Shown here one piece after another: positions 1-56,655 of a stretch of DNA of 56,655 nucleotides (within the stretch, counting starts at the first letter, position 1; each line of letters starts with the position of its first letter). The position numbers and the translations under genes are program-made. Source of the stretch: Bacteroidota bacterium. Lineage in GTDB: Bacteria; Bacteroidota; Rhodothermia; Rhodothermales; Bin80. The notes below the pieces were generated by a model that was given only the letters and a program-made list of their open reading frames with translations, did not search any database and was not told the DNA's origin. The DNA lies in contig JAPOTE010000112.1 of NCBI GenBank assembly GCA_026709335.1, positions 1 to 56,655 on the forward strand. The letters are read 5' to 3'.

Positions 1-1
1 C

Positions 2-170
2 GACAAACATTGCTATGTCGTCTTATGGATGGATAAAGTCCACGTTTGGGGGCATCCGTTGCTGCTGTGCATGGGAGCGACCTCAGAGGGATGCCGACAT
101 TTCCGGGGCTTTGCAGAAGTGCCTACACGAGACCTTGTTCCCATGCAGCGACTCTTTCAGGATCATGGGC
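2..170 (+). pseudogene. IS256-family (mutator-type) transposase fragment
   Basis: The frame beginning at base 2 is open from the window edge and reads YVVLWMDKVHV, then LLLCMGATSEG, then VPTRDLVPMQRLFQDHG. This resembles the catalytic-core stretch of IS256-type transposases, where YVYLWADG is followed by a hydrophobic strand, IGATxEGxKE and a WxxLLxDL helix; here the loop between the first two blocks is shortened and the key acidic residue context is altered. Similarity ends abruptly near base 170, where an unrelated insertion-sequence gene (antisense istB) takes over. I read it as a decayed, non-functional remnant whose 5' part lies outside the window. The family assignment rests on motif resemblance only. 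Confidence 0.45.
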
Positions 171-257
171 TAATGCGCAGGAAATATAACTTTTTCCGAC
201 GCCGGTCGGCCCTGTGATGAGTACATTTTGTTGGCGCCGAATCCTGACTTCGGCGGT
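162..257 (-). pseudogene. IstB-like ATPase fragment (IS21-family helper protein)
   Basis: On the minus strand the frame preceded by a TAG at 258-260 reads AEVRIRRQQNVLITG, then PTGVGKSYISCALAHD. That is the Walker A region of the IS21-family helper ATPase IstB (family pattern: RRxxNVLITGPTGVGKSxLACAL). No upstream or downstream part of IstB is recognisable: similarity stops at about base 162, exactly where the IS256-like fragment on the other strand ends, and at the other side it enters the 17-bp inverted repeat at 242-258. It is a roughly 30-codon relic with no start codon, not a gene. Confidence 0.6.
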
Positions 258-397
258 CTAAAAGTGCCTAATTCTTAAAAAACGTGCTTACAGGGCCTTC
301 TGTGAGGGGGTTGTTCTTGATCCTGTTTGTGGTGTTCAGTTTTCCTAAAAATCGCGCCTGCATACCTCTGTGCAAAAGATGACCGCCGAAGTCAGGA
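242..397. repeat. 156-bp element with perfect 17-bp terminal inverted repeats (MITE-like)
   Basis: Bases 242-258 (TCCTGACTTCGGCGGTC) are the exact reverse complement of 381-397, 122 bp apart. The four bases immediately outside each arm are identical in direct orientation (CGAA at 238-241 and 398-401), as a target-site duplication would be. The interior has no convincing reading frame. The left arm overlaps the IstB remnant, so the element is either a small non-autonomous transposon or the two ends of an internally deleted insertion sequence. The repeat is seen directly; the mobile-element reading is inference. Confidence 0.5.
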
Positions 398-467
398 CGA
401 ATTCTTCTGGACTATCTGTTAAAGAGACGGCGTTGCTTCTCCGACTTACCCGCTTCCAACTTTCAAA

Positions 468-875
468 TCAGTCACGCAGACGGCCAACCCGAGCTAAAAC
501 CCTAAGTTTGCGTGCTAATACACGAATAGAGCCGGACAGAAATACATACCCTAGAATCGGAGAAAAACCCACGACAGCTATTTCCAAGAAATTAGCTCCA
601 CCGCCAAACCAAAGGTCAAACGCCCCACTGCTCCATAAAAAGTAATAGTAGAAGGCCGAGAATAATACAATCACCATCTGGATGATCTTTAGAGAGCGAA
701 GCTGGATCTTCGATTTTCCTCTCAACAAAAGACATCCCAAGAGTACCGGTGCCATCAGAGCCAAGGAAAATCTGGTGATCAGAATGACATTCCCCAAAGA
801 GGTATCTATACCAAAGAATAAGAGTGCATAGGAGAGTCCTGCCAAGGTAAGAAAAACAGAATGGAGATATCCCAT
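468..875 (-). CDS. Small four-helix membrane protein, DUF4293-like
   Basis: 135 residues with about four hydrophobic segments (roughly residues 4-22, 28-50, 62-82 and 93-115) and a very basic C-terminus (RVLARKLRVLARVGRLRD). The layout, with a short basic KIQLRSLK linker between helices two and three and a basic tail ending in RLRD, recalls DUF4293, a Bacteroidota inner-membrane family of unknown function; the match is by eye and uncertain. It starts 20 bp downstream of the isocitrate dehydrogenase stop on the same strand and is probably co-transcribed with it. No catalytic residues are apparent. Confidence 0.65.
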   Translation of the reverse strand: MGYLHSVFLTLAGLSYALLFFGIDTSLGNVILITRFSLALMAPVLLGCLLLRGKSKIQLRSLKIIQMVIVLFSAFYYYFLWSSGAFDLWFGGGANFLEIAVVGFSPILGYVFLSGSIRVLARKLRVLARVGRLRD

Positions 876-894
876 GGTTATAGTATGATTTATA

Positions 895-1911
895 TCAGTT
901 GGACATGTCTGTAATCAGGTGCACAATTTCATCAGTCATTTCACCTGTGGACGCAGTCCCACCAACATCTGGAGTTAGGCTCGTTCCTTCTTCATACGCA
1001 CGAGTAACGGCCTGTTCAATCTGCACTGATGCTTCGGTTTCCCCTATATGATGCAATAGAAGTGCAGCAGAACGTATGAGTGCAGTGGGATTGGCTTTGG
1101 AGGTTCCCGCAATATCTGGTGCGCTCCCATGAACCGCTTCAAATACCGCAATGTCATCGCCAATATTTGCACCCGGAACCATTCCTAGCCCACCAACCAA
1201 CCCTGCACATAGGTCACTCAAAATATCTCCAAAAAGATTGGTTGTCACAATGCAATCAAACTGCTCTGGTTTGATAACCAGCTGCATGGCCATATTGTCT
1301 ACAATAAATTGATCAAATCGGACATCCGGATATTCTGCTGCAGTTGCGAGTGCCTCTTCCAAGAAGAGGCCGGTGGACAACTTCAGAACGTTTGCCTTGT
1401 GTACAGCAGTCAACCGCTTTCGTTGATTGGCAAGAACCCATTCGAATGCATAGCGAAGAATTCGCCTCGAGCCCTTGCGAGTAATTCTGGCAATAGAGTC
1501 AGCAATTTCAAGACGTTCGTCATAGCTCTCAATACCAGAATAAAGCCCTTCGGTATTCTCTCGGAATATGACCAAGTCTACTCCTGTAAACGGAGTCAAT
1601 AGCCCAGGTAAGAGTTTGCATGGCCGCAGGTTCACATACAAATCCAACTTCTGGCGAAGAGATACATTGATACTCCGGAAACCCTCCCCCACGGGTGTGG
1701 TGACAGGCCCCTTCAAAGCAATGCGATTTTTTCGGATGGAACTAAGCACATCATCTGGCAGAGGATGACCAAATTTTTCGATTCCACGGAATCCTACATC
1801 CTCAAAACGTTCCCATTGAACATTAACTCCCGTAGCATTAATTACCTTACAAGCAGCGTCGGTTACCTCGGGGCCAATCCCATCTCCGGGAATTAATGTA
1901 ATGGTGTACAT
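895..1911 (-). CDS. NAD-dependent isocitrate dehydrogenase (isocitrate/isopropylmalate dehydrogenase family)
   Basis: 338 residues, the normal length for short NAD-type enzymes that oxidise isocitrate to 2-oxoglutarate in the TCA cycle. It begins with the family signature LIPGDGIGPEV (6-16). Substrate-contact residues fit: Ser80, Asn82, Arg86, Arg96, Arg117 in RENTEGLYSGIE, Tyr124, Lys172 and Asp205, with metal-binding Asp229/Asp233 in the NLFGDILSD stretch. The coenzyme loop HGSAPDIAG (261-269) has Asp-Ile where NADP enzymes carry Lys-Tyr, so NAD is predicted. Homoisocitrate or tartrate dehydrogenase cannot be excluded by sequence alone, but the SxN substrate loop favours isocitrate. It is the first gene of a two-gene minus-strand unit with the DUF4293-like gene. 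Confidence 0.88.
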   Translation of the reverse strand: MYTITLIPGDGIGPEVTDAACKVINATGVNVQWERFEDVGFRGIEKFGHPLPDDVLSSIRKNRIALKGPVTTPVGEGFRSINVSLRQKLDLYVNLRPCKLLPGLLTPFTGVDLVIFRENTEGLYSGIESYDERLEIADSIARITRKGSRRILRYAFEWVLANQRKRLTAVHKANVLKLSTGLFLEEALATAAEYPDVRFDQFIVDNMAMQLVIKPEQFDCIVTTNLFGDILSDLCAGLVGGLGMVPGANIGDDIAVFEAVHGSAPDIAGTSKANPTALIRSAALLLHHIGETEASVQIEQAVTRAYEEGTSLTPDVGGTASTGEMTDEIVHLITDMSN

Positions 1912-2090
1912 GTGACTATTGATGCACTGGCCATGGAAGAGGAATTATCCCTTGGAAATTATTTGTTTATCACGCCAAAATTGAGAATGATGGATCACAC
2001 ATGGGAATAAGATACGGATTCAACCAAGTGCTATCTTACGAAAACCTGAGATCCTTAATAGAAACTCTAAATGATCGGTTATTAGCCAAT

Positions 2091-5000
2091 TTATTTGATT
2101 AGAACCATTGATTTTGCCCCAATCACCTTTCCATCGGCTTCCATCCGATAAATGTATTGACCGCTACTTACCGCCGATGCATCCCACTGAATTTTATGAG
2201 TGCCGCTGCTGTATGACTGATCTGTGAGTGTGGCAACTTTACGCCCCAATACATCAAAAACGGTGATTCGAATGTAGCTGTCATATACAACTTTAAAGGT
2301 AATACTCGTGGTTGGATTGAAAGGGTTTGGATAATTCTCTTCTAGCTCAAAGGATTCAGCTACTTGAGTTATATCCCGTTCGATATCTATATTTACCTGT
2401 GAAATATCCAGAGTCCAGACTCCACGTCCATGGGTTGCAAGAATAACCTGATCATCAATAATTCGAATCCGCCAAACGCTGACCGCGGGTAACCCATAAT
2501 CCGCATAAGACCAAGTTTCCCCGTTATCTCGGGATTCAAAAATCCCTAAAGCAGTTCCAACCCACATAACTCGCGGATTGTCGGGGAATACTTCGATATC
2601 ATAGACGTGAGTATTTGGAAATCCATTGCTGCTTTCGCAATTATGTCCAAATCTATTTACAAACCCAGAAAGGTCTTCCCAGGTCTGCCCCATATCTTCT
2701 GTTCGAAAAAGTTTAGGATGGCATGATACAGAAAACATCACATAAGCTGTGGCCCGGGAAGTAGGATGGGTGCCCAAACCGGAGATCTGGACAGCAGGGG
2801 CAAATTCCGGCGTGTTCACCGATCGCATCGTCACCGGGTTGCTAACGCCAGCCCCCTGAGGAGCTAAGGCATTCTCGGAAACACGAAGTAATCCAGGATG
2901 ATGATCTCCCCAAAAATTACTCCATGCATCACTTAAATAGGCACCTACCCAAATAACTGATGGATCTGCAAGGGAAACACGAACTTTGCTATTATACCAC
3001 CAATTACTAGATTCTTCCTCGGGGATGATTCTGTGCCAAGACTCTCCGAAGTCAAGCGAACGAAGCGGACCTGCTTGCGATACGGAGAAGACTGCCTCTC
3101 CTGATCTAGGCGTCCATGAAAGAGATGTAAAGAACTGTCCGCCAAAATCTCGAATATTGCCAGCTCGCTGCCAATTCTCTCCACCATCAAGAGAGCGATA
3201 TACGTTGTTATATTGAATGGATCCCATCAGTGAATCCGCTCCTTTCCAGATAACATCAAACCCATCTCCCCCCAGTACCTCTCTCCATCCTCGCCAACTA
3301 TTCGCATCATTAGGGGAGACCCAAGTACCATTGTCTTGGGTACCACCTATGTACATGTCAACACCCGGCCTCTTTGTTGCATCATAAAACTGGGAGGTAT
3401 TATACCCACCATACCCAGATACATCATCTCCCTCAGTCCAATTGCCCCCACTATCCCGTGAATAGGCAACTCCGCCGTCATTCCCATTCATGATGTAAAA
3501 TTCATTGGCCCCCTCATCGACAGGCATGGATATTAGAGCATGATGATCAACGTGTACATAGTCCTTTTCCCATAGCTCAATGTCATACGCTTCCTCTACT
3601 AAATTCTCCTTTATAAAATTAATATGCAAGATTCCTGATGGTGGGTCATTTGGATTCCAAGTAGATGCTAAATCACGTTTCAGATATGGCCAATAGTAAT
3701 ACATCAATCCATTTCGGAATCCTCCATTTTCAGCCATTTCGGGTTTCGGGGAAGATGCATCATAGTCGTATTTAGAGATAAAAACATATTCTGACTCATA
3801 TGTCACAGCATAGGAACCTTCACCAATAGGAGTTAAAATAGGGGGATATAACTCCCACCGTCCGTTCGCTTCCTGATCTCGAAACGATACCATCAACTGG
3901 CGGTTGTTATCGGTATCCCAGACTTGAAAGGGAACTTCTACATAATCTTCATAAATATATTCTGTAAAAGCGATTCCGCTGCCTCCGTCGCCATTATCCC
4001 CACCGCTGGGGGGAACCGTGTATCGATGTGCCATCTGAGTCAACCCTGAACCAAATCGAACCTCTACCGAAGTCATATCTTCCAAATCAAGATCTTCCAC
4101 ACCGTATTGACGAATAACCCAATCATCATTCAGATCATTGTGTTGATACCCCAAGAATAGCTTTATTGACCCCTGTGCCCAGTAATGCTCTCTATAATGA
4201 AGGTAACTAAGCTCCATGAAGTCAGGGAGAGTCACAGATTTTAGTCTGCCAGTTAATCTGCTGGTGGTTCGGTTGCCATCGATCCACGCTTTTGAACGAA
4301 ATACACCACCGAGATAAACCGTATCCGGTGAGAATGGATGAACCATAATCGCGTTATCGTACCATCCTTGATCATGTAGAAAAGCTGACAATATATCTGG
4401 GGTACGATCAACAAATCGCCATGTATCCCCGCCATCTGTAGAGCGATATAGATCCGATACAGAGTACCTCGCTTCCCCTTGCTCAAAAATTCTTTCTCCG
4501 CTACCAGCAACAGAAGCCCAGATTACCTCTGGATGTGACAGCGAAATTGCTAATTCAATTCGTCCTGCCCCGTACACAAAAGATGAAAACGACTCTTTCC
4601 ATGTCTTTCCTCCATCTGTTGAGCGTAGAATTGCATTGTAACGAACCGATCTAGCCGGAGCAAATTGTATATCAAAATTTTCTGGATTTACTTTTAGGTC
4701 CTGTACTCTAGTTTTCCACCCATGATCTGAAGTGTAAGTTTTCTTAAAAGATCTTCCACCGTTCTCCGTGCGAAAAATCCCGCCGTTCGTTACCACTACA
4801 ACGATATCCGGATTATTTGGGTGTACAGCCAAGCGGTTTATGCAACGCCAATCATCGTCTGGATAATTGAGGTTCTTGACGATAGTAGTCGCGTCTAAAT
4901 GAATCCAGCTTTCACCTCCATCAATGGTCTTGAACATACCTACCCCGTTACTATAACGAGAACATCCCAAAAATCCTTCTCCCGTTCCAAAATACATGAT

Positions 5001-5558
5001 CTCAGGGTTGCTTCGAGAAATATCCAAAGTCGTCGCAGCAAGGCTGGGAAGATGGTCTGTAAGTGGAGTCCATTCCACGTTTTCCTGACCACTTATTCCG
5101 ACAGATCGATGTGCTTTCCACACTCCTCCGCCTACGGAGGCTGTATACCATGTACTACCGGATGGATCCGATGGATCTATTACAACCGCACGTGTTCTTC
5201 CCCCCACATTCCCCGGACCTCGTTCCACCCAGTCTAGTTGGACGGAGTGTTTACCCTGCTTGGTATTTCGCAGGATTGCCTTTTGAAATTCTGTTATCCT
5301 GGAACCATGCGGATAGGGCTGGTAGCCTTGATCAAGTCCCTCGATCGCCTCAAAATATTCTATATACTTGTCTGGATATCCCTGTGAATTCTTCAGATGT
5401 TTTGATTTTTCGGACACCGGATGAAATTCTTCAGAAGAAACTTCCGGAAGAAAAAAAAGAACTCCAATTAAACACATGGATAGCGACAAGAAACTCGCGC
5501 TAATAAACCAAATTTCTTGACGAACATTTGATCTTAAATGAGATCTCTTAAACACCAT
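2091..5558 (-). CDS. Giant secreted Asp-box (sortilin/VPS10-like) beta-propeller protein with T9SS sorting domain
   Basis: 1155 residues. An N-terminal hydrophobic segment (about 17-37) is the export signal. Then come repeated Asp-box turns of the type S-x-D-G-G-x-T-W: TIDGGESW, STDGGKTW, STDGGDTW, SLDGGENW, SLDFGESW, TEDMGQTW and SRDNGETW, spread from about residue 210 to 1030. These are typical of VPS10/BNR-type propellers, which bind ligands or glycans. The last 80 residues form a type IX secretion C-terminal domain (NYPNPFNPTTSITF, then VFDVLGRKV, ending KSMVLIK), predicting export by T9SS and attachment to or release from the cell surface. A non-repeated insert at about 450-680 interrupts the propeller. 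Substrate unknown. It is monocistronic by spacing. Confidence 0.88.
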   Translation of the reverse strand: MVFKRSHLRSNVRQEIWFISASFLSLSMCLIGVLFFLPEVSSEEFHPVSEKSKHLKNSQGYPDKYIEYFEAIEGLDQGYQPYPHGSRITEFQKAILRNTKQGKHSVQLDWVERGPGNVGGRTRAVVIDPSDPSGSTWYTASVGGGVWKAHRSVGISGQENVEWTPLTDHLPSLAATTLDISRSNPEIMYFGTGEGFLGCSRYSNGVGMFKTIDGGESWIHLDATTIVKNLNYPDDDWRCINRLAVHPNNPDIVVVVTNGGIFRTENGGRSFKKTYTSDHGWKTRVQDLKVNPENFDIQFAPARSVRYNAILRSTDGGKTWKESFSSFVYGAGRIELAISLSHPEVIWASVAGSGERIFEQGEARYSVSDLYRSTDGGDTWRFVDRTPDILSAFLHDQGWYDNAIMVHPFSPDTVYLGGVFRSKAWIDGNRTTSRLTGRLKSVTLPDFMELSYLHYREHYWAQGSIKLFLGYQHNDLNDDWVIRQYGVEDLDLEDMTSVEVRFGSGLTQMAHRYTVPPSGGDNGDGGSGIAFTEYIYEDYVEVPFQVWDTDNNRQLMVSFRDQEANGRWELYPPILTPIGEGSYAVTYESEYVFISKYDYDASSPKPEMAENGGFRNGLMYYYWPYLKRDLASTWNPNDPPSGILHINFIKENLVEEAYDIELWEKDYVHVDHHALISMPVDEGANEFYIMNGNDGGVAYSRDSGGNWTEGDDVSGYGGYNTSQFYDATKRPGVDMYIGGTQDNGTWVSPNDANSWRGWREVLGGDGFDVIWKGADSLMGSIQYNNVYRSLDGGENWQRAGNIRDFGGQFFTSLSWTPRSGEAVFSVSQAGPLRSLDFGESWHRIIPEEESSNWWYNSKVRVSLADPSVIWVGAYLSDAWSNFWGDHHPGLLRVSENALAPQGAGVSNPVTMRSVNTPEFAPAVQISGLGTHPTSRATAYVMFSVSCHPKLFRTEDMGQTWEDLSGFVNRFGHNCESSNGFPNTHVYDIEVFPDNPRVMWVGTALGIFESRDNGETWSYADYGLPAVSVWRIRIIDDQVILATHGRGVWTLDISQVNIDIERDITQVAESFELEENYPNPFNPTTSITFKVVYDSYIRITVFDVLGRKVATLTDQSYSSGTHKIQWDASAVSSGQYIYRMEADGKVIGAKSMVLIK

Positions 5559-5694
5559 CAGATTGAGATTGAAGGAATGTTCATCATTATTTGTTCTGAT
5601 TGGCAGATCTAGATTAGTCGAAGACCTTCCTATGCCTTGAAGATCCAGAAAATAGGGATTTATACACTTAAATTAATGCCGCGGAAGCACTAAA

Positions 5695-5856
5695 TTAAAT
5701 TGGATGATTGAGGCGTAGAATTATTGGAACCAGTTTCCATTCGACATTTGCGTGCCCTCGGTAGAGAATTTCACTTTCAATATCATATTCCTGACCGTGA
5801 GTACTAAGAAATTTCCACAAAGAATTTGCATCTGAAAATTTCTTCTCTTCAATCAT
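5695..5856 (-). pseudogene. Truncated FRG-domain protein
   Basis: A 53-codon frame, too short for most gene callers. It starts MIEEKKFSDANSLWKFL and continues to ILYRGHANVEWKLVPIILR before a TAA. The FRG domain is named after its Phe/Tyr-Arg-Gly motif, and the YRGHANVEWKLVPIILR block matches its core (family pattern: FRGQxxxxWxLxPSLxR). Intact FRG proteins run well past 200 residues; here only the N-terminal third survives and none of the other frames downstream continues it. A good ribosome-binding site (AGGGG, 6 bp before the ATG) lies just after the stop of the upstream 85-residue gene, so the fragment may still be translated. FRG proteins are of uncertain function and occur near toxin and defence genes. 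Confidence 0.6.
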
Positions 5857-5886
5857 GTGTTCCCCTTGAATGCGAAGAAAAATCCA

Positions 5887-6144
5887 TTACTCGATCTGCC
5901 TAGCTCCTATCATTTGTCCATTATTTAGATTTTCAAAAATCGTTTCATAAGGGTAAAATGCATTTGTCTTTAGCATGGACGTCACATCCTTCCGGTTGAG
6001 CTTAAGAATAGGGGTATATGGTAACCAGAGAGTAGACTTAATTGTATCAAAAAAATAAATCTCCCATACAGACTGATCGTCTAGTGTGATCTGTCTCCCA
6101 TTGTTCTCCACCTTACTTATATGAAAATTTATAGAATCTGTCAT
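5887..6144 (-). CDS. Small hypothetical protein (85 aa)
   Basis: An 85-residue protein with no signal peptide or membrane segment. It reads as a compact beta-rich domain: ISKVENNGRQITLDDQSVW, then STLWLPYTPILKLNR, ending NGQMIGARQIE. The ITLDDxSVWEI/LWLPYTPI pattern resembles short bacterial proteins of unknown function that contain one small beta-barrel. It precedes the FRG remnant by 30 bp on the same strand, which suggests a two-gene unit in the ancestor. No function is proposed; it is called as a gene because the composition is protein-like and no competing frame is open. Confidence 0.5.
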   Translation of the reverse strand: MTDSINFHISKVENNGRQITLDDQSVWEIYFFDTIKSTLWLPYTPILKLNRKDVTSMLKTNAFYPYETIFENLNNGQMIGARQIE

Positions 6145-6453
6145 TGCACCAGAATTTATATAAGTTTCAGGAATAACGGATCTAACACAGATTTAGTAAG
6201 CATTAACAAATACAACTACCATAACAATTTGAGACAATATCATGTACTTATGTTGCCATGGGAGGTTTGAATTCAATAGAATGGGTTGTCTTACTACTCT
6301 ATTGCTATGTTGCTATATTGTTCTCTAACAACACATACCGGCGAGTAACTAGAGCACTTCCGCCGCCGTCGTTCAACGTCAACCACCCGAGGGCGTTAGT
6401 CAAACGGTAACAGGGAATTCAGATCAGTACAAGAGAGCCTAATCCTGAATTCG
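6145..6453. other. Intergenic region without a recognisable gene
   Basis: About 310 bp between the second exbD stop and the start of the 85-residue gene. I see only an 8-bp inverted repeat GAATTCAG / CTGAATTC (about 6415-6457) overlapping the end of the exbD gene, too weak to call a terminator, and the local repeat TTGCTATGTTGCTATATTG near 6300-6320. Confidence 0.4.
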
Positions 6454-6906
6454 TCAAATATTTGAAATATCCCGCCTAGATGAATAGCTGATCCGAAGCG
6501 TCCCCGCTTTTCGAAGTTCGCCCTGAACATCGGTCACAACCCCCATTTCAGACTCTTCATCAACCCTGAGAGATACAATCAGCCTAGGCTGCTCACTGAG
6601 CTTCCGATACATAATTGATCGAACATTGGTCAAATCTTCAATGACTGCATCATCAATCTGCACTTTTGTCTCCCCAACCCGGTTGCCCGGTAGTTTCTCC
6701 GGGCCCATCCAGACGTAAGAGACATAACGCTTCTGTTCAATCTTGGTCAATGCCTCGGCCTGTGGCAAAATCGTACGAACCTGTACCTCCTGCTCTCGCA
6801 ACACAGTCGTAACCATGAAAAAGATCAAAAGCATAAAGATGATGTCCGGCAGAGATGCCGTTGAAATCTCGGGCTTAGCTTTAGACTTTTTTGTAAAGTG
6901 AGCCAT
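6454..6906 (-). CDS. exbD: ExbD/TolR-family energy-transduction protein (second copy)
   Basis: 150 residues: short basic cytoplasmic N-terminus, one transmembrane helix (about 20-37) and a periplasmic domain. The invariant Asp of the proton pathway is Asp21 in SLPDIIFMLLIFFMV. With ExbB it forms the proton-driven stator that energises TonB or Tol. It lies 14 bp downstream of the first exbD, last in the order exbB / small membrane protein / exbD / exbD. Two consecutive non-identical ExbD proteins are common in Bacteroidota and are thought to form a mixed dimer. Periplasmic parts of the two copies differ strongly. Confidence 0.9.
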   Translation of the reverse strand: MAHFTKKSKAKPEISTASLPDIIFMLLIFFMVTTVLREQEVQVRTILPQAEALTKIEQKRYVSYVWMGPEKLPGNRVGETKVQIDDAVIEDLTNVRSIMYRKLSEQPRLIVSLRVDEESEMGVVTDVQGELRKAGTLRISYSSRRDISNI

Positions 6907-6920
6907 GATATTCGTCAGAT

Positions 6921-7481
6921 TCAGTTTCCAGGATCAGGTTCGGCAAGGGACACTTGTGCGGGCCATTTCTCGCGAATTTCATTCTCCGCACCATCTTCCA
7001 GATTAGAGCGATATTCGACATAATTGACATGCCCCAAAGATCGCGCCTCCGTATCCCAAATCTCAAAATACGCCATCCATACCTCATCGAGTGTCTGAAT
7101 ATAAAGATTGTACGGAGTTAGACGATCCGTCTTGATGGATACAACCGCCTTGGAAGGAGAGTCAGAATAACGAGCATCTGCACCATTATTCTGAACATGA
7201 GTGAGAACCTCACTACGGATCTGCGCCACTGAAGACGGCAAGTCTTCAAGGAGAACCTGTCCCTGAGCATTGATGAGGATCTTGAGCATATTACGATCAC
7301 TCACAGGAGGCGGAGGTGTAGTCTCATCAGGCTCCGGCGGCAATGTCATTCCAATCCCGGTGTCCACATCAATTGTAGTGGTAACCAGGAAGAAGATCAA
7401 TAGCAAAAATGCAATGTCCGCCATCGAGGATGTCGGGATTTCTGCTCCTTCACGTTTCTTTTTCTTGGCAAGTATACTCAT
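6921..7481 (-). CDS. exbD: ExbD/TolR-family energy-transduction protein (first copy)
   Basis: 186 residues from the chosen ATG at 7481 (MSILAKKKKREG); the frame extends upstream to 7541, but that extension overlaps the small membrane gene and lacks the typical basic start. The proton-pathway Asp is Asp22 in SSMADIAFLLLIFFLV, within the single transmembrane helix (about 21-38). A proline-rich stretch (PDETTPPPPVSD) follows, then the periplasmic domain. It works with ExbB (7816-8505) as a proton-driven motor for TonB-dependent transport. The 20 bp between the small membrane gene stop and this ATG indicate one operon. Confidence 0.9.
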   Translation of the reverse strand: MSILAKKKKREGAEIPTSSMADIAFLLLIFFLVTTTIDVDTGIGMTLPPEPDETTPPPPVSDRNMLKILINAQGQVLLEDLPSSVAQIRSEVLTHVQNNGADARYSDSPSKAVVSIKTDRLTPYNLYIQTLDEVWMAYFEIWDTEARSLGHVNYVEYRSNLEDGAENEIREKWPAQVSLAEPDPGN

Positions 7482-7500
7482 TACGGTAGAAGAGATGCGG

Positions 7501-7767
7501 TCAGGAAACAAGGTTTTTGATACCTGACACAAGAAGTGCAAGAAGTGTTAGCACCAAAGAAATGACAATTGTCATGATGCCAGCATCCGTCCAGGTTGGC
7601 AATGCAAGCCCCAAGATCAAAAATAATACTGGAGGAACGGCCATGAATGCAATCGAAATGGTCTTGATTTTGCCAAATAGAAGGCTACGAACACCCGAAG
7701 CGACCATCACTAACAAGGCAAGGCCTATCAGTGAAATAACGATGTATAGAAAAATATTGAGAAGCAT
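7501..7767 (-). CDS. Small three-helix membrane protein in the ExbB-ExbD operon
   Basis: 88 residues, almost entirely hydrophobic, with three predicted helices (about 4-28, 35-55 and 62-85) and a short KIKT loop between the first two. No named family is recognised. It lies between exbB and the first exbD on the same strand with short spacers (48 bp and 19 bp), so it is probably co-expressed and may sit in the motor complex as an accessory subunit; that role is inference from position only. Confidence 0.7.
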   Translation of the reverse strand: MLLNIFLYIVISLIGLALLVMVASGVRSLLFGKIKTISIAFMAVPPVLFLILGLALPTWTDAGIMTIVISLVLTLLALLVSGIKNLVS

Positions 7768-7815
7768 AACAATCGTGGTTTATTGGGATATGATCCCTGA
7801 TTAATCAGTTGCCCC

Positions 7816-8505
7816 TCAAGAGGTTGATCCAGCTTCCTTCATGACGAGCGAATCAATTAACTCGATTGAAGCCTCTTCCATCTCCACAACAATCCGGTCA
7901 ATTTTGGAAACTGCATAGTTGTAGAAGAACTGCAGGATGATGGCAACAATCAGACCAAACACCGTAGTCAAAAGTGCGATTTTAATACCACGCGCCACCA
8001 AACTCGGAGAAATATCCCCCGCTGCTTCAATTGCATCAAAGGCTGCAACCATACCAATCACAGTTCCAAGGAATCCAAACATTGGAGCCAGTGCAATGAA
8101 GAGAGATAACCATACGAGTCCACGTTCAAGGAAACTCATTTCAATAGAACCATATGCAACTACAGCCTTTTCGACAGCCTCAATCCCCTCCTCGGAGCGC
8201 ATTAAACCGGCTTGAAAAACGGCTGCAACTGGCCCACGTGTTGAAGAGCAGACCTCTTCGGCGGCAGATACCCCACCCTCTTGAAGAGCCTCCTTGACAC
8301 GCACGATAAATTTACGTGTGTTTACATCAGCTAAAATCAACTGAATCACGCGCTCAAATGCGATGGCGAGGCCAATGATCAGAATAATCAATACGGGCCA
8401 CATAAACTCACCGCCTTGATTGAAATAATTTACCAGTACATTGATCATGCCTTGATCTGCAGCAGCTGCATCCTGCATGACGTTCCCGAAAAGCTTCATG
8501 GACAA
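7816..8505 (-). CDS. exbB: ExbB/TolQ/MotA-family proton channel protein
   Basis: 229 residues. Three membrane helices: about 34-55 (WPVLIILIIGLAIAFERVI), 130-155 and 175-198, with the long cytoplasmic loop between helices one and two characteristic of the MotA/TolQ/ExbB family. Helix three carries the polar pore residues (SPSLVARGIKIALLTTVFGL). It forms the pentameric stator around the ExbD dimer in the inner membrane and couples proton flow to TonB. It is the first gene of a four-gene minus-strand operon. The presence of several TonB receptors in the window gives it a likely local use, although no tonB gene is present here. Confidence 0.93.
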   Translation of the reverse strand: MSMKLFGNVMQDAAAADQGMINVLVNYFNQGGEFMWPVLIILIIGLAIAFERVIQLILADVNTRKFIVRVKEALQEGGVSAAEEVCSSTRGPVAAVFQAGLMRSEEGIEAVEKAVVAYGSIEMSFLERGLVWLSLFIALAPMFGFLGTVIGMVAAFDAIEAAGDISPSLVARGIKIALLTTVFGLIVAIILQFFYNYAVSKIDRIVVEMEEASIELIDSLVMKEAGSTS

Positions 8506-8660
8506 GTCCTCCAGAAAAATTAATTAAGGTTAAAGAATACTAATACAGCCCAAATATACTATCCAAAAAGAATCCTGCCAAACGGCTTTAAGAACTGCAT
8601 AGCCTCAAAATCCCTCTAAGATAATGTTTTTCAACTAAAACTGCAACGTAAAAATACAAA

Positions 8661-10295
8661 CTATTTTTCTGCTAATTTCTCCGCTTCAGGCCAAAGCTTG
8701 AGGGCCTCCTGCAGCGTATGATCCTCCGGATGCATGATCGGATAGAATGCTTCAAGATCATACAAACGTACTGCGAGTCTAGCCTTAATCCGTGCCTTGA
8801 GATAGGATCTATCTGCCTCTACTTCTTCTTCACTGAATGCATCAGCCTCAGTACCAAACCGAATTCCACGCACACGTGCATACTCCAAGAAGCGCTGAAA
8901 TTCTATCTCCTCTACTTCAAAAGAGTCAAAAAAATCATCCCTGCGATCTCTCCAGGTGGCTGTGAGCGAAGCCCCCTCCCGATCATACCACATACGGGCA
9001 TACGTATTGGCAAGATCACGGCTAAACACCTCACGAAGAAACATGGATGCTGAGTCAACATCTACTATAAAGTCGGGCAGAATCCCTCCCCCGCCTATGA
9101 CAGTGCGTCCTCCTTCGGTTTTATAGTGAAGTGAATCAGGAATACTTTCTATGATTTCCTGCGCACTCAGCAAAGCCGAATTCGTCTGCAGTTCTCGTTT
9201 TGAAATGTAATAGTCTTCTCGGTCACCGTTTTCATAGGGAGTTTGAATTAATCTTCCTGAGGGAGTATAGTACCGAGCAATCGTCACTCGCAACGCACTC
9301 TTGTCAGGCAAAAGGTATTGCTGCTGTACAAGTCCTTTACCAAAGGTCCTACGTCCAACAATCAGCCCACGATCATGATCTTGCAAAGCTCCTGAAACAA
9401 TTTCACTCGCAGACGCAGATGATTCATTCACCAATACTATAATCGGCTCATTCTCGAGAAGTCCCTCGCTGGTACCCACAAATGGACGATTGGCGTCTCG
9501 AATTCGCCCTTTCTGAGACACAATCAATGCATCCTCAGGGAGAAATTCATCCGAGAGCTGAACCGCCATTTCCATGTATCCCCCAGAATTTCCTCTTAGA
9601 TCCAACATCAGGCGTTGCATCCCTTGAGATTTGAGGCGCTCTACCGCGCTCTTGAATTCTCTATGCGTTGTTCCGGAAAAACGATTCACCTTGATGAATC
9701 CAGTTATTTCATCAATCATGTAGGCGACATCGACTGCATACAACGGAATGCGATCACGCACAATGGTAAAATTGATTGGATTGGCATACCCCGGCCGAAT
9801 CACAACAATATCCACCGAAGTACCTCGCGGACCTTTCAGCGTTCTCTGAACGTCCTCCGTCTTGTATCCAATAGTGCTTTGACGATCCACTTCCACGATT
9901 CGGTCACCGGCGTGAAGACCGACCTCTTCACTTGGTCCACCTGGAATCACACTCAATACTGCCAGTGTATCCTGCCCTTCTACCCCCTCAACAAATTCAA
10001 ATGAAATGCCAATTCCTTCAAAACCACCACTGAAATCCTCTTCTACCCGACGCATGGTTTCCGCGTCTATATAGACAGAATGTGGATCCAATTCTTCCAG
10101 CATTCCTTCCAGAGCATGCTCAGCGAGCACTCCCGAGTCGACCTCTTCTACATATCGTTGACTGATTACAAGGAATGCATTTTCCAATTTTTTCAATGCC
10201 TCCCTCGTATCATCTGTCAAAGCAGATTCCAATTGCATGCCCAAAAGCACGCCGACCGTGAGTATTAACACACCAAATATTATTTTTGTGCGCAT
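8661..10295 (-). CDS. PDZ-containing C-terminal processing protease (S41 family)
   Basis: 544 residues from ATG 10295, chosen because GGAG lies 9 bp upstream and the protein then starts with a clean anchor (MRTKIIFGVLILTVGVLLG). Order: membrane anchor, helical region, PDZ domain (about 80-165, including the GIGISF carboxylate-binding loop), then the S41 catalytic core with substrate strand DLRGNSGGYMEMAVQL, nucleophile serine in NESSASASEIV and general-base Lys320 in RTFGKGLVQ. The Ser/Lys dyad is intact. Such proteases trim or degrade envelope proteins by their C-termini. The helical C-terminal extension (about 400-544) is longer than in minimal CtpA. It faces the penicillin-acylase-like gene divergently across 94 bp. 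Confidence 0.92.
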   Translation of the reverse strand: MRTKIIFGVLILTVGVLLGMQLESALTDDTREALKKLENAFLVISQRYVEEVDSGVLAEHALEGMLEELDPHSVYIDAETMRRVEEDFSGGFEGIGISFEFVEGVEGQDTLAVLSVIPGGPSEEVGLHAGDRIVEVDRQSTIGYKTEDVQRTLKGPRGTSVDIVVIRPGYANPINFTIVRDRIPLYAVDVAYMIDEITGFIKVNRFSGTTHREFKSAVERLKSQGMQRLMLDLRGNSGGYMEMAVQLSDEFLPEDALIVSQKGRIRDANRPFVGTSEGLLENEPIIVLVNESSASASEIVSGALQDHDRGLIVGRRTFGKGLVQQQYLLPDKSALRVTIARYYTPSGRLIQTPYENGDREDYYISKRELQTNSALLSAQEIIESIPDSLHYKTEGGRTVIGGGGILPDFIVDVDSASMFLREVFSRDLANTYARMWYDREGASLTATWRDRRDDFFDSFEVEEIEFQRFLEYARVRGIRFGTEADAFSEEEVEADRSYLKARIKARLAVRLYDLEAFYPIMHPEDHTLQEALKLWPEAEKLAEK

Positions 10296-10389
10296 AATAA
10301 GTTCTCCGTGTATAAAATAGCGAGTGATCTGCACAACTGTCTATACAACTGTTGCGTAAAATAATGGATCCGATTCGTAAAAATTTAAC

Positions 10390-12192
10390 ATGTTCGGCAT
10401 GAAAATACGCAGTTTTATTTTCTCGAGCATCATCATCTGCATTATAATTGCCGTTGGGATGTGGCGAATCGCATATGATTGGCATTCCCGCCTTCCAGAA
10501 CGCTTGAAGACAGAACATATCACGTCTCTCGTGAAAATTCACTGGGGTGAAGCGAACACAGCTGAAATTCAGGCAAACTCCTTTTCCGATGCACTGTTCG
10601 GGCTCGGCTATGTGCAGGGACAGCTCAATGGCTGGACAATAGCTCTATGGCGGCAAGCTGCATTAGGAAAACTGCACGAATGGTATGGATCTGAGGTTTT
10701 TGAAGCAGACCGATTAGTCAGAAAACTGGAATTATCCGAAATTGCACAAGCATCATATTCTCGCCTGAACCCGGATGAAACTCGCTTGATTGCATCATTC
10801 GGAGAAGGAATTCGACTCGCATTGGAAGAAACTGATCGTATGCATGAGTTTGTCCTACAAGATATCGTACCAGATCCCTGGGAACCATGGCACACGTTCG
10901 CAATTGAGCGATTAATCGCTTGGATGAGCAGTACTTCTGAACCTGTATGCAACCTCGGAACCTCCATTTGCTCTGGGATGGAAAATCTTCGCTCCATACT
11001 TCTTTTGGACGGTTTTGAATCAAGCAGCACATGGGTTATTTCTACAGCAAGATCCCCCTTGCTTTACCAGCGGCATATACTCGGGAAATCAAGATCGCCC
11101 GCTTTTCAGGAGGTTGTGCTCAGAGTATCCGACGAGCTCGAACTTCATGGCGCGTCCCTTCTTGGAACCCCCTTCTTTCCAACGGGCAAAACCAACGAAC
11201 AGGCTTGGTCAATCCTGTTGCACTCCCCTAAAACAAGTAGGCCTACTCACTCCACTTCCATGCGTACGGTGCGACTCAGATTTCCTGATAGGGAAGAGCT
11301 CGTTCACTATAAACGCTCAGATAGCACATTCAATGTTCCTGAATCCAAGACTGAATTGTTCTGGGATGGATTTGGAACTGAAACCGATACCCGGGCTTGG
11401 TTTGCTCTTCTGCATAACCGTTCCCTCCCTTTTCAAATCTGGCGCGGAGACGGCCTCCTCATTCGGCCTGATACACCACATGTAATTCTCGGAGACCCGG
11501 AATTCGTATCTGTGACCAATCATTCAGGCTTAGTTATCAGCAATGATTCTCTGATATATTACGACGTGCATTATCTGGACAGACTGAACCCGGATTTTGA
11601 TGATCCCTTGAGTTGGATTACAGATACATATAGCCCTTGGATAGCTGAAACATTGCCTCCGAAGTTAGACTCTCTTCGTATACCTATGAATTCAACAGCA
11701 ATGATTCGATCTGCCCTTGCCTACCTCAGAAACTGGGATTATGATTTTGGTGAGAAGAGTATTGGCGCGACAATCTATCATGAATGGATGATTGCCGATG
11801 GAGAAGCTCCCGAAGATGCCTTTTACAATGCAGTTGACGAGTTGGCTCAAAAATATGGGCCTAATCCTAGCGAATGGTTGTGGGCACGTGTACACATAGA
11901 CACGAGCTGGGTCACATTTGGAGGCGCCTCAGACCACGAGATTTTTCAACCCTTTATATCTCCTATTGTGGGACACGAGTCCACGATGATCTGGGGAGGA
12001 TTCCGCGCTACTGCGGCCCCCAGCATATGGGAAATGTGGACATGGATTGAACCCGGAGGATCCCATAGTATCCGTAGATGGAGTATCGATTTTCGCCAGC
12101 CACTTGGTCGATATATTTCTGGCAAAAGAGGGAGTACTGTATTCTCACTACCCACTCCATATTTCAAAACGACTCTCATGGTAACAAAATGA
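10390..12192 (+). CDS. Penicillin-acylase-like (Ntn-hydrolase) family protein, divergent and short
   Basis: 600 residues with an N-terminal membrane or signal segment (about 8-26). The A-chain signature is clear: DALFGLGYVQGQLNGWTIAL, then a charged helix RQAALGKLHEWYGSEVF. The nucleophile site of the family (G-S-N-x-W, cleaved before Ser) appears as FESSSTWVIS, with Ser kept three residues before Trp. Downstream, the usual NDPHL block is replaced (SPLLYQRHI) and the protein is some 150-200 residues shorter than typical acylases, so activity is uncertain. Relatives hydrolyse amides such as acyl-homoserine lactones, beta-lactams or N-acylated amino compounds. Its TGA overlaps the next ATG (ATGA), coupling it to the GlcNAc-kinase-like gene. 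Confidence 0.78.
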   Translation: MFGMKIRSFIFSSIIICIIIAVGMWRIAYDWHSRLPERLKTEHITSLVKIHWGEANTAEIQANSFSDALFGLGYVQGQLNGWTIALWRQAALGKLHEWYGSEVFEADRLVRKLELSEIAQASYSRLNPDETRLIASFGEGIRLALEETDRMHEFVLQDIVPDPWEPWHTFAIERLIAWMSSTSEPVCNLGTSICSGMENLRSILLLDGFESSSTWVISTARSPLLYQRHILGKSRSPAFQEVVLRVSDELELHGASLLGTPFFPTGKTNEQAWSILLHSPKTSRPTHSTSMRTVRLRFPDREELVHYKRSDSTFNVPESKTELFWDGFGTETDTRAWFALLHNRSLPFQIWRGDGLLIRPDTPHVILGDPEFVSVTNHSGLVISNDSLIYYDVHYLDRLNPDFDDPLSWITDTYSPWIAETLPPKLDSLRIPMNSTAMIRSALAYLRNWDYDFGEKSIGATIYHEWMIADGEAPEDAFYNAVDELAQKYGPNPSEWLWARVHIDTSWVTFGGASDHEIFQPFISPIVGHESTMIWGGFRATAAPSIWEMWTWIEPGGSHSIRRWSIDFRQPLGRYISGKRGSTVFSLPTPYFKTTLMVTK

Positions 12193-13139
12193 CTTCTAAT
12201 GATTGGTTTTTCGGACTCGATGCTGGCGGGACTAAAACACGGCTCTTCGCCCGTTCGGGAATAGGTCAGTGCTTTCAATTGTTCGGAGGTCCTGCCAATG
12301 TGTTTCGGCAAGGAAGGAAACGGGTAGCGTCCAATTTATCGAATCTGATCAAGGACGCTTTGTTAAACTTGCCTCAAGGAGCCCTGCGTGCTGTGCACAT
12401 TGGTGTAGCAGGTGTCAGTGTACCGAGTGCAACAACATACCTGTCAACCCGAATCTCTTCTCTGGTAAACCTGAATTATTCCTTTCCGATTAGTATCTCG
12501 AATGATGGAGTGACCGCAATTGAGGGAGCTTTCTCGGGAGAATCAGGCCTGCTTTTTATTGCCGGTACAGGAAGCGGGGTGATCGCAAAAACTGGACCGA
12601 ATATCTCGGATATCCTACATGTGGGAGGCTGGGGATACGTAATTGGAGATGAAGGGAGCGGATATTCTCTCGGTAAACGAGCAATCACTGCAATTGCACA
12701 GGCACTCGATGGTGGGCCATCTACATCTATGACCCACTTTGCTGAGTCCAAGCTGTCGATATTTGATCGTCCATCCTTGCTGGCGGCTATCTCACATCCA
12801 GATTGGAAATTCCAGGATCTGGCCCCCGAAATACTGGAATTTGCTACCGGGGGAGACGAGGTCGCAGCTTCTATCGTACGGGAAGAAACGATGCTGCTCG
12901 CAGGTCAATCGAAATGGATTCTGAGCCGATTCCCTGATCTACCCCCGAGATTCACCATCATTGGAGGTTTAAGCAACAACCAATACTATGTTAACAGCCT
13001 GTCTGAAGCAATGAATACGATTTGGTCAGCCGGAGTTTTCATGGCTCCTTTGGCTACACCAGCAGAGGGAGCGGCTCACCTCGCGATACGGCAGTTTACC
13101 GATTCTGCCGCTGCTCAATCAGAGATTCAACGACTGTAG
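12189..13139 (+). CDS. BadF/BadG-type ATPase, N-acetylglucosamine kinase-like
   Basis: 316 residues from ATG 12189, which sits in the ATGA overlap with the preceding stop; the longer frame upstream has no kinase-like sequence. ASKHA-fold motifs: phosphate-1 loop [13 protein letters not shown] (about 8-20), [12 protein letters not shown], and [18 protein letters not shown] (about 141-158), the signature of eukaryotic-type GlcNAc kinases and their bacterial relatives; then IIGGLSNN near the C-terminus. Predicted to phosphorylate an amino sugar such as GlcNAc, or a 2-oxo-acid sugar, using ATP in the cytoplasm. Coupling to an amidase-like gene suggests salvage of cell-wall or glycan sugars (inference). 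Its 3' end overlaps acs by 44 bp tail to tail. Confidence 0.85.
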
Positions 13140-15069
13140 GATCTGCAAGTGTGGAGGTATCACCTAGTTGATCATAGCTGTTTTCAGCAATTTTACGAAG
13201 GATGCGCCGCATGATCTTACCGCTCCTCGTCTTGGGTAACGAGGGGGCAAACTGTATAAAATCAGGTTTTGCAATTGGTCCGATCTGCGCCCGAACATGC
13301 TCAATTAACTCCTTGCGCAATGCATCCGACGGAAATTCATCCGCATTCAATGTAACATAGGCATAAATCCCTTGCCCCTTGATTGCATGCGGAAAGCCAA
13401 CTACGGCCGCTTCCGCCACAGCCTGATATGCAACCAGGGCACTTTCAATCTCCGCTGTCCCCATGCGGTGCCCGCTCACATTCAGTACATCATCAATTCG
13501 GCCGGTAATCCAGTAATATCCATCCGAATCACGACGGCATCCGTCTCCTGTAAAATATTTCCCTTCAAATGCAGTAAAATAGGTATTTACAAATCGTTCA
13601 TGATCTCTGAATACCGTGCGGGCCTGACTTGGCCATGAATCCCTAATAGCGAGAACTCCCTCTGCTTCGCCGGATAAAATGTTCCCGGAATTATCCAAAA
13701 TTTCCGGCTGTATCCCAAAGAAGGGTAATGTGGCCGAACCCGGTTTTGTAGCGATTGCACCAGGGATTGGCGTAATCAGGATTCCACCGGTTTCGGTCTG
13801 CCACCAAGTATCTACGATGGGGCACTGTCCATTACCAACGACCTCGTGATACCATCGCCAAGCCTCGGGATTAATTGGTTCACCGACTGAGCCCAAAAGG
13901 CGCAAAGATGCCCGACTCGTTTCCTTCACAAACGAATCTCCCTTACTCATCAATGCTCGGATTGCAGTTGGAGCCGTATAAAATTGGTTGACCTGATGCT
14001 TATCTACTACCTGCCAGAATCGAGAAGCATCTGGATACGTCGGTATGCCCTCAAAAAAAACCTGCGTCGCTCCATTGAGTAGAGGCCCGTACACGATATA
14101 TGAGTGGCCTGTAATCCATCCAACATCAGCCGTACACCAGAAAACATCGCCTAGATGATAATCAAAGACACTTTCATGAGTCATGGATGTATATACCAAA
14201 TATCCACCAGTCGTATGCAAGAGGCCTTTGGGTTTGCCCGTTGATCCCGATGTGTACAAGATAAACAACGGATCTTCCGCGTTCATTGACTGCGCAGCAT
14301 AGTCAGTATCTGCCGATGGTACATGTTCATGATACCAATTATCCCTTTCCGTATTCCACGGAATCTCCTCCCCCGTTCGTTGAACAACCAACACTGATTT
14401 CACATCAGGGCAACGTTCTATTGCTGCGTCTACATTTTTTTTCAGAGGAACTCTTTTCCCTCCTCGAAGACCTTCATCTGCGGTAATCACAAAGGTTGAA
14501 TCACAATCCAGAATCCGATTCGCGAGAGAATCCGGCGAAAATCCCGCAAAAACAACCGAGTGGACAGCTCCAATTCTACTGCACGCCAACATGGCAACTG
14601 CAGCTTCGGGGATCATTGGCATGTAAATCGTTACACGATCCCCTCGTCGAACGCCAAGAGCTTCAAGCACATTACTGAGTTGACATACTTCCGTATGAAG
14701 CTCACGGTACGATATATGACGCGCTGATTCCTTCGGATTATCTGGCTCCCAAATCAATGCAGTCTGATCTCCCAATTCGGCAAGGTGGCGATCCAGGCAG
14801 TTATATGACGCATTCAGTTCCCCGTCTTCAAACCAACGAATTTGGACGTTTGAAGATTCGTAGGAGACATTCCGGATACGAGTAAATGGTTTGAACCAAT
14901 GGATTCGTTCTTTCGCTTCCCTGCTCCAAAACCCTACCGGATCTGCAATGGATTTCCTGTATTTAGTTACATATTCATCTTTGCTACCCAGGTGTGACTT
15001 GTTGCTGAACTCCATCGGAGGTGAATAGAGTGCGGAAGGTGATGTATGATCAGATTTAGATTCATGCAT
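13096..15069 (-). CDS. acs: Acetyl-CoA synthetase
   Basis: 657 residues, full length for AMP-forming acetate:CoA ligase, which activates acetate through acetyl-AMP. It has the ACS N-terminal block ([18 protein letters not shown]), the phosphate-binding loop [18 protein letters not shown], the adenine/acetate pocket [11 protein letters not shown], the hinge [16 protein letters not shown] and the C-terminal catalytic-lysine motif [16 protein letters not shown], whose last lysine of the SGK triplet is the site that acetyl-transferases silence in other bacteria. The acetate-pocket tryptophan (WWQTE) supports acetate rather than longer acids. The last 44 bp are antisense to the kinase-like gene. 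Confidence 0.97.
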
Positions 15070-15193
15070 TGGTACTATATACTGTGTGTTTTCAAGGTCT
15101 TGGAATTAATTAAAATGAGTCGTACAGACACAGAAAGTGCCTCCATATAGCAATTCAAATTGCACGACAACTGGTCAGCTGAAAATTAGAGGC

Positions 15194-16372
15194 TTATATA
15201 TTCGATTTTATATTTTTTAGCATTGTTGACTCCATCATAGTTTCTGCGGCATACGCATATCCTGTTGTGTCTATGTAACGGAGACTTGTGCGAGGGGGCA
15301 TTTCAAACTTCCCTTTCTCATTTCCCTCGAGGGTCATGACATACACTGATCTCCTTGATGGCATATCTCCGATCTTATCTCCATGTTCCAGAAACAAATT
15401 TCCTCTGTGATCTAGAACTGCGCTCGTAAACATAGGACCTCCAGGTACGTAGCTAGCAGATTCTCTGATATGATCTGGCAAGTTTGATTGCTTTCCCATG
15501 TCCATGAAACGCCCCTGATAACGAGATGATAACTCACTAACAGATAGGCGATTTAGAATACGTCCAGATAGATCGTAGAGATCAATACGGTTTACGAATT
15601 GAAAAACGACAATGATCTTTTCGGGGTGCCCTGCAAGTAACAAAAAATAGTTCTCAAGATTGTGCTTATATACATCTCTGATCTCAAATATTATCTCCTG
15701 ATCTTCCGCCGGCGTATACATAGACACATACCTACTGAGCGTTGTGTTGTCAGTGATCCCCAAATATAGTTGTTTGTCGGAGGCAACATCCATGTCCATC
15801 AGAGTGCTAATTTGAGCAGATCCGATATAATTGAGGTCCGGATCGAAATAATGCAGAACTCCATCACCTTTTTGATCCGAAACAATCAGCGTATTTTCAA
15901 TTAGCACAAGATGATGGGGGCCATTGATAAATTCTCCTGGCGCCCTACCCTGGCCTCCGACTTGCCGTATTAATTTTCCCAATGAATCATGTTTGCTTAG
16001 TGCAACGTTGCGTTGATCACCAACATAAATGCTACCATCATCTCCCACGGCAACATCAGCAATACTCAAAAAACCATCTATCGATAGAATTTCTTGAAGT
16101 TCAACAGGTTGAGCATTTGCTCGATTCGTAGAGGTAAAACCACATAATAAACTGCTGAATACTGCTAACGATATCAGAAATAGATTCCCCTTTCCTGCAA
16201 TGAGGTGAATACGTGATACAGAAATATCATCAAGCGATGAAGCTCGAATGAACTGCTGGATGATCAAACAAAGATGTTTATACATGATGATCTCCAATTT
16301 ACTGCATCCGTACGGAAATCCTATGAAATGCCTCCTGCACGAAGTGGATATCGTGTTCATCTCAGGGTTCAT
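15194..16372 (-). CDS. Secreted six-bladed (NHL-type) beta-propeller protein
   Basis: 392 residues from the first ATG. The mature part begins after a signal-like stretch ending at about residue 88 (LFLISLAVFSSLLCGF, then NRANAQ); an internal ATG at 16285 would shorten the unusually long leader and is equally possible. Repeated YVGDQRN, GQGRAPGEF, VSDQKGDG and YFDPDLNYIG units are typical of NHL/6-bladed propellers of Bacteroidota, whose roles are mostly unknown. It stands alone between acs and the coiled-coil gene. No sorting domain or lipobox was found, so the final location (periplasm or outside) is open. Confidence 0.7.
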   Translation of the reverse strand: MNPEMNTISTSCRRHFIGFPYGCSKLEIIMYKHLCLIIQQFIRASSLDDISVSRIHLIAGKGNLFLISLAVFSSLLCGFTSTNRANAQPVELQEILSIDGFLSIADVAVGDDGSIYVGDQRNVALSKHDSLGKLIRQVGGQGRAPGEFINGPHHLVLIENTLIVSDQKGDGVLHYFDPDLNYIGSAQISTLMDMDVASDKQLYLGITDNTTLSRYVSMYTPAEDQEIIFEIRDVYKHNLENYFLLLAGHPEKIIVVFQFVNRIDLYDLSGRILNRLSVSELSSRYQGRFMDMGKQSNLPDHIRESASYVPGGPMFTSAVLDHRGNLFLEHGDKIGDMPSRRSVYVMTLEGNEKGKFEMPPRTSLRYIDTTGYAYAAETMMESTMLKNIKSNI

Positions 16373-16392
16373 CAGATCTTGTAATCAGAGGC

Positions 16393-16480
16393 TCTTGAAA
16401 AACTCCCATTCCGGGCAAAAAGAATTTCCGAAGATACTCTCAGCACAAATTTTGTGCCCAATCTCGGGAGTTTTGCAAGA
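16393..16480. repeat. 88-bp imperfect inverted repeat with central palindrome
   Basis: Outer arms 16393-16407 (TCTTGAAAAACTCCC) and 16466-16480 (GGGAGTTTTGCAAGA) match at 14 of 15 positions, and complementarity continues inward with small gaps (CCGGGCA against TGCCCA). At the centre, 16443-16457 (GCACAAATTTTGTGC) is a perfect 7-bp palindrome around one base. The unit could be a solo pair of transposon ends (MITE-like) or a long hairpin in the leader of the propeller gene, which starts 20 bp away. No target duplication was found. Confidence 0.4.
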
Positions 16481-16906
16481 CACTTCATTGGATTGCATAA
16501 TAGGCAACCTAGCACTCCCTCAAGATGACCAACAACAGTGATATAAATTTAGGAAGTATCTGATTCTTGTAGTTCTGTCACAGCTACATCAAACAAACGC
16601 AACATATCATTCGTAGCCATAACGGATAGTTTTTCCATCTCACAACTTTGTATCAAAGAATCATTCTTCTCGGTAATCTGTGGGAGGTACAGGGAATTTC
16701 GGGAATAAGCTCATTGCAGGAACATTGATAAATGTAACTTCATGTGCTCTCTTTGATATAGGGGCAGAAGGGGAGGAGTCAAATAAAATGGGCTCGGTGA
16801 ATGATTCTGTAGAATTCATCGAGACAATTTCTTTCCCTTTTGGGTAGAACTGAAGCCTGGAAACTATTCAGGAGAAGGGTGCATCATGAATGATGTCCCC
16901 CTGTAC
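16481..16906. other. Intergenic region with a possible short ORF remnant
   Basis: No clear gene. On the minus strand an ATG at 16819 opens a 52-codon frame (16661-16819) beginning MNSTESFTEPILFD and ending FPKFPVPPTDYREE. A second frame overlapping its end continues to 16549 (ITEKNDSLIQSCEMEKLSVM, then LFDVAVTELQE). The pair could be a small frameshifted gene, but I recognise no family, so it is not called as a CDS. Confidence 0.25.
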
Positions 16907-17326
16907 TTATGCAAAGAATTCAGTAGCGATGATAAGGCTTCCAATTGCAGCAATAGTGCCGACAATCCAGCGGAGTTGGTTCAACTGAGAAGCTTTATCC
17001 TCCACGCGTTGCTCTGCATTCTCCGCGCGTAGTTCTGCAAATCCCGTTTGCATTTCCCCACGTAATTCTGCAAATCCTGTTTGCATTTCCCCACGTAATT
17101 CTGCATTTTCCCCACGTAATTCTGCAAATCCCGTTTGCATTTCCCCACGTAATTCTGCATTTTCCGCACGCAGTTCTGCAACTTGACTGACAACGAAGGC
17201 CTTGGTTGCGACCTTGCCTAGAGCATCATCTACAGCAGCCGTGATCGCCTCCGCATGTATTTGAGCTTCTTCCCACTCAACTCCACCGGATTTCAATTTG
17301 CGAGCAATTGTAACTGTATCTGACAT
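16907..17326 (-). CDS. Coiled-coil, C-terminally membrane-anchored protein (DUF1640/CCDC90-like)
   Basis: 139 residues from ATG 17326 (MSDTVTIARKLKSGG); the extension to 17365 is unlikely. Order: N-terminal helical domain (1-50; ARKLKSGGVEWEEAQIHAE resembles DUF1640 proteins), then a coiled coil made of two alternating exact units, a 7-mer (x-E-N-A-E-L-R) and an 11-mer (GEMQTGFAELR), then one C-terminal helix (WIVGTIAAIGSLIIATEFF) as tail anchor. The units are also near-identical at DNA level between about 17030 and 17170 (33-bp and 21-bp blocks). DUF1640 proteins of bacteria are often found near mobile DNA; function unknown. Confidence 0.75.
   Translation of the reverse strand: MSDTVTIARKLKSGGVEWEEAQIHAEAITAAVDDALGKVATKAFVVSQVAELRAENAELRGEMQTGFAELRGENAELRGEMQTGFAELRGEMQTGFAELRAENAEQRVEDKASQLNQLRWIVGTIAAIGSLIIATEFFA
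17030..17170. repeat. Tandem 33-bp and 21-bp coding repeats in the coiled-coil gene
   Basis: Reading the plus strand, the 33-bp block starting TTCTGCAAATCC and ending CCCCACGTAA occurs three times, two of them adjacent, interspersed with the 21-bp block starting TTCTGCATTTTCC. They encode the order 7-11-7-11-11-7 residues. Differences between copies are one or two bases, so the array is young and could change length by slippage or recombination. Confidence 0.8.
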
Positions 17327-17650
17327 GATTGGGTAAGGTTCGAGGTGAATGAATGCACTAAACAAGCGAATACAAAGCGGGTTCCTTATAGGAATTCTTC
17401 CGACCGTATGTTAGAAACTCTTTTAAGTTCAGAAGTCAACGTGTCACATCAAAATTGGATGAAATAATTTTACTACTCGGGGATTGTCACTTTTTCAGTG
17501 AGAGCATCTTTTATGTAAAATACTTTCCTGCGAATCCCGAAACTGCTTTCTGTTTCTGATTGACGTATTTGGCTGGTGCATATTTTTAGCATTCTTTGCA
17601 TAAATAACATGGGATTGATTCACCCTCACAGTTAAATGAAACTTCCTATT
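17327..17650. other. Intergenic region, no gene seen
   Basis: About 320 bp upstream of the coiled-coil gene and downstream of uvrD. All frames are broken, and I see no strong hairpin with a following T-tract and no tRNA-like fold. Confidence 0.4.
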
Positions 17651-19939
17651 TCACGGTTCTATCACTTCCATGGGAGAAAATGAAACAGCCAGACGCTTGC
17701 TTCCATACTGATCAAAATGCACCGTCACAATTGTATCACCTCTGTATCCTTCTACCATCACAACTTCCCCCAATCCATATTTTTTGTGTCTTACCCGGGT
17801 GCCGATCTTAAAACCTGTGTGAATCTTAGGTATAGGATTTTGTTTTGGCATACGAGAATAACCCGAGCCCGCAGGGTTACTGGTTCGTTTCCTTTCAGAG
17901 TTTATACGTTCAAATCCACCCAATTTTTTGTGGTTACTTTCAGAAATAGGTTTTGAATATCCAGATTTCGTTCTCCATTTAGAGGGTTTGCCATGATTGC
18001 CTGAGCCTTTCGGAATCAGTTCCTGAATGAACCGACTTGGCTGGGAATATTCTGCACGTCCATACCTTGAACGTACTCTTGCCCATCCTAAATACAGGCG
18101 GGACTCCGCTCTTGTAATCCCAACATATAGCAGACGCCGTTCCTCCTCAAGAGATTTTGGATCAATATCCTCCTCGCCGTGGTAGAGCGGTAATAACTTC
18201 TCTTCCAATCCTCCGATAAAAACCACAGGAAATTCCAAGCCCTTGGAAGCATGAAGTGTCATGAGCACAACCCGATCCAGATTAGGCTCATCTGTATCGG
18301 CATCAGTCATAAGTGTCACACTCTGTAAGTAACTGCTGAGTGTTGGAGAGTCATCCTCGGGAGCATAATCCTGAATTGCCCGAAGAAGTTCATTCAAATT
18401 CTCTATTCTGTTCTGGCCAGTAGGTGTATCATCTAGACTCAACTCATTAAAGAGTCCCGATTCACGAAAGAGAGAGGTAGCAATATCACTGACTGCCTTC
18501 CCCGATATAGCATCTGCAGCATGAGTTTCAATCAAATCTACAAATCGCTTTAAGGCCCCTCTGGCGCGGGGAGGTATCGACAAATCTTCGATTTCGCGGA
18601 GAGTACGACTCAGGTCATACCCTTCCTGAAATGCGTGCTCTGTAATTTTTTGTTGAGACTTGACACCAATCCCTCTTGAAGGATAGTTCACCACACGCTG
18701 GAAACTAGATATATCATTGGGATTTACCAAAAGACGCAGGTATGCAATGGCGTCCTTGATTTCTTTTCGCTGATAGAATGAAATCCCTCCAATGATTCTA
18801 TATGGGATACCTCCTTTACGCAATGCTTCCTCAAAGGTGCGACTCTGGACATTTGTCCGATATAGAATTGCACAATCCTGCCACCTGAGGCCGTTACTGA
18901 GACACTCCCTTCTTATGGTTCTAGCCGCTCGATTTGCTTCTTCTCGATCATTACTGCTTTCGACAATCGAGATCGGCTGACCACTCTCATTTTCAGTCCA
19001 AAGTGTTTTCTTGATCTGTTCGGTGTTGTTGGAAATCACTGCATCTGCTGCAGTAAGAATCGCCGAAGTAGATCGATAATTCTGCTCAAGACGTACTACC
19101 TTCGCCTCCTTGAAATCTCGCTCAAACGAAAAGATATTCTGGATATCCGCCCCCCTGAATGAATAGATGCTCTGCGCATCATCGCCAACTACACATAAGT
19201 TGCGATGGATTTCAGAGAGCGCGTACGCCAATAGATATTGTACATGATTTGTATCCTGATATTCATCAATCAGAACGTGTGACCATTTTCGTTGATATTT
19301 TTGAAGAATCTCCGGATTTTGATCAAACAACTCCAGTGGTTTCAACAACAGATCATCAAAATCAAAAGCATTCGCCGTACGGAGGGCTGCGTTATAGGGA
19401 TCGTACAATTGAGCGGCTACTTCCGCCTGTCGGGATCGGGCAGACAACTTCATTTGTTCCGCGGATTTCCGAACGTTTTTTGCATCAGAAATGTGATTTC
19501 GGATTACACGCGGCTTGATGACCTTCACATCATAGTCGTACTCTTCAATCATTCGCTTGATGATTCGTTCGGCATCATCGGGATCGTAGATGGCAAAATC
19601 TGACGTAAATCCCAAATGTGTTGCTTCCGCCCTTAACAAACGAGCCATCAGTGCATGGAATGTGCCCACCCACATTCCCTTAGTCATTCCTTCGGGAAGA
19701 AGCTTCTGGACTCGCTCACGCATTTCCTGTGCTGCCTTATTCGTAAATGTGAGCGCCAGTACCTGATAAGGAAGAGCTTCCTGTGTAGCGAGAAGCCATG
19801 CAATTCTGCATGTAAGTACACGGGTCTTGCCGGACCCTGGCCCGGCGACGACCAGCACAGGACCATCCGTAGCCTGAACAGCCTCTTTTTGCCTATCATT
19901 CAGTTCGGCCAGAATCGGCGCTGTATCAATCTCGAGCAT
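17651..19939 (-). CDS. uvrD: UvrD/PcrA-type superfamily 1 DNA helicase
   Basis: 762 residues, full length for an SF1A 3'-5' helicase used in nucleotide-excision and mismatch repair and in removing recombinase or stalled polymerase. Motifs in order: Q-motif LNDRQKEAV, Walker A VVAGPGSGKTR (30-40), LTFTNKAAQEM, DEYQDTNHVQ (Walker B), GDDAQSIYSFRGAD, LEQNYRST, LMTLHASKGLEFPVVFIGG and LLYVGITRAE. The C-terminus carries a basic, low-complexity linker and a PcrA/UvrD-type Tudor-like domain (VRHKKYGLGEVV) known to bind RNA polymerase. It is encoded alone with no close neighbour. Confidence 0.96.
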   Translation of the reverse strand: MLEIDTAPILAELNDRQKEAVQATDGPVLVVAGPGSGKTRVLTCRIAWLLATQEALPYQVLALTFTNKAAQEMRERVQKLLPEGMTKGMWVGTFHALMARLLRAEATHLGFTSDFAIYDPDDAERIIKRMIEEYDYDVKVIKPRVIRNHISDAKNVRKSAEQMKLSARSRQAEVAAQLYDPYNAALRTANAFDFDDLLLKPLELFDQNPEILQKYQRKWSHVLIDEYQDTNHVQYLLAYALSEIHRNLCVVGDDAQSIYSFRGADIQNIFSFERDFKEAKVVRLEQNYRSTSAILTAADAVISNNTEQIKKTLWTENESGQPISIVESSNDREEANRAARTIRRECLSNGLRWQDCAILYRTNVQSRTFEEALRKGGIPYRIIGGISFYQRKEIKDAIAYLRLLVNPNDISSFQRVVNYPSRGIGVKSQQKITEHAFQEGYDLSRTLREIEDLSIPPRARGALKRFVDLIETHAADAISGKAVSDIATSLFRESGLFNELSLDDTPTGQNRIENLNELLRAIQDYAPEDDSPTLSSYLQSVTLMTDADTDEPNLDRVVLMTLHASKGLEFPVVFIGGLEEKLLPLYHGEEDIDPKSLEEERRLLYVGITRAESRLYLGWARVRSRYGRAEYSQPSRFIQELIPKGSGNHGKPSKWRTKSGYSKPISESNHKKLGGFERINSERKRTSNPAGSGYSRMPKQNPIPKIHTGFKIGTRVRHKKYGLGEVVMVEGYRGDTIVTVHFDQYGSKRLAVSFSPMEVIEP

Positions 19940-20479
19940 GTTGAAGTATATTTATATATTGGACACTGAGTGATTATGATATATGATTTACGCAACACAA
20001 TGTGAGTTTGTCCTGTGGAGCGTGAGTTCGCGTCGTTTTGTCTGTATGACTGGTGATTTTTCTGGTTTATCAGAATCGCACTCGAGATCTAACTCAAGAT
20101 GAAGCGAACTCGTGCATATTAACCAGCAGCCTCCTCATCTGCCATGATTCACCTGATGAGAAGGAAATCCCCCCAAATATAGAAATCCCAAACATAGCAA
20201 CCTGTATGCTCCTCGTTTTGTTGATCGTCTATCCTTATATTCTTTCTCGCCCGTATGAACTATGCTGACCACCTCGATAGGCGCCTGAAAACAAATGGTT
20301 GATCCTAGGGCAGCATTCATTGTTGAACTTCCTTACCAATACATAATCAACAACAGTCATCCAGCTCTAAACCCAAAGCGATCCCCATGGTGTTCATGAA
20401 CCGCAGGGTAATTACTATATCGTCGAAGGTTAAGATTTTTCTATCATAAATCTCTCTATTCCTCAATAACAGCCATCCG
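19940..20479. other. 540-bp intergenic region, possible short antitoxin-like relic
   Basis: No intact gene. On the minus strand at about 20347-20430 a frame reads ILTFDDIVITLRFMN, then TMGIALGLELDD and stops; it faintly recalls the C-terminal helix-strand of HigA/Xre-type antitoxins (VTLxTLxKxANALGxEL) but has no upstream part and is not called. The rest has no open frame, hairpin or RNA gene that I can support. Confidence 0.3.
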
Positions 20480-21832
20480 ATGGAATTTGCTGTTTCGCTC
20501 GTCCGTGCACTCATCGGACTTTCTGCCATAATTGGAATTGCATTACTCTTTTCTGAGGACCGCCGTAAAGCAAATTGGCGCCTCATCATGATTGGAGTTA
20601 TGGCACAGATCTTAATCGCTCTATTGGTCCTCCAAGGGGATGCTTTAGGACAATACTTTGCTCCGCTGGGCTGGCCCAAGTTGTTGTTTTCCTGGATCAG
20701 TTCTTTTTTCGTAAAAATCTTACAGTTTACCACCGAAGGAGCTCAATTTGTACTTGGAGATATTGCTCTGCCTCCGAACGGAAGCATGGATCCCGGCACT
20801 CCTTTGGTGATTGGTCAAAGCTGGGGAACTGCCATCGCTTTCCAGGTTCTTCCGACGATTATTTTCTTCGCATCATTCATGGCCATTCTGTACCACTTGG
20901 GCATCATGCAGTGGGTGGTAAAAACGATGGCACGCGTTGCAGTAAAACTGCTCAGATCCAGCGGCGCAGAATCCCTTTCTGTTGCTGCCAACGTTTTCGT
21001 CGGTCAGACAGAAGCTCCCCTTGTTATTCGACCCTACTTAGAAAAAATGACCCGCTCAGAAGTCATGACTTTAATGAGCGCTGGTATGTCTACGATGGCC
21101 GGAGGAGTCATGGCCGCATATATTGCTTTTTTAGCCGTTCCCTATGCCGCGATGCAGGGAATTCCTCTTGACATGGCTCAACTTAAATTTGCTGAACATC
21201 TTCTTGGAGCCAGTCTGATGGCCGCCCCAGCTGCTATCATATTGAGCAAGATCATTATCCCCGAAACCGGTCAACCACTTACCCTCGGAAGGGTTGAACT
21301 TCCAAAAATAATTGAATCCAAAAATGCCATAGATGCAGCCGCAACCGGTGCCCGAGATGGACTTCAGTTAGTTCTGAATATCTCAGCGATTTTGTTGGCA
21401 TTTATTGCATTGCTAGCAATGATAGATTTTTTACTGGAATGGGGCGGAGGCCTGTTTGGAGCAGACTTAACACTAGGTAAAATATTAGGTTGGGGACTTG
21501 CTCCAATTGCATGGCTGATTGGTATTCCCACCACTGATATTGTGGAGGTGGGTTCAATGCTGGGATACAAAATCGTGGCCAATGAATTTGTCGCTTATTT
21601 GCAGCTTGCAGATACTATGCAAGCCGGAATTATTTCACAGAAATCAATCACGATGGCAACGTTCGCATTATGTGGCTTTGCCAATTTTTCATCCATCGCA
21701 ATTCAAATCGGAGGGATTGGACCGCTTGCCCCAAATCAACGTCCCCTCATTGCAGAACTGGGAATCAAGGCGGTCATTGCAGGAACACTTGCAAATCTGA
21801 TGACTGCAACCCTGGCAGGTGTCATGGCCTGA
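20480..21832 (+). CDS. Concentrative nucleoside transporter (CNT/NupC family)
   Basis: 450 residues with 9-10 hydrophobic segments. The three CNT domains are visible: N-terminal helices (SLVRALIGLSAIIGIALLFS), the gate region and the C-terminal core, with the substrate-binding signature VAANVFVGQTEAPLVIRPYL (the G-Q-T-E-A-P loop of hairpin HP1) and the later MLGYKIVANEFVAYLQL block containing the NEF motif. CNT proteins import nucleosides by sodium or proton symport across the inner membrane. The start ATG at 20480 gives the normal N-terminus. It is followed by an AT-rich hairpin and the sigma factor gene, so it is probably transcribed alone. Confidence 0.92.
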   Translation: MEFAVSLVRALIGLSAIIGIALLFSEDRRKANWRLIMIGVMAQILIALLVLQGDALGQYFAPLGWPKLLFSWISSFFVKILQFTTEGAQFVLGDIALPPNGSMDPGTPLVIGQSWGTAIAFQVLPTIIFFASFMAILYHLGIMQWVVKTMARVAVKLLRSSGAESLSVAANVFVGQTEAPLVIRPYLEKMTRSEVMTLMSAGMSTMAGGVMAAYIAFLAVPYAAMQGIPLDMAQLKFAEHLLGASLMAAPAAIILSKIIIPETGQPLTLGRVELPKIIESKNAIDAAATGARDGLQLVLNISAILLAFIALLAMIDFLLEWGGGLFGADLTLGKILGWGLAPIAWLIGIPTTDIVEVGSMLGYKIVANEFVAYLQLADTMQAGIISQKSITMATFALCGFANFSSIAIQIGGIGPLAPNQRPLIAELGIKAVIAGTLANLMTATLAGVMA

Positions 21833-21842
21833 GTGCTTGGGA

Positions 21843-21887
21843 TTGTAATTGTTAACTTAAACTTAAATTTTAACTTTGCAATTACAA
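21843..21887. terminator. AT-rich hairpin, possible terminator after the nucleoside transporter
   Basis: A perfect 9-bp stem (TTGTAATTG at 21843-21851 with CAATTACAA at 21879-21887) encloses a loop that itself contains repeated TTAACTT/TTAAATT words 11 and 7 bp apart. GC is low and no T-tract follows, so termination is weakly supported. The direct repeats could be a regulator site for the ECF sigma operon starting about 120 bp downstream. Confidence 0.3.
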
Positions 21888-22006
21888 CTCCTAATACATT
21901 AGGGACAAATACGATTTTATCGAAAATAATCATTACTGTATAGTGAAGATTTTAGTGATTTTTTGCTAACCGCTATTCATCATTCATCAAAAATTTTGTG
22001 TACTTG

Positions 22007-22630
22007 ATGCAAAGAGCAAAACCTGAACCTGAACTGAATTCAAAAGAAAAGCGATCGACCAGTCTAACGGCTAAGTTATCGCAGATCAGCAGACGTTTGG
22101 CACAATCAGATCGGGATGCTTTTCGGGAGTTGTTTGAAGAAGTAAATGTGATTTTGATTCGATTTTGTTGGAGATTTACAAAAGATAATGAGGCATCGCA
22201 GGATATTGTACAGGATGTGTTCGTCAAGATATGGGACAAGAGAGATACCTTGGATCCAGATAGATCGCTTCTCGCACTCATGTACACCATGGTGCGGAAC
22301 AGAGCGCTCAACCTGTCTCGCGATTCTCATTACTCGGATGGCGTAGATGCAGATGAGGTTATCATTGAACATACCCCTGGACCCGATGATCAGGTTGATT
22401 TTGACATGCTTGAAGGAAACGTCAGGAAATGGATTGATGATCTCCCTCCCCGCCGTCGACAAGCCTTCAAACTTAGCCGTTTCGAAGGCCTTACACATGC
22501 GGAAATTGCAGAAATCATGAACCTTACGCCGCGAACCGTTAATACGCATGTGATGCTTGCTCTAAGAGACCTGCGTCTCAAGTTGCAGGCGTTGCATAAA
22601 GATTCTCACACCCATGCGCACAGATCCTAA
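22007..22630 (+). CDS. ECF-type RNA polymerase sigma factor (FecI-like)
   Basis: 207 residues from ATG 22007; a GTG at 21998 would add three residues. Sigma region 2 is at about 28-95 (DAFRELFEEVNVILIRFCWR, then ASQDIVQDVFVKIWDKRD, the core-binding and -10-recognition helices) and region 4 at about 142-195 (LPPRRRQAFKLSRFEGLTHA, then EIAEIMNLTPRTVNTHVMLA, the -35-binding helix-turn-helix). No region 3, as in all ECF factors. Its 3' end overlaps the FecR gene by 17 bp and a TonB receptor with a signalling domain follows, the arrangement of cell-surface signalling systems in which ligand binding outside frees this sigma factor. Confidence 0.92.
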   Translation: MQRAKPEPELNSKEKRSTSLTAKLSQISRRLAQSDRDAFRELFEEVNVILIRFCWRFTKDNEASQDIVQDVFVKIWDKRDTLDPDRSLLALMYTMVRNRALNLSRDSHYSDGVDADEVIIEHTPGPDDQVDFDMLEGNVRKWIDDLPPRRRQAFKLSRFEGLTHAEIAEIMNLTPRTVNTHVMLALRDLRLKLQALHKDSHTHAHRS

Positions 22631-23600
22631 TCCTTCTCTCCCAGACAGTATTCTGGACCATTTGGATTTCTCGGAAATTCCCGACACGCAAAGGGTGTGG
22701 GAACTCTCTGCAGGATATTATTCTTCAGAGCCTTCTACGGAAGAGTTTGAGCAAATCAGTAAGGATATGTGGCCATCAATTGAGCATGCTACCCGATCTC
22801 AGCGGGGTATTTGGGCTCCGTTGACACGGGTGATTCCATTAAAAAATGCACCATTGAGGGATGTGGTAACTTGGCGAGGCGTCGCTGCGTTGGCCGCATG
22901 TATTGCCCTGATTCTATCCGTAGGAATCACACTTACCCAACAACCTACTTCCGTATTCGCTCCGTTTGGAGAACAGATTACACATGAATTGCCTGACGGA
23001 AGCACGGTCGTTCTCAACAGCGGAACTCGAATCAAATACAGCAAAAGCTTTGGAGATTCTGCACGACAGTTGGACTTGCACGAAGGAGAGGTTTATCTGA
23101 ATGTAGAGCATGGTACTATCCCGTTTGTCGTAAAATCCTTTGATGCGGAGACGAAAGTTCTGGGCACCTCGTTTAATGTTCGTTCTTGGCCTGACGAGAT
23201 CAATGCTGCAACGGATGTTACCGTTGAATCTGGTAAAGTACAAGTGATTCCCGCAGGAGCCTCGGATTTGGCGGTTACTCTGACTGCCGGACAGTCTGCA
23301 AAAACTCAACCTAATAACCAAAAACCGTTGGTCGAAGAAGCTCCTGAAACTTCTTCTGAGAACCTCACCTGGATTAATGGTGCATTCAAGTTCTCCGAGC
23401 AATCCATTGGGAATATAGCAAAAGAGATTGAACGGCGCTATAATGTGGAGATCGAATTTTCATCCCCGGAACTTGCATCCGTGTTAGTTGGTGTCCTCAA
23501 GGAATCCCCTGAGAGCGCGGAAGAAATCATTTCCGATATTTGTGAGTTAAATTGCAATTATCGTGTAACTCAGGATGGTTTTCTGCTTACTCCACGCTAG
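22614..23600 (+). CDS. FecR-family anti-sigma factor
   Basis: 328 residues. A cytoplasmic N-terminal part (1-90) should hold the sigma factor; a single membrane helix follows (about 92-110, VAALAACIALILSVGITL); the periplasmic FecR domain (about 120-220) shows HELPDGSTVVLNSGTRIKYS, LHEGEVYLNVEH and VLGTSFNVRSWPDE; the last 80 residues (ITWI-like GAFKFSEQSIGNIAKEIERR to the end) are a DUF4974/STN-like domain. It overlaps the sigma gene by 17 bp. It passes the occupancy signal from the outer-membrane receptor to the ECF factor by regulated proteolysis in known relatives. Confidence 0.93.
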   Translation: MRTDPNPSLPDSILDHLDFSEIPDTQRVWELSAGYYSSEPSTEEFEQISKDMWPSIEHATRSQRGIWAPLTRVIPLKNAPLRDVVTWRGVAALAACIALILSVGITLTQQPTSVFAPFGEQITHELPDGSTVVLNSGTRIKYSKSFGDSARQLDLHEGEVYLNVEHGTIPFVVKSFDAETKVLGTSFNVRSWPDEINAATDVTVESGKVQVIPAGASDLAVTLTAGQSAKTQPNNQKPLVEEAPETSSENLTWINGAFKFSEQSIGNIAKEIERRYNVEIEFSSPELASVLVGVLKESPESAEEIISDICELNCNYRVTQDGFLLTPR

Positions 23601-23658
23601 CCGCTTCACCTGAAACGCACGAAAACCTTCTTACAATAGTTGGCTTTTTACTTATTTC

Positions 23659-26421
23659 GTGCGCACTCTGATTTGTTGCGTGGCTGTCCTGACTGCCGCA
23701 TCGTTGGGAAGTTTATCGGACCTGCTTGCGCAATCTCCCCGCCCTCTTCTTGATGCTGTCAAACACTTCCAAGCCGTTTGGGGGGTTGATATTTCCTATG
23801 CATCCACCACTCTAAAGGATAAATCTACAGAATGGACTAATCCTGTAGCTACGGACGCTGAGACCGACTTGGAGTATTTGCTGGACGGAACCGGAGTCAC
23901 TTTCTTTCGACAAACAAGTGGCACATTCTTCCTCCAGATCCTTGAAGAACAAAATTCGATCCTCACGGGCGGTGTTTATTCCATAGAAACCACCTCCCCC
24001 CTACGAGGTGCTCATATTGTTCTTGTTGGAACGCCGGAAGGGACAACTTCTGACCTCAATGGAAGATTTAGTTTGACCACCGCTCCCAACAGCTCCGCGA
24101 AAATACGTGTCAGCCACGTGGGATACCTGTCAGAAGACCTCACCGTGGAGCTATATGCCGACTCAACTTTGAACTTGGATTTTTGGCTATCCGAATGGGC
24201 TCTTCAAGGACGCCCTCTGGAAATCACCGCCTCTGCTCTGCCGAGTGACTTTCCCTATTTGATCAGTAGTCGTCCATATACGATGGACATCCGAGGAACA
24301 GATGAACTAATACAAATTACCGGGCTGGGAACCTCCGATGCTGTTCGTAACCTGAGAGATGTCGCAGGCGTCTATGTTGATTTAGCAACTAGTGACATTC
24401 ACATACAAGGCAGCGGACTTGGAGAACATCAATTCCAACTGGATGGTAGTGCTATTTTTGAACCTGTTCATTTGGGTCTGTTTGGAATCTTCAACCCCTT
24501 TGCGATTGACAAGATTACGGTAAGAAAGGCAGGATTTGGTGCGGAGCATGGAAGCTTCCTAGCTGGAATCGTAGATGTTGAGCACTCCCTTACTTCCGAT
24601 AATGCCATGGAAGTGCAAGTCGATCCTATTTCATTTAACGCTCGCATTACGAATCAGATGAGCTCTGGATCAGGCAACCTATATATGATGGGCGCATTCA
24701 GAACCAGTATCTGGGATCATTGGTGGAGTAGCTTGCGTAGCGAGAGTGTGAATGACTTGCTACGGGAATGGAATAGACCTGATGAATTCCTGATGGTTGC
24801 AAGTATTTACCCGCTTAAACGAGTGTTCCAGCAGGGGTACTATAATCTTGTTGATCGACTGCAAAGAGCGCCTTTCCCTTCCCTTCCTGACATCAACTTC
24901 AATGATATCCATGGCGCAGCAAAACTTGAGCTGGAACGAGGAAGTGAAATTGGAGCTTCCGTTTACACGGGTAATAGTGATCTTGCTGGCCGACTTCTCT
25001 CTGCGGCAGTTGACCCTGCTCCAAGAACTATTCCGCCGGACCGTCATGCATGGATGAATCGGAGTATGCGTATATACTGGAAGCAAAATCCGACAGATAA
25101 TTTCAATTGGAGGATCTCTTGGAGACAGGGGGAATATTTTTTCTCACATAACTACGGGGGGCTTGACCGCCAGAATAGTGTCCATGCAGCTTTCAACCTG
25201 TATCGATATAATTCCGTGGAGACCAGCGATGAAAATAGTCTTTCAAATAAGGACCTTGATCTGTCGGTTAATCACCAATTTTCCCAAGGCCAACTGCAAG
25301 CGGGGCTTGGCCTTTCCTGGATTCAGCATCACTTCATAATCCAGCATATTTTCCCGCGTGTCCTTGAGCATGAGCGTACTTCTTTCAGTTCATCAGGATA
25401 TGTTCAACAGATCTGGAGCCCTCGATCCTGGATAGAACTGACTTCAGGGCTTCGTTTAACCTGGCTTCGAGCACAGGATAGAGCTCACTTTGAACCACGC
25501 GCATCTCTACTGCTTAAATCGCCTTACAGAGGGGGATATGGAATTTCCGCCAGGTTTGCAACCGGTATTTATTACCAGTTTTTGAATCAGTTTGAAATTG
25601 CCACAATCAGCCCCAGTAGTATCGTACCTTCTACCCGATTTTGGCTTCCTGTTGACGAAACTCTTGCGGCACCTCTTTCTGATCATTACACCATTGATCT
25701 TTCGGCGCAACTGTGGACAGACTGGCAACTTGGGTTTGAATATTACTACAAAAATCAGCGCCGCCTCTACAGGGTTGATTACCCCAAGCTATGGAGTCAA
25801 GAGGTTGACTCTACGGTCATTGGTAACATTGACGAATTCGTAACGGAGACAGACGGTTATGTCTATGGAACATCTGTTGAATTACGCCGCAGCGGGGAAA
25901 AATTTCAATTAGCACTACGATTTGAACGCAGTGAATCAAAGCGAAAATACATCTTCCGTGGCAATGAGGCAACCCTTTTGCCGGTCCCTTGGAATGTACC
26001 ACAGCAATTTCAGGTTAGGGGAATCTTCAAGCCAATTCCTGAACTAGAAGGATCTGTACGATGGTATGGCGCTTGGGGACGAAAATGGGCCTATAAGCGT
26101 GCATACTATGATCTGTTGGGATCTGATATTGAATATGCCGCAAGCTTTGAGGGCTATTCCTTCGTGGATCCCACGGCAGACGGGCACCTACTGGCACCAT
26201 TCAGCCAGTTGGATTTGGGATTTGCATTTATCTTGCAGAATCAATCTGCTCGCAAGCTACAAGTTCGAATTGACCTGCTCAATGCTCTTGGTAGAAATAA
26301 TCCTGCGCATCGATATCTGCGGGAACGGCCTCAATTTGGATCAGATATCAGAATTCTTACAGACGAAACCAGCTACCTTATTGGGCGGGCCTTTACCCTC
26401 TCCGCTCAACTTCACTGGTAA
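23659..26421 (+). CDS. TonB-dependent receptor with STN signalling domain
   Basis: 920 residues with a GTG start at 23659 (MRTLICCVAVLTAA), supported by the signal peptide ending at LLAQ. Order: STN secretin/TonB N-terminal domain (about 28-95, PLLDAVKHFQAVWGVDISYA), carboxypeptidase-like regulatory domain (about 103-185, GAHIVLVGTPEGTTSDLNGR), plug (about 200-310, RNLRDVAGVYVDLAT, then QLDGSAIFEPVHLGLFGIFN) and a 22-strand-type barrel to the C-terminal aromatic residue (FTLSAQLHW). The STN domain places it with FecR and the ECF sigma factor as a signalling receptor. Ligand unknown; no siderophore or glycan genes are adjacent. Its end is 12 bp from the convergent nfeD gene. Confidence 0.9.
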   Translation: MRTLICCVAVLTAASLGSLSDLLAQSPRPLLDAVKHFQAVWGVDISYASTTLKDKSTEWTNPVATDAETDLEYLLDGTGVTFFRQTSGTFFLQILEEQNSILTGGVYSIETTSPLRGAHIVLVGTPEGTTSDLNGRFSLTTAPNSSAKIRVSHVGYLSEDLTVELYADSTLNLDFWLSEWALQGRPLEITASALPSDFPYLISSRPYTMDIRGTDELIQITGLGTSDAVRNLRDVAGVYVDLATSDIHIQGSGLGEHQFQLDGSAIFEPVHLGLFGIFNPFAIDKITVRKAGFGAEHGSFLAGIVDVEHSLTSDNAMEVQVDPISFNARITNQMSSGSGNLYMMGAFRTSIWDHWWSSLRSESVNDLLREWNRPDEFLMVASIYPLKRVFQQGYYNLVDRLQRAPFPSLPDINFNDIHGAAKLELERGSEIGASVYTGNSDLAGRLLSAAVDPAPRTIPPDRHAWMNRSMRIYWKQNPTDNFNWRISWRQGEYFFSHNYGGLDRQNSVHAAFNLYRYNSVETSDENSLSNKDLDLSVNHQFSQGQLQAGLGLSWIQHHFIIQHIFPRVLEHERTSFSSSGYVQQIWSPRSWIELTSGLRLTWLRAQDRAHFEPRASLLLKSPYRGGYGISARFATGIYYQFLNQFEIATISPSSIVPSTRFWLPVDETLAAPLSDHYTIDLSAQLWTDWQLGFEYYYKNQRRLYRVDYPKLWSQEVDSTVIGNIDEFVTETDGYVYGTSVELRRSGEKFQLALRFERSESKRKYIFRGNEATLLPVPWNVPQQFQVRGIFKPIPELEGSVRWYGAWGRKWAYKRAYYDLLGSDIEYAASFEGYSFVDPTADGHLLAPFSQLDLGFAFILQNQSARKLQVRIDLLNALGRNNPAHRYLRERPQFGSDIRILTDETSYLIGRAFTLSAQLHW

Positions 26422-26433
26422 CTCAAGGCAACG

Positions 26434-26916
26434 TCACGCAGTTTCGAGACGGGCAAAAAATCTGCGTCGATCCATTGCCACGATGCGAATCTTACTTCCA
26501 ACGGCAATGAATTCTCCTTCTGTAGAAACTTCAACTCGTTGACCATCAATCTCTGCAATACCTGTGGGGCGAAGCGGCGTAATTGCAACCCCCGCTTTTC
26601 CCAAGTACTGAGCCCGTGCATCACTTCGTCGACTGGCCGCGTCAGCCTCTGTTTTTAGTGTAGTGGAAAGGATGAATCGGTCCCATGCACCCGAGCGCCA
26701 AAGCATCATGAAAAGCAGAATACCACTGGCCAATGTCCCGGATAAAGCAATCGTTCCTCCAAATATACCAGATTCACTGTAGGCATATCCTACCGCAAAA
26801 ATAATTAGCATAGCCCCAAGGATTCCGATGACATTGAATCCAGGGATCAAATAAACCTCTACTGCTATCAGCAAGAGGCCTGCTAAAATGCAGACTATGG
26901 GAATGAGTGCTTCCAC
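26434..26916 (-). CDS. NfeD-family membrane protein (short form)
   Basis: 160 residues: three or four membrane helices in the first 90 residues (including GLLLIAVEVYLIPGFNVIGI and GGTIALSGTLASGILLFMML) followed by a soluble OB-fold domain (YLGKAGVAITPLRPTGIAEI, GQRVEVSTEGEFIAVGSKI). NfeD proteins pair with stomatin/flotillin or a ClpP-like protease in the membrane. It begins 2 bp after the stop of the longer NfeD protein, so the two are surely co-expressed and likely form one complex. Homologous C-terminal domains in the two proteins point to a duplication. Confidence 0.88.
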   Translation of the reverse strand: MEALIPIVCILAGLLLIAVEVYLIPGFNVIGILGAMLIIFAVGYAYSESGIFGGTIALSGTLASGILLFMMLWRSGAWDRFILSTTLKTEADAASRRSDARAQYLGKAGVAITPLRPTGIAEIDGQRVEVSTEGEFIAVGSKIRIVAMDRRRFFARLETA

Positions 26917-26918
26917 GT

Positions 26919-28304
26919 CTAAGTTTGGTTAGTTCTTACTTCAACTCGGGTTCCACTGACACGAATGACTTCAACCTCCACACCCTGATCAATATATTCG
27001 CCAGCAGTAATGACATCAACCCGTTCCTTATCAATCAACATGGCACCAGATGGCCTGAGAGCGGTCAAAGTCGGTCCGGTCTTGCCTATATACTCGGAGT
27101 GAGTTGACGCCGTCGTATATCCTTCACTACTCCTGAGTTCTGGAGTTAAAACAAACACATTCGAGGGGGAAGAAGCAGGAAACATTCTTCCAGTCATTAC
27201 CGCAGTAGCAACCAAAAGTACCATTGTTACCGCCAGTGTATACACACCTGGCATCATTGCGTCAAATGGGGGAAAAGAAAACCCCACGTTTCCTACAAGG
27301 GCCGCCACTAAGGAGAATAATACCAGAATCAAGCCTGATATTCCTGCAATTCCGAACCCAGGAAACAGAAATAGTTCTAACAGGATCAGTCCAATTCCAA
27401 GAATAAACAGAAGAATTTCCCATACTTCAACAAGTCCCAGTAAGTAATGGGGAGCAAAAAATAATGCTATTCCCAGGAGGGCAATAGCCCCCGGAAACCC
27501 CACACCAGGGCTCTGAAGCTCAAAGTAAAGCCCCCCAAGCATCATGAGCATGAGTATAGATTGAACTACGGGAGACCCTAAAAACCTGAGTGCTCTCTCC
27601 GCAGTAGTCTCACGATGTGCAACCAAAGTGGGTGCATCCAATCCAAACGCAGAAATGACATCATCGGTTGTTTCCAGAATTTCATCAGCTACTCCTAACT
27701 CAAGAGCTTCGGTAGCGCTAAGTGTCAGCACTTTCCCTTTCTCAGAGATTCCCTCGACTTCAAGAGACGGGTCCACCATAGACTCGGCAATCTGTGGATC
27801 TCGACCGTTAGCTTCCGCTGTTGCTCGCATGAGTCCACGCATGTAACTCTGGTACTTATCTGGTGCCTCTTCTCCGCTCGTACCTTGTACTACTGTAGCC
27901 GCTCCAATTGAAGCACCAGGCACCATTACAATGCGATCAGCGGCGTATGAAATCAATGCCCCCGCAGAAGCTGCATTTTTATCAATGAATGCAACTGTGG
28001 GCATTTCGGCATCCAGCAAGGTTTTTCGGATCTTGTCAGCTGCATCTACAAGACCACCAAATGTATCTACCTCAAAGACTGTAAGTACGGCATCACGGTT
28101 GGTTGCATCATTTACCGCCCGATCGATATAACGGGCAAGACCATTATCAATCATCCCATTCACAGGAACTACAAACACCGGGCCTGCGGCACTATCGGAA
28201 TTCAGTACCAGTGGTTTAGGCGTACGTTCCTGCGCTAGCGTGGCTGGGACGAACAGAACAAGAGCGAATAATGTCGATCTAAGGAACCTGCTCACGTTTC
28301 TCAT
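26919..28304 (-). CDS. NfeD protein with ClpP-like serine protease domain (NfeD1b type)
   Basis: 461 residues from ATG 28304 (AGGGGG 9 bp upstream and a clean signal peptide ending TLAQ); the track extends the frame by nine residues without support. Order: signal peptide, ClpP-fold protease (about 45-230; IDTFGG-like VFEVDTFGGLVDAADKIR, DKNAASAGALISYAADRIVM with the Ser-Ala-Gly nucleophile turn, and a Lys/Tyr region after VQGTSGEEAPDKYQ), about five membrane helices (245-400), and the OB-fold tail (YIGKTGPTLTALRPSGAMLI). Archaeal and bacterial relatives cleave hydrophobic segments of stomatin-like proteins; no stomatin gene is visible here. Operon with the short NfeD. Confidence 0.92.
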   Translation of the reverse strand: MRNVSRFLRSTLFALVLFVPATLAQERTPKPLVLNSDSAAGPVFVVPVNGMIDNGLARYIDRAVNDATNRDAVLTVFEVDTFGGLVDAADKIRKTLLDAEMPTVAFIDKNAASAGALISYAADRIVMVPGASIGAATVVQGTSGEEAPDKYQSYMRGLMRATAEANGRDPQIAESMVDPSLEVEGISEKGKVLTLSATEALELGVADEILETTDDVISAFGLDAPTLVAHRETTAERALRFLGSPVVQSILMLMMLGGLYFELQSPGVGFPGAIALLGIALFFAPHYLLGLVEVWEILLFILGIGLILLELFLFPGFGIAGISGLILVLFSLVAALVGNVGFSFPPFDAMMPGVYTLAVTMVLLVATAVMTGRMFPASSPSNVFVLTPELRSSEGYTTASTHSEYIGKTGPTLTALRPSGAMLIDKERVDVITAGEYIDQGVEVEVIRVSGTRVEVRTNQT

Positions 28305-28569
28305 AGAATATCCCCCTACTTTATATCTCATTTACGTCTCAATTGAACGTAAGGATTCAAACGAACATGGGAAGCTGGCCATCCGAATGTTAAAAGACAT
28401 GTGAAGCTCAGAGGTGTTTTCCAGAAATATCAAATATCCTAAATCAAATTCGAGGAGCGCACCGCCAATTCGGCTGGAAGCGTTTTCATATCCTCTTGAA
28501 TTTACGAAATAGAAAAAATCTTTTACAAAGGTTGAACTGAGATTTTGTGCATTCGCATTCTCCGTATGG

Positions 28570-29340
28570 CTATTTTTCTATAACAACCGGTGTTCCTTCC
28601 TGAACATGAGACCACATAAAATCCATATCCGAGTCACGAACTGCCACACATCCTTGAGTCCAGTTTGAAGCCAGACCAGTCCCATTACCATGAATTTCTA
28701 TCATTCCGCCAAGAATCGTTCCCATAGGCGGGACGGTTCCTCTTTTTTCAGCCAACATGATGGCATCATATTCTTTCTGGCTAATTAGCCCATTCTCAAA
28801 TCCCCGTCTGGCATCCTCTGCATTAGGATAATTCAATAGAAAAGCTCGATAAAACTTGCTATAGGGGTTTTTCTTTACCACATAAAAAACACCCTCTGGC
28901 GTACGCCATTGATCAGGTTTTTTTTCGGAGCCGCGAATCGTCTTATCGGAGTATGCATTGTAGCCAAAATCTGCCCTGAATGTGGAAATGACTTCCATAC
29001 CTTGGTGAAGTATTAGCCTCTTTCGACGCTTGGATACAAGAATCCAGATGTTCGAGAGTTCGTCTGAACTGACATATCCCACAGCGCCATCCATTGTCTG
29101 CACTTTCCAGACTTCTCCCTCAGTCTTTAAAACTGTGACTGGCTCTCTGAAACTGAGTCGCAAATAAGATTTTATCTGCTCTGCATCCCGATACAGGCTA
29201 ACCCCTCGACCGGTGACATAAAACAAATCTTGGGCTTTATCCGGAGTCGACTGCAATGCAGATGTGTTTGCAACTGAAAAACCCAATACTGTCACGATAC
29301 AAATTGACAGTTTATACAATGCAGATTTTTCAGCTAGCAT
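28570..29340 (-). CDS. L,D-transpeptidase (YkuD domain) with N-terminal SH3-type domain
   Basis: 256 residues. Signal peptide (about 1-30, ending TSALQ), a bacterial SH3-like domain (about 40-97, YVTGRGVSLYRDAEQ to GAVGYVSSDEL), then the YkuD catalytic domain (about 102-256) with the motif MIEIHGNGTGLASNWTQGCV: catalytic His, Ser and Cys are all present (Cys in the TQGCVAVRDSD strand). It cross-links peptidoglycan stems or anchors proteins in the periplasm, a route insensitive to most beta-lactams. It follows fabI by 8 bp on the same strand and is presumably co-transcribed, an unusual pairing. Confidence 0.92.
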   Translation of the reverse strand: MLAEKSALYKLSICIVTVLGFSVANTSALQSTPDKAQDLFYVTGRGVSLYRDAEQIKSYLRLSFREPVTVLKTEGEVWKVQTMDGAVGYVSSDELSNIWILVSKRRKRLILHQGMEVISTFRADFGYNAYSDKTIRGSEKKPDQWRTPEGVFYVVKKNPYSKFYRAFLLNYPNAEDARRGFENGLISQKEYDAIMLAEKRGTVPPMGTILGGMIEIHGNGTGLASNWTQGCVAVRDSDMDFMWSHVQEGTPVVIEK

Positions 29341-29348
29341 GTGCTACG

Positions 29349-30194
29349 TCAACTCTGATCAGATTTTTGCTGTTCATTATTCAGCATCTCCATCATAGGC
29401 TCAACCATGGCATTTGCAATTCCGATACTGCTGAAGCCCCCATCGTGGTACAACGTTTGCATCGTAACCATGCGTGTCAGATCACTAAGAAGTGTGACAG
29501 CATAGTCTCCGCAACTGTCCGCATCGGCATTACCTAATGGAGACATTTTATCTCCGAATTCAAACATTGCATCAAATCCTGATATCCCCTGCCCCGCTGT
29601 AGTTCGTGTGGGGCTTTGGGAGATCGCATTGATCCGAATACCGCGTTCACCGAGGCGTGCTCCCCAGGTGCGGACAATGCTTTCAAGCAGAGCTTTGGCA
29701 TCTCCCATTTCGGAGTAGTGAGAAAACGAACGTTGCGCTCCGATATAGGAAATCGTCAGGATAGATCCTCCATTTTTCATAGAATCACCGTCCATTGCAT
29801 GCTGAACAATTCGATGTAAACTGACCGCAGAAATATCCAATGTCTTGGCATACCAGTCATAGTTCAATTTTTCGTATGGTCTGCGTTTGCGTACATTGAC
29901 TCCCATACCAATCGCGTGAACAATAAAGTCTATCTGCCCATAATAATCTTTAATCTGATTGAACAGCGACTCCAAATCACTGCTCTTTGTCGCATCTGCC
30001 CAGATCACAGTGCTCTCGACGGTTTCAGCCAAGTTTTCCAGTGTTCCAAGTCGTTTAGCCACCGGAGCATTCGAGAGTACGAACCTAGCACCTTCCCTAT
30101 ACGCCGCTTTTGCGATTGACCACGCGAGACTGGTCTCATTCAACGCACCAAAGATTACCCCCTTTTTTCCTTTCAATAATCCAGAGTGATCCAT
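29349..30194 (-). CDS. fabI: Enoyl-[acyl-carrier-protein] reductase (NADH), FabI type
   Basis: 281 residues from ATG 30194 (MDHSGLLKGKKGVIFGALNE), the typical FabI start; the open frame upstream is not conserved-looking. It shows the atypical SDR nucleotide site (KGVIFGALNETSLAWSIA), the IHAIGM-type strand, catalytic Tyr and Lys spaced Y-x6-K in HYSEMGDAKALLES, and the substrate loop ISQSPTRTTAGQGISGFDAM. It catalyses the last reduction of each fatty-acid elongation round. Immediately downstream lies the L,D-transpeptidase gene. Confidence 0.95.
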   Translation of the reverse strand: MDHSGLLKGKKGVIFGALNETSLAWSIAKAAYREGARFVLSNAPVAKRLGTLENLAETVESTVIWADATKSSDLESLFNQIKDYYGQIDFIVHAIGMGVNVRKRRPYEKLNYDWYAKTLDISAVSLHRIVQHAMDGDSMKNGGSILTISYIGAQRSFSHYSEMGDAKALLESIVRTWGARLGERGIRINAISQSPTRTTAGQGISGFDAMFEFGDKMSPLGNADADSCGDYAVTLLSDLTRMVTMQTLYHDGGFSSIGIANAMVEPMMEMLNNEQQKSDQS

Positions 30195-30588
30195 TTCTGT
30201 CAATCTACACCAATAATTAATTGTTTTATTTTTTTTTAAATACTGACTCACAATAGACGCTGAATAATCACTTCAGATTTTATCTAATTTTTATTCACTT
30301 CTGAGCACAAGGATTAAACGCATGTTAATTTTAGTCTGAACTATCAACAAGGTTCATCTCTGCCTCAGGATAGGCTAAGACTATTTATCAGCCTTCTCTT
30401 ACGTGAAGATGGAGAGGATCAAAAGGACGGCTTCGTTGCTCACGCATCAAAAAATAAACAATTACGTTTATACCCGCCCGATTGTTCGGTGTCCAATTTA
30501 ATCCGAAGGCCTTGACCATAGACCTGTCGGAACGAATCAACAAGTACTAGAAGTAAGAAGCCTCCCGCAAACTGACGCTCAACTTGTA
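30195..30588. other. Intergenic region between fabI and the lipoprotein-like gene
   Basis: Divergent upstream region of about 390 bp. No gene, RNA or strong hairpin is supportable; one frame is open across 30310-30510 (contains RLRLFISLLLREDGEDQKDG) but has no start and no recognisable similarity. The A/T-rich segment at 30225-30250 probably belongs to the fabI promoter. Confidence 0.35.
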
Positions 30589-31326
30589 ATGCGCTTCGTA
30601 CTACCTCAGATTCAATTTGACCTCAGGTTGAAAGCGATTTTGATTCTTTGGTTCTGGGCATCCTGCTCCTCTCCCCTACCACCACCAAGTGAAGCTGAGC
30701 AAGAGATTGCCGATGCCGCTCTCGAAACCCTTTCCGGTGTCCAGGTGAATGAAATTCTGAATGCCTTCAACGAACTATCCAATTGGGCATACACCAGACA
30801 TGATCACATACAAAACAGAAGTGCTCGTCAATATGAATCATCTAAATACTTGATAAATGTTGATTCTGAAGGCTTATCAGTCATGACCTTAGGCCCTGAC
30901 ACGGCAGCTGTCACAAATTTATCCAGTATCGTTGAAGCAATTATGCCTGAAGAATCCCCCCATCTAATGGAACGATTCAAAGATGATTTCTCCTATCACA
31001 TGAATGAAGATACCAGCTACTGGTCATATCCTGCTCACAAAATCATAATCAAAGGTAGACCCGGAAGTACTCAGGATATTGTAACTGCATCTTATGTTTA
31101 TGACGCGGCTTCCCGAAAACTGATTTCTGCTAGCTTTCATACGTACAGCAGTACAATTTTATTTGAAGAACTATCTTATTATCAGATACAGCTTCGCCCT
31201 ACAGGCACTGCTTGGGTTCCTTATCGCCTCAACATGCATGTTACCCTTAGGCTTCCTTTTGGACAGCAACAGGTATTTGCCCGGAATGTTACCTTCTACA
31301 ACTACATCGCTCGGCCAACAGGTTAG
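30589..31326 (+). CDS. Hypothetical lipoprotein-like protein
   Basis: 245 residues. The N-terminus has a hydrophobic segment followed by cysteine (LILWFWASCSSPLPPP); the WASC site is a poor lipobox, so lipidation is possible but unsure. The rest is a soluble, beta-rich domain (SLPPP linker, then YLINVDSEGLSVMTLGPDTA, and aromatic repeats toward the C-terminus) without a family I recognise. It overlaps birA by about 40 bp, suggesting a three-gene unit with birA and coaX, a position it may hold by chance rather than function. Confidence 0.6.
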   Translation: MRFVLPQIQFDLRLKAILILWFWASCSSPLPPPSEAEQEIADAALETLSGVQVNEILNAFNELSNWAYTRHDHIQNRSARQYESSKYLINVDSEGLSVMTLGPDTAAVTNLSSIVEAIMPEESPHLMERFKDDFSYHMNEDTSYWSYPAHKIIIKGRPGSTQDIVTASYVYDAASRKLISASFHTYSSTILFEELSYYQIQLRPTGTAWVPYRLNMHVTLRLPFGQQQVFARNVTFYNYIARPTG

Positions 31327-32083
31327 CACATTGTTGAGCACCAAAGTGTTGGGGCGTCCACTGCATTTCATGGAAGCCACTACCTCAACGAATATACTTG
31401 CATTGGAAGCTTCACAAAAGGGAGCAATTCATGGAACTGTATTTGCAACAGATTATCAGACACATGGTCGTGGCCGACAAGGCAGTTCCTGGATTGCGGA
31501 TAAAGGCCTGAACCTGATATTCAGTATTATCCTAGATCTTCCTGTTTCCAGGGCTGTAATCGGAATGACTCCTATGGCGGCGTGCCTAGGGGTTGCTGAC
31601 GCCATATCTGACACTGTTTCACCGAATAAGCTTCAATTCAAATGGCCCAACGATGTGGTGCTAAATGACCGAAAAATATGTGGAATGCTCCTCCAAACTG
31701 CCAACCAAGCTATCACAAAAGTTGTCTTGGGAATCGGACTGAATGTGAATCAATCTAAATTTCCTGATGACCTTGAAAAATATGCAACATCTTTACTTCT
31801 CTCTACTGGACAACCAATTGATCGAGCACCACTTATGGCATCTGTCTTACTGAACCTGGAAAAAAGGATAGATCAATTGCTTAACCAGGCATCCGCCATA
31901 CGGAAACTGTATATGGAGAGATTAATTTGGCTCGGCGAAAACTGTAGTGTGACCGGACTGAATCAGGATGTGAACGGTATACTCCTTGGAATTGCAGAAT
32001 CTGGAGCATTGCTCCTGGAAACAAATATTGGAATCAAGAAAATTTATGCAGGCAATGTCTCGCTCCGCGTGGCTGACAATTGA
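31286..32083 (+). CDS. birA: Biotin--[acetyl-CoA-carboxylase] ligase (monofunctional)
   Basis: 265 residues from ATG 31286; the open frame starts at 31163, but that part lies inside the preceding gene and is not BirA-like. It contains MEATTSTNILALEA, the biotinyl-AMP loop GRGRQGSSW, and the core FKWPNDVVLNDRKICGMLLQ. It attaches biotin to the carrier lysine of acetyl-CoA carboxylase. There is no N-terminal helix-turn-helix, so it is not a transcriptional repressor. It overlaps the coaX start by 29 bp, indicating translational coupling of two cofactor genes. Confidence 0.93.
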   Translation: MLPSTTTSLGQQVSTLLSTKVLGRPLHFMEATTSTNILALEASQKGAIHGTVFATDYQTHGRGRQGSSWIADKGLNLIFSIILDLPVSRAVIGMTPMAACLGVADAISDTVSPNKLQFKWPNDVVLNDRKICGMLLQTANQAITKVVLGIGLNVNQSKFPDDLEKYATSLLLSTGQPIDRAPLMASVLLNLEKRIDQLLNQASAIRKLYMERLIWLGENCSVTGLNQDVNGILLGIAESGALLLETNIGIKKIYAGNVSLRVADN

Positions 32084-32813
32084 TATTGGTAACAGTGCCC
32101 TCAAAGCTGGCTTGTTTTTGGGAGACCAGTTAATACAAACCAGTAACCTGCAAGCTATCGAAGAGGTATCGGAACTGATTGCTACATGGAATTCCAAAAC
32201 GCCATTTGAGAGAATCGGATTATGTAGCGTGGTCCCTCAAAACTCGGAATTAGTCATATCAAAAATTCGCCAATTCGGGAACGTTCCGATATTTGAAATG
32301 AATAGTCATTCGACCCTCCCACTTCAAGTCAGATATACGCCCCCCGAGAGCTTAGGCGCTGACCGATTAGCTGCAGCATGCAGCGCTTGGCACCCCGGAG
32401 GAATTTCTCAGATTATCATTGATGCCGGGACCGCAATTACAATAGATGTTGTAAGTGCTGATGGAGTTTTTATGGGTGGCGTAATCATGCCTGGCCCCTC
32501 ACTGACAAGACGTGCCTTGGCTGACTACACCGCAAATTTGCCGAAGGTATCACTGCATTCTCCAAATGGGGTCATAGGAAGTTCTACCGCTGAAGCAATT
32601 CAACACGGCCTGATCAATGGCCTGATTGATGGAGTTCTTGGTATTGTCTCACGCATACGAGAATCTCTTGATTCTTCTCCAGTCATTACACTCACTGGTG
32701 GCTGGCATCAACTACTGGCAGATAAAATACCCGGAGTTCAATTGAATCGAGATCTTGTTCTTCATGGTATTAAACTGCTGATGCAACTCAATACCGAATC
32801 TAGCAAATCGTAG
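32055..32813 (+). CDS. coaX: Type III pantothenate kinase
   Basis: 252 residues from ATG 32055 (MSRSAWLTIDIGNSALKAGL), where the phosphate-1 motif DIGNS sits at the canonical position; the 23 residues upstream in frame lie inside birA. Other motifs: ESLGADRLAAACSAW, IIDAGTAITIDVV and TGGWHQLL near the C-terminus. It carries out the first step of coenzyme A synthesis and is not feedback-inhibited by CoA. The stop lies 14 bp inside the convergent YbaK-type gene. Confidence 0.94.
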   Translation: MSRSAWLTIDIGNSALKAGLFLGDQLIQTSNLQAIEEVSELIATWNSKTPFERIGLCSVVPQNSELVISKIRQFGNVPIFEMNSHSTLPLQVRYTPPESLGADRLAAACSAWHPGGISQIIIDAGTAITIDVVSADGVFMGGVIMPGPSLTRRALADYTANLPKVSLHSPNGVIGSSTAEAIQHGLINGLIDGVLGIVSRIRESLDSSPVITLTGGWHQLLADKIPGVQLNRDLVLHGIKLLMQLNTESSKS

Positions 32814-33291
32814 TCACGGTTCCCAGGGTGGCCAGAAACGTAGGTGGACACCCAAATACTGCAAAAGGGCCTCCTGCCGCGGCCCACACCTCTTCATACC
32901 TCAGTAAATCCTCATCTACAAAGGTCGGTAAGGGATTGGGGTGACCAACTGGAGCAACTCCACCTATGGAGTAACCGGTATACTGCCGTACAAAATCAGC
33001 CTGAGCACGCTTGATCGGATGACCTATGAGATCTTCCAATAGATTTTCGTGTACGCGGTTGCTCCCACTAACGAGCACTAATATTGGGGTCTCACCCGCG
33101 CGAAATACCAGAGATTTAACAATCTGACCAAGATTACAACCCAATGCATCCGCTGCTTCCTTTGCGGTTCGGGTGGATTCATTGAGTTGTCTAACCTGAA
33201 AATCTACTCCAAGAGACAAAAGAGTCTGTTGAACGTGAATTGATTTTGCCGTTAAAATGATCTGGCTTTCAGTCTTTTGATTGGCCATCAA
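32800..33291 (-). CDS. YbaK/ProX-type aminoacyl-tRNA deacylase
   Basis: 163 residues, whole-domain length. Typical features: ESTRTAKEAADALGCNLGQI, the conserved catalytic-pocket lysine in QIVKSLVFRA, ILVLVSGSNRVHENLL, GYSIGGVAPVGHP and a C-terminal GGPFAVFGCPPTFLAT strand. Relatives hydrolyse mischarged Cys-, Ala- or other tRNAs in trans. The GGVxPxGH loop fits the YbaK/EbsC group. It faces coaX tail to tail with a 14-bp overlap. Confidence 0.9.
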   Translation of the reverse strand: MMANQKTESQIILTAKSIHVQQTLLSLGVDFQVRQLNESTRTAKEAADALGCNLGQIVKSLVFRAGETPILVLVSGSNRVHENLLEDLIGHPIKRAQADFVRQYTGYSIGGVAPVGHPNPLPTFVDEDLLRYEEVWAAAGGPFAVFGCPPTFLATLGTVTTIC

Positions 33292-33654
33292 TTCTTTTAT
33301 GAGTGAGGTTTTGCAAGAACCTCGTCACATAAACTGAACAAGTCATACCCCTGATCAGTATTCAGGCTAATGAAAGATTATTCGTCGATTTTTCATTAAT
33401 CAGACTCTACCCAGTTTATTTGAATATACAATATCACGGCAGATAGATTCTACTAGCGTCACGTAGTTGAGTTAAAAATTTGCACTCGGATCAGCCTATT
33501 CATTAGTTTTCTCCTGCCAACTGATCTTTCATAACAAATAAATTGATTGCATTGTGATCTTCATGTCGTAAATTTAGCATGCTGTAAAAATCTGAACCCA
33601 CAATTTTTTTACTCTCCAACTTAACTTTAACAATTAAACACTTGCCTCGAGCCT
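33292..33654. other. Intergenic region, weak promoter candidate
   Basis: About 360 bp between divergent genes. TAAATTTA at about 33570-33577 is one base off the Bacteroidota -7 element TAnnTTTG and lies about 80 bp upstream of the 33655 start; no matching -33 element is convincing. No gene or RNA seen. Confidence 0.3.
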
Positions 33655-34644
33655 ATGAGCCAGCTTTCACTCTCGGTTATTGCAACAGGACTAGACCGCC
33701 TTCTGGATGAACAGATGACGGGCCAAGCTCGAATCGCTGCACATTTGGTCGCTGCTGCTGAAGATCATGGCCATTCTCCCGAAGAAATTATCTCCATTTT
33801 TGAAAAAATCCGAAAAAAAACTGTCTTGGATGAACTCTGGGTGACAGATTCGGAAGGAGATGTATACCTAACAACAGTTCGAGATGATGATGGAACCCCG
33901 AAAAAATTCAAGTTTTCCGAGGATTCCAATATTCAACCCCAGGCTTCCGCCTTCTTTCCGTTGCTTTCCGCCGGAGTTGACAGTGATGAGTGTATTACAC
34001 AGATTGCTCAAACACGCGAAATTGACTGGGATATATTCAAATATGTGGGAGTGAGTGGAATTGATAAGCCTCGGATTGTTCAGGTTGGTAATGCACTCGC
34101 ATTTGAGGAACAAGGGCTATTGAATAATAGCTATGCTTCGCCTGTTATGACGGCAGCTTTGGCTGCATTCGGCGAAGTTGAGTTACTTTCATCTCGCTAT
34201 ACATCGCGTGTAGCCGAAGTCAGATCGGTCTTTGATGCCGTATTGACAAAACAAATGGTAGTTCAAGCCGGCCTTATTGATGCACTATTGAGTGTTACCG
34301 AAGCTGCAGGATGGTCTGTTGCAAAAACAAATAGCCATCTACAGCGAATTGTCAAGACAACCCCTATTGCAGAAATAGAAATTGCAACTACCGGTGGTCG
34401 AGTAGTACTGTCCAGCTCTGTGCCCTATGGGAAATTACGCTACCTGGAAACTCTAGATGAAATCAACGTTGATGTGATGGATATTGTAGATCATCCTACG
34501 ACTGCACATGATGAAGAACATGCGGCAGAAAAAACTGTAACGGTCTACAGTCCTAGCCTCGCACGAATCGTTCAGATTACTACTCTCTTGGACGATAACT
34601 CACTCGTTTCGCCGCGATTCAAGCTCCCCGAAGAAGCTCCCTAA
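33655..34644 (+). CDS. Internally duplicated soluble sensor-like protein
   Basis: 329 residues without signal peptide or membrane segment. The N-terminal half contains ELWVTDSEGDVYLTTV and the sensor-like block FKYVGVSGIDKPRIVQVG, a sequence style known from Cache/PAS-like ligand-binding domains of chemoreceptors and histidine kinases. The second half (about 195-315) repeats the same order: VFDAVLTKQMVVQAGLIDAL matches GLDRLLDEQMTGQARIAAHL, EIEIATTGGRVVLSSS matches ELWVTDSEGDVYLTT, and VTVYSPSLARIVQITTL matches KYVGVSGIDKPRIVQVG. No output domain is attached and no signalling gene is adjacent. Function unknown. Confidence 0.8.
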   Translation: MSQLSLSVIATGLDRLLDEQMTGQARIAAHLVAAAEDHGHSPEEIISIFEKIRKKTVLDELWVTDSEGDVYLTTVRDDDGTPKKFKFSEDSNIQPQASAFFPLLSAGVDSDECITQIAQTREIDWDIFKYVGVSGIDKPRIVQVGNALAFEEQGLLNNSYASPVMTAALAAFGEVELLSSRYTSRVAEVRSVFDAVLTKQMVVQAGLIDALLSVTEAAGWSVAKTNSHLQRIVKTTPIAEIEIATTGGRVVLSSSVPYGKLRYLETLDEINVDVMDIVDHPTTAHDEEHAAEKTVTVYSPSLARIVQITTLLDDNSLVSPRFKLPEEAP

Positions 34645-34730
34645 TCCGATAACGATTTAGTTTAAGGGGCTCTCACAACCTTGGTAATCCCTGAACGAGG
34701 AACCCTTCACAACATCGTCGTTTGTGTCCA

Positions 34731-35171
34731 TTATTCTCTGTTATGAGGAATAATGGGCGATGGGTAGTGGCGGTTGTATTCAATCTTGATACACAAATTC
34801 ATAATGACGTGGATGCCTGCTGCCGCTGCAATCATTGCAGCCTGTTCGCTGGAAATGTTGAGTTGCAACCAGAGTACTTTTGCATCAATCTGAACCGCCT
34901 GCCTTGCGTATTCAGGGCATTCGTGTGATGGTCTGAATACATTCACAATATCCACCTGTTCCGTAACATCTGCTACCTGTTTATACACCTTTTCTCCCAG
35001 AAGTTGATCAGCTTTGGGATGGACGGGAATGATTTTTAATCCTTTATTCTGCAGAAATTTTGCTACAACATGACTATCCTTGTTTGGATTTGTTGATAAT
35101 CCCACAATTGCAACTGATCTGGCAAACTCCAAAATTTGGCCAGACAAAAATGGATCTTGGTATTTTTTCAC
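34731..35171 (-). CDS. CoA-binding domain protein (YccU family)
   Basis: 146 residues with a single Rossmann-type CoA-binding domain: VAIVGLSTNPNKDSHVVAKF (dinucleotide-type loop), then GLKIIPVHPKADQLLGEKVY, VDIVNVFRPSHECPEYARQA and AAGIHVIMNLCIKIEY. These stand-alone proteins resemble the CoA-binding part of succinyl-CoA and acyl-CoA synthetases but have no catalytic domain; their role is undefined. It is convergent with the sensor-like gene, 86 bp apart. Confidence 0.9.
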   Translation of the reverse strand: MKKYQDPFLSGQILEFARSVAIVGLSTNPNKDSHVVAKFLQNKGLKIIPVHPKADQLLGEKVYKQVADVTEQVDIVNVFRPSHECPEYARQAVQIDAKVLWLQLNISSEQAAMIAAAAGIHVIMNLCIKIEYNRHYPSPIIPHNRE

Positions 35172-35463
35172 TGCTCTAAAGGTTTATATTCAGATTAAGA
35201 TTAGCCCTCTTTCAGGTTCAGAATTGACACCTGCAAGTAATATTTTGGGGAGATTTACCAGAAAGTGCTTTTACCGCTATGATTTAACCTTTTTTAATCG
35301 ATATTGAGGCTGCGAAATATTATTCAATTCGATGAAGAAAATTATGGATAAACCCCAAAGAAAGATCAATGGGCAGAAAATTATCCAATCAACTCATACT
35401 TTATCGAAACACATTAGCATTCAACTTCTCACTACTCTCTCGAGAACCGTTTCTTCGTATCCG

Positions 35464-36203
35464 TCACACGAACCGTTTTGAATCAGCTGAAGCGTAACGT
35501 GCCATAGCACGATCAAGCCCAACGGTCGATTCAAGCGTCTCGACCGCATCTGCCAGCTTCTTCCCTGGAATCACGCATGTCATCTCCTCTGGACGCATGC
35601 CTGTACGTGAACGGCTGAGAGCACACCCAACGCTGGCCGCCACCATATTCTGATCCTTCGCTAAGGATACAATGTGGCACTGAGGCTTACCTTCAATAAT
35701 CATCTCTGGGAAGGCATCTTTCATCGTCATCAGCCCAAGGCCGTTGATTCGCAATAGAACGATATCTGTGAGTTCGAGCAGTGGGAAAGAGGTCCATATA
35801 CCACCGATTCTGGGCGATCGGCGACATGCGGAAGTTTCATTACCGCCGTTTGATCTACCCACCCAGATTCAAGAACCGCTCCGACGTCATCTTTCCCCGC
35901 CGCCTCTTCCAGTATAATGAATCCATGTGTATAGCTACCAACACTACAGTTGGCATGATCTGCTGCTTCGGTAGCAAAAGTATCGGTAGCGCCTTGGATC
36001 CAGAAGACACAGCCAGCGGGAACTTGACCGGTGCGACCATGATCGTTTGGCGGTGGATAATTTACTTCAACTCGAGGAGCAGAAGAGGATTGACCATGTC
36101 CGTAAAATATAATTGCCAATGGCGGTACAAACGGCTTGAGTGCAGCGACGAGTCGATCACTAAGTCCTGCCCAATCTTGTGTGTTGTCGGTGAGTGCCTT
36201 CAT
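35464..36203 (-). pseudogene. DUF169-family protein with a single frameshift
   Basis: Two overlapping frames together give a full-length protein of about 246 residues. The first part (start 36203) reads RVEVNYPPPNDHGRTGQVPA and ends LPHVADRPESVVYGPL; the second reads FPLLELTDIVLLRINGLGLM, then IEGKPQCHIVSLAKD and SVGCALSRSRTGMRPEEM, the DUF169 hallmark. The switch lies at the AAA run 35786-35788 (TTT on the coding strand), where one missing T would restore GPLFPLLELTDI. No slippery heptamer is present, so a real mutation or a sequencing error is more likely than programmed frameshifting. DUF169 proteins are of unknown function; heme- or metal-related roles are only suspected. Confidence 0.8.
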
Positions 36204-36708
36204 TCCTAATTCAATAGAACAAGTGAGAGTTAAGTGTTTCCCCTATTCAATCAATGAAAGCATCAAATAAAATTGGCTGGCTCAATCATTCAATTCACTT
36301 TCTTTGTGTGAAACATGACCAATGCTCCGAGTAAATAATAGAGTTAGATGCTTGTACACATAGAAGTTCCCGTAAAACATCTTTCTCCTTTGGCCGAAAT
36401 ACACAAACTGCAGAGTTGCCTTGTGACCTCTTCTTCCCGATATTTTTTGTTCGGAATATCCGAACAAAAACCTCGCTGCATATGTAGTATGTATTTTGTG
36501 ATTTGTGGTACCGAAACAATCAATTAACTACTCCTCTAATCTACTAACCTACTTTCCCCAACTAACCTGGATCTCTATCCAGGAAGTGGCTGAAATAGGC
36601 TTCCTTCACAATAAATAACAGAAGCCTCATATCTTACTATCCCACTCGTTGTCCAAGCAAATCATCTAATCATCCCTTCAATAAATTAGGAATTCAAAAT
36701 TTATAACC
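36204..36708. other. 505-bp region upstream of ppk2, contains a palindrome but no gene
   Basis: No coding frame is convincing: two minus-strand open frames at 36282-36519 overlap each other and look random. A near-perfect 27-bp palindrome sits at 36444-36470. Several CTAACCT-like words lie at 36535-36568, without regular spacing. Confidence 0.4.
36444..36470. promoter_or_regulatory. 27-bp palindrome, candidate operator or hairpin
   Basis: Arms of 12 bp (36444-36455, ending TGTTCGGA, and 36459-36470, starting TCCGAACA) are exact reverse complements around a three-base centre ATA. A core with two TTCGGA half-sites looks like a dimeric-regulator operator; as RNA it would form a 12-bp stem flanked by U and A runs on both sides, so a bidirectional terminator is the alternative. 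It is about 240 bp upstream of ppk2. Confidence 0.45.
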
Positions 36709-37533
36709 ATGTTACGATCGAACGGGAAGCTAACTCGGAAATTCTACGAAGAAGAGCTCGCCAAGCTACACGTACAACTCGCCAGACTCCAGCGCTACAT
36801 TCGTATTAATAAATTGCGCATTGTCGTGTTGTTTGAAGGCCGAGATGCTGCCGGTAAAGGTGGAACCATTAAACGAATCACTGCTCCTCTAAATCCCCGG
36901 GTCTGTCGCGTAGTAGCTCTTACAAAGCCCACAGAGAGGGAAGCTTCTCAATGGTACTTTCAGAGATATATTACTCATCTACCCGCTGGAGGGGAAATGG
37001 TACTCTTTGACCGGAGTTGGTATAACCGTGCCGGTGTGGAACGTGTCATGGGTTACTGCTCCGAAAAACAATATTGGGATTTCCTTCGGCAATGCCCCAT
37101 GTTCGAACGAATGTTGATTGAAAGTGGCATCATCCTTATCAAGTACTGGTTTTCCGTGAGTGCTCAGGAACAGGAGCGCAGATTCCAGCGCCGAATTGAT
37201 GATCCTACACGAAGATGGAAAATCAGCCCAATGGACCTTGAGTCAAGAGCTCGATGGGTTGATTACTCCAAAGCAAAAGATCAGATGTTCCTGAATACAG
37301 ATCTCCCAGACTCTCCTTGGTGGGTCATTGAAGCGAACGATAAGAAACGTGCTCGCCTTAACTGTATTCACCATCTCCTCAACCACATTCCCCACGAACG
37401 AATTGAGCCTGCCAAGGTGAGCCTGCCTCCACTGCAAATTCACGAAAACTACGTTCGTCCAGCGATAGACACTCAACGAATCGTGCCAGATCGTTTTGCC
37501 ATTCAGGATCAACCCAGAGAAGAGGAGACTTGA
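36709..37533 (+). CDS. ppk2: Polyphosphate kinase 2 (PPK2)
   Basis: 274 residues of the one-domain PPK2 type. Walker A is VLFEGRDAAGKGGTIKRI (about 42-59), lid and Walker B FDRSWYNRAGVERVMGY (about 104-120), and the C-terminal signature RRWKISPMDLESRARWVDYS. PPK2 enzymes use polyphosphate to phosphorylate nucleoside di- or monophosphates; the sequence style (class I, WKISPMD) suggests NDP to NTP, although class III is not excluded. It opens the phosphate/polyphosphate neighbourhood that includes ppk1 3.5 kb away. Confidence 0.94.
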   Translation: MLRSNGKLTRKFYEEELAKLHVQLARLQRYIRINKLRIVVLFEGRDAAGKGGTIKRITAPLNPRVCRVVALTKPTEREASQWYFQRYITHLPAGGEMVLFDRSWYNRAGVERVMGYCSEKQYWDFLRQCPMFERMLIESGIILIKYWFSVSAQEQERRFQRRIDDPTRRWKISPMDLESRARWVDYSKAKDQMFLNTDLPDSPWWVIEANDKKRARLNCIHHLLNHIPHERIEPAKVSLPPLQIHENYVRPAIDTQRIVPDRFAIQDQPREEET

Positions 37534-37663
37534 GTTTCATAGACCCCACTTAACACAAAATTCTTTATTTGTGGTAACGGGGGCTCCATGAACCTCATTC
37601 AGTAAATAGCCACCAATACTTAATATCAGCGATTCATAGGTACAATCTTGGCATGTGCGAAGA

Positions 37664-38119
37664 TCATCTTCCACGATCTGAACCAAAAAGAAGACCGCTC
37701 CCCATGGCAACCCCTACCCCCCCAAGTACAGGGTTTAGCCATGTGAGCCATGCAGGCTGAACACTATAACTCATTGCCTCCATAATCGATGGGGTAACTG
37801 TACGAATCGTATCCACATCCCCTTGGTTGGTCATCATTGCAGAAACAACCCCTAAAACAACAATGAGCGCAACCAGATACTTTGGAGCCACATGATTGCC
37901 TGCAATCCAGATACATATTCTACCTCCAGTCCAGGCAGCTCCAAGTCCAACTACAATACTCAAAACTACCCAAGTCATGGAAACATTCCATGAATCAGGT
38001 TGATATGATCCCTCGGCACCTAAAATGAGGTAGGCCAAACTGAAGGTGACCATAACAATGAGTGCTGTCCCAAGATAGCCTACAACAACGGCCAAGAAAC
38101 TCATCCAGAATTTTCGCAT
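37664..38119 (-). CDS. Four-helix membrane protein of unknown function
   Basis: 151 residues with four predicted helices (about 5-33, 50-70, 80-97 and 128-146) and a periplasmic or cytoplasmic loop of acidic and polar residues between helices three and four. It begins MRKFWMSFLAVVVGYLGTAL. No family is recognised. It lies between ppk2 and pdxH on the opposite strand and diverges from pdxH by about 120 bp. Confidence 0.65.
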   Translation of the reverse strand: MRKFWMSFLAVVVGYLGTALIVMVTFSLAYLILGAEGSYQPDSWNVSMTWVVLSIVVGLGAAWTGGRICIWIAGNHVAPKYLVALIVVLGVVSAMMTNQGDVDTIRTVTPSIMEAMSYSVQPAWLTWLNPVLGGVGVAMGSGLLFGSDRGR

Positions 38120-38240
38120 TTGATCTATAGAAGTTTAGGGGAATATACTATTCCCATACGAAATAAATTTTGCCGCTATACCTGAGAGACTGAACAACTC
38201 CGACCTTTAATGTTAGACTCTCCACTGACCGAGATGCTTC

Positions 38241-38870
38241 ATGATGTTTACCCCGGGCGAACTTTTTAGTGACTTGCCAGCAGCAAGTCCAGATAAAGAC
38301 CCTATTACACAATTTGAGGAGTGGTTCCAGCTTGCGCGTACTGCAAACATCTATCTAGCAGAGGCCATGACCTTGGCAACGACTTCAAAGGATGGTTTTC
38401 CAAGTGCTAGAATCGTGTTACTCAAAAAAGTAAATCAGAAAGGATTCGTGTTTTTTACGAATTATGAGAGCCGTAAAGGAGTTGAACTGGAATCAAATCC
38501 GCGAGCAGCTCTGGTACTTCATTGGCCCGTATTGGAACGCCAAATTCGAATTGAAGGAACGGTAGAACGAATTAGCAAAGAGGAAAGTGCCACCTATTTT
38601 CAATCTCGCCCGAGAGGCAGTCGCATTGGAGCGTGGGCATCTCGTCAAAGCAGAGAATTAGGTGATCGTTCAGAGCTGGAAGAACGAATTCGCTACTACG
38701 AAGAAGAATATTCCGACCAAGAGGTTGACTTGCCTGCACACTGGGGAGGATTTCGAGTCATTCCTGAAAGAATCGAGTTCTGGCAAGGTAGAGAAAGCCG
38801 TTTGCATGAACGCCTTGTGTTCACGAAACAACCTTCCGGCGATTGGAAGAGTCACCTGCTCTTTCCCTAA
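38241..38870 (+). CDS. pdxH: Pyridoxamine 5'-phosphate oxidase
   Basis: 209 residues, normal for PdxH, the FMN enzyme that oxidises pyridoxamine or pyridoxine phosphate to pyridoxal phosphate. Motifs: DPITQFEEWFQLA, MTLATTSKDGFPSARIVLLK, VFFTNYESRKGVELESNPRA, RIEGTVERI, FQSRPRGSRIGAWASRQS and the C-terminal signature RIEFWQGRESRLHERLVF ending LFP. Two in-frame ATGs (38241, 38244) are possible starts. It is convergent with ppk1, 40 bp apart. Confidence 0.96.
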   Translation: MMFTPGELFSDLPAASPDKDPITQFEEWFQLARTANIYLAEAMTLATTSKDGFPSARIVLLKKVNQKGFVFFTNYESRKGVELESNPRAALVLHWPVLERQIRIEGTVERISKEESATYFQSRPRGSRIGAWASRQSRELGDRSELEERIRYYEEEYSDQEVDLPAHWGGFRVIPERIEFWQGRESRLHERLVFTKQPSGDWKSHLLFP

Positions 38871-38910
38871 TTGTATATGAATCGGAAGAGGCTGCACCCA
38901 ACGGACAGAA

Positions 38911-41073
38911 CTAAAAGAGTTCCCAGGGATGTGCTTTCTCTTCTTCTAACCAGTCGGCACGTACGTTCAGCAGTTTTTCCTGTACTGAAAGAGTGTTGTC
39001 TACGGGCTCAGGTCTCATGTAATTGCCTTCTTTCGTGAGATATCTGGCTTTAACGGAATCCCGGAGATACGATTCCAGTACGATATCTCGCAGATAGCGT
39101 ACATATTCCCTGTCCTGAATAGGAAACAGGACTTCTACCCTTCGATTGAGATTTCGAGGCATTAGGTCTGCACTCCCTAAATAAATCTCCTCATTCCCCC
39201 CATTACCAAAATAGTAGATGCGACTATGCTCCAGGAAGCGACTGACAATACTGATGATCCGGATGTTCTCACTTAATCCCGGAATTCCCGGCTTCAGGCA
39301 ACATATTCCGCGAACAAGAAGATCTATCTTGACTCCTGCCTGCGATGCCTCATAAAGCAAACGAATCATCTTCTCATCCGTGAGGGCATTGGTCTTGAAA
39401 ATCAAATATGCCTCTCGACCTGACTTCTGATGCTCGATCTCTCTGTGAATCAATTCGGTGAAACGCTTCCGGAGATTTATTGGAGCAACTAATAGTTTTT
39501 GATAATTTCGCTTCTCAGAGTAACCTGTTAAAAAATTAAACAAATCAGAAACATCTTCCCCGATCTTCGGATCAACAGTAAAGAAGCCTAGGTCCTCATA
39601 TACATGTGCGGTAATACTGTTGTAATTCCCCGTGGAAAGATGTACATACCGCCGGATATAGCCCGCTTCCTTGCGAATCACCAGAGCAATTTTTGAGTGT
39701 GTCTTGAGCCCGATCAAGCCATAGATTACATGAACACCTTCTCGCTCCAAAATTCTTGCCCAACCAATATTGCTCGCTTCATCAAAACGAGCTTTCAGTT
39801 CAACCAATACTGCAACCTGTTTCCCGTTCTCTCTTGCTTTCATAAGAGCGCTTACAATCGGAGATTGAGGGCCTACGCGATACAATGTCATCTTGATTGC
39901 AAGCACATTAGGATCAGAAGCAGCGGCTTCCAGAAATTCAATCACAGGTGAGAATGAATCATAGGGATGATGTACTAAATGATTCTGGGTTCTGACTGCT
40001 TTGAAAAAATCTCCATCACGTGTTTCAGGCTTGAGCCTTAAAGGGGTAAATGGTATAAACGGGGAATATTTGAGATCAAAGCGATCAATTCCTGATGCCG
40101 CATCCATCAGACTTTCAAGCCCCAGGGGGCCATTCACAACAACCACATCTTCTTCTCCGGCTCCCATGTTTTCGATCAAAATCTTGAGCACATGATCAGG
40201 CATATCTGCATTGACTGTGAGTCTCAATACAGAGCCAAGTCGACGTTGACGCACTCCTTGCTCCATGGTTTCCAGCAAATCATCTGCCTCCAATTCCTGA
40301 ATGGTCATATCCGCATTTCGTGTTACTCTGAAGGGATATGCAGCCTCCACTTTCATGCCGGGAAAAAGCGATTGCAAGTTTGCTGCAATCACCTCCTCTA
40401 CCCATACAAACGAAAAAATTCTCCGTATACTTCCATCGACCGAAGTAGTCCATGGCTCAGAAATGACAGACATAAGCCGATCAATCGGTCTCGGAACCTT
40501 AACTCGGGCAAAACGCTCGCCTCCAAGCTCATCCTTTACAGTAACTGCCAAATTGAGACTCAGGTTTGAAATATGCGGAAAAGGGTGGGATGGATCTACT
40601 GCAAGTGGGGTCAGAACAGGAAATATGGTTCGCTTATACTTCCTTGTTACTTCCTCCTTTTGAGAATCTGTTAAATCAGAATAGTTCAAAATTTGAATCC
40701 CTGCCGCCGACAGCTCGGGAATCATGGTTGACAGAAGGTATTCATGGGCTTCCTTCATAAGCGCGTTTGCACCCTCTCGCACAGCTAGAAGAATTTCAGT
40801 TGGGGTTTGCCCATCAATCGATAGATCTGTCGTACCACTGGCAACCTGCTTCTTGAGCCCTCCGATACGCACCATATAAAACTCGTCGAGATTGGATCCG
40901 ACAATCGAAAGAAATTTCAGTCGCTCCAATAATGGATTAGCTTCGTCCTTGGCTTCCTCGAAAACGCGATATTGAAAATCCAGTAAGCTGAGTTCCCGGT
41001 TATTGTACAGTGCTGGATCTTTGAGATCCGCCACATGTGATAGGGTATTCTCGGTAGCAGTTTCTTCACTCAT
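38911..41073 (-). CDS. ppk1: Polyphosphate kinase 1
   Basis: 720 residues, full length for PPK1, which polymerises ATP gamma-phosphate into polyphosphate at the inner membrane. The N-terminal domain starts NNRELSLLDFQYRVFEEAKD. The autophosphorylated histidine lies in RRYVHLSTGNYNS and the second catalytic histidine in LEHSRIYYFGNGG, followed by SADLMPRNLNRRVEVLFPI. All four PPK1 domains are present. The upstream region is shared with the divergent TonB receptor and holds a PHO-box-like repeat next to a -7 element in the right orientation for this gene. Confidence 0.97.
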   Translation of the reverse strand: MSEETATENTLSHVADLKDPALYNNRELSLLDFQYRVFEEAKDEANPLLERLKFLSIVGSNLDEFYMVRIGGLKKQVASGTTDLSIDGQTPTEILLAVREGANALMKEAHEYLLSTMIPELSAAGIQILNYSDLTDSQKEEVTRKYKRTIFPVLTPLAVDPSHPFPHISNLSLNLAVTVKDELGGERFARVKVPRPIDRLMSVISEPWTTSVDGSIRRIFSFVWVEEVIAANLQSLFPGMKVEAAYPFRVTRNADMTIQELEADDLLETMEQGVRQRRLGSVLRLTVNADMPDHVLKILIENMGAGEEDVVVVNGPLGLESLMDAASGIDRFDLKYSPFIPFTPLRLKPETRDGDFFKAVRTQNHLVHHPYDSFSPVIEFLEAAASDPNVLAIKMTLYRVGPQSPIVSALMKARENGKQVAVLVELKARFDEASNIGWARILEREGVHVIYGLIGLKTHSKIALVIRKEAGYIRRYVHLSTGNYNSITAHVYEDLGFFTVDPKIGEDVSDLFNFLTGYSEKRNYQKLLVAPINLRKRFTELIHREIEHQKSGREAYLIFKTNALTDEKMIRLLYEASQAGVKIDLLVRGICCLKPGIPGLSENIRIISIVSRFLEHSRIYYFGNGGNEEIYLGSADLMPRNLNRRVEVLFPIQDREYVRYLRDIVLESYLRDSVKARYLTKEGNYMRPEPVDNTLSVQEKLLNVRADWLEEEKAHPWELF

Positions 41074-41152
41074 GTTTCTAGTCCAACTTCTTGATTATTG
41101 AAAAAATCTACAAAATCTTGTAGCAAATAAATACGACAGATAATGAGTAACA

Positions 41153-41160
41153 CAAATTTA
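41153..41160 (-). promoter_or_regulatory. Bacteroidota-type -7 promoter element for ppk1
   Basis: On the minus strand these bases read TAAATTTG, an exact match to the TAnnTTTG consensus of Bacteroidota housekeeping promoters. It is about 80 bp upstream of the ppk1 ATG and 8 bp from the PHO-box-like repeat, which takes the place where a -33 element would be, as at activator-dependent promoters. Confidence 0.5.
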
Positions 41161-41168
41161 TAGATCTA

Positions 41169-41186
41169 TTAACATACAGTTAACAT
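41169..41186. promoter_or_regulatory. PHO-box-like direct repeat in the ppk1 / TonB-receptor intergenic region
   Basis: The plus strand reads TTAACATACAGTTAACAT: two identical 7-bp repeats (41169-41175 and 41180-41186) separated by 4 bp, an 11-bp period. A third, weaker copy (TTATAGA, 41158-41164) keeps the period. PhoB/PhoP-type response regulators bind tandem 6-8-bp repeats with this spacing: Bacillus PhoP sites are TTAACA-like, cyanobacterial sites CTTAACCT-like, and the opposite strand here (TGTTAAC...TGTTAA) recalls the E. coli TGTCA words. Genes on both sides concern phosphate. The repeat is seen; the regulator assignment is inference. Confidence 0.5.
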
Positions 41187-41249
41187 CAAATCGCGTTCCA
41201 TTGAATTAAAACTCTCCATAAGCACTCCTTTCTATCCTTAATTTTAATC

Positions 41250-44246
41250 ATGCCCTTTATCGGTAGTTTCCGCTTGATTGGCATTGCACCGATCTTCCTT
41301 CTGCTGATCTCCTCACAAGTCAACGCCCAAGTGGGCACGATTTCGGGCATCATTGTTGATGGCGAAAACGGCGAGAACCTCATTGGAGCTACAGCTGCGA
41401 TTGATGGCTCCACTCTTGGCGATGCTACCGACCTGAACGGGAGATACGAATTTGCCGCCGAGCCTGGAACGTATACAATGAAATTCTCTTACATAGGCTT
41501 CTCGACAGTTACAGTGAAGAATGTAGTGGTTGTCTCGGGAGAAATCACCAGACTTGAGATCGAGCTTCTCCCCGAAGCAATCTCCTATGGAGAAGTTATT
41601 GTAGCCGCAGATGTAATTGAAGGATCTGAAGCAGGATTGTTACGTGAACGTGCCCGGTCTGTCGCCGTCAGTGATGCCATCAGCGCAGAAGCCATCAGCA
41701 GGTCGGGATCTGGCGATGCCGCCGCTGCTATGAGCAAGGTCACCGGAGCTTCCGTAGTTGGAGGTCGCTACGTATATATACGGGGCTTGGGGGATCGATA
41801 TGCCAACACGACTCTCAATGGATCTACGCTACCAAGTGCTGACCCGGATCGTAAGGCATTTCAACTGGACCTTTTTCCCGCAGCATTGCTGGACAATATT
41901 GTGACACTCAAAACATTTACACCTGATAAACCTGGTGATTTTAGTGGTGGATTGGTGGATGTGGCGACCAAAGCTTTTCCTGAGTCTTTCACGTTGCAAC
42001 TGTCTGCGTCTCTCACCTATGACGATCAATCAAGCAGGATTGACAATTTTCTTTCTTATCCAGGCAGTAGCACTGATTGGTTAGGTTACGATGATGGCCT
42101 TCGTGCATTACCCGATGTTTTGGAAAACAAAAACCCAGAGGATCAATTACCTCGAGAATCAGATCTTCGTGATTTGCGCAGGGGAGTGACCAACGAGATC
42201 AGGGCAAATAGGGCGGATTCTCTGAACGCTTTTTCTCGGGCATTCAACGGCATTATGACACCAGCACTTACTTCTACACCAGTCAACCATAGCTTTTCTG
42301 CAGCCGCTGGGGGTAAAATGAATTTATTTGGTCGACCACTTGGAATAACAGGCAGCTTAACCTATGGCAGGAGCTATAGCTACTATGATGATGGTGTGTT
42401 CAGTCAATGGCGCTTGGTAGGGGGAGATGTAGCCTCCACTGAAAACCTGTCTAGTACAACATATTTTGGCCCAAACCCCGATCTTGATTTAATTACGCGG
42501 GCCGATCCAAAAGAAGCACCTTCTTTTGAGAATATTCAAAGTAGTGACGAAGTCAATTGGGGAACTTCGGCTACGATAGCCTTCCAACCCCGTGACAATC
42601 ACGAAATCGTTGCAACTGTTCTCCGTACTCAAAGCGGTTCAAGTAATTCTACCTCACTGGGGGGATTCCGCGATCAAACGGGTGGTACAACATTTGTAAC
42701 ACGGACACTGAGTTATCAAGAACGTTCTTTGTATAGCCTTCAATTAAGAGGTGAGCATATACTTGGCCCTCTACAAATTGAATGGAAAACATCCCTTGCA
42801 AATAATTCACAGGAAGAGCCTGATTTACGCTTCTTTTCCGGTACACAAAATGTCCGGGAAAGTGCTAGCAAAATTGATACAACCTATTCACTAGGAGGCG
42901 GAAATGCCCCACCTCCTCAACGCTATTTTCGTGATCTGAATGAAGATAGCCACGGTGCCGTATTGGATATTACGATTCCATTCCGTCAATGGTCTGGCCT
43001 CGCAACTCGCGTGAAGCTGGGAGGACGCTATGATTTTTCTGAGCGCGGATTCCGACAACGACGATTTGAATATCACGAAGGCCGAGAGATTGACTATAGA
43101 TACTTCAGAGGAGATGCACAGGCCTATTTCTCTGATCGCAATGTTGGCGTCCTAGATACTCTCCATGTAGGTGATATTGTGGCCTATAACGCCGGGCTCT
43201 ATATCCAAGAGAATTCTCCAGCCCGCTCCAATTACGATGCGACCCGTGATATCACAGCCGGGTACTTGATGCTCGAACTGCCTCTTACTCGCAAATTAAA
43301 AATCATCGGGGGCGCCAGACTGGAATCAACTCAGATCACATCTGAAAGTCATGATCAAACTCTCCCAGATTCATTACGAGTAGGTGAACTGGATAATCAG
43401 GACTGGCTTCCGTCGATTAACGTGGTATATGCCTTAAGTGAAAACATGAACTTCCGCTTGGCCGCCACAAGAACGATAGCTCGTCCCACATATCGAGAAC
43501 TTGCCCCGTTTCAGAGTTTCAATTTTGTCGGGGGAGATGTTCAGGAAGGTAATCCGCTTCTGACTCGAACGCTCATTAGCAATTATGATGTTCGCTGGGA
43601 AATGTTTGCCCGTGCCGGGGAAATTGTTGCCCTGAGTGCATTCTACAAAATTTTTAAAGATCCGATTGAACGCGTCCTGCGTAACGTGGGAGAAGGGCGC
43701 TTCGTATCGTTCCAGAATGTGGATCATGCCAAGGTATTTGGTGCCGAGGTTGAAGCCCGAAAACGATTATCTGCCTGGACCTCATTACCAGTCCTTAAAA
43801 ATCTTTCCGTTGGTGGCAATTTTTCATTGGTACGTTCTCAAGTAGATATACCTGAAGAAGAGATGGTCATTATTCGCGCATCCGCTCCCAATGCCAGTAG
43901 TTCCCGCTCACTGGAAGGACAATCTCCCTTCTTATTGAACCTAAGTACCAGTTACGAAAACTATACCTCAGGGACTGTTATTGGGCTCTACTATACTGTC
44001 TTTGGAGATCGACTTTTATCTGTCACAGAAGGTGCCACTCCTGACGTATTTGAAAAAGCCAGAAATGACCTTGATGTAACTATTTCACAAGATCTTCCCG
44101 CGAATCTGCGACTGAAAATCAGCGCAAAAAACTTGTTAAAATCAGATGTGCGACAGATTCAAACTTTCAAAGATCGAGTGTACGACTATATCTCCTACTC
44201 AAGATCCCGGACGATAGGAATCGGAATCAGCTATATCATTGACTAA
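41250..44246 (+). CDS. TonB-dependent outer-membrane receptor, candidate phosphate-regulon member
   Basis: 998 residues. Signal peptide ending QVNAQ (about 26), carboxypeptidase-like regulatory domain (about 29-112, GTISGIIVDGENGENLIGAT, then YIGFSTVTVKNVVV), plug (about 140-240 with YVYIRGLGDRYANTTLNG and GGLVDVATKAFPES) and a long barrel ending in an amphipathic strand (RTIGIGISYIID). The plug motif RGLGDRYxxTxLNG marks a subgroup frequent in marine Bacteroidota and Proteobacteria and thought to import phosphorylated or complex compounds. No SusD partner follows; the next gene is a T9SS-secreted protein. The PHO-box-like site lies 64 bp upstream. Confidence 0.92.
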   Translation: MPFIGSFRLIGIAPIFLLLISSQVNAQVGTISGIIVDGENGENLIGATAAIDGSTLGDATDLNGRYEFAAEPGTYTMKFSYIGFSTVTVKNVVVVSGEITRLEIELLPEAISYGEVIVAADVIEGSEAGLLRERARSVAVSDAISAEAISRSGSGDAAAAMSKVTGASVVGGRYVYIRGLGDRYANTTLNGSTLPSADPDRKAFQLDLFPAALLDNIVTLKTFTPDKPGDFSGGLVDVATKAFPESFTLQLSASLTYDDQSSRIDNFLSYPGSSTDWLGYDDGLRALPDVLENKNPEDQLPRESDLRDLRRGVTNEIRANRADSLNAFSRAFNGIMTPALTSTPVNHSFSAAAGGKMNLFGRPLGITGSLTYGRSYSYYDDGVFSQWRLVGGDVASTENLSSTTYFGPNPDLDLITRADPKEAPSFENIQSSDEVNWGTSATIAFQPRDNHEIVATVLRTQSGSSNSTSLGGFRDQTGGTTFVTRTLSYQERSLYSLQLRGEHILGPLQIEWKTSLANNSQEEPDLRFFSGTQNVRESASKIDTTYSLGGGNAPPPQRYFRDLNEDSHGAVLDITIPFRQWSGLATRVKLGGRYDFSERGFRQRRFEYHEGREIDYRYFRGDAQAYFSDRNVGVLDTLHVGDIVAYNAGLYIQENSPARSNYDATRDITAGYLMLELPLTRKLKIIGGARLESTQITSESHDQTLPDSLRVGELDNQDWLPSINVVYALSENMNFRLAATRTIARPTYRELAPFQSFNFVGGDVQEGNPLLTRTLISNYDVRWEMFARAGEIVALSAFYKIFKDPIERVLRNVGEGRFVSFQNVDHAKVFGAEVEARKRLSAWTSLPVLKNLSVGGNFSLVRSQVDIPEEEMVIIRASAPNASSSRSLEGQSPFLLNLSTSYENYTSGTVIGLYYTVFGDRLLSVTEGATPDVFEKARNDLDVTISQDLPANLRLKISAKNLLKSDVRQIQTFKDRVYDYISYSRSRTIGIGISYIID

Positions 44247-44397
44247 ATTCTGATCCCACATTATGTGGATCTGCCCAAAGCTTTCCCATACGGCTTACAT
44301 ACTCACGCGAATGCTCACATGTAGCCGGGCGGGAAATTCTATCGCTTTTCTAAGTGGCTACACTAACTAAAACACTTATAATTCACACTAAACCATT

Positions 44398-46152
44398 ATG
44401 CTAAAGTTTTTTACTCTCTGCGCAGCAGCATTTTTTTCATATGCTATAATTTCGATGGATGTTGTAGCACAATCTGATGATGTGGAGGCCCGCCCTGAGG
44501 TGTCGGTAACGGATAGTGACATCAACACCGGTGATGAGGTCCGCTGGACATCCGATAATGTGTATATCCTGGATGGGCTCGTGATCGTTGAAGATGGTGC
44601 TGAACTTCGTATCGATGCCGGTACTGTCGTGAAAGCGAACGAGGGGACGGGAACCGATGCTTCCGCACTCGTGATCGCTCGTGGCGGAAAAATATTTGCC
44701 GAAGGTACACTGACCCAGCCCATTATCTTCACTTCAGTTCAGGACAATATCTCCAGCGATGATTTGCTCACCTATGAAGATCGAGGACTCTGGGGAGGTA
44801 TTGTTATTCTTGGCCATGCAACCACCAATAATCCTGGTGACGCCGCCGGTGACTACAAGGAGATTGAGGGAGTCAACGAACTCGTCCCCGATGGCGATAC
44901 ACGTGCAGAATACGGTGGGAGTAATGACAATGATAATTCCGGGGTCATTCGCTATGCCTCTATTCGTCATACAGGAATTAATATTGGCGAATCGGACGGC
45001 AACGAAATACAGGGCTTAACTCTAGGTGGCGTGGGAGATGGCACCGTCCTCGAATATATTGAAGTCTATGCCAGTGGAGATGATGGCGTAGAATTTTTTG
45101 GCGGCACCGTTGGCCTGAAGTACTTCGTGAGCGTCTTCAACTCTGATGATGCCGTGGACTGGGATCAGGGATGGCGTGGAAAAGGGCAATTCTGGTTCGT
45201 ATTACAAGCTCCGGACAAAGCCGGCGCCGCTGCAGAACAGGATGGTGCAGGAGGTGATGAACACTTCAAACCTTATGCGATCCCAAGAATCTACAATGCT
45301 ACCTATGTAGGTGCGGGATCAAATGCCTCTCCTGAATCAGATCGCGGAGAAATGCTCATGTTCCGGGACAATACAGGCGGATTCTATCATAACTCGATCT
45401 TTACCCAGTTCAATACGGGTGAAGGAGGGCATGCAATCCAGATTGAAGACATCGATAACACTGGAGCCAAAACCGAAGATAGCCGCCAGCGATTTGAAGC
45501 CGGAGATCTCGGCCTGACCCACAATATTTGGTGGGACTTCGGTGCAGGCGTGAACCCTCAAACTTGGATTGCAGGAAGTGATCTAGGCTTTGTGACCTCC
45601 ATATTGGACTATCTTCTGGCCAACGAAAATGATACAGTGGACCCTCAACTTCGCGGAATTGAGCGTGGAACGACGGGCACAGGTACGCTTGACCCAAGAC
45701 CACACACCGGGAGCCCCGCATTTACAAATGCCAGAGCTGACTCCACAGATGACCCCTTCTTCACTGTAACCAACTACATTGGAGCATTTGGTCGTACAAA
45801 CTGGCTGGTTGGATGGACTGCCCTTGATGAACTCGGATACGTAGGTGATATTGCGACTTCAATTGAGCAGGTTGGCACCGAAATTCCCTCCGAAATTGTT
45901 TTGGGACAGAACTACCCGAACCCCTTCAATCCCAGTACCATGATTGAATTTAGCCTTGATCGGACGCAACATGTTACTTTGGGAGTATACGACCTCACAG
46001 GCCGCCAGGTAGCTCAACTAATCAACGCTCCAAAAACAGTAGGCACTTATCGTGTCATGTTTGACGGAAATCAACTCGCAAGTGGATTATACATCTATCA
46101 GTTACGAACAGAGAACCAAGTACTGACCCGTAAGATGACGCTTATTAAGTAG
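44398..46152 (+). CDS. Secreted beta-helix-like protein with T9SS C-terminal sorting domain
   Basis: 584 residues. Signal peptide (about 1-25, ending VVAQ), then a domain rich in Gly/Asp repeats that reads as a right-handed parallel helix (VIVEDGAELRIDAGTVVKAN, IRYASIRHTGINIGESDG, YASGDDGVEFFGGTVGLKY), as in surface proteins described only as T9SS proteins or pectate-lyase-like folds. The last 80 residues are the sorting domain (NYPNPFNPSTMIEFSL, VYDLTGRQVAQL, ending KMTLIK). It follows the TonB receptor by 151 bp and is probably its surface partner; no hydrolase motif is evident. Confidence 0.85.
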   Translation: MLKFFTLCAAAFFSYAIISMDVVAQSDDVEARPEVSVTDSDINTGDEVRWTSDNVYILDGLVIVEDGAELRIDAGTVVKANEGTGTDASALVIARGGKIFAEGTLTQPIIFTSVQDNISSDDLLTYEDRGLWGGIVILGHATTNNPGDAAGDYKEIEGVNELVPDGDTRAEYGGSNDNDNSGVIRYASIRHTGINIGESDGNEIQGLTLGGVGDGTVLEYIEVYASGDDGVEFFGGTVGLKYFVSVFNSDDAVDWDQGWRGKGQFWFVLQAPDKAGAAAEQDGAGGDEHFKPYAIPRIYNATYVGAGSNASPESDRGEMLMFRDNTGGFYHNSIFTQFNTGEGGHAIQIEDIDNTGAKTEDSRQRFEAGDLGLTHNIWWDFGAGVNPQTWIAGSDLGFVTSILDYLLANENDTVDPQLRGIERGTTGTGTLDPRPHTGSPAFTNARADSTDDPFFTVTNYIGAFGRTNWLVGWTALDELGYVGDIATSIEQVGTEIPSEIVLGQNYPNPFNPSTMIEFSLDRTQHVTLGVYDLTGRQVAQLINAPKTVGTYRVMFDGNQLASGLYIYQLRTENQVLTRKMTLIK

Positions 46153-46172
46153 GTAAACTCTCTATGTACACA

Positions 46173-46214
46173 GAAAATGCCGGGTTTCTCCCGCATGAGG
46201 AGTCCGGCATTTTC
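46173..46214 (+). terminator. Strong hairpin between the T9SS gene and the Na/Pi cotransporter gene
   Basis: Arms GAAAATGCCGG (46173-46183) and CCGGCATTTTC (46204-46214) are perfectly complementary over 11 bp with a 20-base loop, followed by GTTTCTATTCC. It begins 20 bp after the upstream stop and ends 19 bp before the cotransporter ATG. It is best read as an intrinsic terminator or partial attenuator that lowers expression of the downstream gene. Confidence 0.65.
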
Positions 46215-46233
46215 GTTTCTATTCCATTTCCCC

Positions 46234-47382
46234 ATGGCTTTAGCAAATCAGGAATCGTCAGGAATCCGCCGCCTTGCTCCATTTTTACCTTTGCTGGGAC
46301 TGCTCGGAGTTCTATTCTGCTTTTTTGTCAGCCTGGAGCTTATGGGGACTTCCATGAAGCTCCTGGGTAAAGGGTTTGCAACGCAATTGATCGAAACAAC
46401 GAGCAACCCTTTCGTAGCATTGTTTATTGGAATTCTTGCTACATCTCTCGTCCAAAGCTCATCAACGGTAACATCTCTCGCTGTGTCTGCTGTGGCAGGT
46501 GGAGGACTTACTGTGGCCGGGGCAATTCCAATCGTTTTGGGGGCAAATGTTGGCACCAGTGTGACAAATACGATTGTCTCTCTGGGGCATATTGGAAGAA
46601 AAGAAGAATTTGGTCGTGCCATGGGAGCTGCTACAGTCCATGACTTCTTTAACCTGTTGGCGGTTACCATCTTTTTTCCTCTGGAACTGATGTTTGGATT
46701 TCTATCCAAATCATCTGCCGCGCTCACAAAAGGGGTTACAGGCGTAGGTGGAACAGAATTATTTGATTTTGTCGGTCAAATGACTGCCCCGGTTGTAGAT
46801 GGATTGGTTCGATTGATGCAAGATTCCGGCATACCCGTATTGATTCTTGGGATTCTTTTGTTGTTCCTCTCGTTACGCTATTTGGTTGTACTACTGCGCT
46901 CTCTATTTCTCGGGCGCTCTGAACGTCTGATTAACAAATACTTGTTTGGACCTGCTCCCATTGCCTTGGCATTTGGTACACTTGTAACCATTATGGTACA
47001 GAGTTCATCTATCACAACGTCCATTACGGTCCCGCTTGTTGGCGCAGGCATTGTCACAGTATCTCAGATTTTCCCTTTTGTTTTAGGCGCCAATATTGGG
47101 ACAACCATTACTGCCTTGCTCGCTGCGCTTGTTCTATCAAGTGGAGGAGATGCACTAGGAATCGCTTCTTTGCAAGTAGCCCTCGCTCACTTGATCTTTA
47201 ATTGTTGCGGTGTACTCGCTTTCCTACCTATTAAAAGGTTACGGAGGGTTCCTGTCATGATGGCCGAATATTTAGGTACACTCACCTTGAAAAACCGTGC
47301 CTGGGCTGCAGTATATCTTGCGTGTATTTTCTTTGTAATTCCGCTTATGATCATTTTCTTGGCCCGTGAACTGAATTTGTGA
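46234..47382 (+). CDS. Short Na+/phosphate cotransporter (NptA/SLC34-like)
   Basis: 382 residues from ATG 46234 (MALANQESSGIRRLAP); the frame upstream runs through the hairpin and is not expected to be translated. Two inverted Na/Pi-cotransporter repeats, each with the hallmark QSSS motif: SLVQSSSTVTSLAVSAVAGG and VQSSSITTSITVPLVGAG, plus paired GANVGTSVTNT and GANIGTTITAL loops. There is no PhoU-like C-terminal domain, so it matches the compact NptA type rather than the YjbB type. It imports inorganic phosphate with sodium at the inner membrane, completing the local set of receptor, transporter and polyphosphate kinases. Confidence 0.92.
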   Translation: MALANQESSGIRRLAPFLPLLGLLGVLFCFFVSLELMGTSMKLLGKGFATQLIETTSNPFVALFIGILATSLVQSSSTVTSLAVSAVAGGGLTVAGAIPIVLGANVGTSVTNTIVSLGHIGRKEEFGRAMGAATVHDFFNLLAVTIFFPLELMFGFLSKSSAALTKGVTGVGGTELFDFVGQMTAPVVDGLVRLMQDSGIPVLILGILLLFLSLRYLVVLLRSLFLGRSERLINKYLFGPAPIALAFGTLVTIMVQSSSITTSITVPLVGAGIVTVSQIFPFVLGANIGTTITALLAALVLSSGGDALGIASLQVALAHLIFNCCGVLAFLPIKRLRRVPVMMAEYLGTLTLKNRAWAAVYLACIFFVIPLMIIFLARELNL

Positions 47383-47689
47383 TATCACGGCACGCCGAAA
47401 GAGCCATACTTCTCTGAATCGGGAAGTTTATTGAATTGAACTTTACAGCATATCCTGACACAGACCGAGTTCGCTTTAATCTACTCGCGTGGATGTTTTT
47501 CGATATTCGTACCAGGATTCCATATAATTCAGTGTTTTCCCAGATGTCTTTTCATAATGTAGCGTCTATCCAGAAAATGCTTATTTGTGAATTTTCTAGA
47601 CAGGCACTATATATTTCGTTACCATTTTCAGAGCACTTGTTGATTTTAGGCCCCTTTCTGCCCCTCTGACGGCAAACGTGATATAGACG
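47383..47689. other. Intergenic region, no gene seen
   Basis: About 310 bp between the cotransporter and the end of the AlbA_2 pseudogene. One plus-strand frame (47436-47669) is open but its sequence has no protein-like pattern or ribosome-binding site. No RNA fold was recognised. Confidence 0.35.
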
Positions 47690-49123
47690 TCAAAGCTCTG
47701 TTGATTTAATCCCGGAACTTCGCTCATGGAATAGAGGAGAACTCAGCTGGGGCGCATGAGGAACTATTCGTTCACGGGCATACTTCGAGATCAGCCAGGT
47801 ACGCATGAATGGGATCGGAATGGTGTATACTCCCTTTTGTCTGTGCAGGATTCTCTTTTCCACTGCTCGATTAAATAAATCTGTCGAGCCCCAGAGGCAT
47901 ACCTTGAACCGTTCGTATTTGTCATCAAATTCAGGCTCCCTGCCACTATGGCGAAGCATTGATCGAACAATCTTGTCACGTACTCCCATTCCAAGATGCT
48001 CGACATAGCCGTAATCCCGAAGAATGTTCTTCAGAAGATTGTTACGGATCGTTCTGACTATCCCCATTTTCATCTTTTCAATCGTTACCCCATTGGGAAG
48101 TCCTACAGGAGAAATAATCTCTAAACAATCTGCATACAAGGATAATTCAATATCTGTGTCTTCTCGAGAGTAATCTCGGTGCATCGTAGCATTAATGATG
48201 GCCTCTCATACTGCTTCTATTGGGAATGCTTTCTTCTGAACTCACTGAGCACCTTCAAGCCACGCAATTCCCTTCATATTCCGCTTTACGAAATATATAG
48301 CCAGATCAATAACCCCAGCATCGATCACCTGTCTCTCCTCAAATAAGCGCGATACCAATGGGCCCAGTGATAAATTCAGTATCTAGCATTTTGTAATCCT
48401 TCTTCGTACCTGGAAACGCCGCTGCACTGATGCTTGACTGAGGCAATCTGCGATTTGGGTTCTTACCAAAGAGTAACAGCCCCGCCGCAGAGACTACAAT
48501 CTCTCCGTCAGACTCTACGAGAATGTCAGAATTCAGAAGAAGTCTTTGCTAACCATCAATGTCTTTACGGTCTGGAATTGATCTCTTCAGAATGACTTGA
48601 AAATAATTTTCAAGTCGATCGAATTTTAAATCCCACAACCTCATATCCGGCACTGGTTTGATCTCATATCTAACCATTCTGACATCTTGATACAATCTTT
48701 CTTCTTCCGTTCGTGTTGCTTCACGGGAAGTACTTCCAACACGTACATATATGATCCAAGATTTCGCCTTTTTGCCTTGTAGGGTTTTCGGAAACTGTCC
48801 AGAGGAAGCTCAATAATTCCTACTAATTTGTCGTCCCCAGTTTTTATGCAGTTGAACATGGGCACGACTGCAGACAAAATGTTTTACCGCGCAATATTAA
48901 TAATCCATTCTTCTACCATCTTGCGACCTCTGGACATACCAGCGATCCTTCCATCATCTTCAATCCCCAATAGAATGTAGCCCCCCTTCAAATTAAGTAG
49001 TGCCGCCATCTCTTTCACGATGGAATCCGATCGAACATCATCTCGCTTGAACTCAACGAATGAGTTTTCACCATTCGCAATCATGCCTAGTAACTCGACC
49101 CTGCTCAGATTTCTAATCTGCAT
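47690..49123 (-). pseudogene. AlbA_2 / RecG-C-terminal-like ATP-binding protein, inactivated by stops and frameshifts
   Basis: Joined pieces give a full-length protein of about 478 residues. The N-terminal AlbA_2 (Schlafen-type) domain reads ENSFVEFKRDDVRSDSIVKE, then LNLKGGYILLGIEDDGRIAG; the middle part has PLDSFRKPYKAKRRNLGSYM and IVVSAAGLLLFGKNPNRRLP; the C-terminal ATPase-like part has AIINATMHRDYS and EIISPVGLPNGVT. Lesions: in-frame TAA 48884-48886, a two-base AT expansion near 48746-48752, TAG 48549-48551, one extra base near 48359, TGA 48242-48244 and TGA 48206-48208. Such proteins are often linked to defence islands or regulation; this copy cannot be functional. Confidence 0.85.
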
Positions 49124-49247
49124 CCGTTGAGCATACTTTTATGGGGATCTTTGACACGAATCGATCACCTTCTTTACTCCAAACTATAGCAAACGAACGC
49201 TCTGCCCTCTCGGATACGAACGTCTCTCTGCTCAACTAGACACGTAT

Positions 49248-51548
49248 CTAGTTGACCCTCGTCATCTTTCCAGTCAAGATTTCTTGGACAGCATCCCTTG
49301 AGGTAGTAATTCGGTAAAAATATACTCCTGATGGCCAACCGGCAGTATTGATTTCGTATCGGTGCTGTCCCTTTTCTATCATCCTGTTCGCGGTATGAGT
49401 GAAAACGATGCGCCCTAAAATATCCATTACCTCTACATTCACTTCTGCAGTTTCCTGCAGATTGAACCATAAAGAGGTTGTCTCTGCAAAAGGATTTGGG
49501 TAGTTCCCTCCTTCAATAGAGATTATTTCACCTGGAAGGTTCTCCAAAGAAGTTACCACGGGGGGGAAATAAACATCTCCATTCCGCCATACTCCCATCA
49601 TAGCCAAGCCTTCGGCTGCTGATTTCCCGCTCCCAGAGAGAATGAGTAGCCCTTTCTGCATTGAAGATTCTGACCAGTTCAAGGTAAATACTTCAATGAT
49701 GGAGCCATTAGAGCTTTCGTAAACTATAACGTTGTACTGCTTTGGAGGAAGCGATACAATCTCCCCTGCTTCCGTATAGTTTATATCTATACCGAGAACT
49801 GCGACCTCCTGATTTGTCTCATAATCCACTACCTGAATGTTAACCTGTCCCAAATCCGATGCACTATGGATCGCTCGAATCTCGACAACATCCCCTGAAA
49901 TATCCTGAGTTTGATCTTCCAATACCAAAGCAGAGATACTATCTTCCCCCTTCCCCATGAAGATGATCTGATAGTTAGCATTAAGAACGAAATCTATTTG
50001 CTCACTGTAGAGAGGATTATTCGCGTTTTCCGCATTTGCAGCAACCACACTTAATGTGACTTCCCCTGGCTCTATTTCCTGCAATAGTTTTTCTTCACGG
50101 AAGGAAAAATCATCTAAATATTTGACATCATTCAGGTACACATCAACATCTAATCCGTCAATATTCTGAATTAACTGCACCAATGATACAAACTCAGAAT
50201 CGTTGTCCTTAACGCTTACAGGTACATCCAAAACGGCATTATCATAGCCACCACCACTGGCTGCCAAGGTGATAGTTTCAGACTCATCTTCAGAATTATC
50301 GTCCTCCCCCGCCGAAATGGTTACGGTCTGAGGAGTGGTGTAATTTGTGATCGTAAACGTCAAGGTCTCCTGATCTCGCGTCAATATCGTATCCGCGAAT
50401 GCTGGTATACTCACTGTGACAGCCCCTGTCGGTTCAACAGACAACGAGACATCAAACGTTACCGAGCCTCCCTCCTCTACCGACACTGATGCCGGGTTGC
50501 TGATTATCCCAGCCCCGGCCAGATCATCATCTTTCACAATAATCGACACGTCCTGCGTCACATTATCATACCCGCCACCAGTCGCCGTTAAAGTAATGGT
50601 TTCGGATTCGTCATCAAAGTCATCATCCTCTGCCACAGACACAGTCACTACTTGAGCAGTACTATAATTTGAAGCCGTAAACGATAAGGTGGACTTATCA
50701 CGCGTAAGATCCGTATTGTCAAATGCCGGAATACTCACCGTTACTGTCCCCGTCGGCTGAGAGGACAGCGCAATCCCAAACCCCAATGGAAATGCACCAC
50801 CCTCATTTATCATTAATACAGACGGGGCGACGACCAGACTTACGGTTTTCTTTAATTCAAAAACAAAGGTACCGACCGGTTTCACCTCTCCGTCAACCCG
50901 AAATGGTTCATCTTGTATACGAGCGATATTTTCCCTCGGATCGGTAGGTTGATTAGGTGATCTATAACTCGTACCACTATCCGTTCCTGCATCGTAAACA
51001 AATAATTCCACCTCAACCCTGCTCTTCCAGTTCCCTTCTGAATCCAGCAAATCCAGCCCACTCACGCCCACAAACCAGTCTGGACTAGGTGCAAGCATAG
51101 ATGTAACAGTTACCAAGTTCCAAGGAGGGCGAATCGTAAACGTTGTTGATGTAGAAGTTGGTGGACGACCCAAGCCTCCCCCATCAATGACATTGCCGGC
51201 AGTTCCATTGGTTATGGCCTGATTGACCTCACCACGAAGCGTAGCCTTATTACCTGTTTCCGCCATAGACTTGATGCCATTACTTGCAGTCTCACCTGTC
51301 TTCCAGAATGCCACGGCGTCGTTGTGTGTTCCTCCAATCAGCCCGGAGAAGTGGGGGTTAGATGGGTAATCTGAAGGAAAGATATCGGCGGTCCAAGTTG
51401 ACGAGAAGGTAAGCTCATAGGTGGCTATACCTTGAGCCATTACCGTCGAAAGTAGCAGAGCACTACTCGCAACACAACTCCATAGAAATTTTTGTACGGA
51501 AAATACGGAACTACCTTGTTTACGAGAACTGATAAACATAAATTTCAT
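49248..51548 (-). CDS. Secreted Spondin_N protein with Calx-beta-like repeats, DUF4397-like domain and T9SS sorting domain
   Basis: 766 residues from ATG 51548 (MKFMFISSRKQGSSVFSVQK, signal peptide ending VMAQ); the longer frame runs into the upstream gene. Order: Spondin_N domain (about 40-235: YELTFSSTWTADIFPSDYPS, HFSGLIGGTHNDAVAFW, MLAPSPDWFVGVSGLDLL), two tandem repeats of about 100 residues (each with VTVSIPAF, DESETITL and GGGYDN, Calx-beta-like), a DUF4397-like region (EIRAIHSASDLGQVNIQVVD) and the sorting domain (GNYPNPFAETTSLWF, DILGRIVF). The DNA of the two repeats is also similar. Predicted surface adhesin or matrix protein; no enzyme motif. Confidence 0.87.
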   Translation of the reverse strand: MKFMFISSRKQGSSVFSVQKFLWSCVASSALLLSTVMAQGIATYELTFSSTWTADIFPSDYPSNPHFSGLIGGTHNDAVAFWKTGETASNGIKSMAETGNKATLRGEVNQAITNGTAGNVIDGGGLGRPPTSTSTTFTIRPPWNLVTVTSMLAPSPDWFVGVSGLDLLDSEGNWKSRVEVELFVYDAGTDSGTSYRSPNQPTDPRENIARIQDEPFRVDGEVKPVGTFVFELKKTVSLVVAPSVLMINEGGAFPLGFGIALSSQPTGTVTVSIPAFDNTDLTRDKSTLSFTASNYSTAQVVTVSVAEDDDFDDESETITLTATGGGYDNVTQDVSIIVKDDDLAGAGIISNPASVSVEEGGSVTFDVSLSVEPTGAVTVSIPAFADTILTRDQETLTFTITNYTTPQTVTISAGEDDNSEDESETITLAASGGGYDNAVLDVPVSVKDNDSEFVSLVQLIQNIDGLDVDVYLNDVKYLDDFSFREEKLLQEIEPGEVTLSVVAANAENANNPLYSEQIDFVLNANYQIIFMGKGEDSISALVLEDQTQDISGDVVEIRAIHSASDLGQVNIQVVDYETNQEVAVLGIDINYTEAGEIVSLPPKQYNVIVYESSNGSIIEVFTLNWSESSMQKGLLILSGSGKSAAEGLAMMGVWRNGDVYFPPVVTSLENLPGEIISIEGGNYPNPFAETTSLWFNLQETAEVNVEVMDILGRIVFTHTANRMIEKGQHRYEINTAGWPSGVYFYRITTSRDAVQEILTGKMTRVN

Positions 51549-51576
51549 GTTTGATTGATGGGAATTAGTACCCTTC

Positions 51577-52107
51577 CTATATCCACTCTTCACGGTTTCG
51601 AAGATTCGTAATGTGGGCAATATGATGCAATCCATGCCATGCATAAATAATCAGAAAATCCTGGCAAGTTCGTTCTCCATCCTCCGGATGAATTACTTTG
51701 GAGGTCCAGTCGCTTCTACTCATTGTTTTCAATAGTCTGCACCACCTGGAATGCAGTGCATCTAACAACAGGAGTGATTCTTCAATGGGACCATCACATG
51801 CATCAGGTAAACGGGCCCAGCCATCCTGATTATATGCTTTAATTACAGGTGATTTTTCTGTCAATGCCCACCGGAAACGGATATAAGCATTGAGATGGCT
51901 ATCCGCAACATGATGCACAACCTGTCGAACCGTCCAGCCATCACGTCGGTATGGAGTATCGAGTTGATCCTCACTCAAATCTGCTACAGCCTGACGCAAT
52001 AAGGCCGGAGCAGACTGAATCTGCCCGATTAATTCTTCCAATTTTGCATCGGAAATCTCAATCTGCAATTGAGGATGACCGATTGGATAACGTAGGTTAT
52101 CTGGCAT
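51577..52107 (-). CDS. DinB-superfamily protein, YfiT/BstA-like thiol transferase
   Basis: 176 residues with the YfiT layout: the N-terminal DNLRYPIGHPQLQIEISDAK region is typical, followed by the four-helix DinB fold and the three metal-binding histidines (HHVADSHLNAYIRF supplies one, YAWHGLHHIAHI the other two). Relatives bind zinc or nickel and act as metal-dependent hydrolases or, in Bacillus, bacillithiol S-transferases in detoxification. Short spacers (33 bp after the SDR gene, 28 bp before the Spondin_N gene) suggest co-transcription on the minus strand. Confidence 0.85.
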   Translation of the reverse strand: MPDNLRYPIGHPQLQIEISDAKLEELIGQIQSAPALLRQAVADLSEDQLDTPYRRDGWTVRQVVHHVADSHLNAYIRFRWALTEKSPVIKAYNQDGWARLPDACDGPIEESLLLLDALHSRWCRLLKTMSRSDWTSKVIHPEDGERTCQDFLIIYAWHGLHHIAHITNLRNREEWI

Positions 52108-52140
52108 GAGAATACTCTCTTTAATATTGATTAATCTTGA

Positions 52141-52830
52141 TTAGATATCCCCCTGTGTGGGGCGGATTAATAACTCTTCTACCACTGTCCTCTGACTCAG
52201 CTTCCAGGTATCAAGCACGCAATGAGCCACATCCGCAGGGGGCATAAATCGCTCTTCTGCCAATGTAGTACCTTCCCAACTAGGGGTAAGCGTAGCCCCC
52301 GGGAGAATTGTCGTAATTCGTACTCCTGAATTCATTGTCTCTCCCCGAATCGATCTGGCCAATCCCAACAATCCATGTTTTGCTGCACAATATGCAGATG
52401 CCCCAGTAAACCCTTTTACGGATGCCACGGATCCCATAAAAAATACATGTCCAGATTGTATTTGAATCATGGAAGGTAGCAAACCTTTGGTAACCAGAAA
52501 GCACCCCGTGAGATTTGTGTCAATCTGCTGCCTGAAAAGAGCTGATGAAGTAGATAGAAATGGTTCCGGTATAAATTGACCCGCATTATTCACCAGTATA
52601 TCTGGAGCTGCTTGAAATTGCGCAAGAATCTCTGAGCAACTTCTCTCAACTTGATCTTCGTTTGTAACATCACAGATTATATATTCTGCGTCCGTGGACT
52701 TGGCTACTCTCTCCAGGCGGCGTTTAGAGCGTCCAATCAGGATCATTTCATGATCACCGTCCTGATAAAACACTTCAGCAATGGACTCGCCAATTCCACT
52801 ACTTGCTCCAGTGATTACAATTTTTGCCAT
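52141..52830 (-). CDS. Short-chain dehydrogenase/reductase
   Basis: 229 residues, classical SDR. Cofactor loop VITGASSGIGESIAE (5-19), NNAGQF after ILV, the catalytic tetrad Asn-Ser-Tyr-Lys in MGSVASVKGFTGASAYCAAK (YxxxK complete) and a PG motif (TTILPGATLTP). The residues after the second beta strand (GRSKRRLE) with Arg at the key position favour NADP(H). Substrate unknown. It is the first gene of the three-gene minus-strand run with the YfiT-like gene. Confidence 0.92.
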   Translation of the reverse strand: MAKIVITGASSGIGESIAEVFYQDGDHEMILIGRSKRRLERVAKSTDAEYIICDVTNEDQVERSCSEILAQFQAAPDILVNNAGQFIPEPFLSTSSALFRQQIDTNLTGCFLVTKGLLPSMIQIQSGHVFFMGSVASVKGFTGASAYCAAKHGLLGLARSIRGETMNSGVRITTILPGATLTPSWEGTTLAEERFMPPADVAHCVLDTWKLSQRTVVEELLIRPTQGDI

Positions 52831-53085
52831 CCTGCATACAATGGTTACTCAATTCTCAACGACTGATCATCTCCGTAAAATTCTTATACCCTACTCTGGC
52901 TTGAACGGTTGATCCATATCTTTTCATGCCGTCAAGTAGTTTCATCTTCCTCCATTGATTAGGAAAATATCAATCCATTCAAAGTTGGATTCTAAACGCT
53001 CCTTTCCCCGATCAGCAGTATCTTTGCCCTATTGGATCCAGAATCATCTTCCGGTGTAAATCTATGAAATTAACCCCCAACCACC

Positions 53086-53523
53086 GTGACAGCAGTAACA
53101 GATCTTCCTGTAATTAAGTTTGAAACTATTTGCACGGCTTTACGCAACACTAAACTGCCTTCAACTGATTTAGTTGTTGGCATTGGTAGCGGTGGAGTGA
53201 CACTGGCAGCAATAGCTGCATACGAACTAAACACATCACTGGAAATTGTATGGTTGAATTACCGTGATCCAAACAATAGGCCAATACATGTTGCTCCCCA
53301 ATTGTATCAACCCTTTTCTGTGCCACCAAAAACAAATCGCGTACTTCTTGTAGACGATGTTGTTGTGTCTGGAAAAACCATGAACGCTGCAAAAAAATTA
53401 CTTACTGGTACCGAGGTAACTACTCTTGCTCTTAAAGGTATTGCTGACATAATACTTTTTCCTAATATAAATTCCTGCGTCCAGTGGCCCTGGAGCCCAA
53501 TCAAACTCAAAAAAACCACATGA
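53086..53523 (+). CDS. Phosphoribosyltransferase-fold protein
   Basis: 145 residues from GTG 53086; no ATG is available in frame. The PRPP-binding signature VLLVDDVVVSGKTMNAAKKL (about 87-106) is clear, and DLVVGIGSGGVTLAAIAAYE forms the N-terminal loop. The protein is shorter than purine PRTases and lacks a recognisable hood for a specific base, so it may be a salvage enzyme or a PRT-fold regulator; the substrate is unknown. Its TGA overlaps the aldo/keto reductase ATG (ATGA). Confidence 0.78.
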   Translation: MTAVTDLPVIKFETICTALRNTKLPSTDLVVGIGSGGVTLAAIAAYELNTSLEIVWLNYRDPNNRPIHVAPQLYQPFSVPPKTNRVLLVDDVVVSGKTMNAAKKLLTGTEVTTLALKGIADIILFPNINSCVQWPWSPIKLKKTT

Positions 53524-54479
53524 ATAGGAGAGACTTTGTTCAATGGATCCTCGCCGCTGGATCGGCTGGACTCGTACGCCAGCAATCACCCCACAACTTA
53601 GATGAACTCCCTCGTCGGGCTTTTGGCCGCACAAATGAAGATGTTACAATGCTCGGATTGGGGGGATGGCATATCGGTGAAATGAATCAACGTGATGCCC
53701 AGGAAGCGATCGAAGCTTCAATCGAAGGGGGCATTCGCTTTTTTGATTCGGCCGAATCTTACCAAAATGGCGGGAGTGAGCGGTACCTCGGAGAATTTTT
53801 GGTTCCAAAATATCGGGATCAAGTCTATCTGATGTCCAAGACAACCGCGAAAACCGCACGAACAGCCCGCCAACATCTTGAACAAACTCTCAAACGGCTC
53901 AAAACTGATCAAATGGATCTGTGGCAGATGCATGCAATCACCAGCCCCCAGGATGTTGATCAACGTATCAATGCTGGTGTCCTTGACGTGATGGAGCAGG
54001 CATTAGCCGAAGGAAAAACGCGTCATATTGGCTTTACCGGACACACTGATCCAGCTGCCCATCAACACCTGCTGGAATTAACCGATATCTTTCACTGCGT
54101 ACAATGTCCTGTGAATGTGGCTGATGTAAATTATAAAAGTTTCACCAGAACCGTAATGCCAATCGTAATTGAACGAAATATGGGGCTGATTGCTATGAAA
54201 ACGCTCGCGAATGGAGGCTTTTTTGGTGGCTCTTCCCATGGGAAACACGGAGATAACCCACTCGTCATACCAGATCGCATTTCGATCAGAGAAGCAATTC
54301 ATTTCGTCTGGTCTCTTCCTGTTAGTGTAATTGTGACAGGCACTGACAACCTCGAACAACTGAACGAAAAAATTGCTCTGGCTCGTTCATTTTCGCACCT
54401 TTCGGAAGAGGAACGACTGGCTCTTATAGAACGTGTAGCAGATATGGCTGGCCGTCAAGTGGAATTCTACAAGGCATGA
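53520..54479 (+). CDS. Aldo/keto reductase with Tat-type signal
   Basis: 319 residues from ATG 53520, in the ATGA overlap with the preceding stop. The N-terminus MNRRDFVQWILAAGSAGLV has a twin-arginine and hydrophobic core, so export folded with cofactor is likely. The AKR barrel follows: GLGGWHIGEM, catalytic Asp and Tyr in GIRFFDSAESYQNGGSERYL, the catalytic Lys in YLMSKTTAK and His in DLWQMHAI; C-terminal helices with VIVTGTDNLEQLNEKI. Relatives with this layout in Bacteroidota are uncharacterised. Its end overlaps the first ATG of the next gene. Confidence 0.87.
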   Translation: MNRRDFVQWILAAGSAGLVRQQSPHNLDELPRRAFGRTNEDVTMLGLGGWHIGEMNQRDAQEAIEASIEGGIRFFDSAESYQNGGSERYLGEFLVPKYRDQVYLMSKTTAKTARTARQHLEQTLKRLKTDQMDLWQMHAITSPQDVDQRINAGVLDVMEQALAEGKTRHIGFTGHTDPAAHQHLLELTDIFHCVQCPVNVADVNYKSFTRTVMPIVIERNMGLIAMKTLANGGFFGGSSHGKHGDNPLVIPDRISIREAIHFVWSLPVSVIVTGTDNLEQLNEKIALARSFSHLSEEERLALIERVADMAGRQVEFYKA

Positions 54480-54508
54480 TTGCGTCTATCTTGGGAAACA
54501 CGAATTCC

Positions 54509-55636
54509 ATGAAATATCTTCCAGTTTTTATTCTGCTGATTTTTACAGCACATCTTTCAAATGCTCAGATTTCTGCAACGCTGTCCGGTACAGTAACCGA
54601 TAGTTCCGGAGTACCTATCGAACAGGCTAATGTGTTCATTGCCTCTTCCATGACCGGAACGACTACCGATGAAAACGGAAATTACATCATACGTGGAATT
54701 CCCTTAGGGACTTTACGACTTGTGGTTTCCCGTATTGGATACGAATCAAGTCATGTTGACCTCTTTCTACGAGAGGCTCGTATGTATACACAGGATTTTC
54801 AGATTTCGGAAAAAATCTATGACTTGGGCGGGGTAACGGTTACAAGTGACAATAGAAGATGGCAACGTCAACTTGAACGTTTCACCACCATATTTATCGG
54901 TGAAAGCCCGAATGCGGAAAAAACTGTCATTACCAATCCTCAGGTACTGGACTTTTCAGCAGGAGGTGGAGATTTTCGAGCACAGGCCAGTGAGCCTCTG
55001 ATCATCGAAAACAGAGGACTTGGATATAAGCTGACCTATTTTCTGAACGAATTTATCGCAGAACCTAACAGTTGGCGCTGGGATGGAGAGCCACTTTTCG
55101 AGCCATTGGAACCATCCAGCCCCGAAGAGGCGGCACAATGGAATGCCCGAAGGGATTCAGCCTTCTATGGATCCTTTCGTCACTTCCTCCTGTCGGTCAT
55201 CAATGATCAGGTCCAAGTCCAGGGATTTGAGATATATTCTCGTCCGGGATCTAATCAGCGTGTCCAGGATCCACGCGGCGGAGCAGCCGGTGGCAGACAA
55301 AACAACAGGTTTCCCATTAAAGTATCCGATATCATTCAACCCGGAGAAAATGACGATGAGCGTATCCTGAACTTTGAAGGATTCATTGATATTGTCTATA
55401 CACATGAGATCGAAAGCGCTGCCTATCTCAGGTTACAACGACGTGCCGGACGCGGGCGAGCACGTTACCAAACATCAACTATACGCCTCGACCGTGGGCC
55501 AACAATTGTGGATCTAAAAGGAGATACATTAGATCCCTATGGGGTCACTTTCTATGGTGGATATTTTGCCTATGAACGAACAGCTGATCAGATTCCCAAA
55601 GAATTTCGTCCTTGGCTTCAGGACGAAAACTTTTAG
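54509..55636 (+). CDS. Secreted carboxypeptidase-like-domain protein, paralogue A
   Basis: 375 residues from ATG 54509 (MKYLPVFILLIFTAHLSNAQ is a clean signal peptide); an ATG at 54476 in the ATGA overlap of the preceding stop is an alternative. A carboxypeptidase-D-type regulatory domain (about 22-105; SGTVTDSSGVPIEQANVFIA, TDENGNYIIRGIPLG) is followed by a conserved second region of unknown function containing RWQRQLERFTTIFIGESPNA, then ASEPLIIENRGLGYKLTYFL and FYGSFRHFLLSVI. There is no TonB-plug or barrel. The next gene repeats the same architecture. Confidence 0.82.
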   Translation: MKYLPVFILLIFTAHLSNAQISATLSGTVTDSSGVPIEQANVFIASSMTGTTTDENGNYIIRGIPLGTLRLVVSRIGYESSHVDLFLREARMYTQDFQISEKIYDLGGVTVTSDNRRWQRQLERFTTIFIGESPNAEKTVITNPQVLDFSAGGGDFRAQASEPLIIENRGLGYKLTYFLNEFIAEPNSWRWDGEPLFEPLEPSSPEEAAQWNARRDSAFYGSFRHFLLSVINDQVQVQGFEIYSRPGSNQRVQDPRGGAAGGRQNNRFPIKVSDIIQPGENDDERILNFEGFIDIVYTHEIESAAYLRLQRRAGRGRARYQTSTIRLDRGPTIVDLKGDTLDPYGVTFYGGYFAYERTADQIPKEFRPWLQDENF

Positions 55637-56655
55637 GTGGCTTGTTTATTTGCTATTGCTCTTCCCGGCCAATCCTGCATTCAGCCAAAGTGTTTCAATT
55701 CTTGGCAGGGTAACGGACTATGCCTCTGCTCAACCGGTGCGGGACGCTCATGTATTTATTGCTTCCTCATTGATTGGGACAGCTACAGATCATGATGGCT
55801 ATTTCCGCCTGAATGATGTCCCACCTGGGTCCCATCGTATTGTAGTGACAATGCTTGGTTATGAAGCATCCAATATTGATACCCTCCTGCGAGCCAATAA
55901 AACCTACGAACTTGATGTCAACTTGAATACTGCGACCGTAGAGCTGGAAGAAATCGTTGTCAATGCTCGGCTGGCTCGTAAGTGGCAAAGACGTCTCAAA
56001 AAATTCACGCGCCTTTTTCTTGGAGAAACCAGCAATAGCAACTTCACAACCATTCTGAACCCGGAAGTGCTCACTTTTACCAGCCGGCTTGGCAAACTCT
56101 CCGCCACAGCAAGTGAACCTCTCATTATAGAAAATCGTGCATTAGGATATCAGATACAGTACTATCTGAAAGAATTTTTCTATTATGGTAATACAATCAA
56201 GTATGATGGTGAACCGTCTTTTACAGAGTTGACTGCTGCCGATTCAACCGAGTGGCAACAATGGCAAATGAATCGACAGGCGGCATTCAATGGATCGCAA
56301 CGCCATTTTCTACTGTCGCTCCTCGCAGGCCGAACACTTGAAGAAGGTTTTGAAGTACACCGGCGATTTTCCCTCGACCTCAATCACGCCAGGTTTCACA
56401 TGGATCCGAATCAATTACTGGAGCCCGGCCCTACTCCACTTGAGCAGTTATTGACGTTTTCTGGTGTACTCGAAATCACCTACACCAATGAAACCGAGGA
56501 TGACAGCTTTAAGCAGTGGCAGCGACAACCTGGCTGGAAGCGCTCCGGCCCGCAACGTTCATTTATGGAACTGAATACCGGCCCTACACTGATTGATCAA
56601 TCAGGTGAGGTGATTGATCCTTATGGTGTAGTGGTGTATGGTTACTACGCGTTTG
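55572..56655 (+). CDS. Secreted carboxypeptidase-like-domain protein, paralogue B (runs off the window)
   Basis: Open from ATG 55572 to the window end (361 residues so far), overlapping the preceding gene by 65 bp. Leader FRWLVYLLLLFPANPAFSQ acts as signal peptide, but the 18 residues before it make a long cytoplasmic tail, so a later non-ATG start is possible. The regulatory domain reads VFIASSLIGTATDHDGYFRL; the second region repeats paralogue A: RKWQRRLKKFTRLFLGE, ASEPLIIENRALGYQIQYYL, FNGSQRHFLLSLL and GPTLIDQSGEVIDPYGVVVY. Stop codon outside the window. Confidence 0.82.
   Translation, partial: MNEQLIRFPKNFVLGFRTKTFRWLVYLLLLFPANPAFSQSVSILGRVTDYASAQPVRDAHVFIASSLIGTATDHDGYFRLNDVPPGSHRIVVTMLGYEASNIDTLLRANKTYELDVNLNTATVELEEIVVNARLARKWQRRLKKFTRLFLGETSNSNFTTILNPEVLTFTSRLGKLSATASEPLIIENRALGYQIQYYLKEFFYYGNTIKYDGEPSFTELTAADSTEWQQWQMNRQAAFNGSQRHFLLSLLAGRTLEEGFEVHRRFSLDLNHARFHMDPNQLLEPGPTPLEQLLTFSGVLEITYTNETEDDSFKQWQRQPGWKRSGPQRSFMELNTGPTLIDQSGEVIDPYGVVVYGYYAF

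Follow-up and report, generated by a model that had tools for sequence, protein, structure and literature searches.

Here, we identify a tandem array of four 11-bp units in the gap between two divergent genes, those for polyphosphate kinase 1 (ppk1) and a TonB-dependent receptor, within the 56,655-nucleotide stretch of DNA analyzed as a whole (the window), and we conclude from its sequence that it is very probably a PHO box. The array is conserved together with the receptor gene, keeps a fixed phase to a promoter -7 element in other genera, and recurs at pstS, DUF47, porin and phoB-like genes. From these computed features we infer PhoB as the binding protein, activation upon its binding, and any effect on ppk1. 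The explanation that accounts best for the observations as a whole, and that we hold with high confidence, is that phosphorylated PhoB (PhoB~P) on the array drives an uptake operon. In this model, PhoB~P would bind the four 11-bp units, each made of [T/G]TAA[C/T]A and a spacer, in head-to-tail arrangement, and at low phosphate would bring RNA polymerase to the promoter of the receptor gene, which lies immediately downstream of the array. The operon switched on in this way would supply the TonB receptor, a secreted partner protein and the Na+/Pi symporter NptA, and the effect on ppk1 would be either co-activation or occlusion of the ppk1 -7 element.

The gap spans 176 bp, with a GC content of 28%, between the start of ppk1 at 41073 on the minus strand and that of the receptor gene at 41250 on the plus strand. 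The ppk1 gene (38911-41073, minus strand) is assigned by TIGR03705 at 839.7 bits, against a cut-off of 465.85, and by Pfam, and has a ppk2 gene for polyphosphate kinase 2 as a neighbor (36709-37533, plus strand; TIGR03707 over cut-off). The receptor (41250-44246, plus strand) carries PF13715, Plug and PF14905/PF00593 domains, and its orthologues are full-length or nearly so in most of 59 relatives. It is followed on the same strand by its partner, a secreted protein with a T9SS sorting tail (44398-46152; PF18962), and then by an NptA-type Na+/Pi cotransporter gene (46177-47382; PF02690, with NF037997 over cut-off) that starts 24 bp past the end of the partner gene. The partner has homologous matches in 117 of 148 phylum genomes; its AlphaFold model is beta-rich (pLDDT 81) with no Foldseek match at E<=0.001, so that a pectin-lyase-like fold, a trait of the Flavobacterium partner proteins, is at most putative here, and a profile search returned no relatives among solved structures. 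At several loci in the phylum genomes (L234, L235, L239, L242 and L243) the partner is tandemly duplicated within one protein of ~970-990 amino acids.

The array itself consists of four in-phase 7-mers on the receptor strand with an exact 11-bp period, starting at 41147 (GTAACACAAAT), 41158 (TTATAGATCTA), 41169 (TTAACATACAG) and 41180 (TTAACATCAAA). A sequence-only reading of this DNA had pointed to a pair of TTAACAT words 11 bp apart, accompanied by a degenerate third copy. The pair is present at 41169-41186, as units 3 (41169-41175) and 4 (41180-41186), which are identical and offset by exactly 11 bp; the degenerate copy corresponds to TTATAGA, our unit 2 (41158-41164), and to these we add a fourth in-phase unit, GTAACAC (unit 1, 41147-41153). 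The receptor-proximal unit 4 reads [GT]TAACAT in all ten species of the genus, while unit 2 reads TTATA, TTAAA or TTAACA in most congeners and unit 1 reads nTTAC[A/T] in the nine other species. Judged from this one sequence, the repeat is no more than mildly surprising, as the probability that any 7-mer recurs 11 bp away within a 176-bp region of this composition is ~0.02. The four-unit array is the top-scoring site of the window (24.4, with every match outside it at 15.0 or below), and TTAACAN5TTAACA without mismatch occurs at 2 sites in the 2.8-Mb genome, one in the ppk1/receptor gap and the other on contig C66. A two-mismatch pattern gives 65/58 matches in the same genome versus 163/191 for a reversed control; since the control is commoner than the pattern, weak two-unit matches in this genome carry no weight. 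The array is significant because it is conserved in relatives, not because of single-sequence statistics.

This conservation extends from the genus to the order and the phylum. At the level of the order, we examined 330 bp upstream of the receptor gene in 19 Rhodothermales genera, taking one sequence per genus because genomes of the same genus are not independent; the pair counts, set against shuffles, otherwise ignore phylogeny. TAAY pairs spaced by 11 bp number 25 in these regions and pairs spaced by 22 bp number 16, against 0.3 expected from dinucleotide shuffles in each case, and the pairs keep to the receptor strand, with almost none on the opposite one. An EM alignment of the upstream regions yields units of the form [T/G]TAA[C/T]A; this motif model was seeded with a periodic TTAAC pattern, and the pair-count tests are independent of it. 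Upstream of the receptor/partner module in 20 further genomes of the phylum, TAAY pairs reach 50, 35 and 25 at 11, 22 and 33 bp, where shuffles predict ~1.5 at each spacing. When the Rhodothermales unit model is applied to these 20 genomes, 17 of the 20 regions preceding the receptor/partner module reach a score of 16 or more, as compared with 4 of 184 upstream regions of control ORFs from the same loci. Three relatives (L045, L052 and L055) have an additional array in the gap between receptor and partner, scoring up to 23.2 in L055, which suggests a second promoter within the operon. In another relative, G001 (contig C99, 7307-7763; L036), ppk1 and the array are separated by ~250 bp of extra DNA that looks like a small mobile element, its ends being inverted (GCTTTTGCAAAACC / GGTTTTGCAAAAGC).

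In most genera outside the window's own, the units are also locked in phase with a promoter element. Of the strong TAnnTTTG matches downstream of the array, 11 of 12 from Rhodothermales outside the window's genus, and 16 of 23 from the phylum set, follow a unit at phase 8 (mod 11). Some of the sequences that suggested the spacing rule also entered its counts; its independent test is a blind search of 148 genomes, in which two units followed by 8 bp and TAnnTTTG gave 103 matches versus 51 with the pattern reversed. The receptor -7 element is poor in the window's genus (4/6 matching positions at a spacing of 9), whereas TAnnTTTG stands at 8 bp in most other genera; the best candidate here is the weakly matching TTCCATTG (41196-41203, plus strand), 9 bp after unit 4, which would serve as the -7 element of the receptor promoter.

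The absence of the repeat from orthologous regions and from other phosphate genes would count against the sequence-only reading, and in relatives we find the site in both. Upstream regions of pstS in relatives from the order contain 8 TAAY pairs at 11 bp, against 0.2 expected, all on a single strand. A blind three-unit pattern run on 39 relatives returned 27 matches versus 12 for the reversed control, and these sit at the receptor, its partner, other TonB receptors, tonB, a DUF47/PhoU_div gene and a choice-of-anchor protein. Among the matches inspected from the 148-genome search, the genes downstream encode PstS (G119; TIGR02136 over cut-off), a PhoB-like regulator (G098), six DUF47/PhoU_div proteins (three assigned by Pfam and three by sequence similarity), two Porin_O_P-like (OprO/P-like) porins, TonB receptors and one CCP_MauG protein; the inspected matches include unrelated genes too, as background predicts. 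A very regular form of the box, mostly TTAACATTAACTTAACATT and then TAnnTTTG, lies 5' of DUF47/PhoU_div-like genes at loci L290, L291, L304, L305, L306 and L307, which represent five genomes of one family. Regulatory genes are associated with the module as well: the receptor/partner module of G105 and G064 has phoB- and phoR-like genes as neighbors, and that of G065 follows immediately on a response-regulator gene, with the array in between.

In the window's own genome, array sites were found at the receptor and tonB only among the loci scored. There is no notable array at its phoU, phoB/phoR or second OmpR-regulator loci, unlike in some relatives, where phoB does have an upstream array. The tonB site is a second strong array of four to five units (L063:9699-9749, corresponding to ~22198-22248 of contig C66 in G000), some 45-65 bp upstream of a gene for a TonB C-terminal-domain protein and in reversed orientation relative to that gene. 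An array of this type is kept in 6 of 6 congeners with a close orthologue, at 58-80 bp from the tonB start, and it would place the TonB energizer in the same regulon as the receptor.

The sequence-only reading took the site to be a PHO box shared by ppk1 and the receptor. Its first half is strongly supported by our analysis; the second, shared control of ppk1, is weaker and at most a possibility, as the array follows the receptor and is reversed relative to ppk1. The candidate -7 element that it placed 8 bp from 41169 on the ppk1 side is present as TAAATTTG (41153-41160, minus strand), a 6/6 match that overlaps units 1 and 2, but that distance is measured from a reverse-oriented unit, whereas it is for forward units that the 8-bp spacing is conserved, and the ppk1 strand departs from this rule. 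The possible roles of the array at ppk1 are alternatives within the PHO-box reading, and the probabilities that we attach to them are not exclusive of our best explanation.

The best placed of these roles, which we put forward tentatively, is that of a co-activator site from which PhoB would raise expression in both directions when phosphate is low, of ppk1 as well as of the receptor operon, and would thereby tie phosphate uptake to polyphosphate synthesis. The two genes lie close together in each of the ten species of the genus, and in the window 73 bp separate the array from the ppk1 ATG. The ppk1 strand keeps TAnnTTT[G/A/T] in 10 of 10 congeners, as is the spacer AAAY behind this -7 element (its AAA invariant), while the other spacers vary. 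Reversed arrays may be functional, since the tonB arrays, kept at 58-80 bp in all six congeners noted above, resemble that of ppk1 in distance. There are precedents for the direction of the response: the PPK-like gene Fjoh_3851 of F. johnsoniae, clustered with a TonB-dependent transporter (TBDT) and lipoprotein FI, goes up 7.8 log2 at low Pi (PMC8115612), and in B. fragilis the ppk gene BF2645 goes up 24-fold in a PhoB-dependent manner (PMC3547664). Against co-activation, the receptor-unlinked ppk1 genes examined in members of the order outside the family (L089-L102) have no strong array and show one weak match, and no array lies near ppk1 in G010, G012 or G015. The departure from the forward 8-bp rule and the position of the -7 element inside the array speak against it as well.

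Somewhat less likely, in our view, is that the array serves the receptor operon alone and that ppk1 is a neighbor with its own independent promoter. Consistent with this possibility, the array is directed towards the receptor and accompanies it across the order and the phylum irrespective of ppk1, and the insertion in G001 puts it ~400 bp from ppk1. On the other hand, the invariant AAAY spacer and the -7 element on the ppk1 strand within the genus suggest an extra constraint.

Because the ppk1 -7 element lies within the array, occlusion or repression is as possible as activation. This raises a third and somewhat more doubtful role, that of a reciprocal switch in which PhoB~P would activate the uptake operon while covering the ppk1 -7 element at 41153-41160, so that ppk1 expression would fall at low phosphate and phosphate would be stored only when plentiful. 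The overlap of this element with units 1 and 2 and the reversed orientation of the array fit such a switch, but published ppk genes of Bacteroidota go up at low Pi, not down. Moreover, other 5/6 matches to the -7 element are present in the ppk1 leader, and the ppk1 start site is putative. We consider it a little less probable still, and unlikely overall, that a phylum-wide box ([T/G]TAA[C/T]A with an 11-bp period, followed after 8 bp by TAnnTTTG) has come to lie between uptake and storage genes in this Pst-less genus and acts there as a reciprocal uptake-on/ppk1-off switch at low phosphate.

PhoB is not identified by the period alone, since tandem repeats of 10-11 bp are recognized by many regulators of the OmpR family. 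The array could then be the operator of another member of the OmpR/PhoB family, for example one devoted to the cell envelope or the TonB system, a reading in keeping with the occurrence of 11-bp tandem sites as a family trait and with the de novo matches at tonB and at TonB receptors without assigned cargo. We judge this to be quite improbable, given the association of the box with pstS, DUF47, phosphate-porin-like and phoB-like genes, the phoBR-like genes that adjoin the module, and the narrow choice of regulators in the genome itself. Only two of its proteins carry PF00486. One, P0001 (contig C52 of G000; L148:5955-6776, minus strand), has PhoB as its best NCBIfam match (TIGR02154 at 205 bits, below the equivalog cut-off of 296); the adjoining PhoR-like kinase (L148:4885-5940) best matches PnpS/PhoR, also below the equivalog cut-off, and the pair is kept in G005 and G006. 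The other PF00486 regulator scores lower to PhoB, at 132 versus 205 bits. Judged by these profile matches, the likely regulator of the array is P0001 with its PhoR-like kinase. G005 has an extra regulator/kinase pair on contig C3 (L150:5574-7784), ~10 kb from the receptor and near ppk2/ppk1/receptor, whose regulator scores 221 bits to the Bacteroidota PhoB model (cut-off 270); we found no counterpart in the window's own genome. Finally, a chance repeat in AT-rich DNA, to which the 28% GC of the gap and the p of ~0.02 for the 7-mer repeat alone might lend some color, has a negligible probability and is rejected, since the array is conserved and phase-locked in many genera and families.

PstS (PF12849) has no match in any of the 16 genomes searched of the window's family, f1 (G000-G015), and is present in 10 of 14 relatives from the order, an apparent loss of the Pst system in the family. 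As far as this absence from draft genomes goes, the TonB/NptA operon is probably the route that the family mainly induces for phosphate. Our analysis suggests that in this family of Rhodothermales the TonB/NptA route replaces Pst, with polyphosphate synthesis placed beside it. The named relatives of the family are metagenome bins, probably from marine sponges. Since sponge symbionts accumulate polyphosphate (PMC7022310), the question of ppk1 control has ecological weight. More broadly, PhoB regulons of Bacteroidota have so far been measured by transcriptomics and proteomics, and a box with a fixed -7 spacing would make the phosphate regulon predictable from sequence in uncultured Bacteroidota.

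The array shares its basic design with boxes known from other phyla. The PhoP box of B. subtilis is made of TTAACA-type repeats and the cyanobacterial Pho box of TTAAC-type ones; both have a core word nearly identical to ours and an 11-bp period, while phyla and promoter elements differ and we claim no homology. PHO boxes in E. coli, Streptomyces, Bacillus and others consist of tandem direct 11-nt units with ~7 conserved positions (PMC4415409), and our array resembles these in its tandem 11-nt direct units before phosphate genes and in the possibility of multiple units. It differs from them in its core, [T/G]TAA[C/T]A as opposed to CTGTCAT or GTTCACC, and in the fixed 8 bp (mod 11) that separate the Bacteroidota box from a -7 TAnnTTTG, where known PHO boxes are associated with a sigma-70 -10 element. 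The design of 7-mers at 11 bp was thus already known (PMC4415409), but the open-access literature searched, beyond which most subscription journals lie, yielded no consensus for a Bacteroidota PHO box and no spacing to the -7 element.

Within the Bacteroidota, two phosphate regulons offer a comparison. In B. fragilis, PhoB binds the pstC promoter and ppk is PhoB-dependent (PMC3547664); the passages that describe this give neither a site nor a consensus, and the word "consensus" did not turn up when the text was searched. In F. johnsoniae, low Pi induces the TBDT and lipoprotein FII of the PhoBR operon by 8.0 and 9.9 log2; the term PHO box has 0 occurrences in the paper on this induction (PMC8115612). 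Our module shares with the F. johnsoniae PhoBR operon and PUSIII-IV a PF07715/PF13715/PF14905 receptor followed by a secreted partner and linked to phosphate genes, where the match to Fjoh_0545/0546 is one of domain content and gene order and not of compared sequences. PUSIII contains a PPK-like gene, just as ppk1 lies beside the receptor here. Unlike in F. johnsoniae, the module in the window has no adjoining phoBR and is instead joined to NptA and a divergent ppk1. The layout of the Flavobacterium low-Pi TBDT and FI/FII pairs is nonetheless that of our receptor and partner, and in some genomes phoBR-like genes adjoin this module as well.
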